Shown in pieces: positions 1 to 64,000 of a stretch of 64,000 nt of DNA. This DNA comes from Candidatus Cloacimonadota bacterium (GTDB lineage: Bacteria; Cloacimonadota; Cloacimonadia; Cloacimonadales; TCS61). Under the pieces are notes generated by a model. That model saw only the letters and a list, made by a program, of their open reading frames with translations, had not been told where the DNA came from and did no database searches. Numbering within the stretch: position 1 is the stretch's first letter; each line of letters starts with the position of its first letter. A program made the translations under genes and the position numbers. The stretch covers positions 124,001 to 188,000 of the forward strand of contig JASUTE010000002.1 in NCBI GenBank assembly GCA_030445745.1, given 5' to 3'.

Positions 1-1842
1 CATATCACCTCTTCCCAGTAATTTTTCAGCACCATTAGCATCGATAATAACGCGCGAATCTACCTTGCTTCCTACCTTAAAGGCTATGCGACAGGGGAAA
101 TTGGTTTTAATAATTCCGGTGATAATGTTGGAGGAAGGGCGCTGAGTTGCTAAAATAAGATGAATACCGATCGCACGCGCCATCTGTGCTAATCTGGTAA
201 GCGGTTTTTCCACATCTTTGCCCACAGTCATCATCAAATCAGCAAGTTCATCGATAATAATAATGATAAATGGCAATTTATGATCTGGTAATTTTTCACT
301 TTTCTCTTGCTTTTCAGCTTCCAAAACTTCCAATTTGGCATTATAATCTTTTAAATTTCTAACCTTATATTTATGCAGCAGGGTGTAGCGTCTTTCCATT
401 TCTCTTACCGCCCAATTAAGCACTTTCATGGCATCTTCATTGTCGGTTACCACATTCTCGATAAGGTGGGGAACACCTTCGTAGCCTGCCAATTCTATTC
501 TTTTGGGATCAATCATTATAAAACGTACTTCTTCGGGACTGGAACGCAGCAGAAAACCATTGATAATAGTGTTTATACAAACACTTTTTCCTGATCCTGT
601 TGCCCCGGCAATAAGCAGATGCGGCATTGCAGCCAAATCGGTAACCACCGCCTGACCTGAGATATCTTTTCCTAAAGCAATTGCTAAGGGTTCTTTGTTG
701 CGCTGCATCTTTTCAGAAAGTAGCACATCTTTCAGGTAGATAGTATTTCTGGAATCGTTAGGCAGTTCGATTCCAACCAGATCTTTACCGGGAATTGGAG
801 CTTGCACACGAATACTTTTTGCTTTTATGGCCAAGGCCAGGTCATCTGCCAGAGTATTAATTTTACTCACTTTTACAGCAGGAGCCAGTTTGAGTTCGTA
901 CTGGGTTATAATTGGTCCAATATTCACGTTTACCACTTCCACATCCACATCGAATTCCGCCAATTTACGTTCTAATTTTTTGCTGGTTTTATGAATATTG
1001 CGCTCGATCTTCTCTCGAGCAGCTTCATTTGGTTTATGGGAAACCAGAAATTCCTCGATATCTGGTGGCGTATATTCGCCTTCTTTGCTTACCTTCTTAG
1101 GTGGCTTAGGTTTGCTATTATTATTCCGATTTATCTCCGGCTTTTTCTGCAGGTTAGGTTGCTCTTTAGGCACGTTCTCGGTTATTTTGGGTTTATTCTC
1201 TTTCTTCTTTTTCTGCTTTTCTAGTTTAGTTTTTTTAGGTTTTTGTTTTTTGCTGAATAGATTTATTAAAAAACCAAAAACAGCTACGATCAACTTCCAA
1301 AGAAGTTGGAAAAATTTCTTAATAGTTTGCGGTTCCAAAATAATTATAAGTCCTGCTATCGCGACAGCTGCAGCTATTATAGCACTGCCTGTGGTATCGA
1401 AGATCTTGGTAAGAAAGGCCAACCAGTTTTGGGGAATAATTCCTATCGCTTGGGGAAGTTTTTCTTGCAAGGAAAAGACAAAAGTTTCCGCCATAAATAC
1501 CAAAAAAATCAAAGTGACTGCTTTCCAAAACCATTTGCGGTTTTGCCAAATATTGGCAAAAAACAGCATAAAAAATAAACCAGCTAATACTGCCAAAGCC
1601 AAGGGCTGACCAAATAATTTAACCAGCCAATAGGCAAAGAAAGCTCCAAACACTCCGATAGGGTTGTGTAGATCAGGTAAATCCAGCTTCACCAGCTTAA
1701 TAACATTGAAGCTATTCTCACGAAGTCGATTATAATCGTAATTTATAAGTTCTGTACCAATGCTAACCGAAATAAGCAAAAGCAGCAAGATCAACATTAA
1801 AATTATGCTGATAATAACCGTACCAGTTCTTTTCTTTTCCAT
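1..1842 (-). CDS. ftsK: DNA translocase FtsK/SpoIIIE (3' end outside window)
   Basis: Only the first 614 codons are present; the frame stays open to base 1. FtsK is a septal ATPase that pumps chromosomal DNA through the closing septum and supports dimer resolution. Seen: about four hydrophobic segments within the first ~140 residues, a Lys/Pro/Asn-rich linker, then the motor with Walker A GATGSGKS (Lys419) and Walker B IIDELADLMM (Asp531). The linker is short compared with proteobacterial FtsK. The C-terminal gamma (KOPS-reading) domain would lie outside. The ATG at 1842 follows an AAGGATT ribosome-binding site and lies 15 bp after ychF, so it is probably the last visible gene of the lptE-rluB-ychF-ftsK run. 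Identity is secure from the motor motifs. Confidence 0.95.
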   Translation of the reverse strand, partial: MEKKRTGTVIISIILMLILLLLLISVSIGTELINYDYNRLRENSFNVIKLVKLDLPDLHNPIGVFGAFFAYWLVKLFGQPLALAVLAGLFFMLFFANIWQNRKWFWKAVTLIFLVFMAETFVFSLQEKLPQAIGIIPQNWLAFLTKIFDTTGSAIIAAAVAIAGLIIILEPQTIKKFFQLLWKLIVAVFGFLINLFSKKQKPKKTKLEKQKKKKENKPKITENVPKEQPNLQKKPEINRNNNSKPKPPKKVSKEGEYTPPDIEEFLVSHKPNEAAREKIERNIHKTSKKLERKLAEFDVDVEVVNVNIGPIITQYELKLAPAVKVSKINTLADDLALAIKAKSIRVQAPIPGKDLVGIELPNDSRNTIYLKDVLLSEKMQRNKEPLAIALGKDISGQAVVTDLAAMPHLLIAGATGSGKSVCINTIINGFLLRSSPEEVRFIMIDPKRIELAGYEGVPHLIENVVTDNEDAMKVLNWAVREMERRYTLLHKYKVRNLKDYNAKLEVLEAEKQEKSEKLPDHKLPFIIIIIDELADLMMTVGKDVEKPLTRLAQMARAIGIHLILATQRPSSNIITGIIKTNFPCRIAFKVGSKVDSRVIIDANGAEKLLGRGDM

Positions 1843-1857
1843 AATAATCCTTACTGT

Positions 1858-2937
1858 TTACACACTAAAGCGAATATTTAAGATATCACCATCTTGCACG
1901 ATATAATTTTTGCCTTCCAGGCGCAACTTCCCATGCTCTTTAATCGCTTTTTCGCTGCCCAGCTCTATTAAATCTTGGTAGTTAAAACATTCTGCCCGAA
2001 TAAAACCGCGCGCTAGGTCAGAATGAATTTTGCCAGCAGCAGTTACAGCATCATCGCCCTTTTGAATAGTCCAGGCACGAACTTCATCTTTTCCAACAGT
2101 GAAAAAGCTGATTAATCCAAGCATATCGTAGGAAAATCGGGTCAATCTTTCGCGGGCAGAACCACTGATTCCCATATCTTCCATAAAAACAGCTGCTTCT
2201 TCACTGTTGAGCTTACTAAGCTCCATCTCGAAATTACCGGCAAATTCAAGAGCTCGATAGTTTTGATTCAATTTCTCCAAAATATCCTGATTCTGACCAA
2301 AATTATTCTCATCGCTATTCAAAATTACCATAAGTGGTTTTTGAGTAATAAATTGAAATCCGCGAATGCTTTTTTCTTCATCTGCTGTAAGCTGTAAATC
2401 TCTTATAGGAATTTCATTACTCAAATTTTCCACAATTTTGGCAAGTGCTTTTTGTTCCAATTTGCTGGCACTATCTTGCACACCGCGTTTCAGGTTTAGT
2501 TCCAGTTTTTCCAATCTTTTTTCTGCTATCATCAAATCGGAAAAGATTAGTTCAGAATTTATTTTTTCTACATCACCTACCGGGTCAGGTTCACCTTGGG
2601 TTTGCGAGATTATTTCATCGCTAAAATTACGTACTACTACGGCGATAGCATCTGCAGTTTTTATCAGAGCCATAGAATTAGGTGGGAACAAGTCTCCATT
2701 GCTTTTATCTCCAGTTAAACCAACAAAATCCATATATTCAATAGAGGCATGGATAGTTTTTTGGGGTTTATAAAGCTCTGAAAGTTTATCTACGCGTTTG
2801 TCGTCCACTTCTACCATCCCAACATTAGGTTCATTGGCAGCATTACTGTAGCTAGCTGTTTCTGCTTCCAAGCTGGTAAGCGCATTAAAAATTGTTGTTT
2901 TCCCTGAGTTTTGCAGTCCAATAAGTCCTATTTTCAT
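1858..2937 (-). CDS. ychF: YchF/OLA1-type P-loop ATPase
   Basis: 359 residues, the usual length for YchF (about 363), an OBG-family NTPase that prefers ATP and associates with ribosomes. Domains: G domain with P-loop GLQNSGKT (residues 7-14), an alpha-helical coiled-coil insertion around 120-200, and a C-terminal TGS domain (last ~80 residues) containing the family hallmark AWTIQKGDDAVTAAGKIHSD and GFIRAE. The G motifs are divergent: NSGKTT where most YchF have NVGKST, DFVGL where DIAGL is usual, and ILNSDE at the NxxE position that replaces NKxD. It overlaps the upstream pseudouridine synthase by 4 bp (ATGA), suggesting translational coupling. An OBG-like paralogue is the only alternative. 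Confidence 0.9.
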   Translation of the reverse strand: MKIGLIGLQNSGKTTIFNALTSLEAETASYSNAANEPNVGMVEVDDKRVDKLSELYKPQKTIHASIEYMDFVGLTGDKSNGDLFPPNSMALIKTADAIAVVVRNFSDEIISQTQGEPDPVGDVEKINSELIFSDLMIAEKRLEKLELNLKRGVQDSASKLEQKALAKIVENLSNEIPIRDLQLTADEEKSIRGFQFITQKPLMVILNSDENNFGQNQDILEKLNQNYRALEFAGNFEMELSKLNSEEAAVFMEDMGISGSARERLTRFSYDMLGLISFFTVGKDEVRAWTIQKGDDAVTAAGKIHSDLARGFIRAECFNYQDLIELGSEKAIKEHGKLRLEGKNYIVQDGDILNIRFSV

Positions 2938-3668
2938 CTATTTTCCTCCGTTTTGTATGAATCTCGTTTTAGTTTTACAACTTCGCTATTATTTAGCAAG
3001 CGCCATTTGCCAGGTGGTAATTTTCCCAGTTTCAAGCTACCAATTTGAGTTCTTTTCAGTCTAGTCACCTTGGCGTCAACCTGTTCTATCATTTTACGGA
3101 TTTGTCTTTTGCGACCCTCGTAAATGGTTATTTTAAGTCTCATGCCATCTGCTGTTTCTTTTTTCACAAACACTTTTGCTGGAGCTGTCGATTTACCGTC
3201 AATTTTCATTCCTGACCGTAATTTATCCAATTCAGATTTTGCTAAATTTCTATTTACATCTACCCGATAAACTTTCGCTAATTTATGGCGCGGATGAATT
3301 ACTTTCTGGGCAAAATCACCATCGTTAGTTAGCAAAAGCAAGCCCTCCGAGCGATAATCTAATCTTCCTACAGCAAAAAAATGGATATCAAACTTAGGCA
3401 AAAGGTCATATACCAATTTTCTGCCAAAATCATCATGATGGCTTACCAAATATCCGGGGGGTTTATTCAGCATTATGTAAAAATTATCCTGCGGGTATTG
3501 CAAAACCTGACCTTTATACTCTACCTTATCTTTTCCTATTCGTATATTGGACGCAAGATCGGTACAAACTTTACCGTTTATTTTTATCTGTCCATCTAAG
3601 ACAAGTTTTTCCACTTGTCTTCGTGAACCCAAATTGCATTTTGCTAAAAATTTGTTGATTCTTACCAT
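2934..3668 (-). CDS. rluB: RsuA/RluB-family rRNA pseudouridine synthase
   Basis: 244 residues. This family converts uridine to pseudouridine in rRNA; RluB-like members act on helix 80 of 23S rRNA. Seen: an N-terminal S4 RNA-binding domain (residues 3-45), then the catalytic domain with the GRLDYRSEGLLLLTNDG motif, where Asp104 is the nucleophile, and the late motif EGRKRQIRKM that closes the active site in RsuA/RluB/E/F proteins. It overlaps ychF by 4 bp and the upstream lipoprotein gene by 7 bp. RluB, RluE, RluF and RsuA cannot be told apart reliably from sequence alone; RluB is the usual form in this kind of genome. Confidence 0.85.
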   Translation of the reverse strand: MVRINKFLAKCNLGSRRQVEKLVLDGQIKINGKVCTDLASNIRIGKDKVEYKGQVLQYPQDNFYIMLNKPPGYLVSHHDDFGRKLVYDLLPKFDIHFFAVGRLDYRSEGLLLLTNDGDFAQKVIHPRHKLAKVYRVDVNRNLAKSELDKLRSGMKIDGKSTAPAKVFVKKETADGMRLKITIYEGRKRQIRKMIEQVDAKVTRLKRTQIGSLKLGKLPPGKWRLLNNSEVVKLKRDSYKTEENR

Positions 3669-4150
3669 TGTTCCAACGTATTTTTTATAATATTGTCAAA
3701 AAGATCTTCATAGATCGACAGGCGTGCTTCTTCTGCCGTACTATATTCGGCTGTTTCATCTGTTTGGGAATAAGTTTCGCTGAGAATTAGGTTGGAATTT
3801 TCCCACAATACTTCCTCAGTAGTGAGATCGGTAAATTTTATCCAGAACATAATCTTCACCTGATATTCCTTCACAGTAGAACCTTCATAGGAATAGATCT
3901 TATCTGTATAATCGCGAATCTCTCCTTCCAAAATGCAATCTGCATCTTCGGTAACCAGGCGTAGGCGGCCATCAGCTTGGAAATAATCGCTTAATTTAAT
4001 GAAAAGTTCTTCACTCAATTCAAATTCATCACTTTGGTTCTGAAACTGCTCGATCTGAATAGTTTTCAGGTGCGGATACGCCATAGTGCGAACCGAATAG
4101 CTACAGCTTAATAAAAACAGAATTAAAATACTTAAAATATATTTTTTCAT
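3662..4150 (-). CDS. LptE-like lipoprotein (LPS assembly)
   Basis: 162 residues with a lipoprotein signal: MKKY, a hydrophobic stretch, then the lipobox LLSC with Cys16 as the lipidated residue. The mature part reads like LptE: a short strand (TIQIEQFQNQS) followed by alternating polar and hydrophobic strands and a C-terminal helix (LYEDLFDNIIKNTL). LptE plugs the LptD barrel and guides lipopolysaccharide into the outer leaflet. The LptE family is very divergent, so this is a fold-level assignment without a catalytic motif. It starts a run with rluB, ychF and ftsK. A TTGACA box at 4185-4180 (minus) lies just upstream. Confidence 0.6.
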   Translation of the reverse strand: MKKYILSILILFLLSCSYSVRTMAYPHLKTIQIEQFQNQSDEFELSEELFIKLSDYFQADGRLRLVTEDADCILEGEIRDYTDKIYSYEGSTVKEYQVKIMFWIKFTDLTTEEVLWENSNLILSETYSQTDETAEYSTAEEARLSIYEDLFDNIIKNTLEQW

Positions 4151-4205
4151 ATATTTCTGCTATTTTTAGGTTAAGTTTCTGTCAAGAAATTAGTTGTTGC
4201 GCTTG

Positions 4206-4536
4206 CAGACAGTCAAGCTCAAAAGGTCTGTAAATTACTTGTAAAGAATTTAAGCACTTTTCAGTTCTAGCTTATTTTTTCTTTTTCTCTTATTACTCTT
4301 TCCCTTCTTCTGATCTTTTCATTTAAACGCTCAATGCTATTGGTTATTCGCAATCTTTTGCGATACTTTAAGGGAAGAACAAGAACTGCTAAAATATCAT
4401 CAAAACCTTGCCATAATTTACTATCTAAATTAGTTTGTACCTGAGCCATTATTCTCTCCTCCTTGTTTTGATTTTTGCTTAAACCAAGTATGAGGATTGA
4501 ATTTTGGCTCAACTAATTTTACACCATTTTCTGGAC
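4206..4536 (-). mobile_element. Decayed IS256-family (Mutator-type) element
   Basis: Inferred limits of an insertion-sequence relic. It contains a short transposase tail (4267-4449). Its right edge (4517-4536) reads TTTTACACCATTTTCTGGAC, which resembles IS256-family terminal repeats. Its left edge (4210-4234) carries a loosely matching inverted copy, with GTC, AAAAGG and CTGTAAA in the corresponding order. Most of the transposase, including the DDE domain, is missing, so the element cannot move by itself. It sits between the envelope run and the restriction-modification island, which makes it a plausible scar of island entry. The repeat ends are less certain than the coding remnant. Confidence 0.4.
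4267..4449 (-). pseudogene. IS256-family transposase, C-terminal remnant
   Basis: About 60 codons remain. The peptide contains LPLKYRKRLRITNSIERLNE followed by KIRRRERVI, which is the signature near the C-terminus of Mutator/IS256 transposases (typically RRRLRTTNxxERLNxEIRRR). The catalytic DDE region is absent and the final residues after RERVI depart from the family, so this is a truncated, inactive gene. The frame can be extended upstream to 4512, but those residues show no family resemblance and may be the former 5' end of the element joined by deletion. Confidence 0.75.
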
Positions 4537-4600
4537 GTTATCCTATGCCCGCCAGCAAAATGTGCCGATGCGCGTAGTGTGGGTGGGTGGAGATGCTATA

Positions 4601-5602
4601 TTATTTCTTTTGTAAGATGTGTAAATATTCGATAGTTTTATTTGATTTGTGTTTTCTGTTTTCTTCTTTATCAGCTCTAAATCTTTGATAATCTATATTT
4701 GCTAAGCTGTATTTACCATATTTACTCATAATGTTTTCAACTTCATCAACAGTCATTAATCCTTCATTATTATAACTTAAGAATATATATTTAAAATTTG
4801 CATTTTCTATTAACTCATTAAAAGCATTTATTACAGAATGTTTACTACAATATTGTGATTTTTTATAATTTCTTAATCCAGTTTTACCTTTTGGCTCAAA
4901 ATAATCATATAATGCAATTGTATTTAATAGATGGTAATTTGCTCCATACTGTCTAGTATTATAAGGTGGGTCAAGATATAAAATATCTCCTTCAATTTGT
5001 TTTATTAGTTTGTTACTATCTTCATTAAACACTATATGGTCATTTACATTAATTGTAAAATCAGCTGATTCTATGATTAATTCTTTTTGAGCTGTTCTTT
5101 TTAAATTTTTCAAAAATGCACCATAAACTGATGCAGTATTTGCTACTTTATCAGCGCTTTCTATAAGGCTCGCCAATAAAAAATAATACAATTCATTAGA
5201 TATTTCCTTGCTATCTTTCAATTTTTCAATTTCTTGTCTAATAGCATCAATTTTTTTCCCATTATTATCTGAGAAATATTGACGTCCACTACCACTTCCA
5301 ATGCAATAATTATTATAAATAAAACCCACAGTTGGTTGAATGTTATTAAGTTTTTCTATATACTTTTCTTTATTTGGTATTGGATTATGATTACCAATAT
5401 AATTTTTATTCAAAACATAACTATAATATTCGAAGTCATTTGCGATTACCATTTTCACAGAACTTTTAAACTTTCTTCCAATAATACCAGTTCCAGCAAA
5501 AAGATCACAGAAAATCTTATTTGATAAATTATTGCCAACAACTGATTGAATTGTTGTAAAAATAAAATCTGACAATTTATATTTTGAACCTATATAATTC
5601 AT
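4601..5602 (-). CDS. D12-class DNA N6-adenine methyltransferase
   Basis: 333 residues. Transfers a methyl group from SAM to adenine N6 in a specific DNA site. Seen: the family start MNYIGSKYKLSDFI, SAM-binding motif I FAGTG (residues 35-39), and catalytic motif IV DPPY (Asp211 to Tyr214) followed by NTRQYG, in the alpha (Dam/D12) order with the target-recognition region between them. Length is normal and the motifs are intact, so it is probably active. It is the last gene of the AT-rich four-gene cassette and begins 2 bp after the PD-(D/E)XK nuclease stop. Inferred role: protecting host DNA against one of the neighbouring nucleases. The recognition site cannot be read from the sequence. Confidence 0.88.
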   Translation of the reverse strand: MNYIGSKYKLSDFIFTTIQSVVGNNLSNKIFCDLFAGTGIIGRKFKSSVKMVIANDFEYYSYVLNKNYIGNHNPIPNKEKYIEKLNNIQPTVGFIYNNYCIGSGSGRQYFSDNNGKKIDAIRQEIEKLKDSKEISNELYYFLLASLIESADKVANTASVYGAFLKNLKRTAQKELIIESADFTINVNDHIVFNEDSNKLIKQIEGDILYLDPPYNTRQYGANYHLLNTIALYDYFEPKGKTGLRNYKKSQYCSKHSVINAFNELIENANFKYIFLSYNNEGLMTVDEVENIMSKYGKYSLANIDYQRFRADKEENRKHKSNKTIEYLHILQKK

Positions 5603-5604
5603 AA

Positions 5605-6744
5605 TTAATAAACCACATCATTAAATGATAATATTCTATTTTGTTCACAATCAATTGAAAATTCGATATAACGCAACTTTAAAATATTATTAGTAAAATT
5701 AAAATTATTAAAAGCATTTAACAAATTCTGATAATTCTGTGATGTCTTATCAGTGATTTCTCTTGCTATTATCATTGGTTCTATATCTGAAGGTCTATTT
5801 GGTACATAATATTGCTCAATCCAGTCAACATATCTTTGTAATTGATTTATAATGGCTGGATATGCTATACCAGATTTTAATTCAACCGGAACTACTTTTC
5901 TATTATCTCCATCAACCGAAATCATTATATCTATCCTTTGCATGCCAACACCACAAGATACTTCATTACCAATCCATTCAATTTGTTGATTTAAAAATAT
6001 AGGTAATTGTTCTAAATGTTGTAAGATGTATGCTTGTAAATGAGCTTCAAATTGCTTATTATCACAATATTTATTTATCAATCTTGGGAGTATATTTATT
6101 TGTTCGACTCTACCAGAATAGTGATATGATTGTTGTGTTACTTCTATTTTTTGTGTTATTTTGTTAAAAGTAAAGTTGCTTCCATCCAAATATATTCTGT
6201 TGTTTTTATTTCTAATCAGACTTATTAATCTTTCGCTTTCATAAATTGTAATCATTGTATTTCCACGATTACCTTTAAGTTTTCGATAAATTAAACTCCA
6301 TAACATTTGATTGGGAGATTGAATATTTTTGATTTCATCTAGCGCTTCCCATTCTGTTATACCTTCTGCATATATTTGATATGGCTTTATTATAGTTCTA
6401 AAAGTTAAAGATTTTCCTAATTGGCTATTTAAAAATTGTTGATTATCATTGTTGTCTAGAAAAGAAGGTTCTTCTTTTACTTTAAAAACCCCATAAAACA
6501 TTCCTTCTTTTATTCCTTGAGATTTATTTTGTTGTAGATAAAAAATTACATAATCATCTATTCTTATTCGTTGACTATCGGCAATCATACCAAGCAGGTT
6601 GTTTTCAGTTTTAGGATGCAGCCTACTTGTAAAAGAATTGTTAAAATCAATAATTCTATCTTTTGCTCCTGTTCCAGCAAACATATATTCCAAATGATAT
6701 TTGAAAGTTGTCAAATCTACTATAAAAACATGGGTTGTTGCCAT
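5605..6744 (-). CDS. PD-(D/E)XK nuclease with NucS/DUF91-like domain, putative restriction enzyme
   Basis: 379 residues. The C-terminal half resembles the nuclease domain of NucS/DUF91 proteins: an entry helix FEAHLQAYILQHL with Glu233, then RIDIM (Asp272), VPVELKSG (Glu288, Lys290) and a helix NQLQRYVDWI, a complete PD-(D/E)XK layout. The N-terminal ~200 residues (starting MATTHVFIVDLTTFKYHLEY) match no family I recognise and may read the DNA site, perhaps as an EVE/PUA-like module. Placed 3 bp after the HNH gene and 2 bp before the D12 methyltransferase, it is probably the restriction subunit paired with that enzyme. A type IV-like enzyme or repair nuclease is the alternative. Confidence 0.7.
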   Translation of the reverse strand: MATTHVFIVDLTTFKYHLEYMFAGTGAKDRIIDFNNSFTSRLHPKTENNLLGMIADSQRIRIDDYVIFYLQQNKSQGIKEGMFYGVFKVKEEPSFLDNNDNQQFLNSQLGKSLTFRTIIKPYQIYAEGITEWEALDEIKNIQSPNQMLWSLIYRKLKGNRGNTMITIYESERLISLIRNKNNRIYLDGSNFTFNKITQKIEVTQQSYHYSGRVEQINILPRLINKYCDNKQFEAHLQAYILQHLEQLPIFLNQQIEWIGNEVSCGVGMQRIDIMISVDGDNRKVVPVELKSGIAYPAIINQLQRYVDWIEQYYVPNRPSDIEPMIIAREITDKTSQNYQNLLNAFNNFNFTNNILKLRYIEFSIDCEQNRILSFNDVVY

Positions 6745-6747
6745 ACT

Positions 6748-7431
6748 TTACTCCAACTCTGGATACAATTTTTTAAATACAGCATCAGCGGCTTCTTTGG
6801 CAGCCATTTTACTAACTTTTATAACCACTGTCTTTCTATATTTAACAGGGTCATATTGGTAACATCCTTTACATCCTAATTCTTCAGTATAATTTTCATC
6901 GCCCTCATAAAATTCAAAAGGATTACCCTTAAGATTTTTTGCATTCCATCTTTTATTTGTTTCTTTACATATTTTGCAAATTTGTCTTTTAGCATCATTA
7001 GCGGCTTTACATAATGGTTGAAAATCATCAAAACTTTGTGAGGTCAAATTAGAAATTCTATTATTGCCTTTTCTGCCATCTTTATGGTCGATCTCAATCT
7101 TTGTGTTTTCTGATTTTCCATTTATACCAAGCATTACACAATTTTGTTTTTTATAATAATCTTTTATATCTTTTCTAATATTATGATTGAAATTTTCTTT
7201 TTTATTAAATCCATTTAGTCGTATAGCATCAATAGAATTTCCTTTAGTTATACTTTTATCAAACTCTAGAAGGTATTCTTTTGCTAGGGGCGAACTTTTT
7301 CTACACCAGCTACCCCCATTGCCCAGCTTTAAATCAAAATATTTATTTTGAAATTCAGTTACTTTAACCCAACGGCTGAATCCATTTTGATCTGGTTTAG
7401 CTAAATCCAAAAATAAGTCTTTTTTTGACAT
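6748..7431 (-). CDS. HNH restriction endonuclease (putative)
   Basis: 227 residues from the ATG at 7431, chosen because AAAGGAT lies just upstream and because it clears the preceding stop at 7436; a longer frame to 7488 would overlap that gene. Core motif: IEIDHKDG (Asp115, His116), then NNRISNL (Asn124), PLCKAANDAKR (Asn145) and CKIC. A second pair of cysteines follows in GCKGCYQYD. This beta-beta-alpha-metal nuclease layout with CxxC zinc pairs is known from several type II restriction enzymes. It lies 4 bp after the methyltransferase stop and 3 bp before the PD-(D/E)XK gene. Function as a restriction enzyme is inferred from context; a homing or phage HNH enzyme is less likely given the methyltransferases. 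Confidence 0.75.
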   Translation of the reverse strand: MSKKDLFLDLAKPDQNGFSRWVKVTEFQNKYFDLKLGNGGSWCRKSSPLAKEYLLEFDKSITKGNSIDAIRLNGFNKKENFNHNIRKDIKDYYKKQNCVMLGINGKSENTKIEIDHKDGRKGNNRISNLTSQSFDDFQPLCKAANDAKRQICKICKETNKRWNAKNLKGNPFEFYEGDENYTEELGCKGCYQYDPVKYRKTVVIKVSKMAAKEAADAVFKKLYPELE

Positions 7432-7435
7432 ATAT

Positions 7436-8230
7436 TTATCCTTTCTTAAAAACAAAAATATATTCGTGCTTAAATAAATAATAATCACTTTTCAATGCTC
7501 TATATCGCCAAATACCACCTTTACCAAGCTTACCTCTGTTGCCTTCAATATTTTTGATTATTATGCCCTTTAATTTTACTTCAAAATTTTCCTTAATCGA
7601 ATTAAATAAATAAAAAGATAGAGGGATTACCTCTCTATTTTTGTAAATATCACCTATAACTAGAGCAAAATAGCGCCCATCTTCTAAATAGGGCAAGCAA
7701 TTTTTGCAAACTTGTATAAATTTTTTTTTAAATAAACTGATATCTTTAATATTGGATAAATCATTTTTATTATTAGTAAATTTAATTATGTCAAGATATG
7801 GTGGATGCATCAAGATAAAATGAAAATTATATGTTTTAAATTTATCAAAAGCAGCTTTAATTTCTTTCTTGACTTTAATATTTTTAGTAACATCACATAG
7901 GCTGTAATAATAGTCTTTGTAAAAAATATCGTTATTCATTTTTGTATTTACATAATTTATCATTTCAGGATTAATATCAAAACCAATATATTTTCTATGT
8001 AAATTTTCACATTCAAATAATGTAGTACCGCTTCCCATAAATGGTTCAAACACAATTTCATTTTTTTTGGTAAATCTTCTTATTAACTGGTTTGGAATTT
8101 GTGGGATAAAATTACCATGATAGATATTTGTGTGTTTACCTGATTTATCACGTTCATTGATCAACCAAAGGCTATCAACATTTATGTCTATTTCCTTCCA
8201 TTTTTCTAAATCTAGGTCATTATACTTCAT
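7436..8230 (-). CDS. Site-specific DNA amino-methyltransferase (N4-cytosine or N6-adenine)
   Basis: 264 residues. SAM-binding motif I is EPFMGSGTT (residues 62-70), followed by YIGFDINPEMI (motif II) and motif IV HPPY (142-145) in LMHPPYLDIIKF. Motif I comes before motif IV with a C-terminal target region, unlike the D12 enzyme in the same cassette. The first motif IV residue is His, where N6A enzymes usually have Asp or Asn and N4C enzymes Ser, so the modified base is not settled. First gene of the cassette; the HNH nuclease starts 4 bp after its stop. Inferred role: modifies one strand or one half of the site cut by the neighbouring nucleases. Confidence 0.82.
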   Translation of the reverse strand: MKYNDLDLEKWKEIDINVDSLWLINERDKSGKHTNIYHGNFIPQIPNQLIRRFTKKNEIVFEPFMGSGTTLFECENLHRKYIGFDINPEMINYVNTKMNNDIFYKDYYYSLCDVTKNIKVKKEIKAAFDKFKTYNFHFILMHPPYLDIIKFTNNKNDLSNIKDISLFKKKFIQVCKNCLPYLEDGRYFALVIGDIYKNREVIPLSFYLFNSIKENFEVKLKGIIIKNIEGNRGKLGKGGIWRYRALKSDYYLFKHEYIFVFKKG

Positions 8231-8348
8231 TGTTCTTCCACAAATAATTTGTAATTTCTTTATACATCCTTTTTTGAATATAATCCACTAACAAAAATGA
8301 TAAAATTTCATTATTTGTCAATAGACTTAAAATATCGTTTATTTTCAA
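8220..8348 (-). CDS. Possible small ORF leading into the methyltransferase gene
   Basis: A 42-codon frame from a TTG at 8348 ends in a TAA that overlaps the methyltransferase start by 11 bp. The product would be hydrophobic-helical (INDILSLLTNNEILSFLLVD) with a basic C-terminus. The overlap is typical of coupled genes and some restriction systems carry short controller genes here, but no helix-turn-helix is evident, the start is non-ATG, and the GGGAGA just upstream is too close to it. The frame stays open upstream to about 8430, so it could equally be the tail of a lost gene. A TTGACA box at 8321-8316 lies inside it without a convincing -10. Confidence 0.22.
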   Translation of the reverse strand: MKINDILSLLTNNEILSFLLVDYIQKRMYKEITNYLWKNNEV

Positions 8349-8398
8349 TTCTCCCAAAAACCATTTGACTTTTCCGCTGTTGGAGCCAAAAAAACCAT

Positions 8399-8418
8399 AA
8401 AAAAAGGCCTTCGGGCTG
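8399..8418 (-). terminator. Weak terminator-like hairpin after the DUF58 gene
   Basis: On the minus strand, 15-35 bp past the DUF58 stop, a short GC hairpin (GCC-CGAA-GGC) is followed by a run of seven T. The stem is only three base pairs, so it is a weak candidate, but position and T-run fit the end of the long envelope operon before the AT-rich island begins. Confidence 0.3.
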
Positions 8419-8433
8419 CTGAATATCCAATAA

Positions 8434-9315
8434 TCACATTAGTTTAGCTCTTTTTATCATATATTGCAACAGGTTGTCCTTGAAGGGAGTGTTGGTGTTT
8501 ATCAGGTTGTATTCAATGCGCATGTCATGACATTTATTTTTAATGTATTCCCGGTTTTCAGCATATTTTTGTCTGTATTTTTTACGAATTTGCCAGGGCG
8601 AAACCGTGATTTTCTCACCCGTTTCAGCGTCTATGAACTCAGTTTCGTGCTTGTAGTCGAAATCACGCTCCTGTTGGTCTTCAATGTGGAAAACAATAAC
8701 CTCGTGCTTGGCATGACGAAAATGCTTCAAACCGCTTAAAATCTTGTCTGGGTCGTCTATCAAATCGGAGATCAGGATGATGAGTCCGCGTTTTTTAATT
8801 CTTTCGGCTAATGAATGCAGCACACTGGCAGTGTTGGTTTGGTCGGAAGCTTCTAATTTGTAGATATTTTGGAAGATGATATCCAGATATTTACGATTTG
8901 CGCGTGGTGGCAGGTAGTTGGTGGTTTTATTGGTAAAGGAAAGCAGGGAAACCGCATCCTGCTGGTTTATCATCAGGTAGGAAAGCGCTGAAGCGAAAGC
9001 TTTGGCATATTCCAATTTATTTATCTTTTGCGAACTAAAGCTCATCGAGCGGCTGTGGTCGAGCAAGATATAACTTTTCAGGTTAGTTTCTTCTTCGTAG
9101 CGTTTTATGTAATAGCGATTGGTTTTGGCAAAAACCTTCCAATCCAAATTACGCAGAGAATCACCCGGATTGTACTGGCGGTGGTCGGAAAATTCCACAC
9201 TAAAACCGTGATAAGGTGAGCGGTGCAGGCCTATCATAAAACCTTCTACAATAAGTTTAGCACGCAGGCTGAACTTATCTAGCGAAGCTATGAATTCGTC
9301 TTGTAAAAAATTCAT
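8434..9315 (-). CDS. DUF58 domain protein (VWA-like fold)
   Basis: 293 residues. Contains the DUF58 hallmark GDSLRNLDWKVFAKTNRYYI followed by KRYEEETN, then a von Willebrand A-like fold with the metal-site start LLDHSRSM (an Asp-x-Ser-x-Ser variant, DHSRS). DUF58 proteins are usually partners of MoxR AAA ATPases and occur in Bat operons linked to stress tolerance and envelope assembly; the biochemical role is unproven. No MoxR gene is in the window. It overlaps the preceding small membrane-protein gene by 4 bp and ends the 13-gene run. Downstream Bat-type VWA genes are absent: the AT-rich restriction island follows instead. Confidence 0.85.
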   Translation of the reverse strand: MNFLQDEFIASLDKFSLRAKLIVEGFMIGLHRSPYHGFSVEFSDHRQYNPGDSLRNLDWKVFAKTNRYYIKRYEEETNLKSYILLDHSRSMSFSSQKINKLEYAKAFASALSYLMINQQDAVSLLSFTNKTTNYLPPRANRKYLDIIFQNIYKLEASDQTNTASVLHSLAERIKKRGLIILISDLIDDPDKILSGLKHFRHAKHEVIVFHIEDQQERDFDYKHETEFIDAETGEKITVSPWQIRKKYRQKYAENREYIKNKCHDMRIEYNLINTNTPFKDNLLQYMIKRAKLM

Positions 9316-9494
9316 TCAGATGATTTTTTGAATCCTGAAATAATAGCTGCAGGGAATACGATAACATAAGCAACCACCAAAATTACTGGTGATATTGTTT
9401 TATCGCCGCTTCCCATAATTAAATAACCTACTATTGTTAGTAAAATGCCTAAAATTAAGAGGATCTTATTTAATGGTTTCCAAATAAATCTCAT
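9312..9494 (-). CDS. Small two-TM membrane protein (DUF3098-like)
   Basis: 60 residues with two hydrophobic helices (ILLILGILLTIVGYLIM and VILVVAYVIVFPAAII) separated by a short polar loop GSGDKTIS. Size and layout resemble the DUF3098 family of Bacteroidota, whose function is unknown. It overlaps both neighbours by 4 bp (ATGA-type), so it is very probably translated with the TPR lipoprotein and the DUF58 protein. Inner-membrane location is inferred from the helices. Confidence 0.65.
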   Translation of the reverse strand: MRFIWKPLNKILLILGILLTIVGYLIMGSGDKTISPVILVVAYVIVFPAAIISGFKKSSE

Positions 9495-11404
9495 TTTTCA
9501 TCCTTTGCCAAAATTTTTAATAAAAGTTCTTCAGATTTTTTTACATAATCTGTCTCATTATTCAAATTTATAGCCATTTTTAGGAAATAGCTCGCCTTTT
9601 CCAAATTCTCTGTTTTCCAATAAAAATAACCCAGATGATAAGCTTCTTCGCTGCTATTTATTGTAGCGTTTTGTACTTTGTCAAAAGCTTTTTGGGCTTC
9701 TGAATATCTTTTTTGCTTTACGTAAAGCCAGGCCAAGCTATCCCAAATATAATGTGAATCTGGTTGCAGCTCAACAGCTTTTTGCAAAAGTTTTTCCGCT
9801 TTTGGATACAAGCGGCTAATTTCCTGGTTTGCAATAAAATAACCGTAGTAGTTCAAAATATCGGCATCAGCGGGATAGAGGCTAGCAGCAGTTTGCAGAG
9901 CTTGCAGGGCGGAATCGATTTTAGCCTCTTGTTCATAGTAGTCTGCCAGAAAAATATAGCTTACCGCCTGCAGGCTATCCTGCTGAGCTTTTTGCATAAA
10001 TTTAAAAGCTTTATCTTGTTTACCTTGAGAACGCAAATAGAGTGCGATCTCTTCGTTGGCGTTAATATTTCCAGCTTGAGAAAATAGTTGATAAGCTTTC
10101 TCGGTGTTTTCGGAATTTATCAGGTAGGTAAGAGCAGCAACTGAGAAAAGTTTATTTTTTTCAATAAAGTCATCATCTACCTGCGCTAGAAATTTCTGGG
10201 AAAGCTCTTTTTGTTCTAAAGTAGCGTAGATATTGGCCAAAACGAAGTTTGTTTTATTGGTGTCGAACTTTTGTAGCTCTTCCAAAAGAGCTAGAATTTC
10301 CACATCTGTTGCTTGCATCATCATCTGTTCGTTAAAAAAGTAGATAATTATAAGTGGTTCCTTTATTTGATTCAGATAATAAGCTGTTTTAGTGTAATTT
10401 GCAAGCTGGAAAAATTGCTGTGCTACATATTGATAGAATGAGTCTTGCTGCTCTGGTTCCAGCTCTTTATTTTGGGCAATATATTCGCCGGTTTCAGCAG
10501 CTAATTCATGTTTACCCAGTTCCACAGCAGCAAAGAAAAGATAGCGCAAGATTTGCTGGGTGTCCAGCTCGTAACAAAGCTGTTTGTGCTGGACTATTTT
10601 AGCAAAATTTTGTTCACGAAAATTTAGTTCGATAAAATACTGTTGCAAGGAAGTTGAGACAGCTTTGTCTGCTGCCAAGCGGTCTTCGATAAGCTGAATA
10701 ATATGTTGGGAAGGATAAAGCCGGCTGGAAAACACGATCAGCTTCTCAAAAGTTTCTTCATTATCCCATTTTTCATGTGCCTTTTCCAGAATTTGTATTC
10801 CCTTTTCTTCATCGATCCTAAAATAAAGTTCACCCAAAATTAGAGCAAACTTAGCATTCTCCCAAGGCTGTTCTTCAGCTTGCTGCAGAAGTTTTTCATC
10901 AGCTTCTGGCTTATTTTGCATTTGGAATAGGTAGTAGATGAGTATTTTTTGCATATCCGGCTGCATTTCGATGGCTTCACGAAAATATTTATCTGCTTTT
11001 TCTATACTTTTCTGGGAAGCATAAAATCGTGCCAAATCGAACAAGATTTCAGCGTTGTATTGACCTTTTTTATAGTAATTATGCGCTAAAGTTGTTAATT
11101 TCTTTTGGTAAGTGGAATCTTTTTGGGCTAAGTAGGAAAGGATTTCTATCTGACGTTGCTTTAGATAGATAGTTTTTTCATCGGAAGTTATTGCCTTATC
11201 CAATAATTTTTCTGCTAAGCCTAAATTTTGATTTTGAATGGCTGTTTCTGCCAAGGAGTAATAATGGACAGATTTCAAGTTAGCACTCTTGGAGGATGGT
11301 TTTGGCAATTTTGAAGCAGAATTTTGTCCTAACCAACCGCAACCACTTATTAATAATACAATAAAAAGGGCCGCTAACGACCCTTGCCAATTTTTTAATT
11401 TCAT
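9491..11404 (-). CDS. TPR-repeat lipoprotein
   Basis: 637 residues. The N-terminus has a hydrophobic stretch ending in the lipobox LISGC (Cys22), so it is probably a lipoprotein on the periplasmic side of a membrane. The rest is helical with many tetratricopeptide repeats; clear ones are LAEKLLDKAITSDEKTIYL near residue 63, KADKYFREAIEMQPDMQKIL near 135, and a tail series including ALQTAASLYPADADILNYYG and EKLLQKAVELQPDSHYIWDS. TPR scaffolds mediate protein-protein contacts; no enzyme domain is seen. Located 6 bp after the barrel-like gene and overlapping the small membrane protein gene. It may serve as scaffold for a complex with the DUF58 protein (inference). Confidence 0.8.
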   Translation of the reverse strand: MKLKNWQGSLAALFIVLLISGCGWLGQNSASKLPKPSSKSANLKSVHYYSLAETAIQNQNLGLAEKLLDKAITSDEKTIYLKQRQIEILSYLAQKDSTYQKKLTTLAHNYYKKGQYNAEILFDLARFYASQKSIEKADKYFREAIEMQPDMQKILIYYLFQMQNKPEADEKLLQQAEEQPWENAKFALILGELYFRIDEEKGIQILEKAHEKWDNEETFEKLIVFSSRLYPSQHIIQLIEDRLAADKAVSTSLQQYFIELNFREQNFAKIVQHKQLCYELDTQQILRYLFFAAVELGKHELAAETGEYIAQNKELEPEQQDSFYQYVAQQFFQLANYTKTAYYLNQIKEPLIIIYFFNEQMMMQATDVEILALLEELQKFDTNKTNFVLANIYATLEQKELSQKFLAQVDDDFIEKNKLFSVAALTYLINSENTEKAYQLFSQAGNINANEEIALYLRSQGKQDKAFKFMQKAQQDSLQAVSYIFLADYYEQEAKIDSALQALQTAASLYPADADILNYYGYFIANQEISRLYPKAEKLLQKAVELQPDSHYIWDSLAWLYVKQKRYSEAQKAFDKVQNATINSSEEAYHLGYFYWKTENLEKASYFLKMAINLNNETDYVKKSEELLLKILAKDEK

Positions 11405-11410
11405 AATCTC

Positions 11411-12154
11411 CTAGAAAGTCATCTTGTAAATAAGTATTATAGTTCTATCGGTACCATGGGTATCGGAACGATTTCCCAACATATCGTAGAAAGCTGCTTT
11501 CAAGATAAGGTTTTCGGAAAAATGCACTGAAGCAGCAGCATTCAAATAACCGATTTTTTCCAAATCGCAAATACCACCACAATTTGAGTTATCGTTCCAG
11601 GCAAAATCGTATTCAGCCAGTAAGTTAACCACATCTCCCGCCGATTTATCTACACCCAGAAATACGTTTAGATCGTCGTCATCTTCTGCTTCGAAGCTAT
11701 AATTAACACCACCATGAAAGCCCAAATTTCCCAAAAAGTTATAATTTTTGCTAGCAACAGCATAAAATCCCTTCGATTTAATGTCGTAGCGTTTGGCGTC
11801 TTCATGATGGCTGCCGTGGCCTTGGGAGTCGTAACCAACAGCTAAAGCAGGATATTTCACGGTTTCGTCTATCAGGCGATATTTCGCATTGAACTCAACC
11901 CGATCGTGCCATTGTGGATCTTGGTTGCCGACTATATGTTCGGCCCCATAGCTAACCCCGAACATAAAACGAGGAAAGAGGCCAACCCTGGTTCCCAATA
12001 ATAGGCCATTTTCGCGATAGATCTTTGCCGAGATCTCCGATTCACCTTTTTGTAAAATGCCGGCTGTGGGAACATCTATAAGGTCGTTTAATTCATAAGC
12101 AAAAAGCGGGACTAAAAACAGGGAAATTATTAAAATCAAGAAAATACGTTTCAT
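11411..12154 (-). CDS. YjbH-like outer-membrane beta-barrel protein
   Basis: 247 residues with a cleavable signal (MKRIFLILIISLFLVPLFAYE). The mature start LIDVPTAGILQKGE followed by alternating strands resembles the short YjbH-like barrel family, where a DxPTAG-type start is common. The protein ends in KMTF: a terminal Phe is the usual signal for outer-membrane insertion. Repeated aromatic-rich strands (FYAVASKNYNFLGNLGFHGG) support a barrel. Function is unknown; YjbH relatives are linked to polysaccharide export in other bacteria. Lies between the DUF4837-like and TPR lipoprotein genes with 6-9 bp gaps. Confidence 0.65.
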   Translation of the reverse strand: MKRIFLILIISLFLVPLFAYELNDLIDVPTAGILQKGESEISAKIYRENGLLLGTRVGLFPRFMFGVSYGAEHIVGNQDPQWHDRVEFNAKYRLIDETVKYPALAVGYDSQGHGSHHEDAKRYDIKSKGFYAVASKNYNFLGNLGFHGGVNYSFEAEDDDDLNVFLGVDKSAGDVVNLLAEYDFAWNDNSNCGGICDLEKIGYLNAAASVHFSENLILKAAFYDMLGNRSDTHGTDRTIILIYKMTF

Positions 12155-12163
12155 AGCTTACTC

Positions 12164-13213
12164 CTAATTATTTTTTATTTCTATGGTTCTGCTAATTACT
12201 TCCAATTCTATCAGATCTTTCAGTTTTTCACCTTCTGGGTAGTAAACTGAATTATCAATAAGATAGGCTGTACCAGAGGGTTTGTGATAAAAAGCAAAGG
12301 TTTGAAAAGCTCCACCTACCATATATTTCTTATTTTGCCATCTTCCCCACAACTTCCAGCCTTCATGGCCTGCTAAATCGTAAAATTTGACCTGCACAGT
12401 ATCATCATTAAATTCATCTTCATCGTAGTATTTCCAGGCCAGTTCTGCTCTTTTTCGCTTTATCCACTCTCTGTTCACACTGTCAGCAGGAATTTTTTCA
12501 TAGTAAACAGAAAGAAATCTGTCAGCATGTTTTCTCAGACGGGCTAGATAGCATATAAAATTATTTGCGGGGTCTTCTTTGTAAACTATGTAATTTTGGG
12601 GAATTTGCATCTTCCAAGGCAAATTGGCAAATTTGGAAGCAGGATATACTTTTGCCTGATATATTTGCCGGGCAATGCGGTCGTACAATTTCTTTTGGAA
12701 AAGCTCAAAAGTTTTATTGGATTGCAAAATATTGAATTTTAGCAGATTTTCTTCGTTATTTCCTACCAAAAATAGCACATATTGGTCGTTTGCCCACAAA
12801 TTTTCTACCGGATACATACCCACAGAATTTTTCTGAATATCTGCCTCAACTTGTGTTCCCATTTTTTCTTTAACGAAGGCGGAGACTCTCTGATTAGATT
12901 GCATATTACAGAAAAAGATCAAATTATTAAATTTATAAAACTGATCCAGGTTTTCCAGTGGAGCTCTTTTCACTGTAAAATATTGCTCATTGCGATTGGT
13001 GAAAACATAACGCTCTAAACTTTTTCGCAAATGTGGTTCTGCATATTCCCATATCCTATCATCAGCAAATACATAAATAGTTTGTTTATGTCCCCAGGCC
13101 ATAGGTTTTCTGGGGTTAGTTTTCCCAGTTTGGGGTGTGTATGTATTTTCGGAGCGATTGCTGCAGCCAAAAATAATAAAGATTCCTAATAAAAGTAGAA
13201 TAAATCTACGCAT
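12164..13213 (-). CDS. DUF4837-like lipoprotein
   Basis: 349 residues. Signal with lipobox IIFGC (Cys16). The mature part starts with a Ser/Thr/Pro-rich linker, then KQTIYVFADDRIWEYAEPHL, which resembles the DUF4837 family of Bacteroidota, including the later Trp-rich blocks (LPWKMQIPQNY, WKLWGRWQNKKYMVGG). Function unknown. Its start overlaps pgsA by 8 bp and the stop lies 9 bp before the barrel gene. Anchored probably to the inner leaflet of the outer membrane (inference). No catalytic residues recognised. Confidence 0.65.
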   Translation of the reverse strand: MRRFILLLLGIFIIFGCSNRSENTYTPQTGKTNPRKPMAWGHKQTIYVFADDRIWEYAEPHLRKSLERYVFTNRNEQYFTVKRAPLENLDQFYKFNNLIFFCNMQSNQRVSAFVKEKMGTQVEADIQKNSVGMYPVENLWANDQYVLFLVGNNEENLLKFNILQSNKTFELFQKKLYDRIARQIYQAKVYPASKFANLPWKMQIPQNYIVYKEDPANNFICYLARLRKHADRFLSVYYEKIPADSVNREWIKRKRAELAWKYYDEDEFNDDTVQVKFYDLAGHEGWKLWGRWQNKKYMVGGAFQTFAFYHKPSGTAYLIDNSVYYPEGEKLKDLIELEVISRTIEIKNN

Positions 13214-13781
13214 TTTTTGCTCCTTTTTGGAAATAGGTTATACCAGATAAAATAGTTATTATACCCACTATCCAAAAGAAAATTTTGAAAATCTGCGTAA
13301 TATTTTCATGATAGGGAGTTAAATTTTCTTGGAAGTATTGGAAAATCGAATAATAAATAAAGGCGGTAATAATTCCAAACATTTGGAAAACGGTTTTCAG
13401 CTTACCCCAAATATTAGCAGCAATGTAGATCTTTTTTTTGGAATAATAGCTGCGTAATACTGAAACTGCTACCTCACGCAAAATTATTATAACCAGCACA
13501 AAGATGTTTACAAACTGTATAGGCGGTAAAGTAAGCGCAATAAGTGCCGCGATAACCAAAATTTTATCTGCTAGCGGATCCATAATTTTACCAAAATTAC
13601 TAATAACTTCAAATCTGCGGGCTAACATACCGTCATAATAGTCGCTAATACTAGCAACAATAAACAACAACGTGGCAATAATGTAGTGCGATTGAATATC
13701 GGAAAAAAACACGAACCAGATAAACAAAGGGACTAGTAAAATTCGAATTATTGTAAGAATATTAGGAACATATTTTTTCAT
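13206..13781 (-). CDS. pgsA: CDP-diacylglycerol-glycerol-3-phosphate 3-phosphatidyltransferase
   Basis: 191 residues, all-helical membrane enzyme. It makes phosphatidylglycerol phosphate, the first committed step to phosphatidylglycerol and cardiolipin. The CDP-alcohol phosphotransferase motif is perfect: Asp47-x2-Asp50-Gly51-x2-Ala54-Arg55-x8-Gly64-x3-Asp68-x3-Asp72. The N-terminal NILTIIRILLVP is typical of PgsA, and about six hydrophobic helices follow. It shares one base with the end of the FtsX-like gene (TAATG) and overlaps the DUF4837-like gene by 8 bp. Phosphatidylserine synthase is the main alternative, but N-terminus and length favour PgsA. Confidence 0.9.
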   Translation of the reverse strand: MKKYVPNILTIIRILLVPLFIWFVFFSDIQSHYIIATLLFIVASISDYYDGMLARRFEVISNFGKIMDPLADKILVIAALIALTLPPIQFVNIFVLVIIILREVAVSVLRSYYSKKKIYIAANIWGKLKTVFQMFGIITAFIYYSIFQYFQENLTPYHENITQIFKIFFWIVGIITILSGITYFQKGAKNA

Positions 13782-14602
13782 CAGAATTTCTCTCCTATTA
13801 TGCTTCTAGCAAGTAAACCACTTATCATTATTGCGATAGCTTCCCACACAAACCATTTTAGGGGAAGGAGATTAGTAATATAACCCTGCTCTATTGCCCA
13901 AAAATTTAAAACTAAATTTAGCAAAACGGGCAAAAGTGTCAACATTGTCAATAGTGAATAGAATTTTATGTTTCTGAGTTTAGGATTACCTCCAGCTTTG
14001 CGAAAAACGTGCCAATAGCTATTATTTTTATTGGCAAAATTAACCCAGAGAAATGTTATAAAAAGTATGAAAAGCAGGCTAATGCCAATTTGTATTGGCA
14101 GTAAAATTTGCTGTAGAAAATGAATTTTGTTTTTCAAATCAGCGGTTTTTCCCCGAATTTCTTGCCATAGATTTTCATTATAGTTTATATCAGCGTTTTC
14201 ATCCATTGCCAAAATCAATTGTGTTATTCTTTGTTTACTGGCAGCGTCAAAAGCAGAGGTATCAAAGAATATTGTCATCACATGTGGTAATGAGTATTTT
14301 TCTTTTAAGAGCTCAGCTTCTTGCAGATGATATTTTTCTATCAGTTTTTCCACAACTTCAGTGTTTGTTTCAATTTCTATGGAATGGATATACTCTTCAT
14401 TGATAATAGTTTTTTTTAGAGCTTTTAAGCCTGCCGCTTTTTCCGAAAAAATCACCATAGGTATTACTGATAAATTAGAATAATAATCTTCTACTTCCTG
14501 TTCCCATTTTTGTAACTGCTGTTGATAGAAAAGATGGCCGGTATTCCAGCAACTAACAATAAGAAAGATGATGAGAAATAACAGAAAGCCGTATCTTTTC
14601 AT
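13781..14602 (-). CDS. FtsX-like permease
   Basis: 273 residues with FtsX topology: one N-terminal membrane helix, a ~120-residue extracytoplasmic domain, then three helices (starting near LLPIQIGISLLFILF, FYSLLTMLTLLPVLLNLVL and WFVWEAIAIMISGLLA). FtsX works with the ATPase FtsE at the septum to switch on cell-wall hydrolases through its outer loop. It overlaps the degenerate FtsE-like ATPase gene by 4 bp. An M23/LytM peptidase, the usual class of FtsEX client, is encoded in the same run. Sequence identity to model FtsX looks low, so the call rests on topology and partner. Confidence 0.7.
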   Translation of the reverse strand: MKRYGFLLFLIIFLIVSCWNTGHLFYQQQLQKWEQEVEDYYSNLSVIPMVIFSEKAAGLKALKKTIINEEYIHSIEIETNTEVVEKLIEKYHLQEAELLKEKYSLPHVMTIFFDTSAFDAASKQRITQLILAMDENADINYNENLWQEIRGKTADLKNKIHFLQQILLPIQIGISLLFILFITFLWVNFANKNNSYWHVFRKAGGNPKLRNIKFYSLLTMLTLLPVLLNLVLNFWAIEQGYITNLLPLKWFVWEAIAIMISGLLARSIIGEKF

Positions 14603-15216
14603 AATAGCATCAATTCCTTGTTTTGAATCCGCATATTATGGTTAAAATTTTCTAATAAATTTCTGGAGGTAGCAATAAGAATAGAATTATTTTGAAGGCA
14701 GTTTTCCAAAATATGCATAGCTTTCGAAAAATTCACTTCATCAAAGTAAGCGTCAAAGTCGTCTAAGAGAATAATATTAGGGATTTGTACGGCGGCGCGG
14801 ACAATCTCAATGAATTTTTGTTCGGAATAGGAAAGAGAGCCAGCCTTTTCATCTATTTTGGCAGTTAACCCAGCCAGGTGAGCATTTTCCGTGATTTTAT
14901 TTTTTAGTCGTGATGTTAGTTTGGCAAAGGGTAAGCACAAATTTTCCCAAACCGATTTTTGGGGAAGCAAATGGCAGGAGCGTTCTATGAAAATATGGCT
15001 GCATTTCATTTTAGAAGAAAAAATCTTCTTTTCTTGCCAATTTATATCACCAGAAACAGCTTTATATTGTCCGCTTATAGCTTTTAGTAGCAAAGTTTTG
15101 CCACTCTGGTTTTTTCCCAGAATAAGGTAGCTGGTACCTGGTTGAAAAACGGCATAATCAGCAATTAATACACGCTTTTCCGCACTTTTTATTTCCAAAT
15201 TATCAATTTTTAGCAT
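14599..15216 (-). CDS. FtsE-like ABC ATPase with degenerate catalytic motifs
   Basis: 205 residues. Walker A is intact (GKNQSGKT, 34-41), and the segment CHLLPQKSVWENLCLP matches the FtsE block FRLLPDRTVYENVA. Other motifs are altered: the Q-loop Gln is Glu78 (FIERS), the signature LSGGE is LSYSE (128-132), the Walker B catalytic Glu is Asp153 (ILLDDFD), and the H-loop His is Ser184 (ATSRN). Such changes would normally slow or stop ATP hydrolysis. It overlaps the FtsX-like gene by 4 bp and follows the methyltransferase by 3 bp. Probably part of an FtsEX-like complex that works as a nucleotide-gated switch, or with very slow turnover (inference). Confidence 0.75.
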   Translation of the reverse strand: MLKIDNLEIKSAEKRVLIADYAVFQPGTSYLILGKNQSGKTLLLKAISGQYKAVSGDINWQEKKIFSSKMKCSHIFIERSCHLLPQKSVWENLCLPFAKLTSRLKNKITENAHLAGLTAKIDEKAGSLSYSEQKFIEIVRAAVQIPNIILLDDFDAYFDEVNFSKAMHILENCLQNNSILIATSRNLLENFNHNMRIQNKELMLL

Positions 15217-15219
15217 AAA

Positions 15220-15822
15220 TCAATTCCATTTCAGGGTAATAATTACCCTTTTATTATTATGTAATAATTTCTTCTTAGCAATCTGCAGGTCAACATTTTT
15301 ACACATTTTTTCTATTTCCAGTAAGCGAAATGATGGATATATTAGAAATGCCTTTCCCTTTTTATCTAAATTTTTTTGAATATTTTTCAAGACATCTGGC
15401 AGAGAACATTTTATTTCGTGACGAGCAATTGCTCTTACGCGATCGGGGCTAATACGTCCCTTATTTGGAGGAATATAGGGCGGATTGGAAACAATGATAT
15501 CGAAAGATTGGTAGGTGTTAAATTCGCGCAGGTCTGCTTTCAGAAATTTTGCCTCTACCTTAGCAGATCTCAGGTTTTGACGGGCAAGCTGTACCAAATG
15601 TGGTTGTATCTCTATTCCGATGATCTTCCATAGGGGACGATAATGCGCCAACATAATGCCGATAATGCCATTGCCGCTGCCTAGTTCCAAAACATTTTGT
15701 TTAACTGTAGGACTGGTTTGCAGGATTTGTTCAACTAAAGCTGAGGTATCTTCTGTTATGCCCAGTCCACTGCCGGTTTGACTGATAGTTTTGCCGAAAG
15801 GTAACAAAACTGAATTTTTCAT
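15220..15822 (-). CDS. TrmN6-like SAM-dependent methyltransferase
   Basis: 200 residues. Rossmann-fold methyltransferase with motif I LELGSGNGIIGIML, an acidic end of strand 2 (IGIEIQPHLVQLA) and catalytic NPPY in SNPPYIPP, the N6-adenine signature used by TrmN6 (m6A37 of tRNA-Val) and related RNA/protein methyltransferases. The lead-in LLPFGKTISQTGSGLGITED is a variant of the FRFKQFTVxxDxxAMKVGTDG start of TrmN6, so the substrate may differ. It overlaps dut by 4 bp. HemK/PrmC-like enzymes are longer, which argues against them. Confidence 0.7.
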   Translation of the reverse strand: MKNSVLLPFGKTISQTGSGLGITEDTSALVEQILQTSPTVKQNVLELGSGNGIIGIMLAHYRPLWKIIGIEIQPHLVQLARQNLRSAKVEAKFLKADLREFNTYQSFDIIVSNPPYIPPNKGRISPDRVRAIARHEIKCSLPDVLKNIQKNLDKKGKAFLIYPSFRLLEIEKMCKNVDLQIAKKKLLHNNKRVIITLKWN

Positions 15823-16256
15823 AAACTGGTATGGCCAAAACCGCCGCTACCTCGCGCTGTTGCGTCTAAGTGTTCGGTCTGCTGCCACTTAACTACCTCG
15901 TATTTTGCTATTACCATCTGTGCAATTCTGGTGCTGGGAGATAGTTTAAAATCGGTTTTTCCAAAATTAAACAAGATTATCTTAATTTCACCTCGATAAT
16001 CAGCATCAATAGTACCAGGAGAATTTAAAATTCCAATTTCCGATTCTAAAGCCAGCCCGCTCCGAGGTCTTATCTGGGCTTCATAGCCGGGTGGCAAGCT
16101 TATGGCAATTCCTGTAGAAACCAACTTTACCTGGCCAGCAGGAATGATTAATTCTTTTGGGTTAGCAGAGTAGAGATCGTATCCAGCAGCGTGTTCCGAC
16201 ATTTTTTGTGGCAGATGCGCCTGAGGTATTAGCTTTTTTATTTTTATATTTATCAT
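15819..16256 (-). CDS. dut: dUTP diphosphatase
   Basis: 145 residues, the normal length of trimeric dUTPases, which hydrolyse dUTP to dUMP to keep uracil out of DNA. All five motifs are visible: AGYDLYS (1), RPRSGLA (2), GTIDADYRGEIKI (3), RIAQMVI (4) and the C-terminal arm RGSGGFGHTSL (5). Asp and Tyr of motif 3 bind and activate the nucleotide. Lies 11 bp after ispA and overlaps the methyltransferase gene by 4 bp. Confidence 0.95.
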   Translation of the reverse strand: MINIKIKKLIPQAHLPQKMSEHAAGYDLYSANPKELIIPAGQVKLVSTGIAISLPPGYEAQIRPRSGLALESEIGILNSPGTIDADYRGEIKIILFNFGKTDFKLSPSTRIAQMVIAKYEVVKWQQTEHLDATARGSGGFGHTSL

Positions 16257-16267
16257 TTTAGTTTGTG

Positions 16268-17161
16268 TTAAAATTTACGAGTTAAGATAAAATCGCACAG
16301 CATTAGCAATATTTCGGCTTTTTCTCCATATGGTTTCAGTAATTTTTTAGCATCTTCTATCATTTTTGTAGCCATCTGCTTTGATTTTTCTAAACCATAA
16401 ACAGCCGGGAAGGTCATCTTCTGCACTTTTTTATCTTTGCCAATAGTTTTACCTAAAGTTTGTTCATTACCTTCAACATCCAATATATCGTCCACAATTT
16501 GAAAAGCTAACCCGATCTTTTCTCCAAATTTCTTCATACGGTCCAGATCTGCTTTTTCTGCTTTACCAAAATAGCAGCCGAAACGAATTGCAATATTAAT
16601 AAGTCGAGCTGTTTTATTGTAATGAATATATTCCAGAGTTTTTGGGGAAGGTTTTTTGCCTTCACTCATAATATCTACCATTTGGCCAGCAATAAGGCCA
16701 TTGTTGCCCATTTCTTGGGAAAGTTCTTTAATAACTTTTAGTTTCAGTTTTTCCTCAATCTCGCTATCTGCGATCATCGCAAAAGCATATACCAGCAGTG
16801 AATCTCCGGCTAATAGTGCTATATCGGAACCAAAAACAATATGGCATGCCTTTTTTCCTCTTCGGTAGTCATCATTATCTATTTCCGGCAAATCATCATG
16901 AATAAGCGTGTATGTGTGTAGCATTTCCAAGGCTCCGGCTAATTTGAGTACTTTATCCAAATCATTTTTGAAAAGCAGATAGGTGTTTATGAGCAGATAG
17001 GGTCGCAGTCTTTTACCGCCAGCGAAAAGAGTATGGCGAATAGCCTTATGAATTTGTTTAGGATATTCATCTTTCCTGGGTAAATATCGGTCTATCTCTA
17101 TGTTTACTAATTCTCGTTTTTCTTTTATATCTTTTTTCAGTAGCATTTTTTTGTTACTCAT
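16268..17161 (-). CDS. ispA: Polyprenyl (farnesyl/geranylgeranyl) diphosphate synthase
   Basis: 297 residues. Condenses isopentenyl diphosphate with allylic diphosphates to give C15-C20 precursors for undecaprenyl lipid and quinones. First Asp-rich motif DDLPEIDNDD (Asp89 onward) with the following RRGKKACH, and second Asp-rich motif in FQIVDDILDVEG. The two-residue insertion in the first motif (DDxxxxD) is the bacterial short-chain form, typical of IspA. The start overlaps xseB by 8 bp, the normal xseB-ispA pairing. Exact product length cannot be fixed by eye. Confidence 0.92.
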   Translation of the reverse strand: MSNKKMLLKKDIKEKRELVNIEIDRYLPRKDEYPKQIHKAIRHTLFAGGKRLRPYLLINTYLLFKNDLDKVLKLAGALEMLHTYTLIHDDLPEIDNDDYRRGKKACHIVFGSDIALLAGDSLLVYAFAMIADSEIEEKLKLKVIKELSQEMGNNGLIAGQMVDIMSEGKKPSPKTLEYIHYNKTARLINIAIRFGCYFGKAEKADLDRMKKFGEKIGLAFQIVDDILDVEGNEQTLGKTIGKDKKVQKMTFPAVYGLEKSKQMATKMIEDAKKLLKPYGEKAEILLMLCDFILTRKF

Positions 17162-17375
17162 CTCTATCCCTCTCAGATTCCGTTTCCTGTTGTTTTTGAT
17201 TCAGAATTTCAATTTTATTCTCAATTTTATTCAGTTTTTGGTAGCAATTGTCCACCAGCTTAGAGCCCTCTTCGAACAAGGCAACCAGTTCATCCAGGTC
17301 ATCAACTCCATTTTCCAGTTTGGAAACGATTTCTTCCAATTTCTTTAATGATTCTTCAAACGTAATATCTTTCAT
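17154..17375 (-). CDS. xseB: Exodeoxyribonuclease VII small subunit
   Basis: 73 residues, a two-helix coiled-coil protein starting ITFEESLKKLEEIVSKLENG, the standard XseB opening, followed by DLDELVALFEEGSKLVDNC. It binds the long XseA subunit to form the single-strand DNA exonuclease used in mismatch repair. XseA is not in the window, which is common. Located directly before ispA, with an 8 bp overlap, and 9 bp after the M23 peptidase. Confidence 0.92.
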   Translation of the reverse strand: MKDITFEESLKKLEEIVSKLENGVDDLDELVALFEEGSKLVDNCYQKLNKIENKIEILNQKQQETESERDRDE

Positions 17376-17384
17376 GATGGTATT

Positions 17385-18299
17385 CTATTTCTGGGTTACC
17401 ACAATTTCTTGCTTCTGTTTATTCAAATAATTATAGGGATTGCGGCGACGGCCATAACGTAAAATTTCATAGTGCAGATGGGCACCTGTGGAACGGCCGG
17501 TATTTCCCATTTCGGCAATTATTTCACCACGCTTCACAGTATCGCCTTTATTTACCAGTATCTTGTGGAGATGAGCATATTTGGTAGTATAACCAAATTT
17601 ATGTTTTATAGTAATATAGCGGCCAAAATATTTCTTTCTGCCCACTTCTACTACTTTCCCTTGAGCTGTAGCATAGATGGGTGTGCCCACCATATTGGCA
17701 AAGTCCAAACCATTGTGAAAGTTACGTCTTTTGGTAAGAGGATGTGTACGCCAACCAAAAGCTTCAGAAATTCTGCCATAGGTGGGATATATGGAGGGAG
17801 TGCTAAGATAAAGTTCTTCTTGCAGCTGCAGTTGCTCTAAAACTTCTTTGTGAGAGTTGTAGTTGAAATCTACTTTACTCTGCAATTGATTCAATCTATT
17901 CAAGGTAAGATTATAATTCAGGTTAAAAGCAGCTTCGCTTTTACTGAAGGTAGTATCGATAAACGGAAGACCACCTAAACCCATCTGACGGATATCCTTA
18001 TTTATCTCTTTTAAATTATATTCTTTACGAATACTATCTTCCCACTCTTCCATAGTTTTTAGTCTAGCAGTTAGCGAATCGATTTCTGCTGAAAGCCCTG
18101 TGAATTTTTCTTTCAAAAGCTTATTTTCGGAAAGGGTTTCACTGGCTAGGCGGTATTTATGATAATTATCTATAATAAACCAAACAGATCCTGCTAAAAG
18201 CATTGTAAGAACCAAAATAAGGGATAGCAGAACATACCAGCTTCTGCGGCTAATATATTTTTCTTGTTTTGATTCTGATTTTGTTTCATTTTCCGCCAA
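17385..18299 (-). CDS. M23/LytM-family peptidase
   Basis: 304 residues. One N-terminal membrane helix (VLLSLILVLTMLLAGSVWFI), a periplasmic coiled coil (~55-115), then a LytM domain from about 175. Zinc-site motifs are complete: HNGLDF (H-x3-D) and HLHYE (HxH), with the usual GTPIYATAQGKVV, GYTTKYAHL and GDTVKRGEIIAEMGNTGRST blocks. So it should be an active endopeptidase that cuts peptidoglycan cross-links. First gene of the 13-gene run that also holds an FtsEX-like pair, the known type of activator of such hydrolases. The upstream region to 18472 is shared with a divergent gene. Confidence 0.88.
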   Translation of the reverse strand: MAENETKSESKQEKYISRRSWYVLLSLILVLTMLLAGSVWFIIDNYHKYRLASETLSENKLLKEKFTGLSAEIDSLTARLKTMEEWEDSIRKEYNLKEINKDIRQMGLGGLPFIDTTFSKSEAAFNLNYNLTLNRLNQLQSKVDFNYNSHKEVLEQLQLQEELYLSTPSIYPTYGRISEAFGWRTHPLTKRRNFHNGLDFANMVGTPIYATAQGKVVEVGRKKYFGRYITIKHKFGYTTKYAHLHKILVNKGDTVKRGEIIAEMGNTGRSTGAHLHYEILRYGRRRNPYNYLNKQKQEIVVTQK

Positions 18300-18415
18300 A
18301 ATTACAGTTTCTCCTTTTCCAATAAAATTTTTTCCAATAAAATAAGATGAACAATAATGTCAAGATATTTAACTATCGTAGCTTTGGGGAATTAGGCCAA
18401 ATTGAAATAAAATAC

Positions 18416-18444
18416 TTGACCTTATTTAATTATAAAATCATAAA
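18416..18444 (+). promoter_or_regulatory. Sigma70-like promoter for the phosphate acyltransferase gene
   Basis: TTGACC (18416-18421) and CATAAA (18439-18444) are separated by 17 bp, in an AT-rich stretch 29 bp upstream of the chosen start. The -35 is one base from consensus; the -10 is fair. The position fits a promoter for the 18473 gene run. Confidence 0.45.
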
Positions 18445-18472
18445 AACCAAAACAAAATTAGAGGAGAAATTT

Positions 18473-19366
18473 ATGATTAACAGTTTTGTTGAGCTATTAA
18501 GAAGAGTTAAAGATAAGCCTTCCAAGAAGGTAGTAATTCCAGGTGCAGATGTTCCGGTTGCTATTCAGGCAGCGATCTATGCTAAACAAGAAAATATTGC
18601 CGATTTTTTACTAATAGGAGACAGCAAAATAATAAAAGAAAGTCTTCAAGCCGAAGCTCCAGAGTTGATAGAAGCGTTTAAAATCGAACACGAAACTGAG
18701 CCAGCCAAAATGGTAGAAAGAGCTGTAACAGCAGTTAAAGAAGGTCGAGCCGAGATAATTCTGAAGGGAAATACCAGTACTTCTCAACTTTTAAAAGGAG
18801 TGTTGAATAAAGAGTATGGCCTACAAACAGGTAATATACTGAGCGATGTTTTTGTATTTGAAGCCAAAAATCGTCTTACTCTAATGACCGATGGTGGAAT
18901 TATTTTATATCCGCAGCTCCAAGAAAAAATTGCTATTATAAAAAATGCAGTTAATGTAGCGCATGCTTTGGGAAACCCTAACCCCAAAGTGGCACTCTTA
19001 GGAGCTGTTGAAGTTCCCAACCTCCAAATGCAATGTACATTAGATGCAGCTGTGTTAGCAAAAATGAACCAACGCGGCCAGATAAAAGGTTGTGTGGTGG
19101 ATGGTCCCTTTGCTTTGGATAATGCTATCTCAGAAAAAGCTGCCAAAATAAAAAAAGTTGAATCACCTGTAGCTGGGAAAGCAGATATTTTGGTAGTTCC
19201 TAATATTGAAGCTGGTAATATCTTTGGAAAATCTTTAACTTACTATGGTAATATAATGACAGCCCATGTGGTAATGGGTGCTAAGGCACCTATTCTTATC
19301 ACTTCGCGGGCAGATGATGCTTATACAAAACTTTATTCTATAGCTTTAGGAATTATAAGTGCTTAA
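18473..19366 (+). CDS. Phosphate acetyl/butyryltransferase
   Basis: 297 residues from the ATG at 18473, chosen for the strong AGAGGAG just upstream; a longer frame from 18347 contains no family sequence before this Met. The protein belongs to the phosphate acetyl/butyryl-transferase family, which swaps CoA for phosphate on acetyl- or butyryl-CoA to give an acyl phosphate for ATP formation. Seen: KKVVIPGADVPVAIQAA, ILKGNTSTSQLLKGVL, CVVDGPFALDNAISEKAA and DILVVPNIEAGN, all typical blocks of Ptb. Length (~300) and DGPFALDNA favour butyryl-type (Ptb) over acetyl-type. No acyl kinase is in the window. Shares one base with rlmH (TAATG). Confidence 0.85.
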   Translation: MINSFVELLRRVKDKPSKKVVIPGADVPVAIQAAIYAKQENIADFLLIGDSKIIKESLQAEAPELIEAFKIEHETEPAKMVERAVTAVKEGRAEIILKGNTSTSQLLKGVLNKEYGLQTGNILSDVFVFEAKNRLTLMTDGGIILYPQLQEKIAIIKNAVNVAHALGNPNPKVALLGAVEVPNLQMQCTLDAAVLAKMNQRGQIKGCVVDGPFALDNAISEKAAKIKKVESPVAGKADILVVPNIEAGNIFGKSLTYYGNIMTAHVVMGAKAPILITSRADDAYTKLYSIALGIISA

Positions 19367-19830
19367 TGAGTATTAAACTTTTGTGTTTAGGTAGAACCAA
19401 ACAAGATTTTGTAAAAAAGGGAATGCAAGAGTACCAGAAGCGTTTGAACGCTTTTTGTAATCTGAAAGTTAAGGTGCTTTCTGATGAAAAATTAACTGCT
19501 AAAAAAAGTATGGAAGAAGTTAAAAAGCAAGAAGCTGTTACCCTATTTAAGGAGATTAGTAGCGACGACTATGTGATAGCACTAGATGAGAATGGTCAAC
19601 AGCTTAGCTCACTAAAATTTGCTAAATTCTTGCAAAAGAAGCTGAATTATGGCAATCTTGTTTTTATTATAGGGGGAGTTTATGGTTTGTCGACAGATAT
19701 TCTAAAACGAGCAAATTTAGTTTTAGCATTTTCCAAATTCACCTTTACTCACCAAATGATAAGATTGCTATTTATGGAGCAGATCTACCGTGCCTTTACC
19801 ATAATAAATAATAAAAAATATCACTATTAG
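19366..19830 (+). CDS. rlmH: 23S rRNA (pseudouridine1915-N3)-methyltransferase
   Basis: 154 residues, the usual size of this SPOUT methyltransferase, which methylates pseudouridine 1915 in helix 69 of 23S rRNA on assembled ribosomes. Seen: start IKLLCLGRTK, the deep trefoil-knot motif FIIGGVYGLS, and the conserved tail FTHQMIRLLFMEQIYRAFTI ending in KYHY. Its ATG overlaps the previous stop (TAATG), so it is translated together with the acyltransferase. Confidence 0.95.
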   Translation: MSIKLLCLGRTKQDFVKKGMQEYQKRLNAFCNLKVKVLSDEKLTAKKSMEEVKKQEAVTLFKEISSDDYVIALDENGQQLSSLKFAKFLQKKLNYGNLVFIIGGVYGLSTDILKRANLVLAFSKFTFTHQMIRLLFMEQIYRAFTIINNKKYHY

Positions 19831-19832
19831 CT

Positions 19833-20180
19833 ATGAAATGGACTAAAGAGCTTTTTACAGATCTTAGGATAATGATTATCGTACTGGTTACGGTGGTTAT
19901 TAGTTTAAGTACCTACAGCATCATGAACTGGATATTCATAAAAATAAATGAGCCGGATAATAGGATAAGGATAGATAAGTTTGAAGAAAGCTATGAAAGC
20001 CCAAGAACTAATTTTCCACCAGAAGAGCCAAAGGAAGATAAGGGTTCGGTCGGTAGAATAAAAACCAAGCAAAATATAGGTCGCTGGGTTCATCCTGCCA
20101 TAGTTATTATTATTTCGGTTATAGTAGTAGTACTTTTTTTGGGAGTTTTAGTGGTGGCTTTTGTATCAAGATTTTTATAA
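19833..20180 (+). CDS. Small membrane protein of unknown function
   Basis: 115 residues, begins 2 bp after rlmH. Two long hydrophobic helices, near residues 12-34 (MIIVLVTVVISLSTYSIMNW) and 87-112 (IIISVIVVVLFLGVLVVAF), flank a charged loop of about 45 residues rich in Glu, Pro and Lys (PPEEPKEDKGSVGRIKTKQN). No family recognised. It sits directly upstream of the secreted C25 protease (11 bp), so a role in the envelope is likely but unproven. Confidence 0.55.
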   Translation: MKWTKELFTDLRIMIIVLVTVVISLSTYSIMNWIFIKINEPDNRIRIDKFEESYESPRTNFPPEEPKEDKGSVGRIKTKQNIGRWVHPAIVIIISVIVVVLFLGVLVVAFVSRFL

Positions 20181-20191
20181 GGAGGAAAAGT

Positions 20192-23100
20192 ATGTCCAAA
20201 AAAATAGTTATTTACCTCTTAGCTTTTATTGCAGTTAGTTTACATGCCTTTACCCTAGAATACTTTCCTAAAAAACCAGCTATAGATGTAGTTGGGGGAT
20301 TTTCGGTAATATCGAATTTACAAGCATATGAAGATAAACCTGGAGCTCCTATGTTACCTCTGGAAACCATATTTATAAAATTACCGAATGGAGAAAAAAT
20401 AGGCGATATTGAGATTGTTTACGAAAATGAAGAAAACATAAGATTAAAAAAAGCATTAAAACCTATTCAACGTCAGCAACCACTTCTTTCTAGTAAAAAT
20501 TTAGGAATCATTCCACCACAGCAGCCATATTACTCGCAAGAACGATTTCCAGCGGAAAAATTGATAAGTAGTGGGCACGGGTACAGCGGGAATAGTAAAA
20601 TTGGTAGGATTAGTTTTTATAGTGCCCAGTATTTACCACTTCAAAAAACATTGGTTTTTCCGCAGAAAATAATTATAAACTATGAATTAATTCCAGATCC
20701 AGCTCAGAGGAAAAATAAGTTACCAGATAGTTTTGCCAGTTGGCAAATCCAACAAAACATGGGAATAAAAGTAAACAGAGATGCACCAGAACCGGTATAT
20801 TTGTTGGTTTTACCTGAACAATTTCTTGCAGCTTACCAACCACTTATAGAATGGCGACAAAAACAAGGCATTAATGTATTGGTGGGAATTTATGAAGAAA
20901 TAGTTGCTAACAGAAGCGGGGTAGATGAACAACAGATGCTGCGCGATTATGTTCGAGATAAATACCAGGAATATGGCGTTTCACATCTCACAATCGGAGC
21001 AGATGATTCTATAATTCCTAGCCGCATAACTTTTGCTTTCGATTGCAATTATGGCTCGCAGATCGATGAAAACGAATTACTCTGCGATATGTATTTTGGA
21101 TGTTTAGATGGTAGCTGGGATGCTAATGGCAATCAAATTTATGGCGAAGATGATGATAATCCCGATTATTTGGCAGAAGTTTTTGTATCGCGAATACCAG
21201 CTGAAAATTCCTTTCAGGTTAGTAGCTATGTAGAAAAATTAATCGGTTATGAACAGGGAAATATTGAAGAATACCAAAAAGCAGGTGGATTTTCCATGGA
21301 GTTGTGGAGTGGCTCGAATAGCCAAGTATGCCAACAATTTATCTACGATAAATATTTTCCAGATGACTATGAGATCGATTTTTTGTATGGACAAAATAAT
21401 AACGATGAAAATGCTTATGATTTAATAAATTCAAATTTAAATTGTGCTCAACATACAGGTCATGGTTGGTTTACTGTTTTAAGTTTGGAAGATGGCAATA
21501 TAAACCAGAATAATTTGTATAATATGCAGAACGACTGGGGTGGAATTTTTTATTCTATTGGATGTTGGACAGCTGCTTTAGACTATGATGCCATTGGTGA
21601 AGATATTGTACGCAAATTAGACTCAGGGTTTTTAGGTTATATAGGTAATTCACGCTATGGCTGGGGAGCTCCGGCTGCTCCTGGGTTTGGCTTTTCTGAA
21701 TTCTATCAAAAAGAGATGTTTCGTCTATTTTTCCAAGAAGAAATTTATGATTTAGCAGCACTGAATTATTCTCAAAAAATTCCCTATTTCCCTTATTTTT
21801 CAGGGAAATCTATCTATAAATGGGTAGGTTATGAATTGAATGCTCTGGGTGACAGTTTTTGTCGATTTTATAATCAGAATCCGGCAGAAATGCAATTAAC
21901 TGCAATAAATTTAATAGATTCTGTAAAAGTAAAAGTCTATTCGGAAGAATCTCCGGTAGCGAATGCTGTGGTTACTATAGGTAACCATCAAGGTAAAACA
22001 GACCGAAATGGCGAGATTTGCCTTCCCTATACTGAGCAAGTAGTTTCAGCTTATAAATATGGATATAAATTTTTGCAAACAGAGCTTGCAGACATTTTTT
22101 CTAATTATGAATTGACTATAGACACAGAATTGGAACTTGCCTACGAGCAGGGAGAGCAATTTCAAGTTGAATCTGTTTTTTACAACAATACAAATGAAAA
22201 TGTAGATTTTGAGATAAACTATTGCTACAATGAAGCTGATATTCAATTGGAGCAAATAGGCCAACAGCCAGAATCGGTAGAAGCTAACTCTAATGTTAAC
22301 TTGGCACCTGTACAAATTTATCTGAAGTCAATTGCAGAAAGCTATCAAATGCAGGACGGAAAGATTATTCCTTTTATATTACAAGTTACCGATCCAGATT
22401 CTGGAGAAATTTTAGCGCAACATACCTTTAAATTCAAAATTGCAGCTCCCGCCTTCCAAATAAGAAATTTGCAGTGGGCAAATTACAGTTTGGAAGCAGG
22501 CGGTGTTAACGATTTTTATTTCGAATTGCATAACATTGGCTCTATTGGGGCAGAAAATGTGCAGATAGATTTTGTTTCTGATAGTGAATGGATAAGTTTT
22601 GCAGAATCTAGCATAATTTGGCCAGAAATAATTGAGCCAGGAGAATATGCCATAATCTCCAATCAATTGCAAATTGATGCAGATAGTCCTGAAGAATGGT
22701 GGTCTAATCTACAACTTGAAATAGCTTCACAAGAATATCTTTTCTCACAGAATATCAATTTACCTCAAGATAGTTTTGGCTATTTCAATGATTTTGAAAC
22801 CAATTTCGACTGGACAAGCTCTGAATACTGGCAACTTGTAGACACCTATGCTTTCCAAGGTGAAAATTCTCTCTCATGCCGTCCACAAAATATTGGATAT
22901 TATGCCGCTACTTCCGATTATTTCTATTTTCTTTCAGGTATGGAGCTGTCATTTAAATATCGCTACAAAATGCCTATGTATGGTGAAGATGGATTTTATG
23001 TGCGTTTATTAAGCGAAACTCGTGTTGATACACTGATCTTTCTAGGTGCTGGGGGAGCGCTACCGCCTGAAAACAAAGATGGTGACTATATCGAATCTGA

Positions 23101-23554
23101 CTGGAAGGGTTATAGCCTAAATATTGAAGATTTAACAACTGCAACTTGGCAGGAAGGTGAACTTTTCCAAATAGACTTCTTGTTTAGTTTCCCTGTATTG
23201 GAAGAGGGATTCAATGATTATGGAAATATGCCACAGATAGGTATTTTTCTTGATCAGCTTGCTCTTTCCAGAGCTGGTAATGTAAACAATGAAAACGAGG
23301 AAGTATTACTAACAAATAAGCTGCAATTGTATCCTAATCCATTTAATCCCATATTGAATATCAAAATAGAATCAGAAAAGTCTGCAACACTAAATATATT
23401 CAACGTTAAAGGACAGAAAGTTGCTGTTTTGCAAAAGCAAGCAGAAGAGCAAAATCTAAAATGGAATGCTGCTAAAATGAGTTCAGGAATTTATTTTATA
23501 AGATGGCAACACGAGGGTAAAACTATCACTAAGAAAAGTTTGTTGCTAAAATAA
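20192..23554 (+). CDS. Secreted C25 (gingipain-like) cysteine protease with T9SS sorting tail
   Basis: 1120 residues; start preceded by AAGGAGGAAA. Signal peptide of ~20 residues; prodomain (~20-200) with FSVISNLQAYEDKPGAPMLP typical of gingipain-family propeptides; C25 catalytic domain (~205-570) with the dyad His424 (HTGHGW) and Cys458 (SIGCWT), plus YFGCLDG and EVFVSRIPAEN blocks; then Ig-like/jellyroll domains; and a C-terminal domain from ~1040 with YPNPFNP (Tyr1047), GQKV and SSGIYFIRW, the type A sorting signal of type IX secretion. Such proteases are exported and anchored or released outside the cell to degrade proteins. The catalytic pair is intact. The tail implies a type IX secretion machine elsewhere, in agreement with porX at 42185-43738. 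Confidence 0.88.
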   Translation: MSKKIVIYLLAFIAVSLHAFTLEYFPKKPAIDVVGGFSVISNLQAYEDKPGAPMLPLETIFIKLPNGEKIGDIEIVYENEENIRLKKALKPIQRQQPLLSSKNLGIIPPQQPYYSQERFPAEKLISSGHGYSGNSKIGRISFYSAQYLPLQKTLVFPQKIIINYELIPDPAQRKNKLPDSFASWQIQQNMGIKVNRDAPEPVYLLVLPEQFLAAYQPLIEWRQKQGINVLVGIYEEIVANRSGVDEQQMLRDYVRDKYQEYGVSHLTIGADDSIIPSRITFAFDCNYGSQIDENELLCDMYFGCLDGSWDANGNQIYGEDDDNPDYLAEVFVSRIPAENSFQVSSYVEKLIGYEQGNIEEYQKAGGFSMELWSGSNSQVCQQFIYDKYFPDDYEIDFLYGQNNNDENAYDLINSNLNCAQHTGHGWFTVLSLEDGNINQNNLYNMQNDWGGIFYSIGCWTAALDYDAIGEDIVRKLDSGFLGYIGNSRYGWGAPAAPGFGFSEFYQKEMFRLFFQEEIYDLAALNYSQKIPYFPYFSGKSIYKWVGYELNALGDSFCRFYNQNPAEMQLTAINLIDSVKVKVYSEESPVANAVVTIGNHQGKTDRNGEICLPYTEQVVSAYKYGYKFLQTELADIFSNYELTIDTELELAYEQGEQFQVESVFYNNTNENVDFEINYCYNEADIQLEQIGQQPESVEANSNVNLAPVQIYLKSIAESYQMQDGKIIPFILQVTDPDSGEILAQHTFKFKIAAPAFQIRNLQWANYSLEAGGVNDFYFELHNIGSIGAENVQIDFVSDSEWISFAESSIIWPEIIEPGEYAIISNQLQIDADSPEEWWSNLQLEIASQEYLFSQNINLPQDSFGYFNDFETNFDWTSSEYWQLVDTYAFQGENSLSCRPQNIGYYAATSDYFYFLSGMELSFKYRYKMPMYGEDGFYVRLLSETRVDTLIFLGAGGALPPENKDGDYIESDWKGYSLNIEDLTTATWQEGELFQIDFLFSFPVLEEGFNDYGNMPQIGIFLDQLALSRAGNVNNENEEVLLTNKLQLYPNPFNPILNIKIESEKSATLNIFNVKGQKVAVLQKQAEEQNLKWNAAKMSSGIYFIRWQHEGKTITKKSLLLK

Positions 23555-23581
23555 ATTAGCAATAATACAAAGGAAGGAATT

Positions 23582-23956
23582 ATGATAGAAAAATTGATTG
23601 AACAGGCAAAAAAAGCCTCATTAAATGCATATGCACCTTATTCAGGATTTAAGGTAGGGGCTGCTCTGCTTACTAAGTCGGGGAAAATATTTACGGGCTG
23701 CAATGTGGAAAATTCCTCCTATGGATTAACCAATTGTGCGGAACGAACTGCGATTTTCAAAGCGGTTAGCGAAGGCGAAAAAGAGTTTGAACATCTGGTC
23801 ATCTATGTAGATTCCCCCAAACTCTTTACTCCCTGCGGCGCTTGCCGACAAGTAATTAGTGAATTTTCCCAGGAGCTACCGGTTACCATTATTTCCCAAA
23901 ACGAAAACTTGGAAACGGATATGGGAAAACTTTTGCCATATACTTTCAAGTTGTAA
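23582..23956 (+). CDS. cdd: Cytidine deaminase
   Basis: 124 residues, the homotetrameric short form. Deaminates cytidine and deoxycytidine to uridine forms for pyrimidine salvage. Zinc site: Cys52 in NCAERTA (with catalytic Glu54) and PCGACRQ (Cys85, Cys88). The start MIEKLIEQAKKASLNAYAPY followed by SGFKVGAAL is standard. AAGGAAGG lies upstream of the ATG. Follows the C25 protease by 27 bp, so it may be read with it. Confidence 0.95.
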   Translation: MIEKLIEQAKKASLNAYAPYSGFKVGAALLTKSGKIFTGCNVENSSYGLTNCAERTAIFKAVSEGEKEFEHLVIYVDSPKLFTPCGACRQVISEFSQELPVTIISQNENLETDMGKLLPYTFKL

Positions 23957-23979
23957 TATTTAACACTATCAACAAAAGT

Positions 23980-24007
23980 TTGCTTTTTCTGGGGAAAGCT
24001 TTATAAT
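23980..24007 (+). promoter_or_regulatory. Sigma70-like promoter for trxB
   Basis: A perfect TATAAT at 24002-24007 lies 16 bp after TTGCTT (23980-23985), in the 83 bp gap between cdd and trxB and 33 bp before the trxB ATG. The strong -10 makes this one of the clearest promoters in the window. Confidence 0.55.
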
Positions 24008-24039
24008 AGTAATTAAAACATTGGGAATGGAGTAAGGGA

Positions 24040-24966
24040 ATGAAATATGATGTAGCAATTATTGGAGCTGGGCCTGGCGGGCTTAGTGCAGCTGTATATG
24101 CAGCGCGTGGCGGCTTAAAGACAGTAGTTTTTGAAAAAGGTGTGGTAGGCGGGCAAATAGTTTTAACTGCCGAAGTAGAAAATTATCCCGGGTTTGCAGA
24201 ATCTTTGAGTGGATTTGAACTCATAGATAAGATGAAAAAGCAAGTTGAAAAATTCAAGGCAGAGATAAAAGAGGAAGAGGTAAAAGCTATAGGCTTAGAA
24301 GGCTTGTGCAAGATTATCGAAACTAGCTCAGGTACATATCGAGCAAAATCGGTTATATTGGCTACAGGTGCGCACCCACGTAAATTAAATGTACCGGGAG
24401 AGGAAAAATATACAGGACGAGGAGTTTCTTACTGTGCTACCTGCGACGGCGCTCTCTATCGAGATAAGATAGTTGCAGTGGTTGGCGGAGGAGACTCTGC
24501 TGTTGAAGAAGCTATGTTTCTTACCCGCTTTGCTAAAAAAGTTTATTTAATTCACCGCCGCGATCAGTTACGTGCTGTGAAAATTTTACAGGAGAGAGCT
24601 TTTAAAAATAACAAGATAGAGATTATCTGGGATACAGTTATTCAAGGGATAGATGGTGGCGAGCAGCTGGAGAAATTACATCTCTACAATCGTAAAACTG
24701 AAGAATTTAAAACTCTAAAGATAGATGGCTTATTTGTTTATGTAGGAATTATTCCCAACAATGAGCTGATAGAATCGCGCATCGATTTGAATGAACATGG
24801 ATTTATTATTACCGATGAAGAGATGCATACCAATATTCCTGGCATCTATGCAGCTGGTGATATTGTCGATAAACCTTTAAGACAGGTTGTTACAGCCGCT
24901 GGTGAAGGTGCTACAGCAGCTTTCAGTGCCGAAAAATGGATTCAAGAGCATATAGATAAATTCTAA
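24040..24966 (+). CDS. trxB: Thioredoxin reductase
   Basis: 308 residues, low-molecular-weight FAD/NADPH type. Reduces thioredoxin for disulfide balance. Seen: FAD-binding GAGPGGLSAAVYAARGG near the start, redox-active CATC (Cys132, Cys135) in YCATCDGALY, NADPH-binding GGGDSAVEEA, and the second FAD motif GIYAAGDIVDK. The order FAD - NADPH/CxxC - FAD is normal. It has its own promoter and ends before a bidirectional terminator, so it is probably monocistronic. Confidence 0.95.
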   Translation: MKYDVAIIGAGPGGLSAAVYAARGGLKTVVFEKGVVGGQIVLTAEVENYPGFAESLSGFELIDKMKKQVEKFKAEIKEEEVKAIGLEGLCKIIETSSGTYRAKSVILATGAHPRKLNVPGEEKYTGRGVSYCATCDGALYRDKIVAVVGGGDSAVEEAMFLTRFAKKVYLIHRRDQLRAVKILQERAFKNNKIEIIWDTVIQGIDGGEQLEKLHLYNRKTEEFKTLKIDGLFVYVGIIPNNELIESRIDLNEHGFIITDEEMHTNIPGIYAAGDIVDKPLRQVVTAAGEGATAAFSAEKWIQEHIDKF

Positions 24967-24978
24967 AGATAAAAAAAG

Positions 24979-24997
24979 GGCATCCTTATCGGATGCC
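24979..24997. terminator. Bidirectional terminator between trxB and the 25005 gene
   Basis: A 7 bp perfect stem GGCATCC/GGATGCC with a 5-base loop. It is preceded by a run of seven A and followed by TATTTGTTTATT, so it offers a hairpin plus T-tract in both directions. It lies between the convergent ends of trxB (+) and the hypothetical gene (-). Confidence 0.85.
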
Positions 24998-25004
24998 TAT
25001 TTGT

Positions 25005-25274
25005 TTATTCAGCTATTTCGAAATCGTCAATTTTTTTACCATCCACATATAAAATTTTGGGATTTTCCGGTGCACCACTCTTTTTTATCTTATCAGTATC
25101 ATCCTCTTCGGCCAAGCGCCATATTTCCCAAGATTCATCTTCACCATCTATACAGAAAGTAACTTTTTTTTCTACAAAGCTATCGATGATAAACTGGATT
25201 GCATCAAGCGGTTCTGCTTTAGTTACCGGGACGCTGAATTTCTTTTTGTCGTATACATATTTAGATTTTGCCAT
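25005..25274 (-). CDS. Hypothetical protein, 89 residues
   Basis: Small acidic protein starting MAKSKYVYDKKKFSVP, with a Trp-containing strand ESWEIWRLAEEDD and a C-terminal ILYVDGKKIDDFEIAE. No signal peptide or membrane helix; probably cytoplasmic. No family recognised. It lies 20 bp after rodA at the end of the rod-shape operon and is closed by a good terminator, so it is probably transcribed as the last gene of that operon. A good AGATGGAGG-like ribosome-binding site precedes the ATG, which supports translation. Confidence 0.65.
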   Translation of the reverse strand: MAKSKYVYDKKKFSVPVTKAEPLDAIQFIIDSFVEKKVTFCIDGEDESWEIWRLAEEDDTDKIKKSGAPENPKILYVDGKKIDDFEIAE

Positions 25275-25294
25275 ACATCCTCCATCTCTTCATT

Positions 25295-26512
25295 TTATAA
25301 AAAAATACTTTGCTCTTTAATATACTTCAAAACTAATCCCACAGCTAAGATATTTATTAACAAATTAGAACCACCATAACTTATAAAGGGCAGAGGAATA
25401 CCGGTAGTGGGAAGTAAACCGATATTCATTCCTATATTTACAAAAGCCTGAAAGGCTATATAGGAAATTATACCTACTGCTGCCAGATACATCTCTTTAT
25501 GCTTTAATTTCCTAATTTGATGAGCTATTCTAAATAAAAACAAAAAATATAAAGTTAGAAGTATAAGGCAACCAAAAAATCCGAATTCTTCACCTATAAC
25601 CGAAAAAATAAAATCGGTGTGGTGTTCAGGGAGGAAATTCAAATTTTTCTGAGTACCCAACAAAAAGCCTTTGCCCGTAACCTTACCAGAACCAATAGCT
25701 ATTTTCGATTGGATGATCTGATAACCAGCTCCCAGAGGATCTCTTAAAGGGTTGATAAATGTAAGAATGCGATTTTGCTGGTAATCTTTAAGCCCATGCC
25801 ATAAAATAGGTGTTATAAAAAATATAAAAATATTGATAACAGCTGCAAAACCAATAACCACGCTTTTTAAATTAGTTTTATACAACACAAAAACCAAAAT
25901 TAACAGGTAAATTATGAAAAGTGGAATGGAAAAGGAAAAAACAACACTTAAAAAAGGACTAATAAATAATACCAGGTAAAACGATGGCAAATCAGAGGCT
26001 GCCAAAATTGCCAAAATACTCACTAATAACACTATCACAGTTCCTAAATCCGGTTCTATTAATATGAGCACAGCCGGAATAAATGTAACTAAAAAAGCTC
26101 TAGCAATGATTTTAAAATCAGTAAGATTGGGCTCGGAAATTAGTTTAGCTGTTAGTAAAATAGTAAGAATTTTTGCTAATTCAGAAGGCTGAAAATTTAT
26201 TGGGCCCAATAAGATCCAACGATGAGCGCCATTGATAGCTGGCATGAACATCGTTGCTACCAAGAGCAGCATATTAACTATGTAAAGCGGCACCAGAATA
26301 GTATCAATAACAGTATAAGGAATTTTCAGCAGCAAATAAAGTACCAAGAAAGATAGAACTATCCAGACTATTTGTTTTAAATAATAATCCTTTGAAATAA
26401 AATCAGCGCCTATTTTTTGTGTGGAAGCAGTAAAGATTATCAATACCCCACAGATTAGAATTACAGTGAGTATTATAAAAGTTGCCCAGTCGAATTTTTT
26501 CATTCCGCTCAT
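25295..26512 (-). CDS. rodA: Peptidoglycan polymerase RodA
   Basis: 405 residues, about ten membrane helices, SEDS family (FtsW/RodA/SpoVE). Polymerises lipid II into glycan strands during elongation, with PBP2 as cross-linking partner. Seen: GAHRWILLGPINFQPSELAKI, a SEDS hallmark, GSGKVTGKGFLLGTQKNLNFLPEHHTDF in two adjoining blocks, GEEFGFFG, and the tail NIGMNIGLLPTTGIPLPFIS followed by YGGSNLL. It begins 1 bp after the PBP2 gene, the classical mrdA-mrdB pair. Confidence 0.95.
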   Translation of the reverse strand: MSGMKKFDWATFIILTVILICGVLIIFTASTQKIGADFISKDYYLKQIVWIVLSFLVLYLLLKIPYTVIDTILVPLYIVNMLLLVATMFMPAINGAHRWILLGPINFQPSELAKILTILLTAKLISEPNLTDFKIIARAFLVTFIPAVLILIEPDLGTVIVLLVSILAILAASDLPSFYLVLFISPFLSVVFSFSIPLFIIYLLILVFVLYKTNLKSVVIGFAAVINIFIFFITPILWHGLKDYQQNRILTFINPLRDPLGAGYQIIQSKIAIGSGKVTGKGFLLGTQKNLNFLPEHHTDFIFSVIGEEFGFFGCLILLTLYFLFLFRIAHQIRKLKHKEMYLAAVGIISYIAFQAFVNIGMNIGLLPTTGIPLPFISYGGSNLLINILAVGLVLKYIKEQSIFL

Positions 26513-26513
26513 T

Positions 26514-28259
26514 TTATTTTTCCCTCAGGTTTCCGTAAAAGCGAACTAATTGTGCTGCCAAAGGTGCTGCATCGCTACCGCCGCCGCCACCAGCTTCTAA
26601 AAATACTGTAAAAGAGATTTCTGGCTCTTCCCAACCAGCATAACCACAAAACCAGGCGTGAGTAGTATCCGACATATGATTTTCTGCTGAACCAGTTTTT
26701 CCATAAACTTTTATGTCTGGTAAACTGGCTGCAGTTCCGGTACCATAGTTTCCATTTACTACTTCATAAAGAGCTTCTTGAATTATTTTGATATTTTCGG
26801 GAGATACAGGTAGTGATTTAGTTTGTACTTGTTCTGGGTTGGTATCGATAGTTTTTTGAAAAAGATGGGGAGTATGCCAAAGCCCATTATTAGCTAATGC
26901 ATTATAGAAGGAACACATCTGCAAAGGTGTTACCAGCAATTCTCCCTGTCCAATAGTAAGGTTCACCTTCAAACCAGTAAAACTGATGTTTTTGCCATAG
27001 TTTTCGCTATACCACTGGCGGGTGGGGAAAAATCCTGCTCGTTCCATCGGAAGGTCGATACCCGCTTTCACAGTTAAAAAATTCTGTTTAGTAAAATCGT
27101 GAAATTCGGTGAAGGGGATGAGTAGAGAGAGGTCATAAAAATACACATCGCAGGAATATTTTATTGCATCAGTTAAATTTAGTTTTCCATGTCCCTCTTC
27201 ATACCAGCATTTATAGTATCTAGGGCCAATTTGCATACCACCGGTGCATTCAGTTAATTTTGTTTCACGTTCCACTAAGTTATTCTGCAGTCCAAAAAGA
27301 GCAGGGATTGGTTTAAAAACAGAACCTGGAGGATAAGTGCCGTGGATAATTCTATCCAACATAGGTTTATCTGTATCTTGCAGTATATTTTGCCATTCAT
27401 TATTGGAAATTCCACCAACAAAAATATTAGGATCGTAGCTGGGAAAACTGGAATAAGCTAAAATACCACCAGATTGAACATCCATTACTACTATGCAGCC
27501 TTTACCTTTTTCTGATAGTAGAGCATCGGTGTATTGTTGCAATCTGTTATCAATAGTTAAAATTAAAGTTTCACCATCAGTAGCTGGTTTGTTCAAGTTA
27601 TGTTTAAGAAAATCTAAGTTTTTGCCACCAGCATCGACTTGTAAAATTGTATAGCCTTCCTGCCCGCGTAACCGCTTTTCGTATTGCTTTTCCAGTCCAG
27701 TTTTGCCTATCATACTGTTTATTGTGTAGCCTTCAGGCTTTCTTTTTTCATATTCGCTTTCGCTTATCTTTCCTACATAACCGGTAAAATGGTTAGGATA
27801 TATATATTCCCTGATATCTTCACTTCTAAAAAACAAAGAGGGGTAGTAATTCTTCTTTTCAGAAATCTTTACAAATGTTTTGTAATCAATATTTTGGAAG
27901 AGTAGGATATCATGATAGAGGCGGAATCGATTTTGGTATATAATCTGTTCGATCTCTTCTGGGGTTTTGGGAAAATTGGTCGCCAAAAAATTTATCAGTG
28001 CTTTTTTATCTTCTATCTTGCCAGGGGTCATATACAAATTTCGGGAAGGTTTATTCACAGCTATGGGTTCGTAGTTCCTATCGTAGATCTCACCGCGAAC
28101 AGGCTTTATTTTTTTTAATCTAACAAAGTTGTTTTGGGCAATCTCGGCATACTTTTCTCCATTCAAAATCTGGATTTTGTAAAGAGTAAATATTATTAGC
28201 AGATATAGCCCAAGCAAAGCAAATTTCAAAAAAATGCTAAATTGTTTTCTTTTATACAT
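26514..28259 (-). CDS. mrdA: Penicillin-binding protein 2 (elongation transpeptidase)
   Basis: 581 residues. N-terminal membrane anchor (FALLGLYLLIIFTLYKI), pedestal/dimerisation domain with RGEIYDRNYEPIAVN, then the transpeptidase domain: active-site SxxK at Ser313-Val-Phe-Lys316 (PPGSVFKP), second motif Ser369-Cys-Asp (SCDVYFYD), and KTG at 521-523 (KTGSAEN). Cross-links peptidoglycan in the elongasome with RodA. Slightly shorter than E. coli PBP2 (633). Overlaps mreD by 8 bp. Confidence 0.95.
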   Translation of the reverse strand: MYKRKQFSIFLKFALLGLYLLIIFTLYKIQILNGEKYAEIAQNNFVRLKKIKPVRGEIYDRNYEPIAVNKPSRNLYMTPGKIEDKKALINFLATNFPKTPEEIEQIIYQNRFRLYHDILLFQNIDYKTFVKISEKKNYYPSLFFRSEDIREYIYPNHFTGYVGKISESEYEKRKPEGYTINSMIGKTGLEKQYEKRLRGQEGYTILQVDAGGKNLDFLKHNLNKPATDGETLILTIDNRLQQYTDALLSEKGKGCIVVMDVQSGGILAYSSFPSYDPNIFVGGISNNEWQNILQDTDKPMLDRIIHGTYPPGSVFKPIPALFGLQNNLVERETKLTECTGGMQIGPRYYKCWYEEGHGKLNLTDAIKYSCDVYFYDLSLLIPFTEFHDFTKQNFLTVKAGIDLPMERAGFFPTRQWYSENYGKNISFTGLKVNLTIGQGELLVTPLQMCSFYNALANNGLWHTPHLFQKTIDTNPEQVQTKSLPVSPENIKIIQEALYEVVNGNYGTGTAASLPDIKVYGKTGSAENHMSDTTHAWFCGYAGWEEPEISFTVFLEAGGGGGSDAAPLAAQLVRFYGNLREK

Positions 28260-28737
28260 CTATCCAAACCCTAAGACGGTCGAGTAAAATGAAAAAATAG
28301 ACCATAATAAAACAAATAGCAGTGTTATAGAAAACAGAAATAATATTAGAAGTAAGGATCTTAGTTGCAGGCGAGTTTGTTAAGATAAAGAAAAATGTGT
28401 AAAATAGGTCATTTAAGAATACCAGTAGAAAGATACTGAAAATAACTACAGAGAACTTTGCCTTATTAATACTTTTATGGAAATTACTCACTAAAAAAGC
28501 GATTACAGTTAAAGAAAGTGCATTCAGCCCGATGATACCTGGATAGTTCAAATCGAAGGCTAAGCCCAAAAAGAAGGCAAATATCATAACGCCGTTAGCA
28601 CTTAGGCGCAAGGCCAAGAATATAACGAAGGGAATAAGAAAATTGGGGATATTATGCATAATTGCCAAAGAGGGAGCAATTAGGATCTGAAAATATATCA
28701 GAATTATGGCAGCTAAAATATATTTTACTATTCTCAT
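28252..28737 (-). CDS. mreD: Rod shape-determining protein MreD
   Basis: 161 residues, about five membrane helices, with the family centre FALRLSANGVMIFAFFLGLA followed by FDLNYPGIIGLNAL. MreD is an inner-membrane part of the MreBCD complex that organises elongation enzymes. The family is poorly conserved, so size, topology and place between mreC and mrdA carry the call. Overlaps mrdA by 8 bp; lies 3 bp after the CofE-like gene. Confidence 0.88.
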   Translation of the reverse strand: MRIVKYILAAIILIYFQILIAPSLAIMHNIPNFLIPFVIFLALRLSANGVMIFAFFLGLAFDLNYPGIIGLNALSLTVIAFLVSNFHKSINKAKFSVVIFSIFLLVFLNDLFYTFFFILTNSPATKILTSNIISVFYNTAICFIMVYFFILLDRLRVWIDV

Positions 28738-28740
28738 CGT

Positions 28741-29418
28741 TTATTTAATTTCTCTAATTATACAAATAGGAGTCAATTCAGCAGCTTGACCCTGAGGGTT
28801 ATCTTTCATTATAGTTTCCAATAATAGGCTGTTAATTCCCGAACTTTTCCCAATTACCCAGCTCCCGCCAATATCATTTATATCCATTATAGCTGTTTCA
28901 AAGCCAAATTTATCACAAATTTTTCGAGCTACTTTATCCGGTTGGGCTGGCCCCTTTATAACACAGTTTTCATAGGGAGGTACTGGGGAGGTGGTAGCAG
29001 CATCTATCAGAGCGGCTTGTTTACCAGCAATTCTATAAAAATCTCCCTTGCGACCTATTAATTTACCTAAAGCACCGCCAGCAGCTGCCAACAATATTCT
29101 AAAACTGCCTACCTCGTCGATAGCACATTGCATGCTGGTTGGAGCGCGTAAACCAATACCATATTCCACATTAGCCACAAAAGGCCATAGAATTTTAGCT
29201 AAGAATCCTACTTTAATTTGGGAAACAGGTATGGCTCTACCTTGTGTGATTGCCAAGGGACTTTCACTGATAGTTATAATATCACCAGTTTGCAAAATAG
29301 GAACAGCATAATGTTCTATCACATCCAAAATGTCGTCTTTCTCATTAAGGATCTTGGTTTTCACCAAAATTCTCTGAAAGGTTTTTCCTGCTACATTAAT
29401 TTGTGAACTCGTGTTCAT
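28741..29418 (-). CDS. CofE-like (F420-0:gamma-glutamyl ligase family) protein inside the mre operon
   Basis: 225 residues resembling the F420-0:gamma-glutamyl ligase family (CofE, PF01996), which adds glutamates to coenzyme F420 and has relatives of unknown role in many bacteria without F420. Seen: GDIITISESPLAITQGRAIP, matching the metal-binding start of the family, then GKLIGRKGDFYRIAGKQAAL, PYENCVIKGP and AIMDINDIGGSWVIG. No membrane helix. It is inserted between mreC (overlap of 23 bp) and mreD (3 bp gap). Possible role: glutamate or amino-acid ligation to an envelope or cofactor molecule (inference). No other F420 genes are in the window. Confidence 0.75.
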   Translation of the reverse strand: MNTSSQINVAGKTFQRILVKTKILNEKDDILDVIEHYAVPILQTGDIITISESPLAITQGRAIPVSQIKVGFLAKILWPFVANVEYGIGLRAPTSMQCAIDEVGSFRILLAAAGGALGKLIGRKGDFYRIAGKQAALIDAATTSPVPPYENCVIKGPAQPDKVARKICDKFGFETAIMDINDIGGSWVIGKSSGINSLLLETIMKDNPQGQAAELTPICIIREIK

Positions 29419-30181
29419 AACTAATGTCCTTCTTATCCAACAAAATTATCACCTGGTTCAGCTTACTAGGTTCCACAAAAGGCTTTATCTTTGCTTGGAT
29501 ATAAATTTTATCGGGAGAACGATCGATACCTGAAACTATACCAACCGGGTAATTTTTGGGAAATATTGTAGAGATATTGGAAGTCACAACGCTATCGCCC
29601 AAAGCGATGTCAGCACCAGGCTTTATTTGGCTCATATAGGAATTTTGAAAATTATCCGATTCTAAAAGGCCTTGCAGGTTATTTCTTTTCAGCATAACGC
29701 TTAGTTTAAAATTGGAATGGTTAAAAGGTAGAATAATAGAATAATTTTGCAACGAATTAATAGTTTTTCCTACTATTCCTTGGTTAGAAATTACTGGAAG
29801 CTCCGCTAATACACCAGCAGATATACCTTTATCCACCACCAGATTTTTCTCCCTGTAGAGCCCTGTGTAGCCAATTATATCTGCAATAACGTAGTTTTCT
29901 GTACCAACAGTAAAAGTAAAATCTATATTTTCTACTGTTTCCAAATAGTTTTCTAACTGGTTTAGTTCAATGGTTTTTTGTGCCAATTCTTGTTGCAAAG
30001 TTCTGTTCATATCCCGCAAATCGGTTAATTCCTCTATTTTATTCAAACTATTTACAAACGGTAGATAGAGCGTTTTCCCTATAAATTGTGCTTTTGCTAC
30101 TCTTTTTTCATGATTACCCGAAAGCAGAAATAATGCTAGGATAATTAATACAGCTAGAGTACCACTTTTTTTCACGATCAA
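29396..30181 (-). CDS. mreC: Rod shape-determining protein MreC
   Basis: 261 residues. One N-terminal membrane helix (GTLAVLIILALFLLSG), a coiled coil (~50-90) and the periplasmic double beta-barrel domain with DKGISAGVLAELPVISNQGI followed by VGKTINS and GDSVVTSNISTIFPKNYPVG, both typical. MreC links cytoplasmic MreB to PBP2 and RodA. The start overlaps mreB by 4 bp; the end overlaps the CofE-like gene by 23 bp. Confidence 0.93.
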   Translation of the reverse strand: MIVKKSGTLAVLIILALFLLSGNHEKRVAKAQFIGKTLYLPFVNSLNKIEELTDLRDMNRTLQQELAQKTIELNQLENYLETVENIDFTFTVGTENYVIADIIGYTGLYREKNLVVDKGISAGVLAELPVISNQGIVGKTINSLQNYSIILPFNHSNFKLSVMLKRNNLQGLLESDNFQNSYMSQIKPGADIALGDSVVTSNISTIFPKNYPVGIVSGIDRSPDKIYIQAKIKPFVEPSKLNQVIILLDKKDISYEHEFTN

Positions 30182-31215
30182 TTTTCTATTTTTTTAATTA
30201 AAACTTCTCGATAATCATCCAAATTATCCATTATGCGGCCACTACCTTTTACCACGCAAATAAGTGATTCAGGAATGACGTGAACAGGCAAATCGACTGC
30301 CTCCTGCAGTTTGCGATCTAATCCTTTTAATTGGGCTCCACCTCCAGTAAGAATTATCCCACGGTCAGCAATATCAGCTGCCAATTCTGGAGCCGTTTTT
30401 TCAAATAAGCGTTTTACAGCATCTATCATGGAAAGCACGGTTTCTGACAACGCTTCTCGTATTTCTTCCGAGGTAACTTCTACTGTAATAGGATAACCTG
30501 TGATAATATCACGGCCACGTACTTCCATTTTTAGTTCTTGTTCCAAAGGAAAAGCCGACCCGATCTGTTTTTTTATGTTTTCGGCTGTTAGTGTACCTAC
30601 AAAAATGTTATTTTTCTTTCGCAGATAGCTTATAATATCCTGATCCATTTTATCGCCACCAATACGAATGGAACTGTGGACCACGATATGCGATAGCGAT
30701 ATTACTGCTATCTCAGTGGTGCCACCACCTATATCCATTACCAGGTTTCCCTGAGGTTTGTGGATAGGTAAATCGGCACCAATTGCCGCTGCTACCGGCT
30801 CGGAAACTAAATGTACTTCCCTGGCACCAGCATGCAAAGCACTGTCTCGTACAGCTCGTTTTTCCACTTCAGTAATGCCGGAAGGAACACAAACCACCAC
30901 GCGCGGTTTAATTAGAAAACGTTTCTTCTGCGCCCGCAATATCAAGTTGCGCAGCATCAACTCGGTTACTTGAAAATCGGCGATAACGCCATCTTTTAAT
31001 GGCTTTATTACCCTTACTTCTTCCGGGTTCTTGCCCAGCATATCTTTGGCATCTTGACCTATGGCGATTAATTTTTTATTATCATTGGAAACGGCAACTA
31101 CCGATGGTTCATCGATAACTATACCTACACCCTTGCGGTATACTAAAGTGTTTGCTGTCCCCAAATCGATCGCTATATCGTTAGAGAAAAAATCGTTCAG
31201 TCCTTTAAATAACAT
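30178..31215 (-). CDS. mreB: Rod shape-determining actin homologue MreB
   Basis: 345 residues, normal for MreB. Forms filaments under the inner membrane that steer lateral cell-wall synthesis. Actin-fold nucleotide motifs: DLGTANTLVYRKGVGIV (phosphate 1), DIGGGTTEIAVISLSHIV (phosphate 2) and ILTGGGAQLKGLDRKLQEAV (adenosine); also VCVPSGITEVEKRAV. First gene of the mre-mrd operon, with GGAGGA upstream of the ATG. The upstream 250 bp is shared with htpG, which is divergent. Confidence 0.97.
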   Translation of the reverse strand: MLFKGLNDFFSNDIAIDLGTANTLVYRKGVGIVIDEPSVVAVSNDNKKLIAIGQDAKDMLGKNPEEVRVIKPLKDGVIADFQVTELMLRNLILRAQKKRFLIKPRVVVCVPSGITEVEKRAVRDSALHAGAREVHLVSEPVAAAIGADLPIHKPQGNLVMDIGGGTTEIAVISLSHIVVHSSIRIGGDKMDQDIISYLRKKNNIFVGTLTAENIKKQIGSAFPLEQELKMEVRGRDIITGYPITVEVTSEEIREALSETVLSMIDAVKRLFEKTAPELAADIADRGIILTGGGAQLKGLDRKLQEAVDLPVHVIPESLICVVKGSGRIMDNLDDYREVLIKKIEN

Positions 31216-31373
31216 AAATCCTCCGAGAGTTTGTAAGTATCAGAAGCCAAGTTAGATTGCTAAATTTCTGGCAAATTCGCTCTTTCGCTCCTGCTCCTAT
31301 CTAAAAAACAAATAATAAGTTTTTAAGTCAAGTAATATTAACTGCTAGTGCCAAAAAGATCTTACAATAAAAA

Positions 31374-31400
31374 ATAGCAGTCTTTTGGCAGGAGTGCTAA
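31374..31400. promoter_or_regulatory. CIRCE operator (HrcA site) upstream of htpG
   Basis: An inverted repeat ATAGCAGTC - 9 bases - GAGTGCTAA. The right half matches the CIRCE consensus GAGTGCTAA exactly, the left half matches TTAGCACTC at 7 of 9, and the 9-base spacer is canonical. It ends 7 bp before the -35 box of the htpG promoter. HrcA bound here would repress transcription until heat shock. HrcA itself is not in the window. Confidence 0.75.
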
Positions 31401-31407
31401 AAATTTT

Positions 31408-31435
31408 TTGACAAATCTGCAGCCCGATTTATTTT
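31408..31435 (+). promoter_or_regulatory. Sigma70-like promoter for htpG
   Basis: A consensus TTGACA (31408-31413), a 16 bp spacer, and TATTTT (31430-31435), 34 bp before the htpG ATG. The CIRCE operator lies immediately upstream. The perfect -35 supports a vegetative promoter controlled by a repressor rather than a heat-shock sigma factor. Confidence 0.6.
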
Positions 31436-31469
31436 ATCTCTTAAATTAACCGAAGAGAAGGAGTAGCTT

Positions 31470-33467
31470 ATGGTTCAAGATAGCAAAGGAAAACTTTCCA
31501 TTCATACTGAAAATATCTTTCCTATTATTAAAAAATGGCTCTATTCCGAGCACGATATTTTTCTGCGTGAACTTATTTCCAATGCAGTAGATGCTATGGA
31601 AAAAAGGCGTGCGATAGATCCGAGTGTGGATCCTAAAGAGTTAAAAGTTGAATTAAAAATTAAAAAAGGGAAAAAAGCTCTGGAGATAATTGATTATGGT
31701 ATCGGAATGACAGCTAACGAAATAAAAAAATATATAAATCAGATAGCTTTTTCCGGTGCTGAAGATTTTATTAAAAAATACAAAGACAAACAATCTTCCA
31801 TAATTGGTCATTTTGGATTGGGTTTCTATTCCGCTTTCATGGTTTCCAAAAAGGTAACTATCGATTCTCTTTCCTACAAAAAAAATTCAAAACCTGCTTA
31901 TTGGGAATGCGAAGGCAAAACCGAATACATTTTGAAAGAGGGAAAAAGGAAAAAACCAGGTACTACCGTTACCGTTTATTTTAACGACGACAATAAGCAG
32001 TATTTGGAAGAAGCCAAGATAAAAGAGTTGGTGCAAAAATACAGTAACTTTATGCCTTTCCCAATCGTGATGGGCAAAGAAACCTTGAATATTAAAGAAG
32101 CTTTGTGGAACAAAAAACCCGATAAGTTGAAAGACAAAGACTATAAAGAATTTTACAAAAAATTGTTCAACGACTACCAGGATCCACTTTTCTGGATCCA
32201 TCTAAATGTGGATTTTCCCTTTAATTTAAAAGGGATTTTGTATTTTCCACCGCTTAGAAATCAGATCGATATAAACCAAGGGGAAGTGAAACTTTTCTGC
32301 AACAATGTGTTTGTAGCCGACAACCTGAAACAGATAATTCCAGATTTCTTGCTGTTGTTAAAGGGCGGAATCGATATTCCCGATATTCCTTTGAACGTTT
32401 CTCGTAGTTTCTTACAGGAAGATGCTACCGTGCGCAAGATATCTCAGTATATCATCAAGAAAATAGCTGATAGCCTGAAAGATATCTTTAAAAATGAGCG
32501 GAAACGGTACGAAGATTTCTGGCCCGATATCCAGAATTTCATTAAATATGGTATTCTTACTAATGACAAATTCTCGGAAGCAATGCATAAATACATTCTG
32601 TTTAAAACCACGCAGGGCGATTACATTACAGTGCAGGAATATTTAGATAGAAATAAGACAGATGAAAAACCTCGCAAAATTTACTACGCTGCTAGCGAAG
32701 ACACTCAGGTTTCATATATAAATTTGATGAAAGAGCAAGGCCTCGAAATTATTTACAGCGATTCTATTATGGATAATCACATCTTCCAGCAGCTGGAAAC
32801 CAAGTTGGGAAATGTTTCCTTTGTCCGCGTGGATTCCGAAATAAACGAAAAACTGGTGGATTCCGAACATAAAGAGGTGGTAGATACCAATAATAAAACA
32901 CAATCGGAAAAGATAAAAGAGATCTTTGATAAAACTCTGAACGACAATATTGAAGCAGCTTTCAATAAAGATTCCTATACCGATTTTATCAAGAAATATC
33001 CCGATGCGGTTACCACACTTTCACCCTATATTCGTACCGACAAAGATTTTACGTACATCAAACCTTACGATATCCCGCCAGCAGTGCGCGAAAAACTGGG
33101 TAAAGAAGCTTTCAATGCTATTATGGAAAAAGTGAATCTGACTATTACCACTCAGGTGAAACATCTGAAAACAAAGGATATTCCGGCTATGCTGGTTTTC
33201 AACGAATTTATGCGCCGCTTCCAAGAAATGAACAGTTTGTATAGACAAGAACAACCAGATATGCTACAAAATCACTCCATTATTGTGAATGCTTCCAATA
33301 AAACAGTACAAAAAATTGTGAAATTATACGAAGAAGGTAAAACTGATAAGGTAAAAACTTTAGTACACTACATTCACGATTTGGCTATGCTGGAGCAGAA
33401 ACAATTTACCGGTAAAGAACTGCAGCAATTCATTTCCCAGGCAAATAAAGTTCTGCAAATGGTTTAA
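31470..33467 (+). CDS. htpG: Molecular chaperone HtpG (Hsp90)
   Basis: 665 residues, slightly longer than E. coli HtpG (624). ATP-driven homodimeric chaperone. GHKL ATPase N-domain: LRELISNAVDAMEKRR, DYGIGMTANEIKKYI and GHFGLGFYSAFMVS; middle domain with NVSRSFLQED (conserved catalytic Arg); C-terminal dimerisation domain from about 500. Preceded by AGAAGGAG, a TTGACA promoter and a CIRCE operator, and followed by a strong terminator, so it is a single-gene heat-shock unit. Confidence 0.97.
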   Translation: MVQDSKGKLSIHTENIFPIIKKWLYSEHDIFLRELISNAVDAMEKRRAIDPSVDPKELKVELKIKKGKKALEIIDYGIGMTANEIKKYINQIAFSGAEDFIKKYKDKQSSIIGHFGLGFYSAFMVSKKVTIDSLSYKKNSKPAYWECEGKTEYILKEGKRKKPGTTVTVYFNDDNKQYLEEAKIKELVQKYSNFMPFPIVMGKETLNIKEALWNKKPDKLKDKDYKEFYKKLFNDYQDPLFWIHLNVDFPFNLKGILYFPPLRNQIDINQGEVKLFCNNVFVADNLKQIIPDFLLLLKGGIDIPDIPLNVSRSFLQEDATVRKISQYIIKKIADSLKDIFKNERKRYEDFWPDIQNFIKYGILTNDKFSEAMHKYILFKTTQGDYITVQEYLDRNKTDEKPRKIYYAASEDTQVSYINLMKEQGLEIIYSDSIMDNHIFQQLETKLGNVSFVRVDSEINEKLVDSEHKEVVDTNNKTQSEKIKEIFDKTLNDNIEAAFNKDSYTDFIKKYPDAVTTLSPYIRTDKDFTYIKPYDIPPAVREKLGKEAFNAIMEKVNLTITTQVKHLKTKDIPAMLVFNEFMRRFQEMNSLYRQEQPDMLQNHSIIVNASNKTVQKIVKLYEEGKTDKVKTLVHYIHDLAMLEQKQFTGKELQQFISQANKVLQMV

Positions 33468-33476
33468 AACTACTTG

Positions 33477-33504
33477 ACGGCTTGCTTCGGCAGGCCGTTT
33501 TTTT
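33477..33504 (+). terminator. Rho-independent terminator of htpG
   Basis: A 9 bp stem (ACGGC-T-TGC pairing with GCA-G-GCCGT, one T-G wobble) closed by a TTCG tetraloop and followed by seven T. It starts 9 bp after the htpG stop. The most typical intrinsic terminator in the window. Confidence 0.92.
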
Positions 33505-33587
33505 AATACATTTTGGTTAGCAAAATTCTCTTGCGGTGCTAGCCAAATTTACTAACTTTAAAATTTATTAAAAAGTAGGAGATGATT

Positions 33588-34616
33588 ATGAGTAATAAGC
33601 GAGGATTTGCCAGCGATAATAATTCCGGAGTACATCCGCGGCTGTTGCAGGCATTGCAACAAGTTAATGTTGGCCACACCATTGCTTACGGCGATGATGA
33701 CTATACCCACGCGGCGCAAAATTTATTAAAACAACATTTTGGAGAAACAGCACAGAGCTTTTTCGTGTACAACGGCACTGCGGCTAATGTGCTTTCCCTA
33801 AAAGCTATGACCAATTCCTTCAATTCAATCATCTGTGCCGAAACAGCGCATATAAACGTGGATGAATGCGGGGCACCCGAAAAATTTACTGGCAGCAAAC
33901 TGCTTAGTGTGGAAACTCCCGATGGCAAATTAACCCCACAGCTTATAAAAAAACATCTGCATGGGTTTGGATTTGAACACCATTCCCAACCTAAAGTGAT
34001 CTCGATAACTCAATCTACCGAAATGGGCACGGTTTATACTCCTGCCGAAATAAAGGAGTTGACCGATTTTGCTCACAAACAGGGATTGTTGGTGCACATG
34101 GATGGTGCTCGCCTTTCCAATGCTGCTGCTTATTTGAATCTAAGTTTCCAGCAGATAACCGCTGATGTAGGTATAGACGCTGTTTCCTTTGGCTGTACTA
34201 AAAATGGTGGTATGTTCGGCGAAGCTATCATCTTCTTCCGACCAGAGCTGGCAGCAAATTTTAAATATTATAGGAAACAGGGTATGCAGTTGGCTTCCAA
34301 GATGCGCTTTATATCTGCCCAGTACACTGAATTGCTAAAAGATGGTCTTTGGCATCAGTTAGCTAGCCATTCCAACCAGATGGCGCAAAAATTGGCAAAA
34401 GAAGTTGCCCAAATTCCTCAAATAAAAATAACTCAGAAGGTGGAAGCGAACGGTGTTTTTGCCATTATCCCACCCCGGATAATTCCGCAGTTGCAGGCAG
34501 AATATTTCTTTTATATGTGGGATGAACACAACAATGAAGTGCGCTGGATGACCTCTTTCGATACCCAGCCCGAAGATATCGACAACTTTGTGGCCAAAAT
34601 AAAGGAGTTGCTATGA
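33588..34616 (+). CDS. Threonine aldolase (low-specificity type)
   Basis: 342 residues from the ATG at 33588: AGGAG at 33577-33581 is 6 bp upstream, while an alternative ATG at 33582 touches it. PLP-dependent aldolase family splitting L-(allo-)threonine to glycine and acetaldehyde. Seen: [27 protein letters not shown], the NGTAAN cofactor-binding turn, [11 protein letters not shown] and the Schiff-base Lys205 in [14 protein letters not shown]. Stereospecificity cannot be read by eye, and a related beta-elimination activity is possible. First gene of a run; overlaps the macrodomain gene by 4 bp. Confidence 0.88.
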
Positions 34617-35125
34617 GAAACAGGATAAAAGTTTATTTAGGTGACATTACCAAGTTGGAAGTGGACGCCATTGTGAACGCTGCCAATCGCAGCTTGCTGG
34701 GTGGTGGTGGTGTGGATGGCGCTATTCACCGCGCTGCCGGCAAACAGCTTTTGGCCGAATGCAAAACTTTGGGTGGTTGCCAAACAGGTGAAGCTAAGCT
34801 AACCAAGGGGTATAATTTGCCGGCTAAATTTGTTATTCACACAGTTGGCCCAGTTTGGCGAGGTGGAAACAACCGAGAAACAGAGCTTTTGGCAAATTGC
34901 TATCGGAATAGTTTGCAACTGGCTGTGCAAAACGAAGTTAAAACAATTGCTTTCCCAGCAATAAGTACCGGTGTGTACGGTTTCCCTAAGCAAAAAGCAG
35001 CCCAAATTGCCCTACGCGAAGTTGCCAATTTCCTAAAAAACAACAAACAGCTCAAGCAGGTAATTTTTGTATGTTTTGATAACGAAAATTACCAGATCTA
35101 TCAACAGGGATTAGATGAAATATAG
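34613..35125 (+). CDS. ymdB: Macrodomain O-acetyl-ADP-ribose deacetylase (YmdB-like)
   Basis: 170 residues, a stand-alone macrodomain of the MacroD/YmdB type. Seen: [20 protein letters not shown] followed by [14 protein letters not shown], the signature ADP-ribose loop, and [12 protein letters not shown], the second loop. These enzymes remove acetyl from O-acetyl-ADP-ribose or ADP-ribose from acidic residues; YmdB also modulates RNase III in E. coli. Key residues ([14 protein letters not shown]) are intact. Overlaps the threonine aldolase by 4 bp and the HAD gene by 11 bp. Confidence 0.93.
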
Positions 35126-35789
35126 ATGCATTTTACTCGACCATGACGATACTTCTGTAAACAGTACTGCTACTATTCATTATCCTGCTTACTGCGAAAT
35201 TATGAATACCCTTCGGAGTGATGAACCAGAACTAAAGCAGGATCTGGAAGGCTGGTTCCTAAAAAATTTCGATCCCGGCGTGGGAGATTACTACCAAAAA
35301 GAACTGCAATTCAGTTTGGAAGAACAGAAGCAGGAATATGCAATGTGGCGTAGCTATACCGAAAACAAAGAGTTGTTACCCGAGTTTTATGAAGGTGTTT
35401 TGGAAATTATTCGCGAATTTCAGCAAAAGGGAGGTATAGTAGCCGTTTGTTCCCATTCGGAAGCCGATATCATTGAAAATCATTATCGTAAAAAGGGGAA
35501 TGGCATTTTCCCAGACCTCATTTTTGGTTGGAACGATGATCATAGCAAGATGAAACCAGAGGTTTATCCGGTAGAAGTAGTGCAGCAAAGATATAACCTG
35601 AACCCAGAGCAAATTTTGGTGGTAGATGACCTGAAACCGGGCTACATGATGGCTAGGCTGGCTGGAGTGGATTTTGCCGCTGCCGGCTGGGCGCACAACA
35701 TCGAACCTATTGCTAAGTTCATGCGCCAGCATGCCGATTATTATCTGGAAACAGTGGCTGAACTTAGAGAAATTATTTGGGAAAATTAG
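35115..35789 (+). CDS. HAD-superfamily hydrolase
   Basis: 224 residues. Motif [13 protein letters not shown] carries the Asp-x-Asp nucleophile pair (DHDDT); a helical cap follows; motif II is VCSHSEAD; motif III Lys lies in [10 protein letters not shown]; motif IV is VVDDLKPG. This is a complete phosphatase-type active site of the phosphoglycolate phosphatase/beta-phosphoglucomutase group. The substrate is not predictable. Overlaps the macrodomain gene by 11 bp and lies 2 bp before the methyltransferase. Confidence 0.85.
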
Positions 35790-35791
35790 CA

Positions 35792-36448
35792 ATGGGAAAG
35801 ATAAAATTCGTTACTACCAGAGATGGCTCGCAAACAGCCTACAACCAGCAGGCAGATGAACATTACCATTCAGTAACAGGTGCAATAGAAGAAGCTTTTG
35901 AAAAATATGTAAAACCACTGCAAATAACCGACGGAATGTGTATTTTGGACTACTGTTTTGGTTTGGGTTACAACAGCATTGCTGCTACTGCGCAGCATTC
36001 CAACCTGCAAATTACAGCTTTGGAAAAGGATATCCAGATAGTGCGTGCTATGAAAAAAGTGGCTCCCCCTGCGCCTATTTCCCATAAATATGAAATTTTT
36101 AGCGACCTAGCTGAGCAAAATATTATTAAAGATAACGATAATAATGTTATCAAGCTAATTTTGGGCGATGTTTTCCAAACTTTACCTACCTTGCCCGATG
36201 AATTTTTCGATAGAGTTTTTTTTGACCCGTTTTCTCCTACTAAACAACCGGAGATGTGGAACTTGCAAATATTTAACTTGGTGTATGCTAAACTGAAAGC
36301 TGGCGGTAAATTAGCCACCTACAGTTGTGCCAAAATGGTGCGTAACAATATGCGCTATGCGGGTTTTAGAGTGTACGATGGCCCCCAGGTTGGCCGCAAA
36401 AGTCCAGCTACCATAGCTGTAAAAGTAAAAAAGACTTGCCTAAAATAA
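35792..36448 (+). CDS. MnmC-like (methyltransferase domain) SAM methyltransferase
   Basis: 218 residues from the ATG at 35792; the frame opens 15 bp earlier with a TTG inside the HAD gene, but ATG is preferred. Seen: QADEHYHSVTGAIEEAFEKY, motif I ILDYCFGLGYNSIAA, and FFDPFSPTKQPEMWN with LATYSCAKMVRNNMRYAGF, closely matching the methyltransferase half of MnmC (which completes mnm5s2U34 in tRNA wobble positions: typically DGFAPAKNPEMW and TFTSAGFVRRGL). The FAD-oxidase half of bifunctional MnmC is missing, as in many bacteria and archaea. tRNA modification is therefore likely, but other substrates are possible. Confidence 0.75.
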   Translation: MGKIKFVTTRDGSQTAYNQQADEHYHSVTGAIEEAFEKYVKPLQITDGMCILDYCFGLGYNSIAATAQHSNLQITALEKDIQIVRAMKKVAPPAPISHKYEIFSDLAEQNIIKDNDNNVIKLILGDVFQTLPTLPDEFFDRVFFDPFSPTKQPEMWNLQIFNLVYAKLKAGGKLATYSCAKMVRNNMRYAGFRVYDGPQVGRKSPATIAVKVKKTCLK

Positions 36449-36494
36449 TTTTATTCTAAAATTGTGTTAAGAATAACCTATATAAGGAATTTTT

Positions 36495-37532
36495 ATGCTG
36501 GAACGAATTTCTACTCCCGATGAATTACCTGGTGAAAAGGATTTTGATAGAACCCTAAGGCCAAAATCTCTGGATGAATTTGTAGGACAAGAGAAGATCA
36601 AGGAGATTTTGGAGATAGCTATACAAGCCACCAAACTTAGGAAGGAGCCGCTGGACCATGTGCTGTTCTATGGCCCGCCTGGTTTGGGGAAAACCACTTT
36701 GGCCTATATCATTGCCAATGAATTGGGGGCCGATGTGAAGGTAAGCGCCGGCCCTGTTTTGGAAAAAGCTTCCGATTTGGCTGGAATTCTTACTAACCTG
36801 CAGCGCAACGATGTGTTTTTTATCGATGAAATCCACCGCTTGAACCATGTGGTAGAAGAATATATGTATCCGGCTATCGAAGATTTCGAGATGGAGATAA
36901 TAATCGACAGCGGACCTAGTGCGCGTTCTTTGAATATCGATATCGAGCCCTTTACCCTGATAGGAGCAACTACCAGAGCAGGTTTGCTAACCTCGCCCCT
37001 GCGGGCACGTTTTGGCTTAGTGCTGCGGCTGAACTACTACGACAGCGCCAGCATCGAGAAGATTATTAAGCGCTCTGCTAAACTGCTAAAGGTGTCTATC
37101 GAACAAGAAGGCGCTACCGAAATAGCCCGCCGTAGCCGCGGTACACCAAGGGTGGCCAACCGCCTTTTGCGCCGAGTGCGCGACTATGCCCAAATAAAAG
37201 GCGATGGCGTGATAACCAAAGATATAGCCATGAAAGCTCTGAAGATGCTGAATGTAGACAATGCAGGGCTGGACGAGATGGACAAAAAGATAATAACTAC
37301 TATAATAGAAAACTACCAGGGTGGGCCGGTAGGACTGAAAACCATGGCTGTAGCTGTGGGCGAAGATGCCGGCACTATTGAAGAGATCTACGAACCTTAT
37401 CTGATACAGCAGGGTTTTTTGGATAGAACTCCCCAGGGACGTAAGGCTACTTGGAAAGCTTACAAACATTTTGGGCGCACTCCACAAGAAGAGCAAATTT
37501 CTATATTTGAGGAGTCTGATGATAAAAGCTAA
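36495..37532 (+). CDS. ruvB: Holliday junction branch-migration helicase RuvB
   Basis: 345 residues. AAA+ motor that drives branch migration with RuvA. Seen: the start [17 protein letters not shown], Walker [30 protein letters not shown], Walker [11 protein letters not shown], sensor [19 protein letters not shown], and the winged-helix C-terminus ([20 protein letters not shown]). RuvA and RuvC are not adjacent. Preceded by a 46 bp gap with AAGGAA before the ATG. Noticeably higher GC than the flanking genes. Confidence 0.97.
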
Positions 37533-38079
37533 GTTAATTATCCTAGCACTTTTTTTCTGCACTATGTTACATTCTCTCGATTTTCGAGATTACAACTGGG
37601 GTGATTCTAAGGAAGAAGTTTTAAAGACAGAACAAAGAGAACCGCTATTAAACCAGAAAGAATTTTTGGTATATGAGGGGGTGGTAGCTAAGTTTCCAGC
37701 TACAATTATCTATACTTTTTTGGAAGATGAATTGGTGCGCGGCATGTATGTGTTGCAAACCGAGTACGAAAAAAATAACGACTATATTATGGATTTTTTC
37801 TATTTGCAAAAATTATTGACCCAGCTATATGGCAAGCCCATGGAGGAACTGGATATCACCAAATCGATGGTAGAGAAGGATAGGCGAGGGCGCTACGGCA
37901 AAGAGATAGCCCAGGGCGAACGTATTTTGCAAAACAAATGGAAGTTGGAACGCACCTTGATTATTTTGACCTTAGATGGTAAAGAAAATAAACTAAGTAC
38001 CAGGGTAAATTATTCTTCCTTTTTCCTGCTGGAACACCTGCAGAAAAAACAGAGAGAAGATTTGCTGCGCGGATTATAA
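37519..38079 (+). CDS. Exported protein of unknown function
   Basis: 186 residues from the ATG at 37519, chosen for GAGGAG 5 bp upstream; it overlaps the end of ruvB by 14 bp. Signal peptide [20 protein letters not shown], then [20 protein letters not shown], a strand-helix start (aromatic, WG, S/D-xxEV) found in many small periplasmic proteins of unknown role, and a charged C-terminal helix. No catalytic motif. Coupled translation with ruvB is likely, although a functional link is not evident. Confidence 0.7.
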
Positions 38080-38190
38080 TTTCCAATTTCCTACTAATTA
38101 TTGAAATTTGTAGTAATTTGATATTCCTAAAAAACGGCAATAAAGCCTATTCCAATTGAAAATAAATAATTAAAAATAAGAGGTAAAAAA

Positions 38191-39012
38191 ATGTTTTATG
38201 GAGAGATGTTAAACGAATTGATGAGCAGAAAAAATACTAATCCAGTAAACCAGATGTATCTACAAGAGATAATGATAAAGTGGAAAAATTTTGCCAAGTT
38301 GGCCGAAAGAGAAGATAAGCCAGCCAATGAGGAACTTACCAGCGCTTTGGAAGAGTTCATTGCGGCAGTTTCTAATAAGAAATATAATTATAACCCACAA
38401 ACAAAAAATGGTTTTACTAAAAATTCACCTATTTTTTCTGCACTCTATTTAGCCGACCTTATTACTATCTTTATTCAACGGACTGGTTTCTTGCAAAACA
38501 GAGGTGTGGATTGGGGATTTCAGCAGTTTAGTAAAAATATCCATTTTGCTCCCACCACCCTGAACGAAATGCACAAAGAACCTGGGTTCACGTGTGAAAA
38601 TTCCGATTCTGTATTGCAACTAGCACAAAAACTCGATTTTAGAGTTAGACCAAGCGGAAGACGCAATATGAATAAGTATCAGCTGGTATTCCCGTTGGTT
38701 ACCTTCCATCTTTTCCGTAACCTCACCAGCGAGGATTTGGAAATAAGCAAACAATATGCTAAAGAAGCTAAGGCTACTTTCGAGCGTTCTAAATCCTTAG
38801 TTGTTTGCGAGACTGTGGACGAGAACTTTATTCCCGAGATAAAAGACTGCGACATCGATATGATATTCGTGCTGCGCAAACAGTTCAAACGTAAGAAGAT
38901 TAACAAGATCGACCCGGGGGTGCTCTACAAAATGGAAAGTATTTTAAGAAGTTATTTATTTGAAGAGAATTCCCTGGTTGAACAATTCCAAAATAAAGGA
39001 TATATCGACTAA
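38191..39012 (+). CDS. Hypothetical protein upstream of urocanate hydratase
   Basis: 273 residues, start preceded by AAGAGG. No signal peptide, membrane helix or family motif recognised. Mostly helical; the first 60 residues look amphipathic (LNELMSRKNTNPVNQMYLQE), and the C-terminal part has basic clusters (RKQFKRKKINKID). It lies 20 bp before hutU, so the two are probably co-transcribed. A role in histidine use is possible but unsupported; it does not resemble HutG, HutI, HutH or formiminotransferase. Confidence 0.65.
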   Translation: MFYGEMLNELMSRKNTNPVNQMYLQEIMIKWKNFAKLAEREDKPANEELTSALEEFIAAVSNKKYNYNPQTKNGFTKNSPIFSALYLADLITIFIQRTGFLQNRGVDWGFQQFSKNIHFAPTTLNEMHKEPGFTCENSDSVLQLAQKLDFRVRPSGRRNMNKYQLVFPLVTFHLFRNLTSEDLEISKQYAKEAKATFERSKSLVVCETVDENFIPEIKDCDIDMIFVLRKQFKRKKINKIDPGVLYKMESILRSYLFEENSLVEQFQNKGYID

Positions 39013-39032
39013 AAAATATAAAAGGAGACGTT

Positions 39033-41066
39033 ATGAAAAACTTTGATATTTCTAATGCAATGACCATTAAATTGGATAGCAATTTGCCCGAGTATCCCGA
39101 ATTTGAAAAGGGAATTCGGCGAGCACCACGCCGCGAGATGGATTTGAACCAGCAGGAGATAGAGCTGGCCCTGAAAAATGCCCTGCGCTATATTCCCACC
39201 GAGCTGCACGAAAAACTGGCTCCCGAGTTTTTGGATGAGCTAATGACCCACGGACATATTTATGGCTATCGCTACCGGCCCCAAGGCCATATCTATGGCA
39301 AACCGGTAGACCAGTACAAGGGCAAATGTTTGGAAGGAAAAGCGTTCCAGGTGATGATAGATAACAACCTGGATTTCGAAATAGCGCTTTATCCCTATGA
39401 ATTGGTAACTTATGGCGAAACAGGTTCTGTGTGCCAAAACTGGATGCAGTACAGGTTGATAAAGAAATACTTGGAAAATCTGACCCACGAAAACACTCTG
39501 GTTTGCATGAGCGGACATCCTTTGGGCTTGTTCAAATCTTCGCCACAGGCACCACGAGTAATAAACACCAACGGACTTATGATAGGGCAGTTCGACAACC
39601 AACACGACTTTAACCGCGCCAATGCTTTGGGCGTGGCAAACTATGGCCAAATGACGGCTGGGGGCTGGATGTACATAGGCCCTCAGGGAATAGTGCATGG
39701 AACTTATAACACCATTCTTATTGCCGGCCGCCAAAAGCTGGGTGTGCCCGAAGATGGTGACTTGCATGGTAAACTTTTTGTATCTTCTGGTTTAGGCGGC
39801 ATGAGCGGAGCTCAGCCCAAAGCAGTTGAAATTGCCCGCGGAGTAGGTGTTTTTGCCGAAGTAGATAGCTCACGTATAGAAACCCGTCACAAACAGGGCT
39901 GGGTTAGCAAGATTACAGATTCTGCCGCTGAAGCTTTTAAAATTGCTCAGGAATACATAAAAAAGGAAGAAGCGATGTCTATTGCCTACCACGGCAATAT
40001 CGTGGATCTGCTGGAATATGCCGCCGATAACCAGGTGCATATCGATTTACTTTCCGACCAAACTTCCTGCCATGCTGCCTATGAAGGTGGCTATTGCCCG
40101 CAGGGGCTTAGCTTCCAAGAGCGTACCCAAATGCTGGCGGAAGATAGAGAGAAATTTATAAAACTGGTAAATCAATCTTTGCGCAAGCATTTTAAAGTTA
40201 TTAAGAAACTGGTAGCTGCTGGTACTTATTTCTTCGACTACGGCAACAGCTTTTTGAAAGCAGTTTTTGATGCTGGAGTGAAAGAAGTTGCTAAAAATGG
40301 CAAAAATACCTACGACGGCTTCATCTTCCCCAGCTATGTGGAAGATATCCTGGGGCCGGAATTGTTTGACTACGGTTATGGTCCCTTCCGCTGGGTCTGC
40401 CTTTCTGGCAAAGAGGAAGACCTGATAAAAACCGATATGACAGCAGCGGGAATTATAAAAAATTGCCGTCCCCAATTGCGCTACCAAGATCGCGACAACT
40501 ATATTTGGGTAAAAGATGCCATGAAAAACAAACTGGTAGTGGGAACGCAGGCGCGCATTTTGTACCAAGATGCACCTGGGCGCTTGGCAATAGCGTTAAA
40601 ATTCAACCAGATGGTGAAAGCTGGCGAGATTGGGCCAGTGATGCTGGGACGTGACCACCACGATACCGGCGGCACCGACAGTCCCTATCGCGAAACTTCT
40701 AACATAAAAGATGGTTCCAACATTATGGCTGAAATGAGCACCGAATGCTACGCCGGTAATGCTGCTCGCGGCATGAGCATGGTTACTCTACACAATGGTG
40801 GCGGAGTGGGAATTGGTAAAGTTTCCAACAGCGGCTTTGGCATGGTGCTGGATGGCAGCAAGCGCGTGGACGAGATATTGCAGCGGGCTTTCCCCTGGGA
40901 TGTGATGTGTGGTGTGGCTCGCCGAGCCTGGGCGCGGAATCCGCATTCTATAGAAACTGCCATTGAACATAACCAGAAGTTCAAAAATACCGACCACATT
41001 ACCCTGCCCTACCAGGCAGATGAAAATTACCTTAAAAACCTGGTAGCAGCTAAACTGAAAAAATAG
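39033..41066 (+). CDS. hutU: Urocanate hydratase
   Basis: 677 residues, the long form (many are ~555). Second step of histidine degradation: urocanate to imidazolone propionate, using a tightly bound NAD as electrophile. Seen: GGWMYIGPQGIVHGTYNTIL followed by IAGRQKLG, SSGLGGMSGAQPKAVEIARG (NAD-binding), DQTSCHAAYEGGYCPQGLSF and GRDHHDTGGTDSPYRETSNI followed by KDGSNIMA. Good AAAGGAGACG upstream. HutH, HutI and HutG are not in the window, so the pathway is split. Confidence 0.95.
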   Translation: MKNFDISNAMTIKLDSNLPEYPEFEKGIRRAPRREMDLNQQEIELALKNALRYIPTELHEKLAPEFLDELMTHGHIYGYRYRPQGHIYGKPVDQYKGKCLEGKAFQVMIDNNLDFEIALYPYELVTYGETGSVCQNWMQYRLIKKYLENLTHENTLVCMSGHPLGLFKSSPQAPRVINTNGLMIGQFDNQHDFNRANALGVANYGQMTAGGWMYIGPQGIVHGTYNTILIAGRQKLGVPEDGDLHGKLFVSSGLGGMSGAQPKAVEIARGVGVFAEVDSSRIETRHKQGWVSKITDSAAEAFKIAQEYIKKEEAMSIAYHGNIVDLLEYAADNQVHIDLLSDQTSCHAAYEGGYCPQGLSFQERTQMLAEDREKFIKLVNQSLRKHFKVIKKLVAAGTYFFDYGNSFLKAVFDAGVKEVAKNGKNTYDGFIFPSYVEDILGPELFDYGYGPFRWVCLSGKEEDLIKTDMTAAGIIKNCRPQLRYQDRDNYIWVKDAMKNKLVVGTQARILYQDAPGRLAIALKFNQMVKAGEIGPVMLGRDHHDTGGTDSPYRETSNIKDGSNIMAEMSTECYAGNAARGMSMVTLHNGGGVGIGKVSNSGFGMVLDGSKRVDEILQRAFPWDVMCGVARRAWARNPHSIETAIEHNQKFKNTDHITLPYQADENYLKNLVAAKLKK

Positions 41067-41086
41067 GAAAAATTATAGAACTGGCT

Positions 41087-41120
41087 CCCCCTGCAGCAGT
41101 GGCTGTGGGGGGCGAGTTTT
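41087..41120 (+). terminator. Terminator-like hairpin after hutU
   Basis: CCCCC pairs with GGGGG and the inner CAGC pairs with GCTG around an AGTG loop, followed by CGAGTTTT. It begins 21 bp after the hutU stop. The GC-rich stem is strong but the T-run is short. Confidence 0.5.
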
Positions 41121-41325
41121 GAAGGTGGCAATCAGTGGGAGCCAATTTGGGTTGAACGAAGTGGAAGCGTATATTCGATATTATAATTATAGGATCGTGT
41201 TTGTATCATAATCAGAGGAACTTATTAATTGCTTTTAAAAATTGTTCAAAAGCAAACAAAGCTTTATCCTTAATTCGAAGAGTCTTGCCGGCTTATCTAG
41301 CCGTTTTGTCTCGCCGAAGAGTAAC

Positions 41326-41359
41326 GAAGGCGGAAGTCCTGTGAAGGCAGAAGTCTTGT
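41326..41359. repeat. 17 bp imperfect tandem repeat
   Basis: Two adjacent copies, GAAGGCGGAAGTCCTGT and GAAGGCAGAAGTCTTGT, identical at 15 of 17 bases, followed by a partial third (CAAGGCGGAA). The patch is richer in G+C than the surroundings. Confidence 0.7.
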
Positions 41360-41400
41360 GCCAAGGCGGAATGAGTTAAGAAATTTTAATTTGTAAAATT

Positions 41401-41637
41401 CTAATTCAACTCAATTTCCAAATATGCTCCTGATCCTGGGTCAATATAAACAGAATCAGTAAAAGATGAGTTGTACCCTTCGGAAAACGCCCAAATTTTA
41501 ATATAGTTAGTCAACTTGCCATAACCTTCAAAATCGCCGAATTCATCAAAAATCTCAACTATGTTATCATCAAAATGAAAGGCAAAGTCATTGTAAGGTA
41601 TCTCGAATTTTCCCTTAGAATTAGAATAGTCCAGCAC
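41401..41637 (-). pseudogene. Probable C-terminal fragment of an exported protein
   Basis: A 78-codon frame with a GTG as the only plausible start. The product is strand-rich and acidic (FAFHFDDNIVEIFDEFGDFE, SSFTDSVYIDPGSGAYLEIE), like the last domain of an Ig-like surface protein or a carbohydrate-binding module. No signal peptide and no ribosome-binding site is seen, and an in-frame stop lies 18 bp upstream. So it is more likely a remnant of a larger gene than a working one. It sits in the same gene-poor patch as the tandem repeat. Confidence 0.4.
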
Positions 41638-41786
41638 GACTCGCTTTTTTCAATTAACATTATGTGTCTTTACGGACGCAGTTAAGTTGACACTCCCAAA
41701 AGTTATTAAATGGGTGAATTAGAATCGAGTTTTAAAGTGGAATTCAATGATTATAAAATTTTATTATATCAGTATTCTTCGATGAA

Positions 41787-42203
41787 TCAGTTGTAAGAAA
41801 TCACTGCTGTCCTGATGTTATTCTGCAAATTAAATTTTATTTTCAAAGTATTTGGAGGCAGTAATTCCTCTGCTACTTCCGGCCATTCTATTATGGTTAT
41901 GCCGCTTTCGAACAGTTCTTCTAAACCTAATTCCAAAACCTCTTCCCAAGAGGTAAGTCGGTAAAGATCCAGATGAAATATGGGGATTTTACCTCGGTAT
42001 TCATTCATCAAAACGTAACTGGGGCTACTTACCACTTCCGAAACACCCAGAAATTTGCATAATTTTTGAGTAAAGAAGGTTTTACCTGTTCCTAACTGGC
42101 CGTAAAGTGCCAAAACACTGCCTTTAACTAGCTGTTTAGCGATCTTTCTGGCCAGCTCTCTGGTATCTTCTTTGCTATTTAAATTTATTTCTTGGGTTTG
42201 CAT
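41787..42203 (-). CDS. tsaE: tRNA threonylcarbamoyladenosine biosynthesis ATPase TsaE
   Basis: 138 residues. P-loop ATPase that, with TsaB and TsaD, makes the t6A37 modification of ANN-decoding tRNAs. Walker A GQLGTGKT (35-42), the switch region SSPSYVLMNEY, HLDLYRL and IIEWPE, all diagnostic of TsaE. It overlaps porX by 19 bp. TsaB and TsaD are elsewhere. Confidence 0.95.
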   Translation of the reverse strand: MQTQEINLNSKEDTRELARKIAKQLVKGSVLALYGQLGTGKTFFTQKLCKFLGVSEVVSSPSYVLMNEYRGKIPIFHLDLYRLTSWEEVLELGLEELFESGITIIEWPEVAEELLPPNTLKIKFNLQNNIRTAVISYN

Positions 42204-43738
42204 ATTGCCAAAGGTAGCATCACCTCTTCCATAGAAACACCGCCATGTTGGAAAGTGCCGCTGTAAGTTTTCTGATATTGATGAAATGCATTGGGATAAA
42301 CAAAGAAATAATCTTCCTTACAGAAGGCTATATTATCCACAATATTTCGCTGTGGCAGACCAAATTTTTCGGGTTCTTTCAGCAAATAGGAATGTTTGTC
42401 TTCTAATCCCAGGTTTTTACCTTGTTTGTAGCGAACAGTGGTAGTGGTATTGCGATCTCCAATAATTTTGGCAGCACGATTAACTTTTATGGAACCATGA
42501 TCGGTGGTAATAATGGCTGTTGCACCTTGTTTACTTATCAGTTTTAAGGTTTCATAAAAAGTGGAGTGCAAAAACCAGTGTTTAGTAAAAGCGCGTAAAG
42601 CTGATTCATCGGGAATTGTTTCCTGTAGAATTCGGTTTTGGGAACGATGGTGCGCTAAAAGATCTAGAAAATTATACACTAACACAACTAGTTTCTCATT
42701 GTGCCAGTTTTCTACTTTGCGTAGCACGTAGTTGCCTTCTTCTATCGAGAAGATCTTTATGTATTTACTCTTTTCTAACTGCTGTCCTAAATCTTTTAAA
42801 TGCGCATCTAACAGCTGATGTTCATTGCGGTTGCGGCTATTATCGGAATCTGCCGATTCTACCCAATATTTGGGAAAGTTGCGAGCAATATCTATTGGCA
42901 ATAGACCACTAAAAATGGAGTTTCTGGAATAGGGAGTAGCACTGGGTAAAATGGAATTATATAGATTCAAGTCTACATCGAAAAGTTCCTGTAAATAAGG
43001 CTCTAATACCATATATTGATCAAGTCGCATGCAATCTAACACAATAAAATAAACTGGATAATCGTTATTAATTTCTGGTACCACATACTCCGAAATTAAA
43101 TCAAAGGAAAAATCTGGGCGGTCATCGGATTGTAGCCACTTAGGGTAGTTTTCTAAATAATAATCACAAAACTCACTATTACAGTTCAATTTTTCCAAGA
43201 AATGTGTCTGAGCTAAGTTTTGGTCTTCCACCTCATCTATCGTCAATTCCCAGCGGCAGAGCTGGCTGTAGAGGTCTTGCCACTCTTTCCAGTCTGGAGC
43301 TTCGAATAATTTGCGGTTCAAATTAGCAGAAAATTGGGCATAATCAGCCCCCACCCGGTTGCGTTTGATCTCTTCCGATTGGAAGATTTTCTTAATAGCC
43401 ATAATTATCTGATTAGGATTGATGGGCTTTATCAAATAATCGGCAATCTGGCCGGCTATGGCATTTTCCATCAAGCCCTCTTCTTCACTTTTGGTAACCA
43501 TTATTACCGGCAGGTTAGGTTTTACTTTTTTTATCTCGCGCAGAGTGCTAAGGCCGTCCATACCAGGCATCATTTCATCCAATAATATCAAATCATAAGA
43601 ATTATTGCGTGTCATTTCTATGGCATCAGCACCATTGCTGGCGGTGTCTACCAGATAGTCTTTTTCTTGTAAAAACAACAAAAAAGGCTTTAAATGTTGG
43701 ATTTCGTCGTCAACCCATAGAATCTTTAGTTGCTGCAT
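42185..43738 (-). CDS. porX: PorX-type response regulator with PglZ domain
   Basis: 517 residues. N-terminal receiver domain with the acidic pair Asp10/Asp11, phosphoacceptor Asp54 (LLDEMMPGMDG), Thr/Lys (MVTKSEEEG) and a Lys in YLIKPINP; then a ~80-residue helical linker and a C-terminal PglZ (alkaline-phosphatase-like) domain from ~220 with FIVLDCMRLDQ (metal Asp), LPSATPYSRNSIFSGLLP (Thr nucleophile region) and TTDHGS (metal Asp/His). This is the architecture of PorX, which regulates type IX secretion genes in Porphyromonas with PorY and a sigma factor. The matching sensor kinase is not in the window. It overlaps tsaE by 19 bp and lies 59 bp after the preceding gene. Related PglZ regulators in phage defence are less likely. 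Confidence 0.85.
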   Translation of the reverse strand: MQQLKILWVDDEIQHLKPFLLFLQEKDYLVDTASNGADAIEMTRNNSYDLILLDEMMPGMDGLSTLREIKKVKPNLPVIMVTKSEEEGLMENAIAGQIADYLIKPINPNQIIMAIKKIFQSEEIKRNRVGADYAQFSANLNRKLFEAPDWKEWQDLYSQLCRWELTIDEVEDQNLAQTHFLEKLNCNSEFCDYYLENYPKWLQSDDRPDFSFDLISEYVVPEINNDYPVYFIVLDCMRLDQYMVLEPYLQELFDVDLNLYNSILPSATPYSRNSIFSGLLPIDIARNFPKYWVESADSDNSRNRNEHQLLDAHLKDLGQQLEKSKYIKIFSIEEGNYVLRKVENWHNEKLVVLVYNFLDLLAHHRSQNRILQETIPDESALRAFTKHWFLHSTFYETLKLISKQGATAIITTDHGSIKVNRAAKIIGDRNTTTTVRYKQGKNLGLEDKHSYLLKEPEKFGLPQRNIVDNIAFCKEDYFFVYPNAFHQYQKTYSGTFQHGGVSMEEVMLPLAICKPKK

Positions 43739-43797
43739 ATCAATCTCCTTTTCCTAATAAGATAATCTAATAGCAAATTGCAGCAACTACCTCCTTG

Positions 43798-44412
43798 TTA
43801 AACTTGTGGTTCTTGTTCTTTTTCAAAACGGCGTTTTCTTTGGTTAATTTTGCTGCGCATCTCATCCAGATCGGAATCTTGGAAAAAGAGTGCTAAGTTG
43901 AAATTAAGTTCTTTGCGGCTGCAATTGAAAAAGTTTAGCATCTTTTCGAAAAATTGCTCTACATAAATATCTTGCAGTGTTTTTTCTTGCTCTTTTTTCT
44001 TTTTACGCAAATCTTTTATTTCTTCGCGTAAATCCACAGTTGGTTTATTTTCAGCTTTTTCTAACCATTCCTCGCTTTCCTGGTAGCTGGCATCTTTCAC
44101 AAATGGTTTTATCATGTTCAATTTATCCAAACCAATTTCCTTAACCGAAGTTTCGTCTATATCTAATTTTTGTATGTATAACTCATAAATTCCTATTAGT
44201 TTGGAAGCAAAAGAGCCTGCCATATTGAATTCATTTTCTACAAAATCTTTGAATTTCTTATAACCTTTGCGTTTAAAAAGCTTAGTACGTTTTATTTCCG
44301 AAAGAAGTTGTCCCATCGAGACAAAATTATCTTCCATAGTTTTTTTTAAATTTGTTACAGCTTGCATCTTTTCATCAGCAGTCATTTCCACATTTTTGAA
44401 ATCTGTATTCAT
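43798..44412 (-). CDS. Unknown helical protein (DUF3102-like N-terminus)
   Basis: 204 residues, no signal or membrane helix. The N-terminal ~90 residues (DNFVSMGQLLSEIKRTKLFK, YKKFKDFVENEFNMAGSFAS) resemble DUF3102-type segments found on plasmids and phages, which read like an unusual helix-turn-helix (FASKLIGIYELY). It is followed by a long coiled coil (VDLREEIKDLRKKKKEQEKT) and a basic C-terminus. DNA binding is plausible but not shown. It lies between panB (18 bp) and porX (59 bp) in the same direction, so co-transcription with porX is possible. Not recognised beyond this. Confidence 0.6.
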   Translation of the reverse strand: MNTDFKNVEMTADEKMQAVTNLKKTMEDNFVSMGQLLSEIKRTKLFKRKGYKKFKDFVENEFNMAGSFASKLIGIYELYIQKLDIDETSVKEIGLDKLNMIKPFVKDASYQESEEWLEKAENKPTVDLREEIKDLRKKKKEQEKTLQDIYVEQFFEKMLNFFNCSRKELNFNLALFFQDSDLDEMRSKINQRKRRFEKEQEPQV

Positions 44413-44430
44413 AAACTTTCCTTTCTAAAT

Positions 44431-45231
44431 TTATATTGGAAAATATATATGTTCGGAAGCAGGAAAATCAAGGTTTCTAACTTCAGTAACATATTTTGCC
44501 AATTTTTGGGGAATTTCCTTTTCCAAGTTGGCATATTTTTTTACAAATTTGGGTGTAAAATCTGCCATTCCCAGAATATCGTGATAAACCAGAACTTGGC
44601 CATCGCAATATCTGCCAGCGCCAATTCCAATGGTGGGAATTTTGAGTTCTTTGGTAATCTGCTGTCCCAGTTTTTCGGGGATACCTTCTAGCACCAGCAT
44701 AAAAGCGCCAGCATCCTGAATATCACGGGCCTGTTGTAATATTTTTTCAGAATCGGCATCTTTTTTGCCCTGAACCACATAACCGCCAAAGGTGTTTATA
44801 GATTGCGGAGTAAGCCCCAGGTGCGCCACAACCGGAATTTCGCAATCGGTGATCGCTTTAATAGCTTCTATCCTGCTGGCAGAGCCACCTTCCAATTTTA
44901 CCGCATTGGCATCTGCTTCCAAAATTAGCCGTGCCGCATTTTTCTTGGTTTCTTCCAGGCTAACATGGTAGCTCATGAAGGGCATATCGGCCACTATGAA
45001 TGTATCGGTGGCACCGCGGCGGGTAGCTTTGGTATGATGAATGATGTCTGCCATGGTCACTTTTAGTGTATTTGGATAACCTAAAACCACCATTCCCAGG
45101 CTGTCACCTACCAAGATCATGTCTACCCCGGCTAATTGGGCATATTTGCCGGAAGGATAATCGTAGGCTGTTATCATCACGATTTTCTTTCCCCTTTTCT
45201 TCATTTTTTTAAAAGATCTTGTTGATAACAT
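44431..45231 (-). CDS. panB: 3-methyl-2-oxobutanoate hydroxymethyltransferase
   Basis: 266 residues, normal for PanB, first step of pantothenate synthesis: transfers hydroxymethyl from methylene-THF to alpha-ketoisovalerate. Seen: VMITAYDYPSGKYAQLAGVD followed by MILVGDSLGMV (metal Asp), NAVKLEGG, VVAHLGLTPQSINTFGGY, LEGIPEKLGQQIT and TIGIGAGRYCDGQVLVYHDI. PanC/D are not in the window; coaBC, further along the same route to CoA, is at 57602. Lies 37 bp after queH. Confidence 0.96.
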   Translation of the reverse strand: MLSTRSFKKMKKRGKKIVMITAYDYPSGKYAQLAGVDMILVGDSLGMVVLGYPNTLKVTMADIIHHTKATRRGATDTFIVADMPFMSYHVSLEETKKNAARLILEADANAVKLEGGSASRIEAIKAITDCEIPVVAHLGLTPQSINTFGGYVVQGKKDADSEKILQQARDIQDAGAFMLVLEGIPEKLGQQITKELKIPTIGIGAGRYCDGQVLVYHDILGMADFTPKFVKKYANLEKEIPQKLAKYVTEVRNLDFPASEHIYFPI

Positions 45232-45268
45232 ATCTCCTCCAGCTTATCTTTATTATTTAAAATCCAAA

Positions 45269-45805
45269 CTAAAGTTTTTTCCCTAAGTAGCGTTCTTTTT
45301 CGCTGTAAATGCAGCCGCAATATTGCTGGCGATACATCTTTTTTTGTTTAGAAAGTTTGATGCCCTCTTTCCAATACTCTCTAAAATCTTCGTAATAAAA
45401 TTTCATACCATAATCTTGTGCTAAAGCCTGGCCGATCTCTTTGATGAGCTGGTGGTTTTGGAACTTGCTGTACAGCAGGGTAGTGCTGAAGGCATCGAAC
45501 TTGCCTTTTTTGGCAATTATTGCCGTATATTTCAGGCGGTCGTAGTAGCAATGTCGGCAACGGGAAGCTTCGCGATAAGCGCTTTTGCGCAGGAACTCTT
45601 CCAAATTGTATTCATCTTTTATAATGCTGGGAATATTTTCCTGAGCCAAAAAATCTTGCAGGGTTTGCAGGCGCTTTTGGTTTTCCAAATAAGGATGAAT
45701 ATTGGGATTATACCAAAAAGCCCAAACCTCGTGCTGTGCCATTTTTAAATGTTTATGCGGAGCTACAAAGCAAGGCGCACAGCAAACATGCACTAAAAGT
45801 CTCAT
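45269..45805 (-). CDS. queH: Epoxyqueuosine reductase QueH
   Basis: 178 residues. QueH (former DUF208) reduces epoxyqueuosine to queuosine in tRNA with an iron-sulfur cluster and replaces QueG in many anaerobes. Cys motifs: HVCCAPC (Cys8, Cys9, Cys12), CRHCYYDRL and QYCGCIYSE. The FWYNPNIHPYLENQKR block is also standard. Starts 3 bp after the acyl-CoA dehydrogenase gene. QueA, which makes epoxyqueuosine, is encoded at 60219. Confidence 0.95.
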   Translation of the reverse strand: MRLLVHVCCAPCFVAPHKHLKMAQHEVWAFWYNPNIHPYLENQKRLQTLQDFLAQENIPSIIKDEYNLEEFLRKSAYREASRCRHCYYDRLKYTAIIAKKGKFDAFSTTLLYSKFQNHQLIKEIGQALAQDYGMKFYYEDFREYWKEGIKLSKQKKMYRQQYCGCIYSEKERYLGKKL

Positions 45806-45808
45806 TAT

Positions 45809-46957
45809 CTATCTAAATTCTTTTAGCAGGTTGGAAGCAATGATATTACGCTGAATTTGGTTGGTGCCTTCATAGATTTGAGTTATCTTAGCATCGCGCA
45901 TCATTTTTTCTACCGGATATTCCTTCATGTAACCGTAGCCACCAAGGATTTGGACAGCATCGGTAGTTACTTTCATAGCCATGTCGGAGGCAAATACTTT
46001 GCACATCGCCGATTCTTTGGAATATTTTTTACTTCCTGCATCTATCATACGGGCTGTTTGCATCACCAGTGCACGAGCAGCTTCAATTTGGGTTGCCATG
46101 TCGGCTAGCATGAATTGTACACCTTGGAAGCTGGAAACAGATTTGCCAAACTGATGGCGCTCTTTGGAATAACGGGCAGCTTCTTCATAAGCACCCTGGG
46201 CAATTCCAACTGCTTGTGAACCAACCATAGGACGAGATTTATCGAAAGTTTTCATAGCTATCATAAAGCCCATGCCTTCACGGCCTATCAGGTTTTCTTT
46301 GGGAATGCGGCAGTTATCGAAAATAAGTTCGCGGGTAGCTGAGCCACGGATACCCATTTTGTCTTCTTTCTTACCAAAACTAAAACCTTCAGTGCCTTTT
46401 TCTACTATGAAGCAGGAAGCACCACGGGCGCCTTTAGTTTTATCGGTAAGAGCAAAAACTGAGTAAATATCAGCTTCCCCACCGTTGGTTATCCACTGTT
46501 TGGTACCGTTCAGCACATAGTAGTCGCCATCTTTGGTAGCCGTGGTTTCAATGCCGCCAGCATCGGAACCAGCATTGGCTTCGGTAAGTGCAAAAGCTGC
46601 CAGTTTTTCACCATTAGCAATTAGAGGCAGGTATTTTTGTTTTTGCTCTTCATTTCCAGAAATTAAAATAGGATATGAACCTAAACCAGTGGCGCCTAAA
46701 GCCAAACTAATTCCACCACACACTCGGCTAAGTTCTTCGGTAACAATGGCCAGATCCACTACTTTGCCGCTTATACCATCGTATTCTTCGGGAACAAGAA
46801 CGGCAAACAGGTCAGTCTGCTTGAAAACTTCTACGATTTCCCAGGGAAATTCATTTGTTTCATCATATTTAGCGCGTACAGGTTTAATGCGTTCCTCGGC
46901 AACCTGACGTGCGATTTCTTTTATCTCTTGCTGATCTTCAGTTAAAAAATAATCCAT
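45809..46957 (-). CDS. Acyl-CoA dehydrogenase (butyryl-CoA dehydrogenase type)
   Basis: 382 residues from the ATG at 46957, picked for AGGAGG 5 bp upstream; the frame extends to 47005 without family sequence. FAD flavoenzyme: FALTEANAGSDAGGIETTAT and WITNGGEADIYSVFA (FAD/substrate loops), catalytic Glu363 in YEGTNQIQRN, and the ILGGYGYMKEYPVEKMMRDA block. The Glu position fits short-chain (butyryl) enzymes that work in butyrate formation or fatty/amino acid oxidation. No EtfAB genes are adjacent. With the Ptb-like enzyme at 18473 it fits a butyrate or branched-acid fermentation (inference). Confidence 0.9.
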   Translation of the reverse strand: MDYFLTEDQQEIKEIARQVAEERIKPVRAKYDETNEFPWEIVEVFKQTDLFAVLVPEEYDGISGKVVDLAIVTEELSRVCGGISLALGATGLGSYPILISGNEEQKQKYLPLIANGEKLAAFALTEANAGSDAGGIETTATKDGDYYVLNGTKQWITNGGEADIYSVFALTDKTKGARGASCFIVEKGTEGFSFGKKEDKMGIRGSATRELIFDNCRIPKENLIGREGMGFMIAMKTFDKSRPMVGSQAVGIAQGAYEEAARYSKERHQFGKSVSSFQGVQFMLADMATQIEAARALVMQTARMIDAGSKKYSKESAMCKVFASDMAMKVTTDAVQILGGYGYMKEYPVEKMMRDAKITQIYEGTNQIQRNIIASNLLKEFR

Positions 46958-47119
46958 TATGCCTCCTAAAAATATTCTTTTGAATACCACTTCTGTGGAA
47001 AGCAAAATTCGTCAAGGTAAATGTTATCTCCAAAGTGTCAGATTTACTTGCAAATAAAGCAAATTAGAAGATTAAGAATTTTATTCATAAAAGTTAGCAC
47101 TCTGCCTATAATAAAAATT

Positions 47120-47147
47120 TTGACAGCGAAATTTGCTAGAGTAAATT
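47120..47147 (+). promoter_or_regulatory. Sigma70-like promoter for nfo
   Basis: A consensus TTGACA (47120-47125) and TAAATT (47142-47147) with a 16 bp spacer, 65 bp before the nfo start. The -35 is perfect, the -10 fair. Confidence 0.45.
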
Positions 47148-47211
47148 AAACAGTAAATAATTTGAAATTAAAAATCCAGCAAATTGGGAATTTATAGGAA
47201 GGAGAATGCCA

Positions 47212-48054
47212 ATGAAGAGAATTGGAGCCCATGTAAGTGCAACTGGTGGAGTAGAAAATGCACCTTTGAATGCTGCCGAAATAAACGCAACAGCTTTTGC
47301 TTTATTCACCAAGAATCAGCGTCGTTGGCAGGCCAAACCGCTCACCAAAAAGAATATACAGGGATTCAAAGAAAACTGTCAGAAACATAATTATCAAATG
47401 CGACATATTCTTCCCCACAGCAGCTATCTCATCAATTTAGCCCATCCCGAAAAGGATAAATTGCAGAAATCGCGGAATGCGTTTCTTTCCGAACTGAAAA
47501 GATGCGAGCAATTAGGTTTACAGAAGCTCAACTTTCACCCAGGCAGCAGTTTAGGAAAGAAATCAGAAACAGAGAGCTTGAAAACAGTGGCAGAATCCAT
47601 AAACTGGGCATTAGCACAAACTGAATTTATTACAGCAGTTATCGAAAATACAGCTGGACAGGGTAACACATTGGGTTACAGTTTTCAGCAGCTGGCAGAA
47701 ATTATTGAGCAGGTGAAAAACAAAGAGCGGGTTGGAGTTTGTATAGACACCTGTCACATGTTTGCCGCCGGCTACGATATTAGCTCGCGAAAAGCTTTCG
47801 AAAAAACATTTCAGAAATTTGATGAAATCGTAGGATTTTCCTATTTACAGGGAATGCACCTGAACGATATAAAAACAGAGCTAGCTAGTAAAAAAGACAG
47901 GCATGCTTCCCTGGGACAGGGCAATATTGGCTGGGACGGTTTTAAATTTATAGTTCAAGATACAAGATTTGATGAAATTCCGCTAATTTTGGAAACGCCG
48001 CAGCCCGAAATTTGGCCACAGGAAATAGAACAACTAAAAAAGCTGAGCAAGTAA
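47212..48054 (+). CDS. nfo: Endonuclease IV (AP endonuclease)
   Basis: 280 residues from the ATG at 47212: AAGGAG ends 7 bp upstream, whereas the ATG at 47206 would be too close, and family members start MKxIGAHVS. Zinc enzyme that nicks DNA at abasic sites. Seen: [29 protein letters not shown] (zinc His), [14 protein letters not shown] (Glu), [16 protein letters not shown] (Asp, His), [20 protein letters not shown] and [10 protein letters not shown], and LILETPQP. All metal ligands appear present. Converges on priA without a gap. Confidence 0.96.
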
Positions 48055-50466
48055 CTAGAGTAGCGAATAGGGATCGATATCAACAATATATTTGACTTTT
48101 GCGCTAAATTTTAGATTATTGTGTAAAAAATTAGTAGCTTGTGAAATTATTTTTACAGTTGGTGCTTTTATTATTACATGCTGACGGAATTTGTTTTGCA
48201 AGCGCGGCATAGGTGCTGCGATAGGACCTAATATTGTAATTCTGCCGGGGAATTGTCTTTTCAAATATTCAAAATGGCGTTTATTTCTATTTACCTGCCG
48301 AATCAAGTCATTTTCATTTGTCGAGGTTATTAAAACCCGGGCTAATTTGTGAAATGGCGGATAATTCAGCGCTTTACGTAGTGCCAGCTCCTCTTCAGCA
48401 AATTGGCGGAAGTTTTGCTGCATCGCCAAATCTATGGCGTAATGTTCGGGATTATAAGTTTGAATAACTACTTCACCCGCTTTTTCTCCGCGACCAGCCC
48501 GACCGGCAACTTGGGTTAAAAGCTGGAAGGTACGTTCAGAAGCCCTAAAATCTGGAATATTCAGGCCAATATCGGCAGAAACAACTCCCACCAGCGTCAC
48601 GTTGTGGAAATCTAAACCTTTAGCTATCATTTGTGTACCCAGCAAAATATCCACATAACCCTGTTGCATATTCTGGAACATGGCGTTATAGCTTTCTTTA
48701 CGATGAGCACTATCTGAATCCATTCGCAAGATTTTAGCATTGGGAAAATGCAATTGCAGTTCTTTTTCCAACTGCTGGGTGCCTGCAGCTCCAAAACGGA
48801 AAAGATAACTACCACATTTAGGGCATTTTCGAGGCATAGGTTTGCTTAAACCGCAGTAGTGACACACCAGTTTTTGGCTGTGGCTATGAAAGTTCATGCT
48901 AACATCGCAATTGGTACATTCAAATAGTTCGCCACAGGATAAGCACTGCACGAAAGAGGAATGTCCACGCCGGTTTTGCAGTAAGATTATCTGCTCTTTT
49001 TTTTGCAATCTGTCTTCAATTTTGTCTAGCAGTGTTTGCGAAAAAGAACTTTCCGGTTCTTTGTTGCTGCGCATATCGATTATGTCTACACTGGGAAGTT
49101 GGTAGGCAAGAGGGCGTTTTTCCAAAGTTAGCAGGGTGTATTTTGCGTTCAGTGTATTTTGCCAGCTTTCCAAAGAAGGTGTGGCACTTCCTAAAATTAC
49201 TACAGCATTGTTTTGCTTAGCGCGGACAATGGCAATATCGCGGCCATTATAGCGGGGAGTTTGGTCTTGTTTGTAGCTGCCTTCATGTTCTTCGTCTACT
49301 ATTATCACACCGATGTTTTGCAACGGAGCAAAAATAGCACTGCGTGCACCAATTACTATCTGGCATTTACCACTGCTGATTTTTTTCCATTCCTGCCAGC
49401 GCTGGCGGTCGTTCAAGTGGCTGTGTAGAATAGCAATTTCTTGCCCGAAAGCAGCAAAGAAGCGCTCTACCATCTGTGGAGTAAGCGAGATTTCGGGGAC
49501 CAGCATTAGTGCGGATTTGCCCTGTTGTAAGGCTTGTTTTATTACTTGAATATAAACTTCTGTTTTGCCGCTACCGGTTATACCATACAGCAAAAAAGTA
49601 CGAAATATCTTTTGCTTCATTGCTTGCAGAATTGCTTCGATAGCGGAGTTTTGCTCAGCTGTCAGCTTGATTTTTTTTGGTTTTGGAGGTTGTTTTTTGA
49701 AGTCAAAACCTGTTTCTACCTCTCGTGGTTCGATAGATAGCAATCCTTTATTGCGCAGAGCTTTCACAATAGAATAACTGAATTTTTTTGCAATTTTGGC
49801 GAGGGCAAAATCATTTCCCAAATTTTTCATGAAGTTGTAAGCTTCACTTTGTTTTTTAGTTAGTATGGGAATAGCTTCTACTTCCGATAAAATAACAAAG
49901 TTTGCCACTTTTTTCTTTATTTTACTATCGAAGCTACGCTTTATCTCTATAATTCCGTCTGCTTCTAATTGTTCTATCCAAAATTGGAAATTTTGCTGCT
50001 TGGAATTTTCTTTCAGCTGTTCTATCTCTGTCCATTCAGTTACTTTTAACTGGGCAATTAGGGCTTCAGCTTTTGGGGGAATCTTATTATGTGATTTAGC
50101 AGTTAATTTAACCTTTTGCTGTACTTGAATATTGAAGGCAGCAGGCAGCATAGCAGCCAAAGCTTGGCCGTGGCTTACAGCGTAATACTGGCTTATCCAG
50201 CCAGCTAATTGCAAAATATCTGAGCTAAGTGCGGGCACTTGATCTACCACTTCCCACACACTTTTTATTTTATAATCGGAGTGTGGGGGCTCGGTTTCTT
50301 CCCATACAATTCCAGTGTGGTGGGTGTGGTTGAAAGGTACCACGACCCTACAGCCAGGTTTAAGCTTACTATGGTGTTTGTAAGTGAAATTTTTAGCTAC
50401 CCGGATAGGTAGTGCAACTTCGTAGAAAAATTCTTTTTGACAATTCTGTTCATCTTTTTTATTCAT
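48055..50466 (-). CDS. priA: Primosomal replication-restart helicase PriA
   Basis: 803 residues from the ATG at 50466; a longer frame to 50550 starts with TTG and overlaps yraN, so it is rejected. N-terminal DNA-binding domain (VALPIRVAKNFTYKH), Walker A LLYGITGSGKTEVY, DEEH box IIVDEEHEGSYKQDQTPRYN, a zinc-binding insertion with eight Cys (CLSCGELFECTNCDVSMNFH and CHYCGLSKPMPRKCPKCG) and helicase motif QVAGRAGRGEKAGEV. Restarts stalled forks by loading DnaB. The start is only 6 bp from that of the divergent yraN. Confidence 0.95.
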   Translation of the reverse strand: MNKKDEQNCQKEFFYEVALPIRVAKNFTYKHHSKLKPGCRVVVPFNHTHHTGIVWEETEPPHSDYKIKSVWEVVDQVPALSSDILQLAGWISQYYAVSHGQALAAMLPAAFNIQVQQKVKLTAKSHNKIPPKAEALIAQLKVTEWTEIEQLKENSKQQNFQFWIEQLEADGIIEIKRSFDSKIKKKVANFVILSEVEAIPILTKKQSEAYNFMKNLGNDFALAKIAKKFSYSIVKALRNKGLLSIEPREVETGFDFKKQPPKPKKIKLTAEQNSAIEAILQAMKQKIFRTFLLYGITGSGKTEVYIQVIKQALQQGKSALMLVPEISLTPQMVERFFAAFGQEIAILHSHLNDRQRWQEWKKISSGKCQIVIGARSAIFAPLQNIGVIIVDEEHEGSYKQDQTPRYNGRDIAIVRAKQNNAVVILGSATPSLESWQNTLNAKYTLLTLEKRPLAYQLPSVDIIDMRSNKEPESSFSQTLLDKIEDRLQKKEQIILLQNRRGHSSFVQCLSCGELFECTNCDVSMNFHSHSQKLVCHYCGLSKPMPRKCPKCGSYLFRFGAAGTQQLEKELQLHFPNAKILRMDSDSAHRKESYNAMFQNMQQGYVDILLGTQMIAKGLDFHNVTLVGVVSADIGLNIPDFRASERTFQLLTQVAGRAGRGEKAGEVVIQTYNPEHYAIDLAMQQNFRQFAEEELALRKALNYPPFHKLARVLITSTNENDLIRQVNRNKRHFEYLKRQFPGRITILGPIAAPMPRLQNKFRQHVIIKAPTVKIISQATNFLHNNLKFSAKVKYIVDIDPYSLL
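50437..50465 (+). promoter_or_regulatory. Possible yraN promoter inside priA
   Basis: TTGACA (50437-50442), a 17 bp spacer, TATTCA (50460-50465), and the yraN ATG at 50473. This would start transcription at or next to the start codon, giving a leaderless message. The -10 is poor (3 of 6), and no Shine-Dalgarno is seen before yraN. Confidence 0.35.
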
Positions 50467-50472
50467 AAATTT

Positions 50473-50829
50473 ATGAGTACCTCGAAAATTATTAGCGGCA
50501 AAACAGGCGAAGAAAAGGCAAAAAATTTTCTTCTTAATCTGGGTTACCAAATATTAAAAACCAATTACCATTCAGCCTATGGCGAAATCGATATTATCGC
50601 CCAGGACGAGGAAGAATTAGTTTTTGTGGAAGTAAAGACCAGAGCCAAAGATCCCGAAACAGCTTTTTCCAGTGTATCGCGTAGCAAACAACGTAAACTG
50701 GTGAAAACAGCAGCTAATTTTCTGGCACGCAATCCTCAATATCAGGAGAGTTTTACTCGCTTTGATGTAATAGCTGTTATTAACAAAACAAGCGAGATAA
50801 TTCATCTTAAAGATGCTTTTACTCCCTGA
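50473..50829 (+). CDS. yraN: YraN/UPF0102 family nuclease-fold protein
   Basis: 118 residues from the ATG at 50473; earlier in-frame starts lie inside priA. A restriction-endonuclease-like fold: GKTGEEKAKNFLLNLGYQIL, then YGEIDIIAQDEEELVFVEVK, where the Asp and Glu-x-Lys form a PD-(D/E)XK site, and SSVSRSKQRKLVKTA. Cellular role is uncertain; possibly processing of recombination intermediates. Divergent from priA with 6 bp between the two start codons, and ends back to back with the GWxTD gene. Confidence 0.88.
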   Translation: MSTSKIISGKTGEEKAKNFLLNLGYQILKTNYHSAYGEIDIIAQDEEELVFVEVKTRAKDPETAFSSVSRSKQRKLVKTAANFLARNPQYQESFTRFDVIAVINKTSEIIHLKDAFTP

Positions 50830-52155
50830 TTATTGTAAATCAGCAGTATCAAAATCTTCTCCCATATAAGATTCCCATTGGGGCAGAGTATTTTCATCAT
50901 CATCGCCTTCACTGTATATCAAGCGGAATTTACCTGTAGATTGCAGATCCAAAAACAGGTAAGTTCTATTCAGCTGACCGCGGTATTTCCAAATCTCATA
51001 GTCTCTACTGGCATAGGCAGTTAGCACTCCGGTTGTACCTTTTTCAATGGTGTGTGGTTTTCCATTTTTAATGTAAATTCTACCTACATCGGTTTTCCAG
51101 CCATCTTCAAAATGCGAATAGTTCCTATTTACATAATTCACGCGTTCTCGTATTAGTTGCAGAAACTCATTTTCCTTGGTTGTAGGGTTAGGGTCCTGAC
51201 TATTCCAAAAACGTTCAACATAGTTTTTTTGGGAAACTTTACTAAGATTTTGAAAATGCTTGTATTCACTGGGTTGCAAAAAATAACGCAAGATCTGAAA
51301 ATCATCTTCCCAGTTGGTAAATAGACGGGGATATTTATGCACTTTGGTTTTAATACTAAAAAAATCTTCTCGCGCTTGTTTTATACCAGTGGTATTGTCG
51401 GTTACGCTGACCACCAGTTTATAAAAACCATCTTCCAAATCTGAGATATCGATTTTTTTTATACATTCTAATCTGTTGCCGTTTTCTATTATGCGCTCTT
51501 TGCTATCTTCCCAAACCAAATCTTCTTTTTTGTAGAGCTCTACTTTTTCAAGAATATCATATTGGTTATCTTCATTGGAAAACAAATTTTGCAACTGATA
51601 GTAAACATTTACATTCTTGTAATTATTTTTATCGAAAATATGGCTAGGTTCCACCATGAACAGGTTACCATTTCTATGGAATTTCTGCATATAATCGGAA
51701 GTGTCAGCAACCACATCTGAAGAAAATTCCAAGTCGCTTATTAAAGCATCTGAAGGTAATGTTTGAAAAGCATAATTCCATATTTTTTGTTTATCTCCAT
51801 TGGAAAATGTAAGCTGAATATGGTAGCCAGATTTACTTAAAGTAAGCGAAACTTTATCGAAAAAAGAATCATCAGTAAGAGTTTTTACCTGATTTGTTAC
51901 GATTATATTATTATTAAAAGTTTTGTCATAGAGTAGTTTTTCACCGGCCGTAATCTGCATATTCACTTGCAATTCAGCCAGAAATCCGTATTCATTTTTT
52001 TTGAATTCTAAAGAGTTGTAGGGAACCTGATAATTGATTTGTAATTCAGTGCCTTGGGCTGCAAAAAATCTATTTTCATCAACATTTACCATAAGTTCCT
52101 CTGCTGCTATGCTTAAGCTAAATAAAAGCAAAACAAATATTAAGAATTTTTTCAT
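50830..52155 (-). CDS. GWxTD domain-containing exported protein
   Basis: 441 residues from the ATG at 52155 (AGAGGG upstream); the frame extends 7 codons further into dnaE. Signal peptide MKKFLIFVLLLFSLSIAAEE. Long strand-rich N-terminal part (~20-270), then a C-terminal GWxTD domain: SQKNYVERFWNSQDPNPTTK, NYVNRNYSHFEDGWKTDVGR and YIKNGKPHTIE. GWxTD proteins are widespread in FCB bacteria; their function is unknown. Follows dnaE in the same direction with a 14 bp overlap only if the upstream start is used; otherwise 13 bp apart. Confidence 0.85.
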   Translation of the reverse strand: MKKFLIFVLLLFSLSIAAEELMVNVDENRFFAAQGTELQINYQVPYNSLEFKKNEYGFLAELQVNMQITAGEKLLYDKTFNNNIIVTNQVKTLTDDSFFDKVSLTLSKSGYHIQLTFSNGDKQKIWNYAFQTLPSDALISDLEFSSDVVADTSDYMQKFHRNGNLFMVEPSHIFDKNNYKNVNVYYQLQNLFSNEDNQYDILEKVELYKKEDLVWEDSKERIIENGNRLECIKKIDISDLEDGFYKLVVSVTDNTTGIKQAREDFFSIKTKVHKYPRLFTNWEDDFQILRYFLQPSEYKHFQNLSKVSQKNYVERFWNSQDPNPTTKENEFLQLIRERVNYVNRNYSHFEDGWKTDVGRIYIKNGKPHTIEKGTTGVLTAYASRDYEIWKYRGQLNRTYLFLDLQSTGKFRLIYSEGDDDENTLPQWESYMGEDFDTADLQ

Positions 52156-52168
52156 ATGAACCCTCTTT

Positions 52169-55100
52169 CTAGTCAATTTTCACTATTGGTTTTTTAATAC
52201 TGTTTTGGTTAATAAAATCTATTATATTCTCATCAGGGAAGATGTTCAGATTATTTGGGTGTAATTTGAGGTTTTTGAATTTTTTAGAGGTGACTTTAAA
52301 GAATACTTTGAAGTGTCCTTTACTTTTCTGGAACAATTCCTTAGTTTTACGGCCAAAATCAGCATTCAGTTTATTAGCATCCAGGAAGATATTAATAGTT
52401 CCACTTAAATTATTGCGAAGCTCATCGAAAGTTAAAATCTGTTTAGGAAGCAGACGCAAAAAAGTTTCGTTACCCCCGTTGTTGTAGTTGGAACGGTTTC
52501 CTACCAAAAAAAGTTCTGCATTTTCTTTCAATTTATCGGCAAATTTTTCATAGGTACTGTTAAAAACAGCAGCTTCAAATTTACCAGTTAGGTCTTCCAT
52601 AGTTAAAATAGCAAAAGGATTGCTGTTTTTATCTGTTTTTTTGGTTATCTCGGCTACCACCCCAGCGATGTAAATCTGGTTAGGTAGTTTTTTGTTATCT
52701 TGCTCAGCATATTTAGCTTTGCTGTTCACCAATAAATCTAATATTTTTTTATGCTTATTTAAAGGATGTCCTGACCAATAAAAACCCAGCACTTGTTTTT
52801 CTTGTTTTAGTTTAAAATTTAAACTCCAAGGTTCCACTGTTTCCAATTTGGGCATATAGTCAGAGTTGTCATCATCTTCAAATGAATTAAACAGCATAAT
52901 TTGCCCGCGCTTCTTTTCTGTTTGTACATTACTGGCATAATCCAAAGCTCTTTCAATTGCAGCGTAATTTTCAGCACGAGTACCTTCCAGGTCATCTAAA
53001 GCTCCGGCTGAAATCAAACTCTCTAACACGGTTTTATTCACGCACATTGCATCTATGCGGTTGCATAAATTAAAGATATTATCAAAGGCACCATTTTTCT
53101 TTCTTTCTGCTAAAATAGAATCGATAGCTGCCATACCCACATTTTTAATAGCTTTTAACCCAAACAAAATTTTGTTTTTATGAACAGCAAATTCACATTC
53201 ACTGCGGTTTATGCTGGGTGGAATAACTTCTATACCCATATTTTTACATTCATCTATGAAATAGGGAATCTTGGTGGGATTGTTTTCTAAAGAAAGTAAG
53301 GCAGCCATAAATTCAACTGGATAATGCGCTTTTAGGTAAGCTGTTTGGAAGGCAACATAGGCATATGCGGTGGCATGACTTTTATTGAAAGCGTATTTGG
53401 CAAATTCTTGCCAGTTACTCCAAATTTTTTCGATAATATGGTCTGGTACACCATTTTGGCGAGCGCCATCGACGAATTTCACCTTCAGTTTGGCCATCAA
53501 GTTCCGTTTTTTCTTACCCATAGCTTTACGCAGGGTGTCTGCTTCTGCGCCACTCATACCGCCCAGATCGCGGGCTACCTGCATCACCTGCTCTTGGTAA
53601 ACTGTTACCCCGTAGGTTTCTTTTAAAGCATTTTCCATAAGTGGATGGATATAGGTAACCTTTTTTCTACCATGTTTACGGTCGATATAATCGGAAATGA
53701 ACTGCATTGGGCCCGGACGGTAGAGAGCCACCATAGCAATTAAATCTTCAAATTGATTGGGCTTTAATTCGCATAAGTATTTTTTCATACCGGCAGATTC
53801 AAATTGAAAAACTCCGTCGGTTTGGCCATTTGCTAGCAGTTCATAAGACTTTTTATCGGTAAGATCTACATTTTCTATATCTACCTGCTTATTTTGTGAT
53901 TTCTCAATGAGTTGGAGAGTTTTTTTGATGATACTAAGAGTTTTTAATCCCAAAATATCCATCTTCAGCATTTTCAGCTCATCCAGCCATTTACCTTCGT
54001 ATTGAACCACAACTACTGGGTCAGAGCCTTTCTGTGTGGTTATAGCCAGAGGTACATAATTTTTTAGATCTCCGGGAGCTATAACCACGCCAGCAGCGTG
54101 AATTCCAATATGACGTACTAAACCTTCTAAAACTTGTGAATATTTTAGAATAGATTTATAGAGATCGTTTTGCTGCATAAATTCTTTGAATTCTGGAGAT
54201 TCTTTTAAAGCTTGTTCGAGTGTAATTTTGGGTGTGTCTGGAATAAGTTTGGTGATTTCGTTGCTTACCGAAGCTTTCACTTTCATTACTCTGGCTACGT
54301 CTTTTATTACAGTTTTAGCGCCCAGAGTTCCAAAGGTAACAATTTGAGTTACGCTGCTACGACCATATTTTTGCACTACATAATCTATCATCTTGCTGCG
54401 GTCGTTGGCATCGAAATCGATGTCGATATCGGGCATTCCAATTCTTTCAGGATTTAAAAAACGTTCGAAAAAGAGATTATATTTGAGTGGATCGATCTGG
54501 GTTATTCCCAAAAGATAGGAAACTATGCTTCCTGCTGCTGAACCACGTCCGGGTCCTACCGGAACATCCATCTTTCTAGCAGCATCTACCAAATCTTTCA
54601 CCACCAAAAAATAGCCATCAAAACCCATTTTATGAATAACTGAAAGCTCATAATCGATGCGTTTTGAAATTGTTTCAGTCACCTCGCTATATTTTTTCTT
54701 GGCAGCTTCGTAGCAAAGTGCTTTTAGGAAGGCTTGCATATCTGCAAATTCGGCTGGTACGTCTACTTCGGGTAATAAAAAATCATTGTAGTCCAGTTCC
54801 AGATTTATTTGTTCAGCAATTTTCACCGTATTTTCATAAGCTTGCGGCAAATTGGGATACAGCTGGCGCATTTCTGCTTCGTTCTTAAAATAAAGTTCAG
54901 GAGATTCATATTTCATGCGGTTCTGGTCGTCTAGGGTTTTACCAGTTTGAATGCATAAAAGCACATCATGCGCTTGGTAGTCTTCCTTTTCCAAGTAGTG
55001 GCAATCGTTGGTTACCACCAGCTCGGTATTTGTTTTCTGGGCTAGCTCGATAATTTTGGGATATACATTTTTTTCATCTTCCAGGCCGTGATCTTGAATT

Positions 55101-55612
55101 TCCAGATAAAAATTGTCACCAAAGGTAGATTTATAAAATTCCAAAGCTTCTTCAGCTTCTTGTTGCCGGCCCTGTAGTAATAAATTGGGAATTTCACCTT
55201 GAATACAAGCGCTTAGACAGATCAAACCTTCCGAAAATTGCTGTAAAAGTAATTTATTTATCCGGGGTTTATAATAAAAACCTTCTAAATAGGCAATGGA
55301 TGAAAGTTGCATTAGGTTTTTGTAACCCTTTAAATTTTTGGCTAACAAAACCAGATGGTAGCGCCTTTCTTTCTTAGATTCTTCTGTTCCCAGTGCTCCG
55401 TTTATAATGTAAGTTTCGATTCCAATAATAGGCTTGATGCCTTTTTTTTGGGCTGTTTTGTAAAAATCAATAGCTCCGTACATATTGCCGTGATCCGTTA
55501 TTGCAACAGCTGGCATATTGTTTTTCAAAGCCAAATCAATCATTTTATCTACTCGGCAGGCACCGTCCAATATACTATACTGAGTGTGATTGTGCAAATG
55601 TACAAAACTCAT
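52169..55612 (-). CDS. dnaE: DNA polymerase III alpha subunit
   Basis: 1147 residues, type DnaE1. Replicative polymerase. PHP domain at the N-terminus (VHLHNHTQYSILDGACRVDK, AITDHGNMYGAIDFY), palm with GPGRGSAAGSIVSYLLG and the catalytic pair Asp395-Ile-Asp397 in MPDIDIDF, fingers with FEDLIAMVALYRPGPMQFI, tandem HhH (VNKTVLESLISAGALDDL) and a C-terminal OB fold (IYIAGVVAEITKKTDKNSNP). All domains present. The metal-binding His residues of the PHP domain look intact (HNHTQ), so residual proofreading is possible. The upstream stretch 55613-55784 has a TTGACA box at 55712-55707 (minus) without a clear -10. Confidence 0.97.
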   Translation of the reverse strand: MSFVHLHNHTQYSILDGACRVDKMIDLALKNNMPAVAITDHGNMYGAIDFYKTAQKKGIKPIIGIETYIINGALGTEESKKERRYHLVLLAKNLKGYKNLMQLSSIAYLEGFYYKPRINKLLLQQFSEGLICLSACIQGEIPNLLLQGRQQEAEEALEFYKSTFGDNFYLEIQDHGLEDEKNVYPKIIELAQKTNTELVVTNDCHYLEKEDYQAHDVLLCIQTGKTLDDQNRMKYESPELYFKNEAEMRQLYPNLPQAYENTVKIAEQINLELDYNDFLLPEVDVPAEFADMQAFLKALCYEAAKKKYSEVTETISKRIDYELSVIHKMGFDGYFLVVKDLVDAARKMDVPVGPGRGSAAGSIVSYLLGITQIDPLKYNLFFERFLNPERIGMPDIDIDFDANDRSKMIDYVVQKYGRSSVTQIVTFGTLGAKTVIKDVARVMKVKASVSNEITKLIPDTPKITLEQALKESPEFKEFMQQNDLYKSILKYSQVLEGLVRHIGIHAAGVVIAPGDLKNYVPLAITTQKGSDPVVVVQYEGKWLDELKMLKMDILGLKTLSIIKKTLQLIEKSQNKQVDIENVDLTDKKSYELLANGQTDGVFQFESAGMKKYLCELKPNQFEDLIAMVALYRPGPMQFISDYIDRKHGRKKVTYIHPLMENALKETYGVTVYQEQVMQVARDLGGMSGAEADTLRKAMGKKKRNLMAKLKVKFVDGARQNGVPDHIIEKIWSNWQEFAKYAFNKSHATAYAYVAFQTAYLKAHYPVEFMAALLSLENNPTKIPYFIDECKNMGIEVIPPSINRSECEFAVHKNKILFGLKAIKNVGMAAIDSILAERKKNGAFDNIFNLCNRIDAMCVNKTVLESLISAGALDDLEGTRAENYAAIERALDYASNVQTEKKRGQIMLFNSFEDDDNSDYMPKLETVEPWSLNFKLKQEKQVLGFYWSGHPLNKHKKILDLLVNSKAKYAEQDNKKLPNQIYIAGVVAEITKKTDKNSNPFAILTMEDLTGKFEAAVFNSTYEKFADKLKENAELFLVGNRSNYNNGGNETFLRLLPKQILTFDELRNNLSGTINIFLDANKLNADFGRKTKELFQKSKGHFKVFFKVTSKKFKNLKLHPNNLNIFPDENIIDFINQNSIKKPIVKID

Positions 55613-55784
55613 TGCTAATCCTTCTAAGTTATTATATTTAAAAAAGATAAAGTTGCTTTATATTTTGCTACTTTACTTCCTTTAAAAAACTGTGAGTGTG
55701 ATTTTGTGTCAAACATTTTAAGCTACGCAAAGAAGGTGCTAATTTTAATTCATTATTAGAAGGTTAATTAGAAGAAGGATAAAT

Positions 55785-56345
55785 TTAGAAATTCCATTTT
55801 TGGAAGGATACAATTTTCTTTTTGGGAAGTCGGTGTTTACTTCTGGCAAATTTAGAAACAGTTTTAGAGTAGAATGATTTTTTTTGTTTGGGATAGCCAA
55901 AAGGACTCATCGCTACAATTTTGGTCTTTTCAGGGATACCCAGAATATTTTTTACCTGTTGTTCATTGAAAGCAGCCAACCAGCAACTGCCAACACCATG
56001 ATGCCAGGCCATCAGCATCATTTGTTGGAAGGCGATTGCCACATCTACCAGATAATAAGGCTGTTGGTTTAAGTGGCAGCTATCTTTGGGATTGGCACAA
56101 GCTACAACGACCAGCGGTGCTTTTTTAATGAAAAAATTCACTGTTCCAATAAAACCACTTTGCAGTGCCAATTTTTTTATCAAATTAGGATCATCTACGA
56201 AGATAAAGCGCCAGGGCTGTTTATTCTGGCAGGAAGGAGCTACTTGCGCAGCCACTATCATATCGTCGATTACTTCTGCTGGAACAGGTGTAGAACTAAA
56301 ATCTCGGATACTTTTGCGAGAGAGAATTATTTCTTTGCAATTCAT
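55785..56345 (-). CDS. Nitroreductase-family flavoprotein
   Basis: 186 residues. FMN-binding oxidoreductase fold: RKSIRDFSSTPVPAEVIDDM (start), AAQVAPSCQNKQPWRFIFVD (FMN phosphate site), DVAIAFQQMMLMAWHHGVGS and CWLAAFNEQQVKNIL. Members reduce nitro compounds, quinones or flavins with NAD(P)H; the real substrate is unknown. Starts 11 bp after a terminator hairpin, so it probably has little read-through from the upstream outer-membrane gene. Confidence 0.85.
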   Translation of the reverse strand: MNCKEIILSRKSIRDFSSTPVPAEVIDDMIVAAQVAPSCQNKQPWRFIFVDDPNLIKKLALQSGFIGTVNFFIKKAPLVVVACANPKDSCHLNQQPYYLVDVAIAFQQMMLMAWHHGVGSCWLAAFNEQQVKNILGIPEKTKIVAMSPFGYPKQKKSFYSKTVSKFARSKHRLPKKKIVSFQKWNF

Positions 56346-56356
56346 AATAAATTCTA

Positions 56357-56388
56357 AAAGCCTGCTACTTTTAAAAGTAACAGGCTTT
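56357..56388 (-). terminator. Terminator hairpin after the outer-membrane protein gene
   Basis: A near-perfect 32 bp palindrome: AAAGCCTG/CAGGCTTT outer arms, one mismatch, then TACTTTT/AAAAGTA. It begins 8 bp after the stop of the 56396-57478 gene, and on the minus strand the stem is followed by TAGAATTTATT. The T-run is imperfect; the stem is strong. Confidence 0.65.
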
Positions 56389-56395
56389 GCTATAT

Positions 56396-57478
56396 TTAGA
56401 AACTTATACCAATGCCAGTGGTGAATGAATTATAATCTGCAATATTATAATCGGCATTAAAGCTAAAAGCTCCAACTTTTGCATTGAATCCAACTATAAA
56501 GCGATAGGTGTTATCGCCATCTAAATCGAATTTAATTTGCTGAACAAGTTCTTCCTCGGTAGGATTATCGGCCGCTTGCAGTACATAATCATATTTAAAT
56601 TCCATATTCGAACTTTCCAGCATAAATCCTCCGTAAGGTGTAATACTCAACATTCCCGGTCCGAATTGTTTGCTTATATTAAAACCTCCTGAAATAGCGC
56701 TGGCTTCTACAATATCACCCAATTTCATCGTTTGAGTGTTAAAGGCAAAACCAACATCCACTGGTAGCGGCACCATTAACCACGATTTTATGTTATGTTC
56801 TACACCAAAACCAAAATAACTTAATTCGCCTAGTTCTTTATCTATTTCCATAGCTGGCAGATAGCGGAAAGTTGCCCTGGTTCCCCAAACAGTTCCAATA
56901 CTTAATTGGGGAGTGAAAAGCGGAAGTAAAGGTGGATCTTCCATAAGCCCGGTTACCTGAGTTAATTCAAAAGTTTCAGGAGAGATATCTTGCTGATATG
57001 TTTGACCCTCAAATTCATAACTTATAGTCTCACCATTAAAGATGATCTGTACATTTTCATCTTCAGGCCCAATAACAGTTGGGCCGTTCATATCAACTGT
57101 AAAATCTTGAGTGATAATTGAATTGATAAGCATTTGGCGATGTTCTTCAGGAAGTGTTACATCTTCGATGAGTATCTCTGCTTGGTCTTTGGTAAAACGA
57201 AATTTACCACTGGTATTAAAATGTTGGTTCTCATCTTGGAACATACTTCCCATAAAAATTGCACCAAATTCAAAATCTAAACCCAGAAATTTTGCTTTAG
57301 GCGCATTATGGAACCAGCCACCATTCATGTTGGAACCAAAGGCTGACACTATCGGTGAAACATAACTTTTGGCTGCTTGACCCGATAAGTTGTCCAAAGT
57401 GGTTTCCAAATCGGAGTTTTCAGCCAATAACACGGCTGCTACTGTAAGAATTATTAAAATTGTAACTAATCTTTTCAC
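56396..57478 (-). CDS. Outer-membrane beta-barrel protein (DUF6588-like)
   Basis: 360 residues with a signal peptide (MKRLVTILIILTVAAVLLAE). After a helical lead (SDLETTLDNLSGQAAKSYVS) comes VSAFGSNMNGGWFHNAPKAK, which resembles DUF6588 proteins, then repeated barrel strands (FGFGVEHNIKSWLMVPLPVD, GGFNISKQFGPGMLSITPYG) and a terminal Phe in FTTGIGISF. Probably an outer-membrane porin-like or transport barrel; function unknown. AAGGAGG upstream, own promoter at 57532-57503 and a terminator downstream: a single-gene unit. Confidence 0.7.
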   Translation of the reverse strand: MKRLVTILIILTVAAVLLAENSDLETTLDNLSGQAAKSYVSPIVSAFGSNMNGGWFHNAPKAKFLGLDFEFGAIFMGSMFQDENQHFNTSGKFRFTKDQAEILIEDVTLPEEHRQMLINSIITQDFTVDMNGPTVIGPEDENVQIIFNGETISYEFEGQTYQQDISPETFELTQVTGLMEDPPLLPLFTPQLSIGTVWGTRATFRYLPAMEIDKELGELSYFGFGVEHNIKSWLMVPLPVDVGFAFNTQTMKLGDIVEASAISGGFNISKQFGPGMLSITPYGGFMLESSNMEFKYDYVLQAADNPTEEELVQQIKFDLDGDNTYRFIVGFNAKVGAFSFNADYNIADYNSFTTGIGISF

Positions 57479-57502
57479 TTTTCCTCCTTGCTCACTTTAT
57501 TC

Positions 57503-57532
57503 CATTTAGCTATTTTTATTTAAAAGTGTCAA
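57503..57532 (-). promoter_or_regulatory. Sigma70-like promoter for the outer-membrane protein gene
   Basis: On the minus strand, TTGACA (57532-57527) and TAAATG (57508-57503) with an 18 bp spacer, 25 bp before the ATG at 57478. The -35 is consensus, the -10 modest. Confidence 0.45.
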
Positions 57533-57601
57533 TAGAATAAAAATCTTTACAAAATAGGCTTTAAGCCAAAAATGTATGTAAAACACTGATTTGAGGTCGA
57601 T

Positions 57602-58762
57602 ATGTTGCAAGGTAAAAAGATATTATTGGGAATAACAGGTGGTATAGCTGCTTATAAAGCTGTAGATCTGGTAAGTAAACTGAAAAAGCAGGGTGCCGAT
57701 GTTAAGGTGATAATGACAAAATCAGCAGCTGAGTTCATTACACCCCTAACCTTGGAAACTCTTTCGGGACAACCGGTTGCTATGGATATGTTCAAAGGCT
57801 ATATTCAGCACATAACTTGGGCCGATTGGGCAGATCTTATGGTGGTTGCTCCTGCTACTGCCAACATTATAGGAAAAACAGCCAATGGGATAGCTGATGA
57901 CCTTCTGAGTACGACCATTATGGCTTGCCAAGCACCTAAATTTATTGTTCCAGCTATGAACATTCACATGTACGAAAACCCCATTGTGCAAGAGAATATG
58001 CAAAATTTAAAGGAAAAAGGGTATCTGTTCATGGAGCCTGAGGTGGGTACACTGGCTTGCGGTTACGAGGGTAAAGGCCGATTTCCGCAAATACAGGAGA
58101 TTATCTACCATATTCGCACCTATCTGGAATATAACCCAGATCTTACTGGCCAAAAAATTCTGATAACAGCAGGGGCCAGTGTAGAAAAATTAGATCCTAT
58201 GCGCTTTATTAGTAATTTTTCTAGTGGCAAAATGGGTTTAGCACTGGCTAGAGCTGCTCATATTCGAGGTGCACAAGTTAAACTGGTGCATAGCAAGTTG
58301 GAACAAACTCCACCTGAATATATAGAAAGTATTCCAGCGCTTACTGCTTCCCAAATGTACGAACAAGTGCAACAAGATTTTCCTAATTATAATACAACTT
58401 TTATGGTAGCTGCAGTTAGCGATTTTACTCCGGCCAAAATTTCCCAGCAAAAAATAAAAAAAACAGAAAATGAACTGGAATTGAAGCTAAAAAGAACTCC
58501 TGATATTTTAAAAACTCTGGGAGAGCAAAAACAGACAAATCAAAAACTTATTGGTTTTGCTGCTGAATCGGAAAATTTGGTGCAAAATGGCCAGAAAAAG
58601 CTGCAACAGAAAAATTTGGATTGCATCGTGATAAATAATTTGCAGGTAAGCGGCCAAGATGATACAAGTGTAATAATTCTAAACGAAAAGAAGCTAGAAA
58701 AAATAACTGGTGATAAATTTATGGTAGCAAATAAAATATTGGATTTTGTTTATGGGAAATAA
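57602..58762 (+). CDS. coaBC: Bifunctional phosphopantothenoylcysteine decarboxylase/synthetase
   Basis: 386 residues. Two steps of CoA synthesis. CoaC half (1-180): KKILLGITGGIAAYKAVDLV, the catalytic His in HITWADWADL, VPAMNIHMY and GTLACGYEGKGRFP. CoaB half: ILITAGASVEKLDPMRFISN followed by FSSGKMGLALARAA, then KRTPDILKTLGEQ and IGFAAESENL. Note ASVEKLD where PTREPID is common. Overlaps the SDR gene by 11 bp. Confidence 0.95.
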   Translation: MLQGKKILLGITGGIAAYKAVDLVSKLKKQGADVKVIMTKSAAEFITPLTLETLSGQPVAMDMFKGYIQHITWADWADLMVVAPATANIIGKTANGIADDLLSTTIMACQAPKFIVPAMNIHMYENPIVQENMQNLKEKGYLFMEPEVGTLACGYEGKGRFPQIQEIIYHIRTYLEYNPDLTGQKILITAGASVEKLDPMRFISNFSSGKMGLALARAAHIRGAQVKLVHSKLEQTPPEYIESIPALTASQMYEQVQQDFPNYNTTFMVAAVSDFTPAKISQQKIKKTENELELKLKRTPDILKTLGEQKQTNQKLIGFAAESENLVQNGQKKLQQKNLDCIVINNLQVSGQDDTSVIILNEKKLEKITGDKFMVANKILDFVYGK

Positions 58763-59504
58763 AACGTTAATAATCACAGGTGCTAATGGTAATGTTGGCT
58801 CCTATTTAGCTAGCAGGTTTTTGCAGCGGGGGCGTAAACTCATATTAATAGTACACAAAAATAAACAGCGTATAGAAGATTTGGAAGCTACTAATCCGCA
58901 AACAGTTAGGGTTTTGGCAGCCGATCTGAGTAAATTGGAAAGGGTGAAGCAAAAATTTGATCAAATAATAGAGCAAACAGGCTGGCAACCTACCGAACTT
59001 ATTCACACCAGCACCGCCCGTAGCCACGATTTTCAAGCTTTGGTAAATACCGATGAACACCTGTGGCAGCGTATTTTAATGGTAAACATAATGGGAACTT
59101 ACAATATTCTAAAAACCGTGCTTCCCTATTTTAAGCAAAAAAAATATGGGCGTATTGTGCTGTTTGGTTCCAATGTTTCGCGCATTGGCCTCCCACGTGG
59201 TACAGCTTACTCCGCTTCCAAAGCAGCAATTTCCAATTTGTGTCGTTCGGTAGCGGTGGAAGAAGCAACAGATAAAATAATTATTAATACAATTTCGCCA
59301 GGGCCTATAAAAATTGACGAGAGTCATTTTTCAGAGAGCTATCGTAAGTTCCGGGAAGAATATTATAAAGAAAAATTAAAGGAGATACCTTTGAAAAGGT
59401 GTGCTACTTTCGAAGATATTTTCGGTCTCTGTCGGTTTCTTATTTCGGAAGAGAACAGCTACATTACAGGTGAAGAATTTTTCGTAACAGGCGGCAAGTT
59501 ATGA
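58752..59504 (+). CDS. Short-chain dehydrogenase/reductase
   Basis: 250 residues from the ATG at 58752 (the frame opens at a TTG 6 bp earlier). NAD(P)-binding start LIITGANGNVGSYLASRF (TGxxxGxG form), acidic AADLSKLE, active-site YSASKAAI (Tyr-x3-Lys) and a C-terminal SYITGEEFFVTGGKL. The SDR family is too broad to name a substrate; FabG-like enzymes share the ending. Lies between coaBC (overlap of 11 bp) and the DUF3108 gene (overlap of 4 bp). Confidence 0.85.
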   Translation: MGNKTLIITGANGNVGSYLASRFLQRGRKLILIVHKNKQRIEDLEATNPQTVRVLAADLSKLERVKQKFDQIIEQTGWQPTELIHTSTARSHDFQALVNTDEHLWQRILMVNIMGTYNILKTVLPYFKQKKYGRIVLFGSNVSRIGLPRGTAYSASKAAISNLCRSVAVEEATDKIIINTISPGPIKIDESHFSESYRKFREEYYKEKLKEIPLKRCATFEDIFGLCRFLISEENSYITGEEFFVTGGKL

Positions 59505-60250
59505 GAAAGATTTTTCTAATTTTGCTGGTTTTATTTTCTCTGCAAATAGTTTCGGCTTACGAAATAGGTGAAAAATTGCAGTTTGAAGTTAAATATGGTC
59601 TTATTCCAGCTGGACACGCCAGTTTAACCGCTAGCGATACTTCCTACTTTCAAAAACCAGCAATAAAAGTGACTTCTTTGGCCAAAACCAATAAATTTTT
59701 CGATAATATTTACAAAGTTAGAGACGAAATAACTTCTGTATTTGCCCAAAATTCCCAATATAGTTACAAATTTTGGAAAAGACTGCAAGAGGGGTCCTAT
59801 CGGCAAAATCGCATCCATCTTTATTATCCGGAACTAAATTATACTATGTATATGAAATATAGTTATAAAAAGCGCAAATTCAATAACACCAAGTTGGAAA
59901 TTCCAGAGAATACTCACGATATTTTAAGCGCCTTTTATTGGTTTAGAACCCAGGAATTTGCAGTTGGCGATACACTGAAGATCAATGTAGCTGTAGACGG
60001 AAGTAGCTACAAGGCGCTAGTGCTCGTTCAAGATTTAGAAAATATCGAAACTGATTTTGGTGAGCTCGAGTGCTTTAAAATAGAGCCAAAGTTGGAAGGC
60101 GAAGCGATTTTCAAACAGACAGGTAATATCTATATTTGGCTAACTAACGATGAATACAAAATTCCCATGTTATTGGAAAGTAAAATAATTTTTGGGCACT
60201 TCAGAGCAATATTAAGAGATGGCGAAAAAATTCCTTACCAAAAAAAGTAG
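59501..60250 (+). CDS. DUF3108 exported protein
   Basis: 249 residues. Signal peptide MRKIFLILLVLFSLQIVSAY, followed by EIGEKLQFEVKYGLIPAGHA, the DUF3108 start (L-x-Y/F-x-V-x-Y/W-G-x-I-xAG-x-A), and DILSAFYWFRTQEFAVGDTL with a strand-rich LipB/LolA-like layout. Periplasmic or outer-membrane-associated, function unknown. Overlaps the SDR gene by 4 bp and queA by 32 bp. Confidence 0.8.
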   Translation: MRKIFLILLVLFSLQIVSAYEIGEKLQFEVKYGLIPAGHASLTASDTSYFQKPAIKVTSLAKTNKFFDNIYKVRDEITSVFAQNSQYSYKFWKRLQEGSYRQNRIHLYYPELNYTMYMKYSYKKRKFNNTKLEIPENTHDILSAFYWFRTQEFAVGDTLKINVAVDGSSYKALVLVQDLENIETDFGELECFKIEPKLEGEAIFKQTGNIYIWLTNDEYKIPMLLESKIIFGHFRAILRDGEKIPYQKK

Positions 60251-61259
60251 TTATTACTATCACTTACCCCCAGAATTGATAGCGCAGTATCCCAAAGATA
60301 AACGAGATGAGTCGCTTTTACTATGTTTAGATAGAAAAACGGGCAAAATAGAGCATACCAAGTTTAAAAAAATAACTAACTATTTCCATAAAGGCGATGT
60401 GCTGGTGCTTAACAAAACCAAAGTTATTCCAGCCAGACTGCTTGGGCATAAAACTACCGGTGCTAAAGTGGAGATTTTTCTGTTAAACCAGAAAAGTAGT
60501 GATAGCTGGGAATGTTTAGTAAAACCTGGTAGAAAATTAAAAATTGGTTCAAGGGTGGAGATTGCCAAAGATTTCACTGCCCAGGTTATCGATTATGCCC
60601 AAGAGGGAGCACGTATTGTGAAATTCAACTGGCAGGGAGATTTTTGGGATAATTTGGAAAAATACGGCAAAATGCCACTACCTCCATACATCAAAAGAGA
60701 AGCCGAAGATAAAGATAAGCAAACCTACCAGACGGTTTATGCAAAAGTTCGCGGCTCGGTGGCGGCGCCTACCGCTGGTCTGCATTTCACACAGCAGATT
60801 TTGGCAGAATTGGCAGCAAAAGGGGTGGAAATAGTGGAAGTTATCTTGGATGTTGGTTTAGGCACTTTTCGGCCAGTGAAAACAGATGATATCCAATATC
60901 ATAAGATGCACAGTGAACACTGCCAAATAAGCCAGCATACAGCTCAACGCATTAACTTGGCCAAAGATGAAGGTAGGCGGGTTATCGCAGTGGGAACCAC
61001 CAGCACTCGTACTCTGGAAAGTTTTGCCGAAAACAACCGAGTGCAAGCCGGCTCGCATTGGACCGATATTTTTATCTATCCCGGTAAGAAAATACAAATA
61101 ATTGACGGCTTGCTTACCAATTTTCACATGCCTGAATCCACTTTGTTGATGCTGGTTTCGGCTTTTGCTGGCTACGAAAACATAATGAATGCATATAAAA
61201 TAGCTGTAGAGAAAAAATATCGCTTTTTTAGCTACGGCGATGCGATGCTGATTATCTAG
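60219..61259 (+). CDS. queA: S-adenosylmethionine:tRNA ribosyltransferase-isomerase
   Basis: 346 residues. QueA adds a ribosyl group from SAM to preQ1 in tRNA, giving epoxyqueuosine. Seen: HLPPELIAQYPKDKRDESLL, VLNKTKVIPARLLGHK, KYGKMPLPPYIKRE, YQTVYAK, GSVAAPTAGLHFT, GLGTFRPV and SRT-type loop GTTSTRTLES. Its start lies within the end of the DUF3108 gene (32 bp overlap). Works with QueH at 45269. Confidence 0.97.
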   Translation: MAKKFLTKKSSYYYHLPPELIAQYPKDKRDESLLLCLDRKTGKIEHTKFKKITNYFHKGDVLVLNKTKVIPARLLGHKTTGAKVEIFLLNQKSSDSWECLVKPGRKLKIGSRVEIAKDFTAQVIDYAQEGARIVKFNWQGDFWDNLEKYGKMPLPPYIKREAEDKDKQTYQTVYAKVRGSVAAPTAGLHFTQQILAELAAKGVEIVEVILDVGLGTFRPVKTDDIQYHKMHSEHCQISQHTAQRINLAKDEGRRVIAVGTTSTRTLESFAENNRVQAGSHWTDIFIYPGKKIQIIDGLLTNFHMPESTLLMLVSAFAGYENIMNAYKIAVEKKYRFFSYGDAMLII

Positions 61260-61266
61260 GAGAAGT

Positions 61267-62016
61267 ATGCCAAATTTTGAACATTCCTTTTACGATGAAA
61301 TTTATACTTATAGCAGTTTAAATAGCACAAATAAACAAGCTGAGAAATTAATTAAACAGCGCAGCGCTGTGGGTAATTTCCTAATATTGGCAAATGAACA
61401 AACCGGAGGTAGAGGCCGCAGGTCAAATCGCTGGTTTTCACCTGTTGGTGGGCTTTGGTTTTCGGTTGGTTTATATAGCTTGAATGTAAATAGCAGCCTA
61501 TCCGTTTACGCAGGCATTTGTATGCACAAAGTTTTGCAAGATATGTTTCCTGAACAGGAATTCAAATTAAAATGGCCCAATGATCTCTACTGTAATGGCA
61601 AAAAAGTGGGTGGAATTCTAACTCAGTATTTGGATAAATATAAATATCATATCGTGGGAATAGGCTTGAACACAAACTTTACTGATTTAGAAGAAGACAT
61701 CACAGATTTGGCAACCACTCTGCGGAGGGAAACAGCAAAAGAAATAGATAATACGACGATCCTGACCAAATTTTCCGATATTTTTGCGATGAATTTACCT
61801 GAATTAATGGAAACCGGTAAACTAGATGCAGCCTATTTCAATCAATTTTCACTACTAAAAAACAAAAAAATAACTTTAGATACAGATTTTGATAAATTCA
61901 CTGGTGTAAGCAAAGGCATCAATAAGAAAGGTGCTATTTTATTGGAAATTGCCCCTGCTATGGTACAACCTTTTTATGCAGGCACTATTAGCGAATTCGA
62001 AAAAGGGGACAGCTAG
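61267..62016 (+). CDS. birA: Biotin-[acetyl-CoA-carboxylase] ligase
   Basis: 249 residues, class I ligase without the N-terminal DNA-binding domain, so not a repressor. Attaches biotin to carboxylases through biotinyl-AMP. Seen: SLNSTNKQAEKL, the adenylate loop GGRGRRSNRWFSPVGGLWFS, KLKWPNDLYCNGKKVGGILT and VGIGLNTN; C-terminal SH3-like cap. AGGAG upstream of the ATG, 7 bp after queA. Confidence 0.95.
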   Translation: MPNFEHSFYDEIYTYSSLNSTNKQAEKLIKQRSAVGNFLILANEQTGGRGRRSNRWFSPVGGLWFSVGLYSLNVNSSLSVYAGICMHKVLQDMFPEQEFKLKWPNDLYCNGKKVGGILTQYLDKYKYHIVGIGLNTNFTDLEEDITDLATTLRRETAKEIDNTTILTKFSDIFAMNLPELMETGKLDAAYFNQFSLLKNKKITLDTDFDKFTGVSKGINKKGAILLEIAPAMVQPFYAGTISEFEKGDS

Positions 62017-62027
62017 AAGCCGTCCCC
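62005..62027 (-). terminator. Terminator after the TonB-dependent receptor gene
   Basis: GGGGAC/GTCCCC 6 bp stem with an 11-base loop. On the minus strand it follows the receptor stop by 8 bp and leads into a TTTTT run. It overlaps the end of birA on the plus strand, where the tail after the stem (AATAATAG) is weaker. Confidence 0.65.
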
Positions 62028-62035
62028 AATAATAG

Positions 62036-64000
62036 CTAGAAACTCATTCTTAAACCAGCCATAAAGTTACGTCCTGGCCCAGGATAATAGTAATTTTCCT
62101 GCGCCCAAGCATCATAATAGCCAGAAGTTTCGTATTCCTTGTCCAATAAATTGTTAGCGTGCAAAGTTAGTGTTACATTTGCTAAATCGAACAGCTGGGT
62201 TAAATCGTAGTTAAAATTGAAATTAACCAAAGTGTAAGGATCTACCACTCTGTTGTCATTCTCGGTGTTGTCCAGGTACTGTTTACCCACGTATTGCAGT
62301 TGTAAGCCTGTTTCGAAGTTACTACCCAGGTAGGAAAGTTTTCCCGAACTTAGAATATTAGGGAAACCAGTTATTTGGTTGCCGCTGAAATCAAGCGCTA
62401 CCGTATTCCCATTTTCATCCCAATCATACATAGTGAATTCTTCAAAATAGTTATCGTTGTAGGAAAAATTACCTGAAAAAGCCAGGTTATAAGGTAGATA
62501 GCTGTTCAAAGATAGTTCTATGCCGCGATGTACCGTTTTGTCGGCATTACCGCGGATTGGCTGGCTATCATCATCAACCGTGCCGTAGGGAACGATCTCG
62601 TCCCGGAAATTCATCCAAAACAGATTGACTTTGAAAAGTAGGTCTGGGGTTTGATAACCAAAACCCAGTTCATAATCGATCAGTTTTTCCGGTTTCACCT
62701 GCGGATCTTGCCATTTTAAATGATCGATTTGGCCACTTGCTGTGTAAACTGTATCTACTGTGGAAAATAAAGGTTGTACTCCCAGATCATCGGGGCCATC
62801 CCAGGTGTCGTATAGTTCGTCATCGGTTGGTTCACGTTGAGCTTGCGAAATATTTCCGTAAATATTCCAATTTTCATTTAGGTTGTAGTTCACACCAAAA
62901 CGAGGATTAAAGAAGCTGTAATCAACTTCGTAAGAATTCAACAGAGCTCCGCTAAAGTTGCCCTCTTCTTTTTGTTGGAATTCATAGGTGATGTACTGGT
63001 AGTAAAGGTTTAACATCAGGTTAAGTTTAGGGTTCAGCTTATATTCTTCATTAGCAAAAAAGGTGAGATATTTTTTATCGCCGGTGTAGTTGTAGTAATG
63101 TTGTCCAGGTTGGAAATCTTCTACAGCCGCGGGTGGGTTAAGCAGTTTTTCTACTTTGCCCCAGTGGTCGCTATCAAATAAGCTCAGATAACTACCCAGC
63201 GTTAGTTCGCCCTGCCTATGTTGCCAGTTCATTCTACCTACCCAGCCATATTGATTTTTTTCAACCCATTTTTGTCGAACCAAATCAGATTCCAAGCTGT
63301 CAGGTTCACTACAAAGACCATATTCCCACAGGTCTTCGTCATCTTCCAACTGTTCATAATAACCTTTTCCTTTAATATAAAATAGGCTGTTATCCAAATT
63401 TAATTTAGAATTCAGTTGATAGCTTTGATGAAGTTCCAAATGAGGTTGATCAAAATCATCTATTTCATTTTTGTAAGTAATAGGATTATGCTGGTGATTT
63501 TCTTGTAAATCCGCTTCAGAAGATGCATCCCAGGCAGCATGAGTTAGTTCATTACCACCATAAAAATTCAATTCAGTAAGCGAATGTTCCGACTTACGGG
63601 TTATATTAGTAAAATAAGACCATAACTCGCTGGCAGAGTTATCTCGATAGCCGTCCGATTCCATTTTGGAAAGGCGCAAGTTCAGGTTCCATTTAGGGGA
63701 CAAGTTGTAGTTGAATTTCGCTCCCACTTTATAGGAGTTGTAACTGCCGTAATTAGAAAATAGCTCGAATTTATCTTTCTGCTGGAAGCTGCTGGTTTGC
63801 AGGTTTAGTGAACCGCCAAAGGCGGAAACGCCGTACAGCGAGCTTCCTACGCCACGTTGGAATTGAATGTTGTCGATACTTTCAGCCAGATCGGGCATAT
63901 CTATCCAATAAACTTGATGATCTTCCGGATCGTTCAAGGGAATTCCGTTTATCATCACACCAATGTGTTTTTGATCGAAACCCCGTACTTTTAGGTAGGA
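62036..64000 (-). CDS. TonB-dependent outer-membrane receptor (5' end outside window)
   Basis: 654 codons are visible, open at base 64000; the first 14 read SYLKVRGFDQKHIG before VMINGIPLNDPEDHQ. Plug domain: VMINGIPLNDPEDHQVYWID and IQFQRGVGSSLYGVSAFGG, then a long beta-barrel (~100 onward) with aspartate/asparagine-rich loops, ending AGLRMSF with a terminal Phe. Receptors of this type import siderophores, B12, sugars or metals using TonB energy; the ligand is unknown. Barrel strands include RFGVNYNLNENWNIYGNISQ and a TonB-receptor-typical VNFNFNYDLTQLFDLANVTL end. The signal peptide and TonB box are outside the window. Confidence 0.92.
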   Translation of the reverse strand, partial: SYLKVRGFDQKHIGVMINGIPLNDPEDHQVYWIDMPDLAESIDNIQFQRGVGSSLYGVSAFGGSLNLQTSSFQQKDKFELFSNYGSYNSYKVGAKFNYNLSPKWNLNLRLSKMESDGYRDNSASELWSYFTNITRKSEHSLTELNFYGGNELTHAAWDASSEADLQENHQHNPITYKNEIDDFDQPHLELHQSYQLNSKLNLDNSLFYIKGKGYYEQLEDDEDLWEYGLCSEPDSLESDLVRQKWVEKNQYGWVGRMNWQHRQGELTLGSYLSLFDSDHWGKVEKLLNPPAAVEDFQPGQHYYNYTGDKKYLTFFANEEYKLNPKLNLMLNLYYQYITYEFQQKEEGNFSGALLNSYEVDYSFFNPRFGVNYNLNENWNIYGNISQAQREPTDDELYDTWDGPDDLGVQPLFSTVDTVYTASGQIDHLKWQDPQVKPEKLIDYELGFGYQTPDLLFKVNLFWMNFRDEIVPYGTVDDDSQPIRGNADKTVHRGIELSLNSYLPYNLAFSGNFSYNDNYFEEFTMYDWDENGNTVALDFSGNQITGFPNILSSGKLSYLGSNFETGLQLQYVGKQYLDNTENDNRVVDPYTLVNFNFNYDLTQLFDLANVTLTLHANNLLDKEYETSGYYDAWAQENYYYPGPGRNFMAGLRMSF

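What the first reader, a model, noticed from the sequence alone, without database searches (positions are those of the whole stretch)
4601..8230. AT-rich four-gene cassette with two different methyltransferases and two different nucleases
Seen: four same-strand genes with only 2-4 bp between them, in the order methyltransferase (HPPY motif), HNH nuclease, PD-(D/E)XK nuclease with a NucS/DUF91-like fold, D12 methyltransferase. Known: ordinary type II systems carry one nuclease, and two methyltransferases occur with asymmetric-site (type IIS) enzymes. A single operon with two unrelated nuclease folds is uncommon. Inference: either two back-to-back systems merged into one transcript, or one composite system where the second nuclease is a subunit or a trap for modified DNA. 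The cassette is visibly more AT-rich than its flanks, so it was probably acquired.
Basis: partly seen in the sequence, partly recalled or inferred. Interest (0 to 1): 0.72.

Follow-up and report, generated by a model that had tools for sequence, protein, structure and literature searches.

The report
Modular restriction–modification island with two nucleases
Four tightly packed genes form a mobile DNA-defence island in which a known CATG-cutting system (NlaIII/iceA type) shares an operon with a little-studied nuclease that carries a modified-base-reading domain, and relatives in some 15 or more phyla mix and match the same four genes.

Summary
In detail: four minus-strand genes at 4601-8230 with 4, 3 and 2 bp between them, GC 26.6% against 38.1% for the rest of the window. 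The HNH gene is an ICEA (R.NlaIII/iceA1-type) nuclease. The D12 gene is an hpyIM-type (CATG) methyltransferase. The other nuclease is an EVE/YTH-like modified-base-reader domain fused to a NucS/EndoMS-like PD-(D/E)XK domain (AlphaFold pLDDT 91). Eighty related loci in about 15 or more phyla show that the genes form a modular set: the first methyltransferase plus EVE-NucS is the common pair, D12 is often added, and ICEA slots in at different positions. The same four-gene order recurs in other phyla. ICEA-D12, EVE-NucS-D12 and MT1-ICEA-D12 also occur, with no copy of the missing partner found in the searched assemblies. I read this as two exchangeable restriction units sharing protective methyltransferases, not one obligate composite enzyme. 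EVE-NucS is probably a resident restriction nuclease, because close relatives are essentially never found without a methyltransferase. Whether it also targets CATG is open: its partner pattern says yes, but EVE-NucS cassettes without ICEA do not avoid CATG. New variant of a known kind, moderately interesting.

The parts
7436..8230 (-). MT1: amino-methyltransferase, N6_N4_Mtase family, motif I FMGSGTT, motif IV HPPY; 264 aa; first gene of the operon
   Evidence: Pfam 5.3e-23 and PADLOC MTase_II PDLC03351 2.4e-83; HPPY kept in 75 of 76 relatives, the other reading HPSY
6748..7431 (-). ICEA/NlaIII-type HNH restriction endonuclease, 227 aa (ATG at 7431)
   Evidence: PF05315 ICEA 5.9e-115 over the whole model; core Asp-His, Arg, Asn residues conserved in 34 of 34 homologues
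5605..6744 (-). EVE-NucS: EVE/YTH-like N-terminal domain plus NucS/EndoMS-like PD-(D/E)XK nuclease, 379 aa
   Evidence: AF2 model pLDDT 91, pTM 0.89; VIA Z 13.1 (rmsd 2.3, 136 aligned) to EVE protein PH1033, Z 10.2 to EVE-HNH VcaM4I, Z 9.9 (rmsd 2.4, 108 aligned) to NucS 2vld; D272, E288, K290 invariant in 75 of 75
6205..6744 (-). EVE/YTH-like domain of EVE-NucS (residues 1-180)
   Evidence: R116 and W149 invariant, F22 and F95 in 74 of 75
5629..6051 (-). NucS/EndoMS-like PD-(D/E)XK domain of EVE-NucS (residues 232-372)
4601..5602 (-). D12-class adenine methyltransferase of the hpyIM (CATG) type, DPPY, 333 aa; last gene of the operon
   Evidence: PF02086 2e-50; about 63% identical to the D12 of Helicobacter cysE-iceA-D12 loci
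4267..4512 (-). IS256 transposase remnant (C-terminal piece) just downstream of the cassette
   Evidence: NCBIfam transpos_IS256 2.6e-9, PF00872 1.2e-6

Best explanation
It is a horizontally moving Type II-like restriction-modification island made of exchangeable modules. Module A is MT1 plus the EVE-NucS nuclease. Module B is an NlaIII/iceA-type pair: ICEA cuts unmodified CATG and the D12 enzyme methylates the adenine of CATG. The modules are interleaved in one operon. Proposed working: MT1 and D12 methylate the host chromosome; ICEA cleaves foreign DNA with unmodified CATG; EVE-NucS cleaves DNA lacking the protective methylation, using its base-flipping EVE domain to inspect a base and its NucS-like domain to cut. 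D12 alone is apparently enough to keep either nuclease tolerable, and MT1 alone is enough for EVE-NucS. Shown here: gene content, order, predicted folds, intact active-site residues, recurrence and module exchange. Inferred from orthology and literature: CATG specificity of ICEA and D12. Inferred and untested: that EVE-NucS is a restriction nuclease blocked by the partner methylation, and its target site.
For: ICEA scores 382 bits to PF05315, and D12 is about 63% identical to D12 of Helicobacter loci with cysE-iceA-D12 synteny. hpyIM methylates CATG and iceA1 is a CATG endonuclease gene (PMC4450513, and the title of Xu 2002 cited in PMC13340068). In 80 loci of EVE-NucS relatives, nearly every locus not cut by a contig end has MT1 and/or D12 adjacent and usually overlapping, the signature of an R-M pair. 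Genomes with EVE-NucS + D12 lack MT1 (G124, G130, G128, G389, G390); genomes with MT1-ICEA-D12 lack EVE-NucS; most MT1-EVE-NucS genomes lack a close D12. ICEA with known flanks always has D12 (13 of 13), against 26 of 49 cassettes without ICEA (Fisher p 0.001, not corrected for phylogeny). ICEA needs at least 5 changes on well-supported branches of the EVE-NucS tree, 9 in all, and sits before or after EVE-NucS or after MT1. The ICEA of G090 is 74% identical to the window's although its EVE-NucS is only about 61%. ICEA-bearing cassettes avoid CATG (O/E 0.44 against flank 0.62; ICEA-free 0.66 against 0.60; p 0.03). In Campylobacter volucris both nucleases are frameshifted while MT1 and D12 are open, as expected if the nucleases are the toxic parts.
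Against: No biochemistry or methylome is available for EVE-NucS or MT1. EVE domains in known nucleases read modified bases (VcaM4I; PMC7897488), and Bell et al. 2020 class EVE-PD(D/E)XK proteins as putative modification-dependent Type IV enzymes (PMC7641849). A distant homologue stands alone without a methyltransferase on a Halobaculum plasmid. EVE-NucS cassettes without ICEA show no CATG avoidance and no other word stands out. 'No MT1' or 'no D12' rests on draft assemblies and E-value cut-offs; four of 19 MT1-EVE-NucS genomes hold a diverged D12-class enzyme elsewhere. The host's own CATG level is not clearly lower than in relatives without the cassette.
Confidence: 0.6

Rival explanations
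1. EVE-NucS is a modification-dependent (Type IV-like) nuclease bundled with an R-M system: the R-M arm restricts unmodified DNA, and EVE-NucS traps phage DNA that escapes by carrying foreign base modifications. The partner methylations are simply not recognised by its EVE pocket.
For: EVE/YTH-like fold with structural similarity to the 5mC/5hmC-reading EVE-HNH VcaM4I and to YTH m6A readers; conserved aromatic residues F22, F95 and W149 compatible with a base pocket; Bell et al. predict Type IV function for EVE-PD(D/E)XK fusions; a distant homologue is solitary; no CATG avoidance in EVE-NucS-only cassettes.
Against: Such an enzyme needs no methyltransferase, yet close relatives are essentially never found without MT1 or D12, in overlapping order, across some 15 or more phyla.
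Confidence: 0.25
2. EVE-NucS is a repair nuclease (Vsr-like or mismatch-directed, as NucS/EndoMS is) that tidies lesions or mismatches at the sites its partner methyltransferases modify.
For: The catalytic domain is closest to the archaeal mismatch endonuclease NucS/EndoMS (Z 9.9), and Vsr nucleases are known partners of methyltransferases (own knowledge).
Against: Vsr accompanies m5C enzymes, where deamination makes T:G mismatches; here the partners are amino-methyltransferases. The N-terminal domain of NucS is replaced by EVE. In C. volucris the nuclease is broken along with ICEA, not retained.
Confidence: 0.07
3. One obligate composite restriction enzyme in which ICEA and EVE-NucS are subunits acting on one site.
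For: The same four-gene order recurs in unrelated hosts, e.g. L012/L043, L013, L067, L071, L072, L077.
Against: Each nuclease is widespread without the other, and ICEA changes position.
Confidence: 0.04

Closest known systems
NlaIII / iceA1-hpyIM restriction-modification system (CATG)
   Same: ICEA nuclease followed by a D12 adenine methyltransferase in the same order; full-length ICEA match, D12 about 63% identical to Helicobacter iceA-locus D12
   Different: Here two further genes (MT1 upstream, EVE-NucS between ICEA and D12) are part of the operon
iceA1/hpyIM cluster with an additional methylase in Campylobacter jejuni ST-677 strains (PMC4658567, PMC4687069)
   Same: Reported iceA1 and hpyIM homologues with an extra DNA methylase in one cluster, thought to be acquired horizontally; locus tags 14950c, 14940c and 14910c leave room for genes between
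   Different: The passages read name no EVE-NucS nuclease; whether the unmentioned genes are EVE-NucS was not checked
EVE-containing modification-dependent endonucleases (VcaM4I EVE-HNH; EVE-PD(D/E)XK class of Bell et al. 2020)
   Same: N-terminal EVE domain fused to a C-terminal nuclease
   Different: Nuclease domain is NucS/EndoMS-like, and close relatives are tied to one or two dedicated methyltransferases
NucS/EndoMS mismatch endonuclease
   Same: PD-(D/E)XK catalytic domain with matching fold (Z 9.9)
   Different: N-terminal domain is EVE/YTH-like instead; different gene context
LlaJI and BsuMI multi-gene Type II systems (own knowledge, not looked up)
   Same: Two methyltransferases and more than one nuclease gene in one locus
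   Different: Those use m5C methyltransferases and subunits that act together; here the nucleases occur separately

Membership tests
NlaIII/iceA-hpyIM R-M system (ICEA + D12 part) | ICEA-family HNH nuclease with conserved core residues | tested here: met
   PF05315 382.7 bits, positions 1-218 of 218; core residues conserved
NlaIII/iceA-hpyIM R-M system (ICEA + D12 part) | Cognate D12 adenine methyltransferase downstream, orthologous to hpyIM | tested here: met
   About 63% identity to D12 of Helicobacter loci with cysE-iceA-D12 synteny; no named hpyIM sequence was compared directly
NlaIII/iceA-hpyIM R-M system (ICEA + D12 part) | Recognition of CATG | tested here: inconclusive
   ICEA-bearing cassettes avoid CATG (0.44 against 0.66 without ICEA, p 0.03); host genome level not decisive; no methylome
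EVE-type modification-dependent endonuclease (Type IV) | EVE-domain fold fused to a nuclease domain | tested here: met
   Z 13.1 to PH1033, Z 10.2 to VcaM4I over residues 2-179; NucS Z 9.9 over 232-372
EVE-type modification-dependent endonuclease (Type IV) | Works without a cognate methyltransferase | tested here: inconclusive
   Close relatives are essentially always beside MT1 and/or D12; a distant homologue is solitary
EVE-type modification-dependent endonuclease (Type IV) | Cleaves only modified DNA | not testable with these tools
   needs biochemistry
Type II R-M system with EVE-NucS as restriction enzyme | Nuclease active-site residues intact and gene linked to a methyltransferase | tested here: met
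   D272, E288, K290 in 75 of 75; linkage
Type II R-M system with EVE-NucS as restriction enzyme | Cleavage of unmodified target, blocked by partner methylation | not testable with these tools
   needs biochemistry or phage assays
NucS/EndoMS mismatch endonuclease | NucS catalytic domain | tested here: met
   sequence match below Pfam cut-off (19.1 against 24 bits)
NucS/EndoMS mismatch endonuclease | NucS N-terminal domain | tested here: not met
   N-terminus models as EVE/YTH-like; NucS and EndoMS chains align only to residues 227-372

The most novel reading that the evidence does not exclude
EVE-NucS is the nuclease of a widespread, undescribed R-M family in which a modified-base-reader domain is turned round: it inspects a flipped base and lets the nuclease cut only when the partner's methyl mark is missing, at the same CATG site that ICEA cuts, so two unrelated nucleases guard one methylation mark.
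Probability: 0.25. Interest if true: 0.75.

Novelty: new variant of a known kind. Interest (0 to 1): 0.52.

Why it matters
The cassette belongs to a broadly spread family of methyltransferase-linked EVE-NucS nucleases that PADLOC, NCBIfam and Pfam do not recognise with a curated model of its own. If EVE-NucS is a methylation-blocked nuclease, EVE domains are not only readers of modified DNA. The mix-and-match loci give natural tests of which methyltransferase protects against which nuclease, and the H. pylori iceA-hpyIM pair becomes one configuration of a larger modular set.

Tried and rejected
CATG avoidance in host genomes: inconclusive, relatives without the cassette range from 0.61 to 1.07. 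Search for a word avoided by EVE-NucS-only cassettes: nothing stands out from the flanks. Phylogenetically independent pairs for ICEA with D12: too few to test. Empty-site test through LptE: RluB and YchF neighbours are conserved, but DUF58 is not the other neighbour in relatives, so no empty site was shown. Terminal repeats around the cassette: only short imperfect repeats, none flanking it. Phage collections: no ICEA or EVE-NucS match in annotated phages; two EVE-NucS and one ICEA contig in IMG/VR. PADLOC gave no restriction-enzyme hit for EVE-NucS, but it gave none for ICEA either, so this is not evidence.

Full report
What is there. The four genes lie on the minus strand at 4601-8230, in transcription order MT1, ICEA-type HNH, EVE-NucS, D12, with 4, 3 and 2 bp between them. 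GC is 26.6% against 38.1% elsewhere. The host lies in the same family as G090, whose cassette contig has the number and length of a Candidatus Cloacimonadota contig, so the host is most likely Cloacimonadota. An IS256 remnant follows the cassette.

Identity of the parts. The HNH protein matches the whole ICEA model (PF05315, 382.7 bits), the family of R.NlaIII and iceA1. The D12 protein is about 63% identical to D12 of Helicobacter loci where cysE, iceA and D12 stand in a row (cysE recognised by eye). In H. pylori hpyIM methylates CATG and lies beside iceA1, described as akin to the NlaIII system (PMC13340068, PMC4450513). MT1 is an amino-methyltransferase with motif IV HPPY, kept in 75 of 76 relatives. 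EVE-NucS was modelled from 71 sequences at pLDDT 91. Residues 2-178 match EVE proteins (Z 13.1) and the EVE-HNH endonuclease VcaM4I (Z 10.2); residues 232-372 match NucS and EndoMS (Z 9.9). D272, E288 and K290 are invariant.

Relatives. A scan of 84,980 species genomes with EVE-NucS gave 80 loci, the cap, from about 15 or more phyla. Common arrangements in loci not cut by a contig end: MT1-EVE-NucS-D12 (14), long MT1-EVE-NucS (12), MT1-EVE-NucS (9), MT1-ICEA-EVE-NucS-D12 (5, window included), EVE-NucS-D12 (3), EVE-NucS-MT1-ICEA-D12 (2) and rarer ones. Neighbouring genes outside the cassette seldom recur. Other nucleases take the second slot: a diverged HNH (L021, L053, L055, L070), another HNH (L076) and a small PD-(D/E)XK-like protein (L069, L011); the last two assignments are by eye, and Pfam has no confident match.

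Separability. In Helicobacteraceae 32 of 121 genomes have ICEA sequence, mostly ICEA-D12 without MT1 or EVE-NucS, many with broken ICEA and intact D12. Whole-genome searches found no MT1 in EVE-NucS + D12 genomes and no EVE-NucS in MT1-ICEA-D12 genomes. Most MT1-EVE-NucS genomes have no close D12. ICEA always came with D12 where both flanks could be read (13 of 13), against 26 of 49 ICEA-free cassettes (not corrected for phylogeny). The ICEA label needs 9 changes on the EVE-NucS tree, at least 5 on well-supported branches.

Interpretation. These facts fit exchangeable nucleases drawing on a shared set of methyltransferases. EVE-NucS is most likely a restriction nuclease, since close relatives keep a methyltransferase partner. 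If D12 is CATG-specific and alone protects EVE-NucS hosts, EVE-NucS should act at CATG-containing sites. Against that, ICEA-bearing cassettes avoid CATG (0.44, flank 0.62) but ICEA-free ones do not (0.66, flank 0.60). So the same-site idea stays open, at roughly 40%.

Literature. EVE-PD(D/E)XK fusions are known as putative Type IV enzymes (PMC7641849), and VcaM4I shows how an EVE domain flips a modified base (PMC7897488). In the passages read and the searches made, no paper described EVE-NucS as the partner of methyltransferases; only openly licensed papers were searchable.

Noticed in passing
window 4267-4512 (-): C-terminal remnant of an IS256-family transposase directly downstream of the cassette.
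   Followed up: partly
L085 4859-7145 (Campylobacter volucris): Both nuclease genes of the cassette are split into two frames while MT1 and D12 stay open; an A8 tract lies at 6531 in the EVE-NucS gene.
   Followed up: partly
L069 7160-7936; L011 2526-3113: A small PD-(D/E)XK-like protein with a shared FDLK-T/V-TY stretch sits in the cassette, in L069 right after a 61-aa ICEA remnant; no confident Pfam family.
   Followed up: partly
L008 3541-4677 and other long MT1 genes: MT1 of two-gene cassettes often carries an extra N-terminal segment of about 110 residues with no family match; nearly all such loci lack D12.
   Followed up: no
L186 1692-2732 (Sulfurospirillum diekertiae plasmid): A D12 relative (63% identity) without any cassette nuclease, between a polymerase-like ORF and IS21 genes.
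   Followed up: partly
window 34001-41000: A stretch of higher GC (up to 48.5%) than the rest of the window.
   Followed up: no
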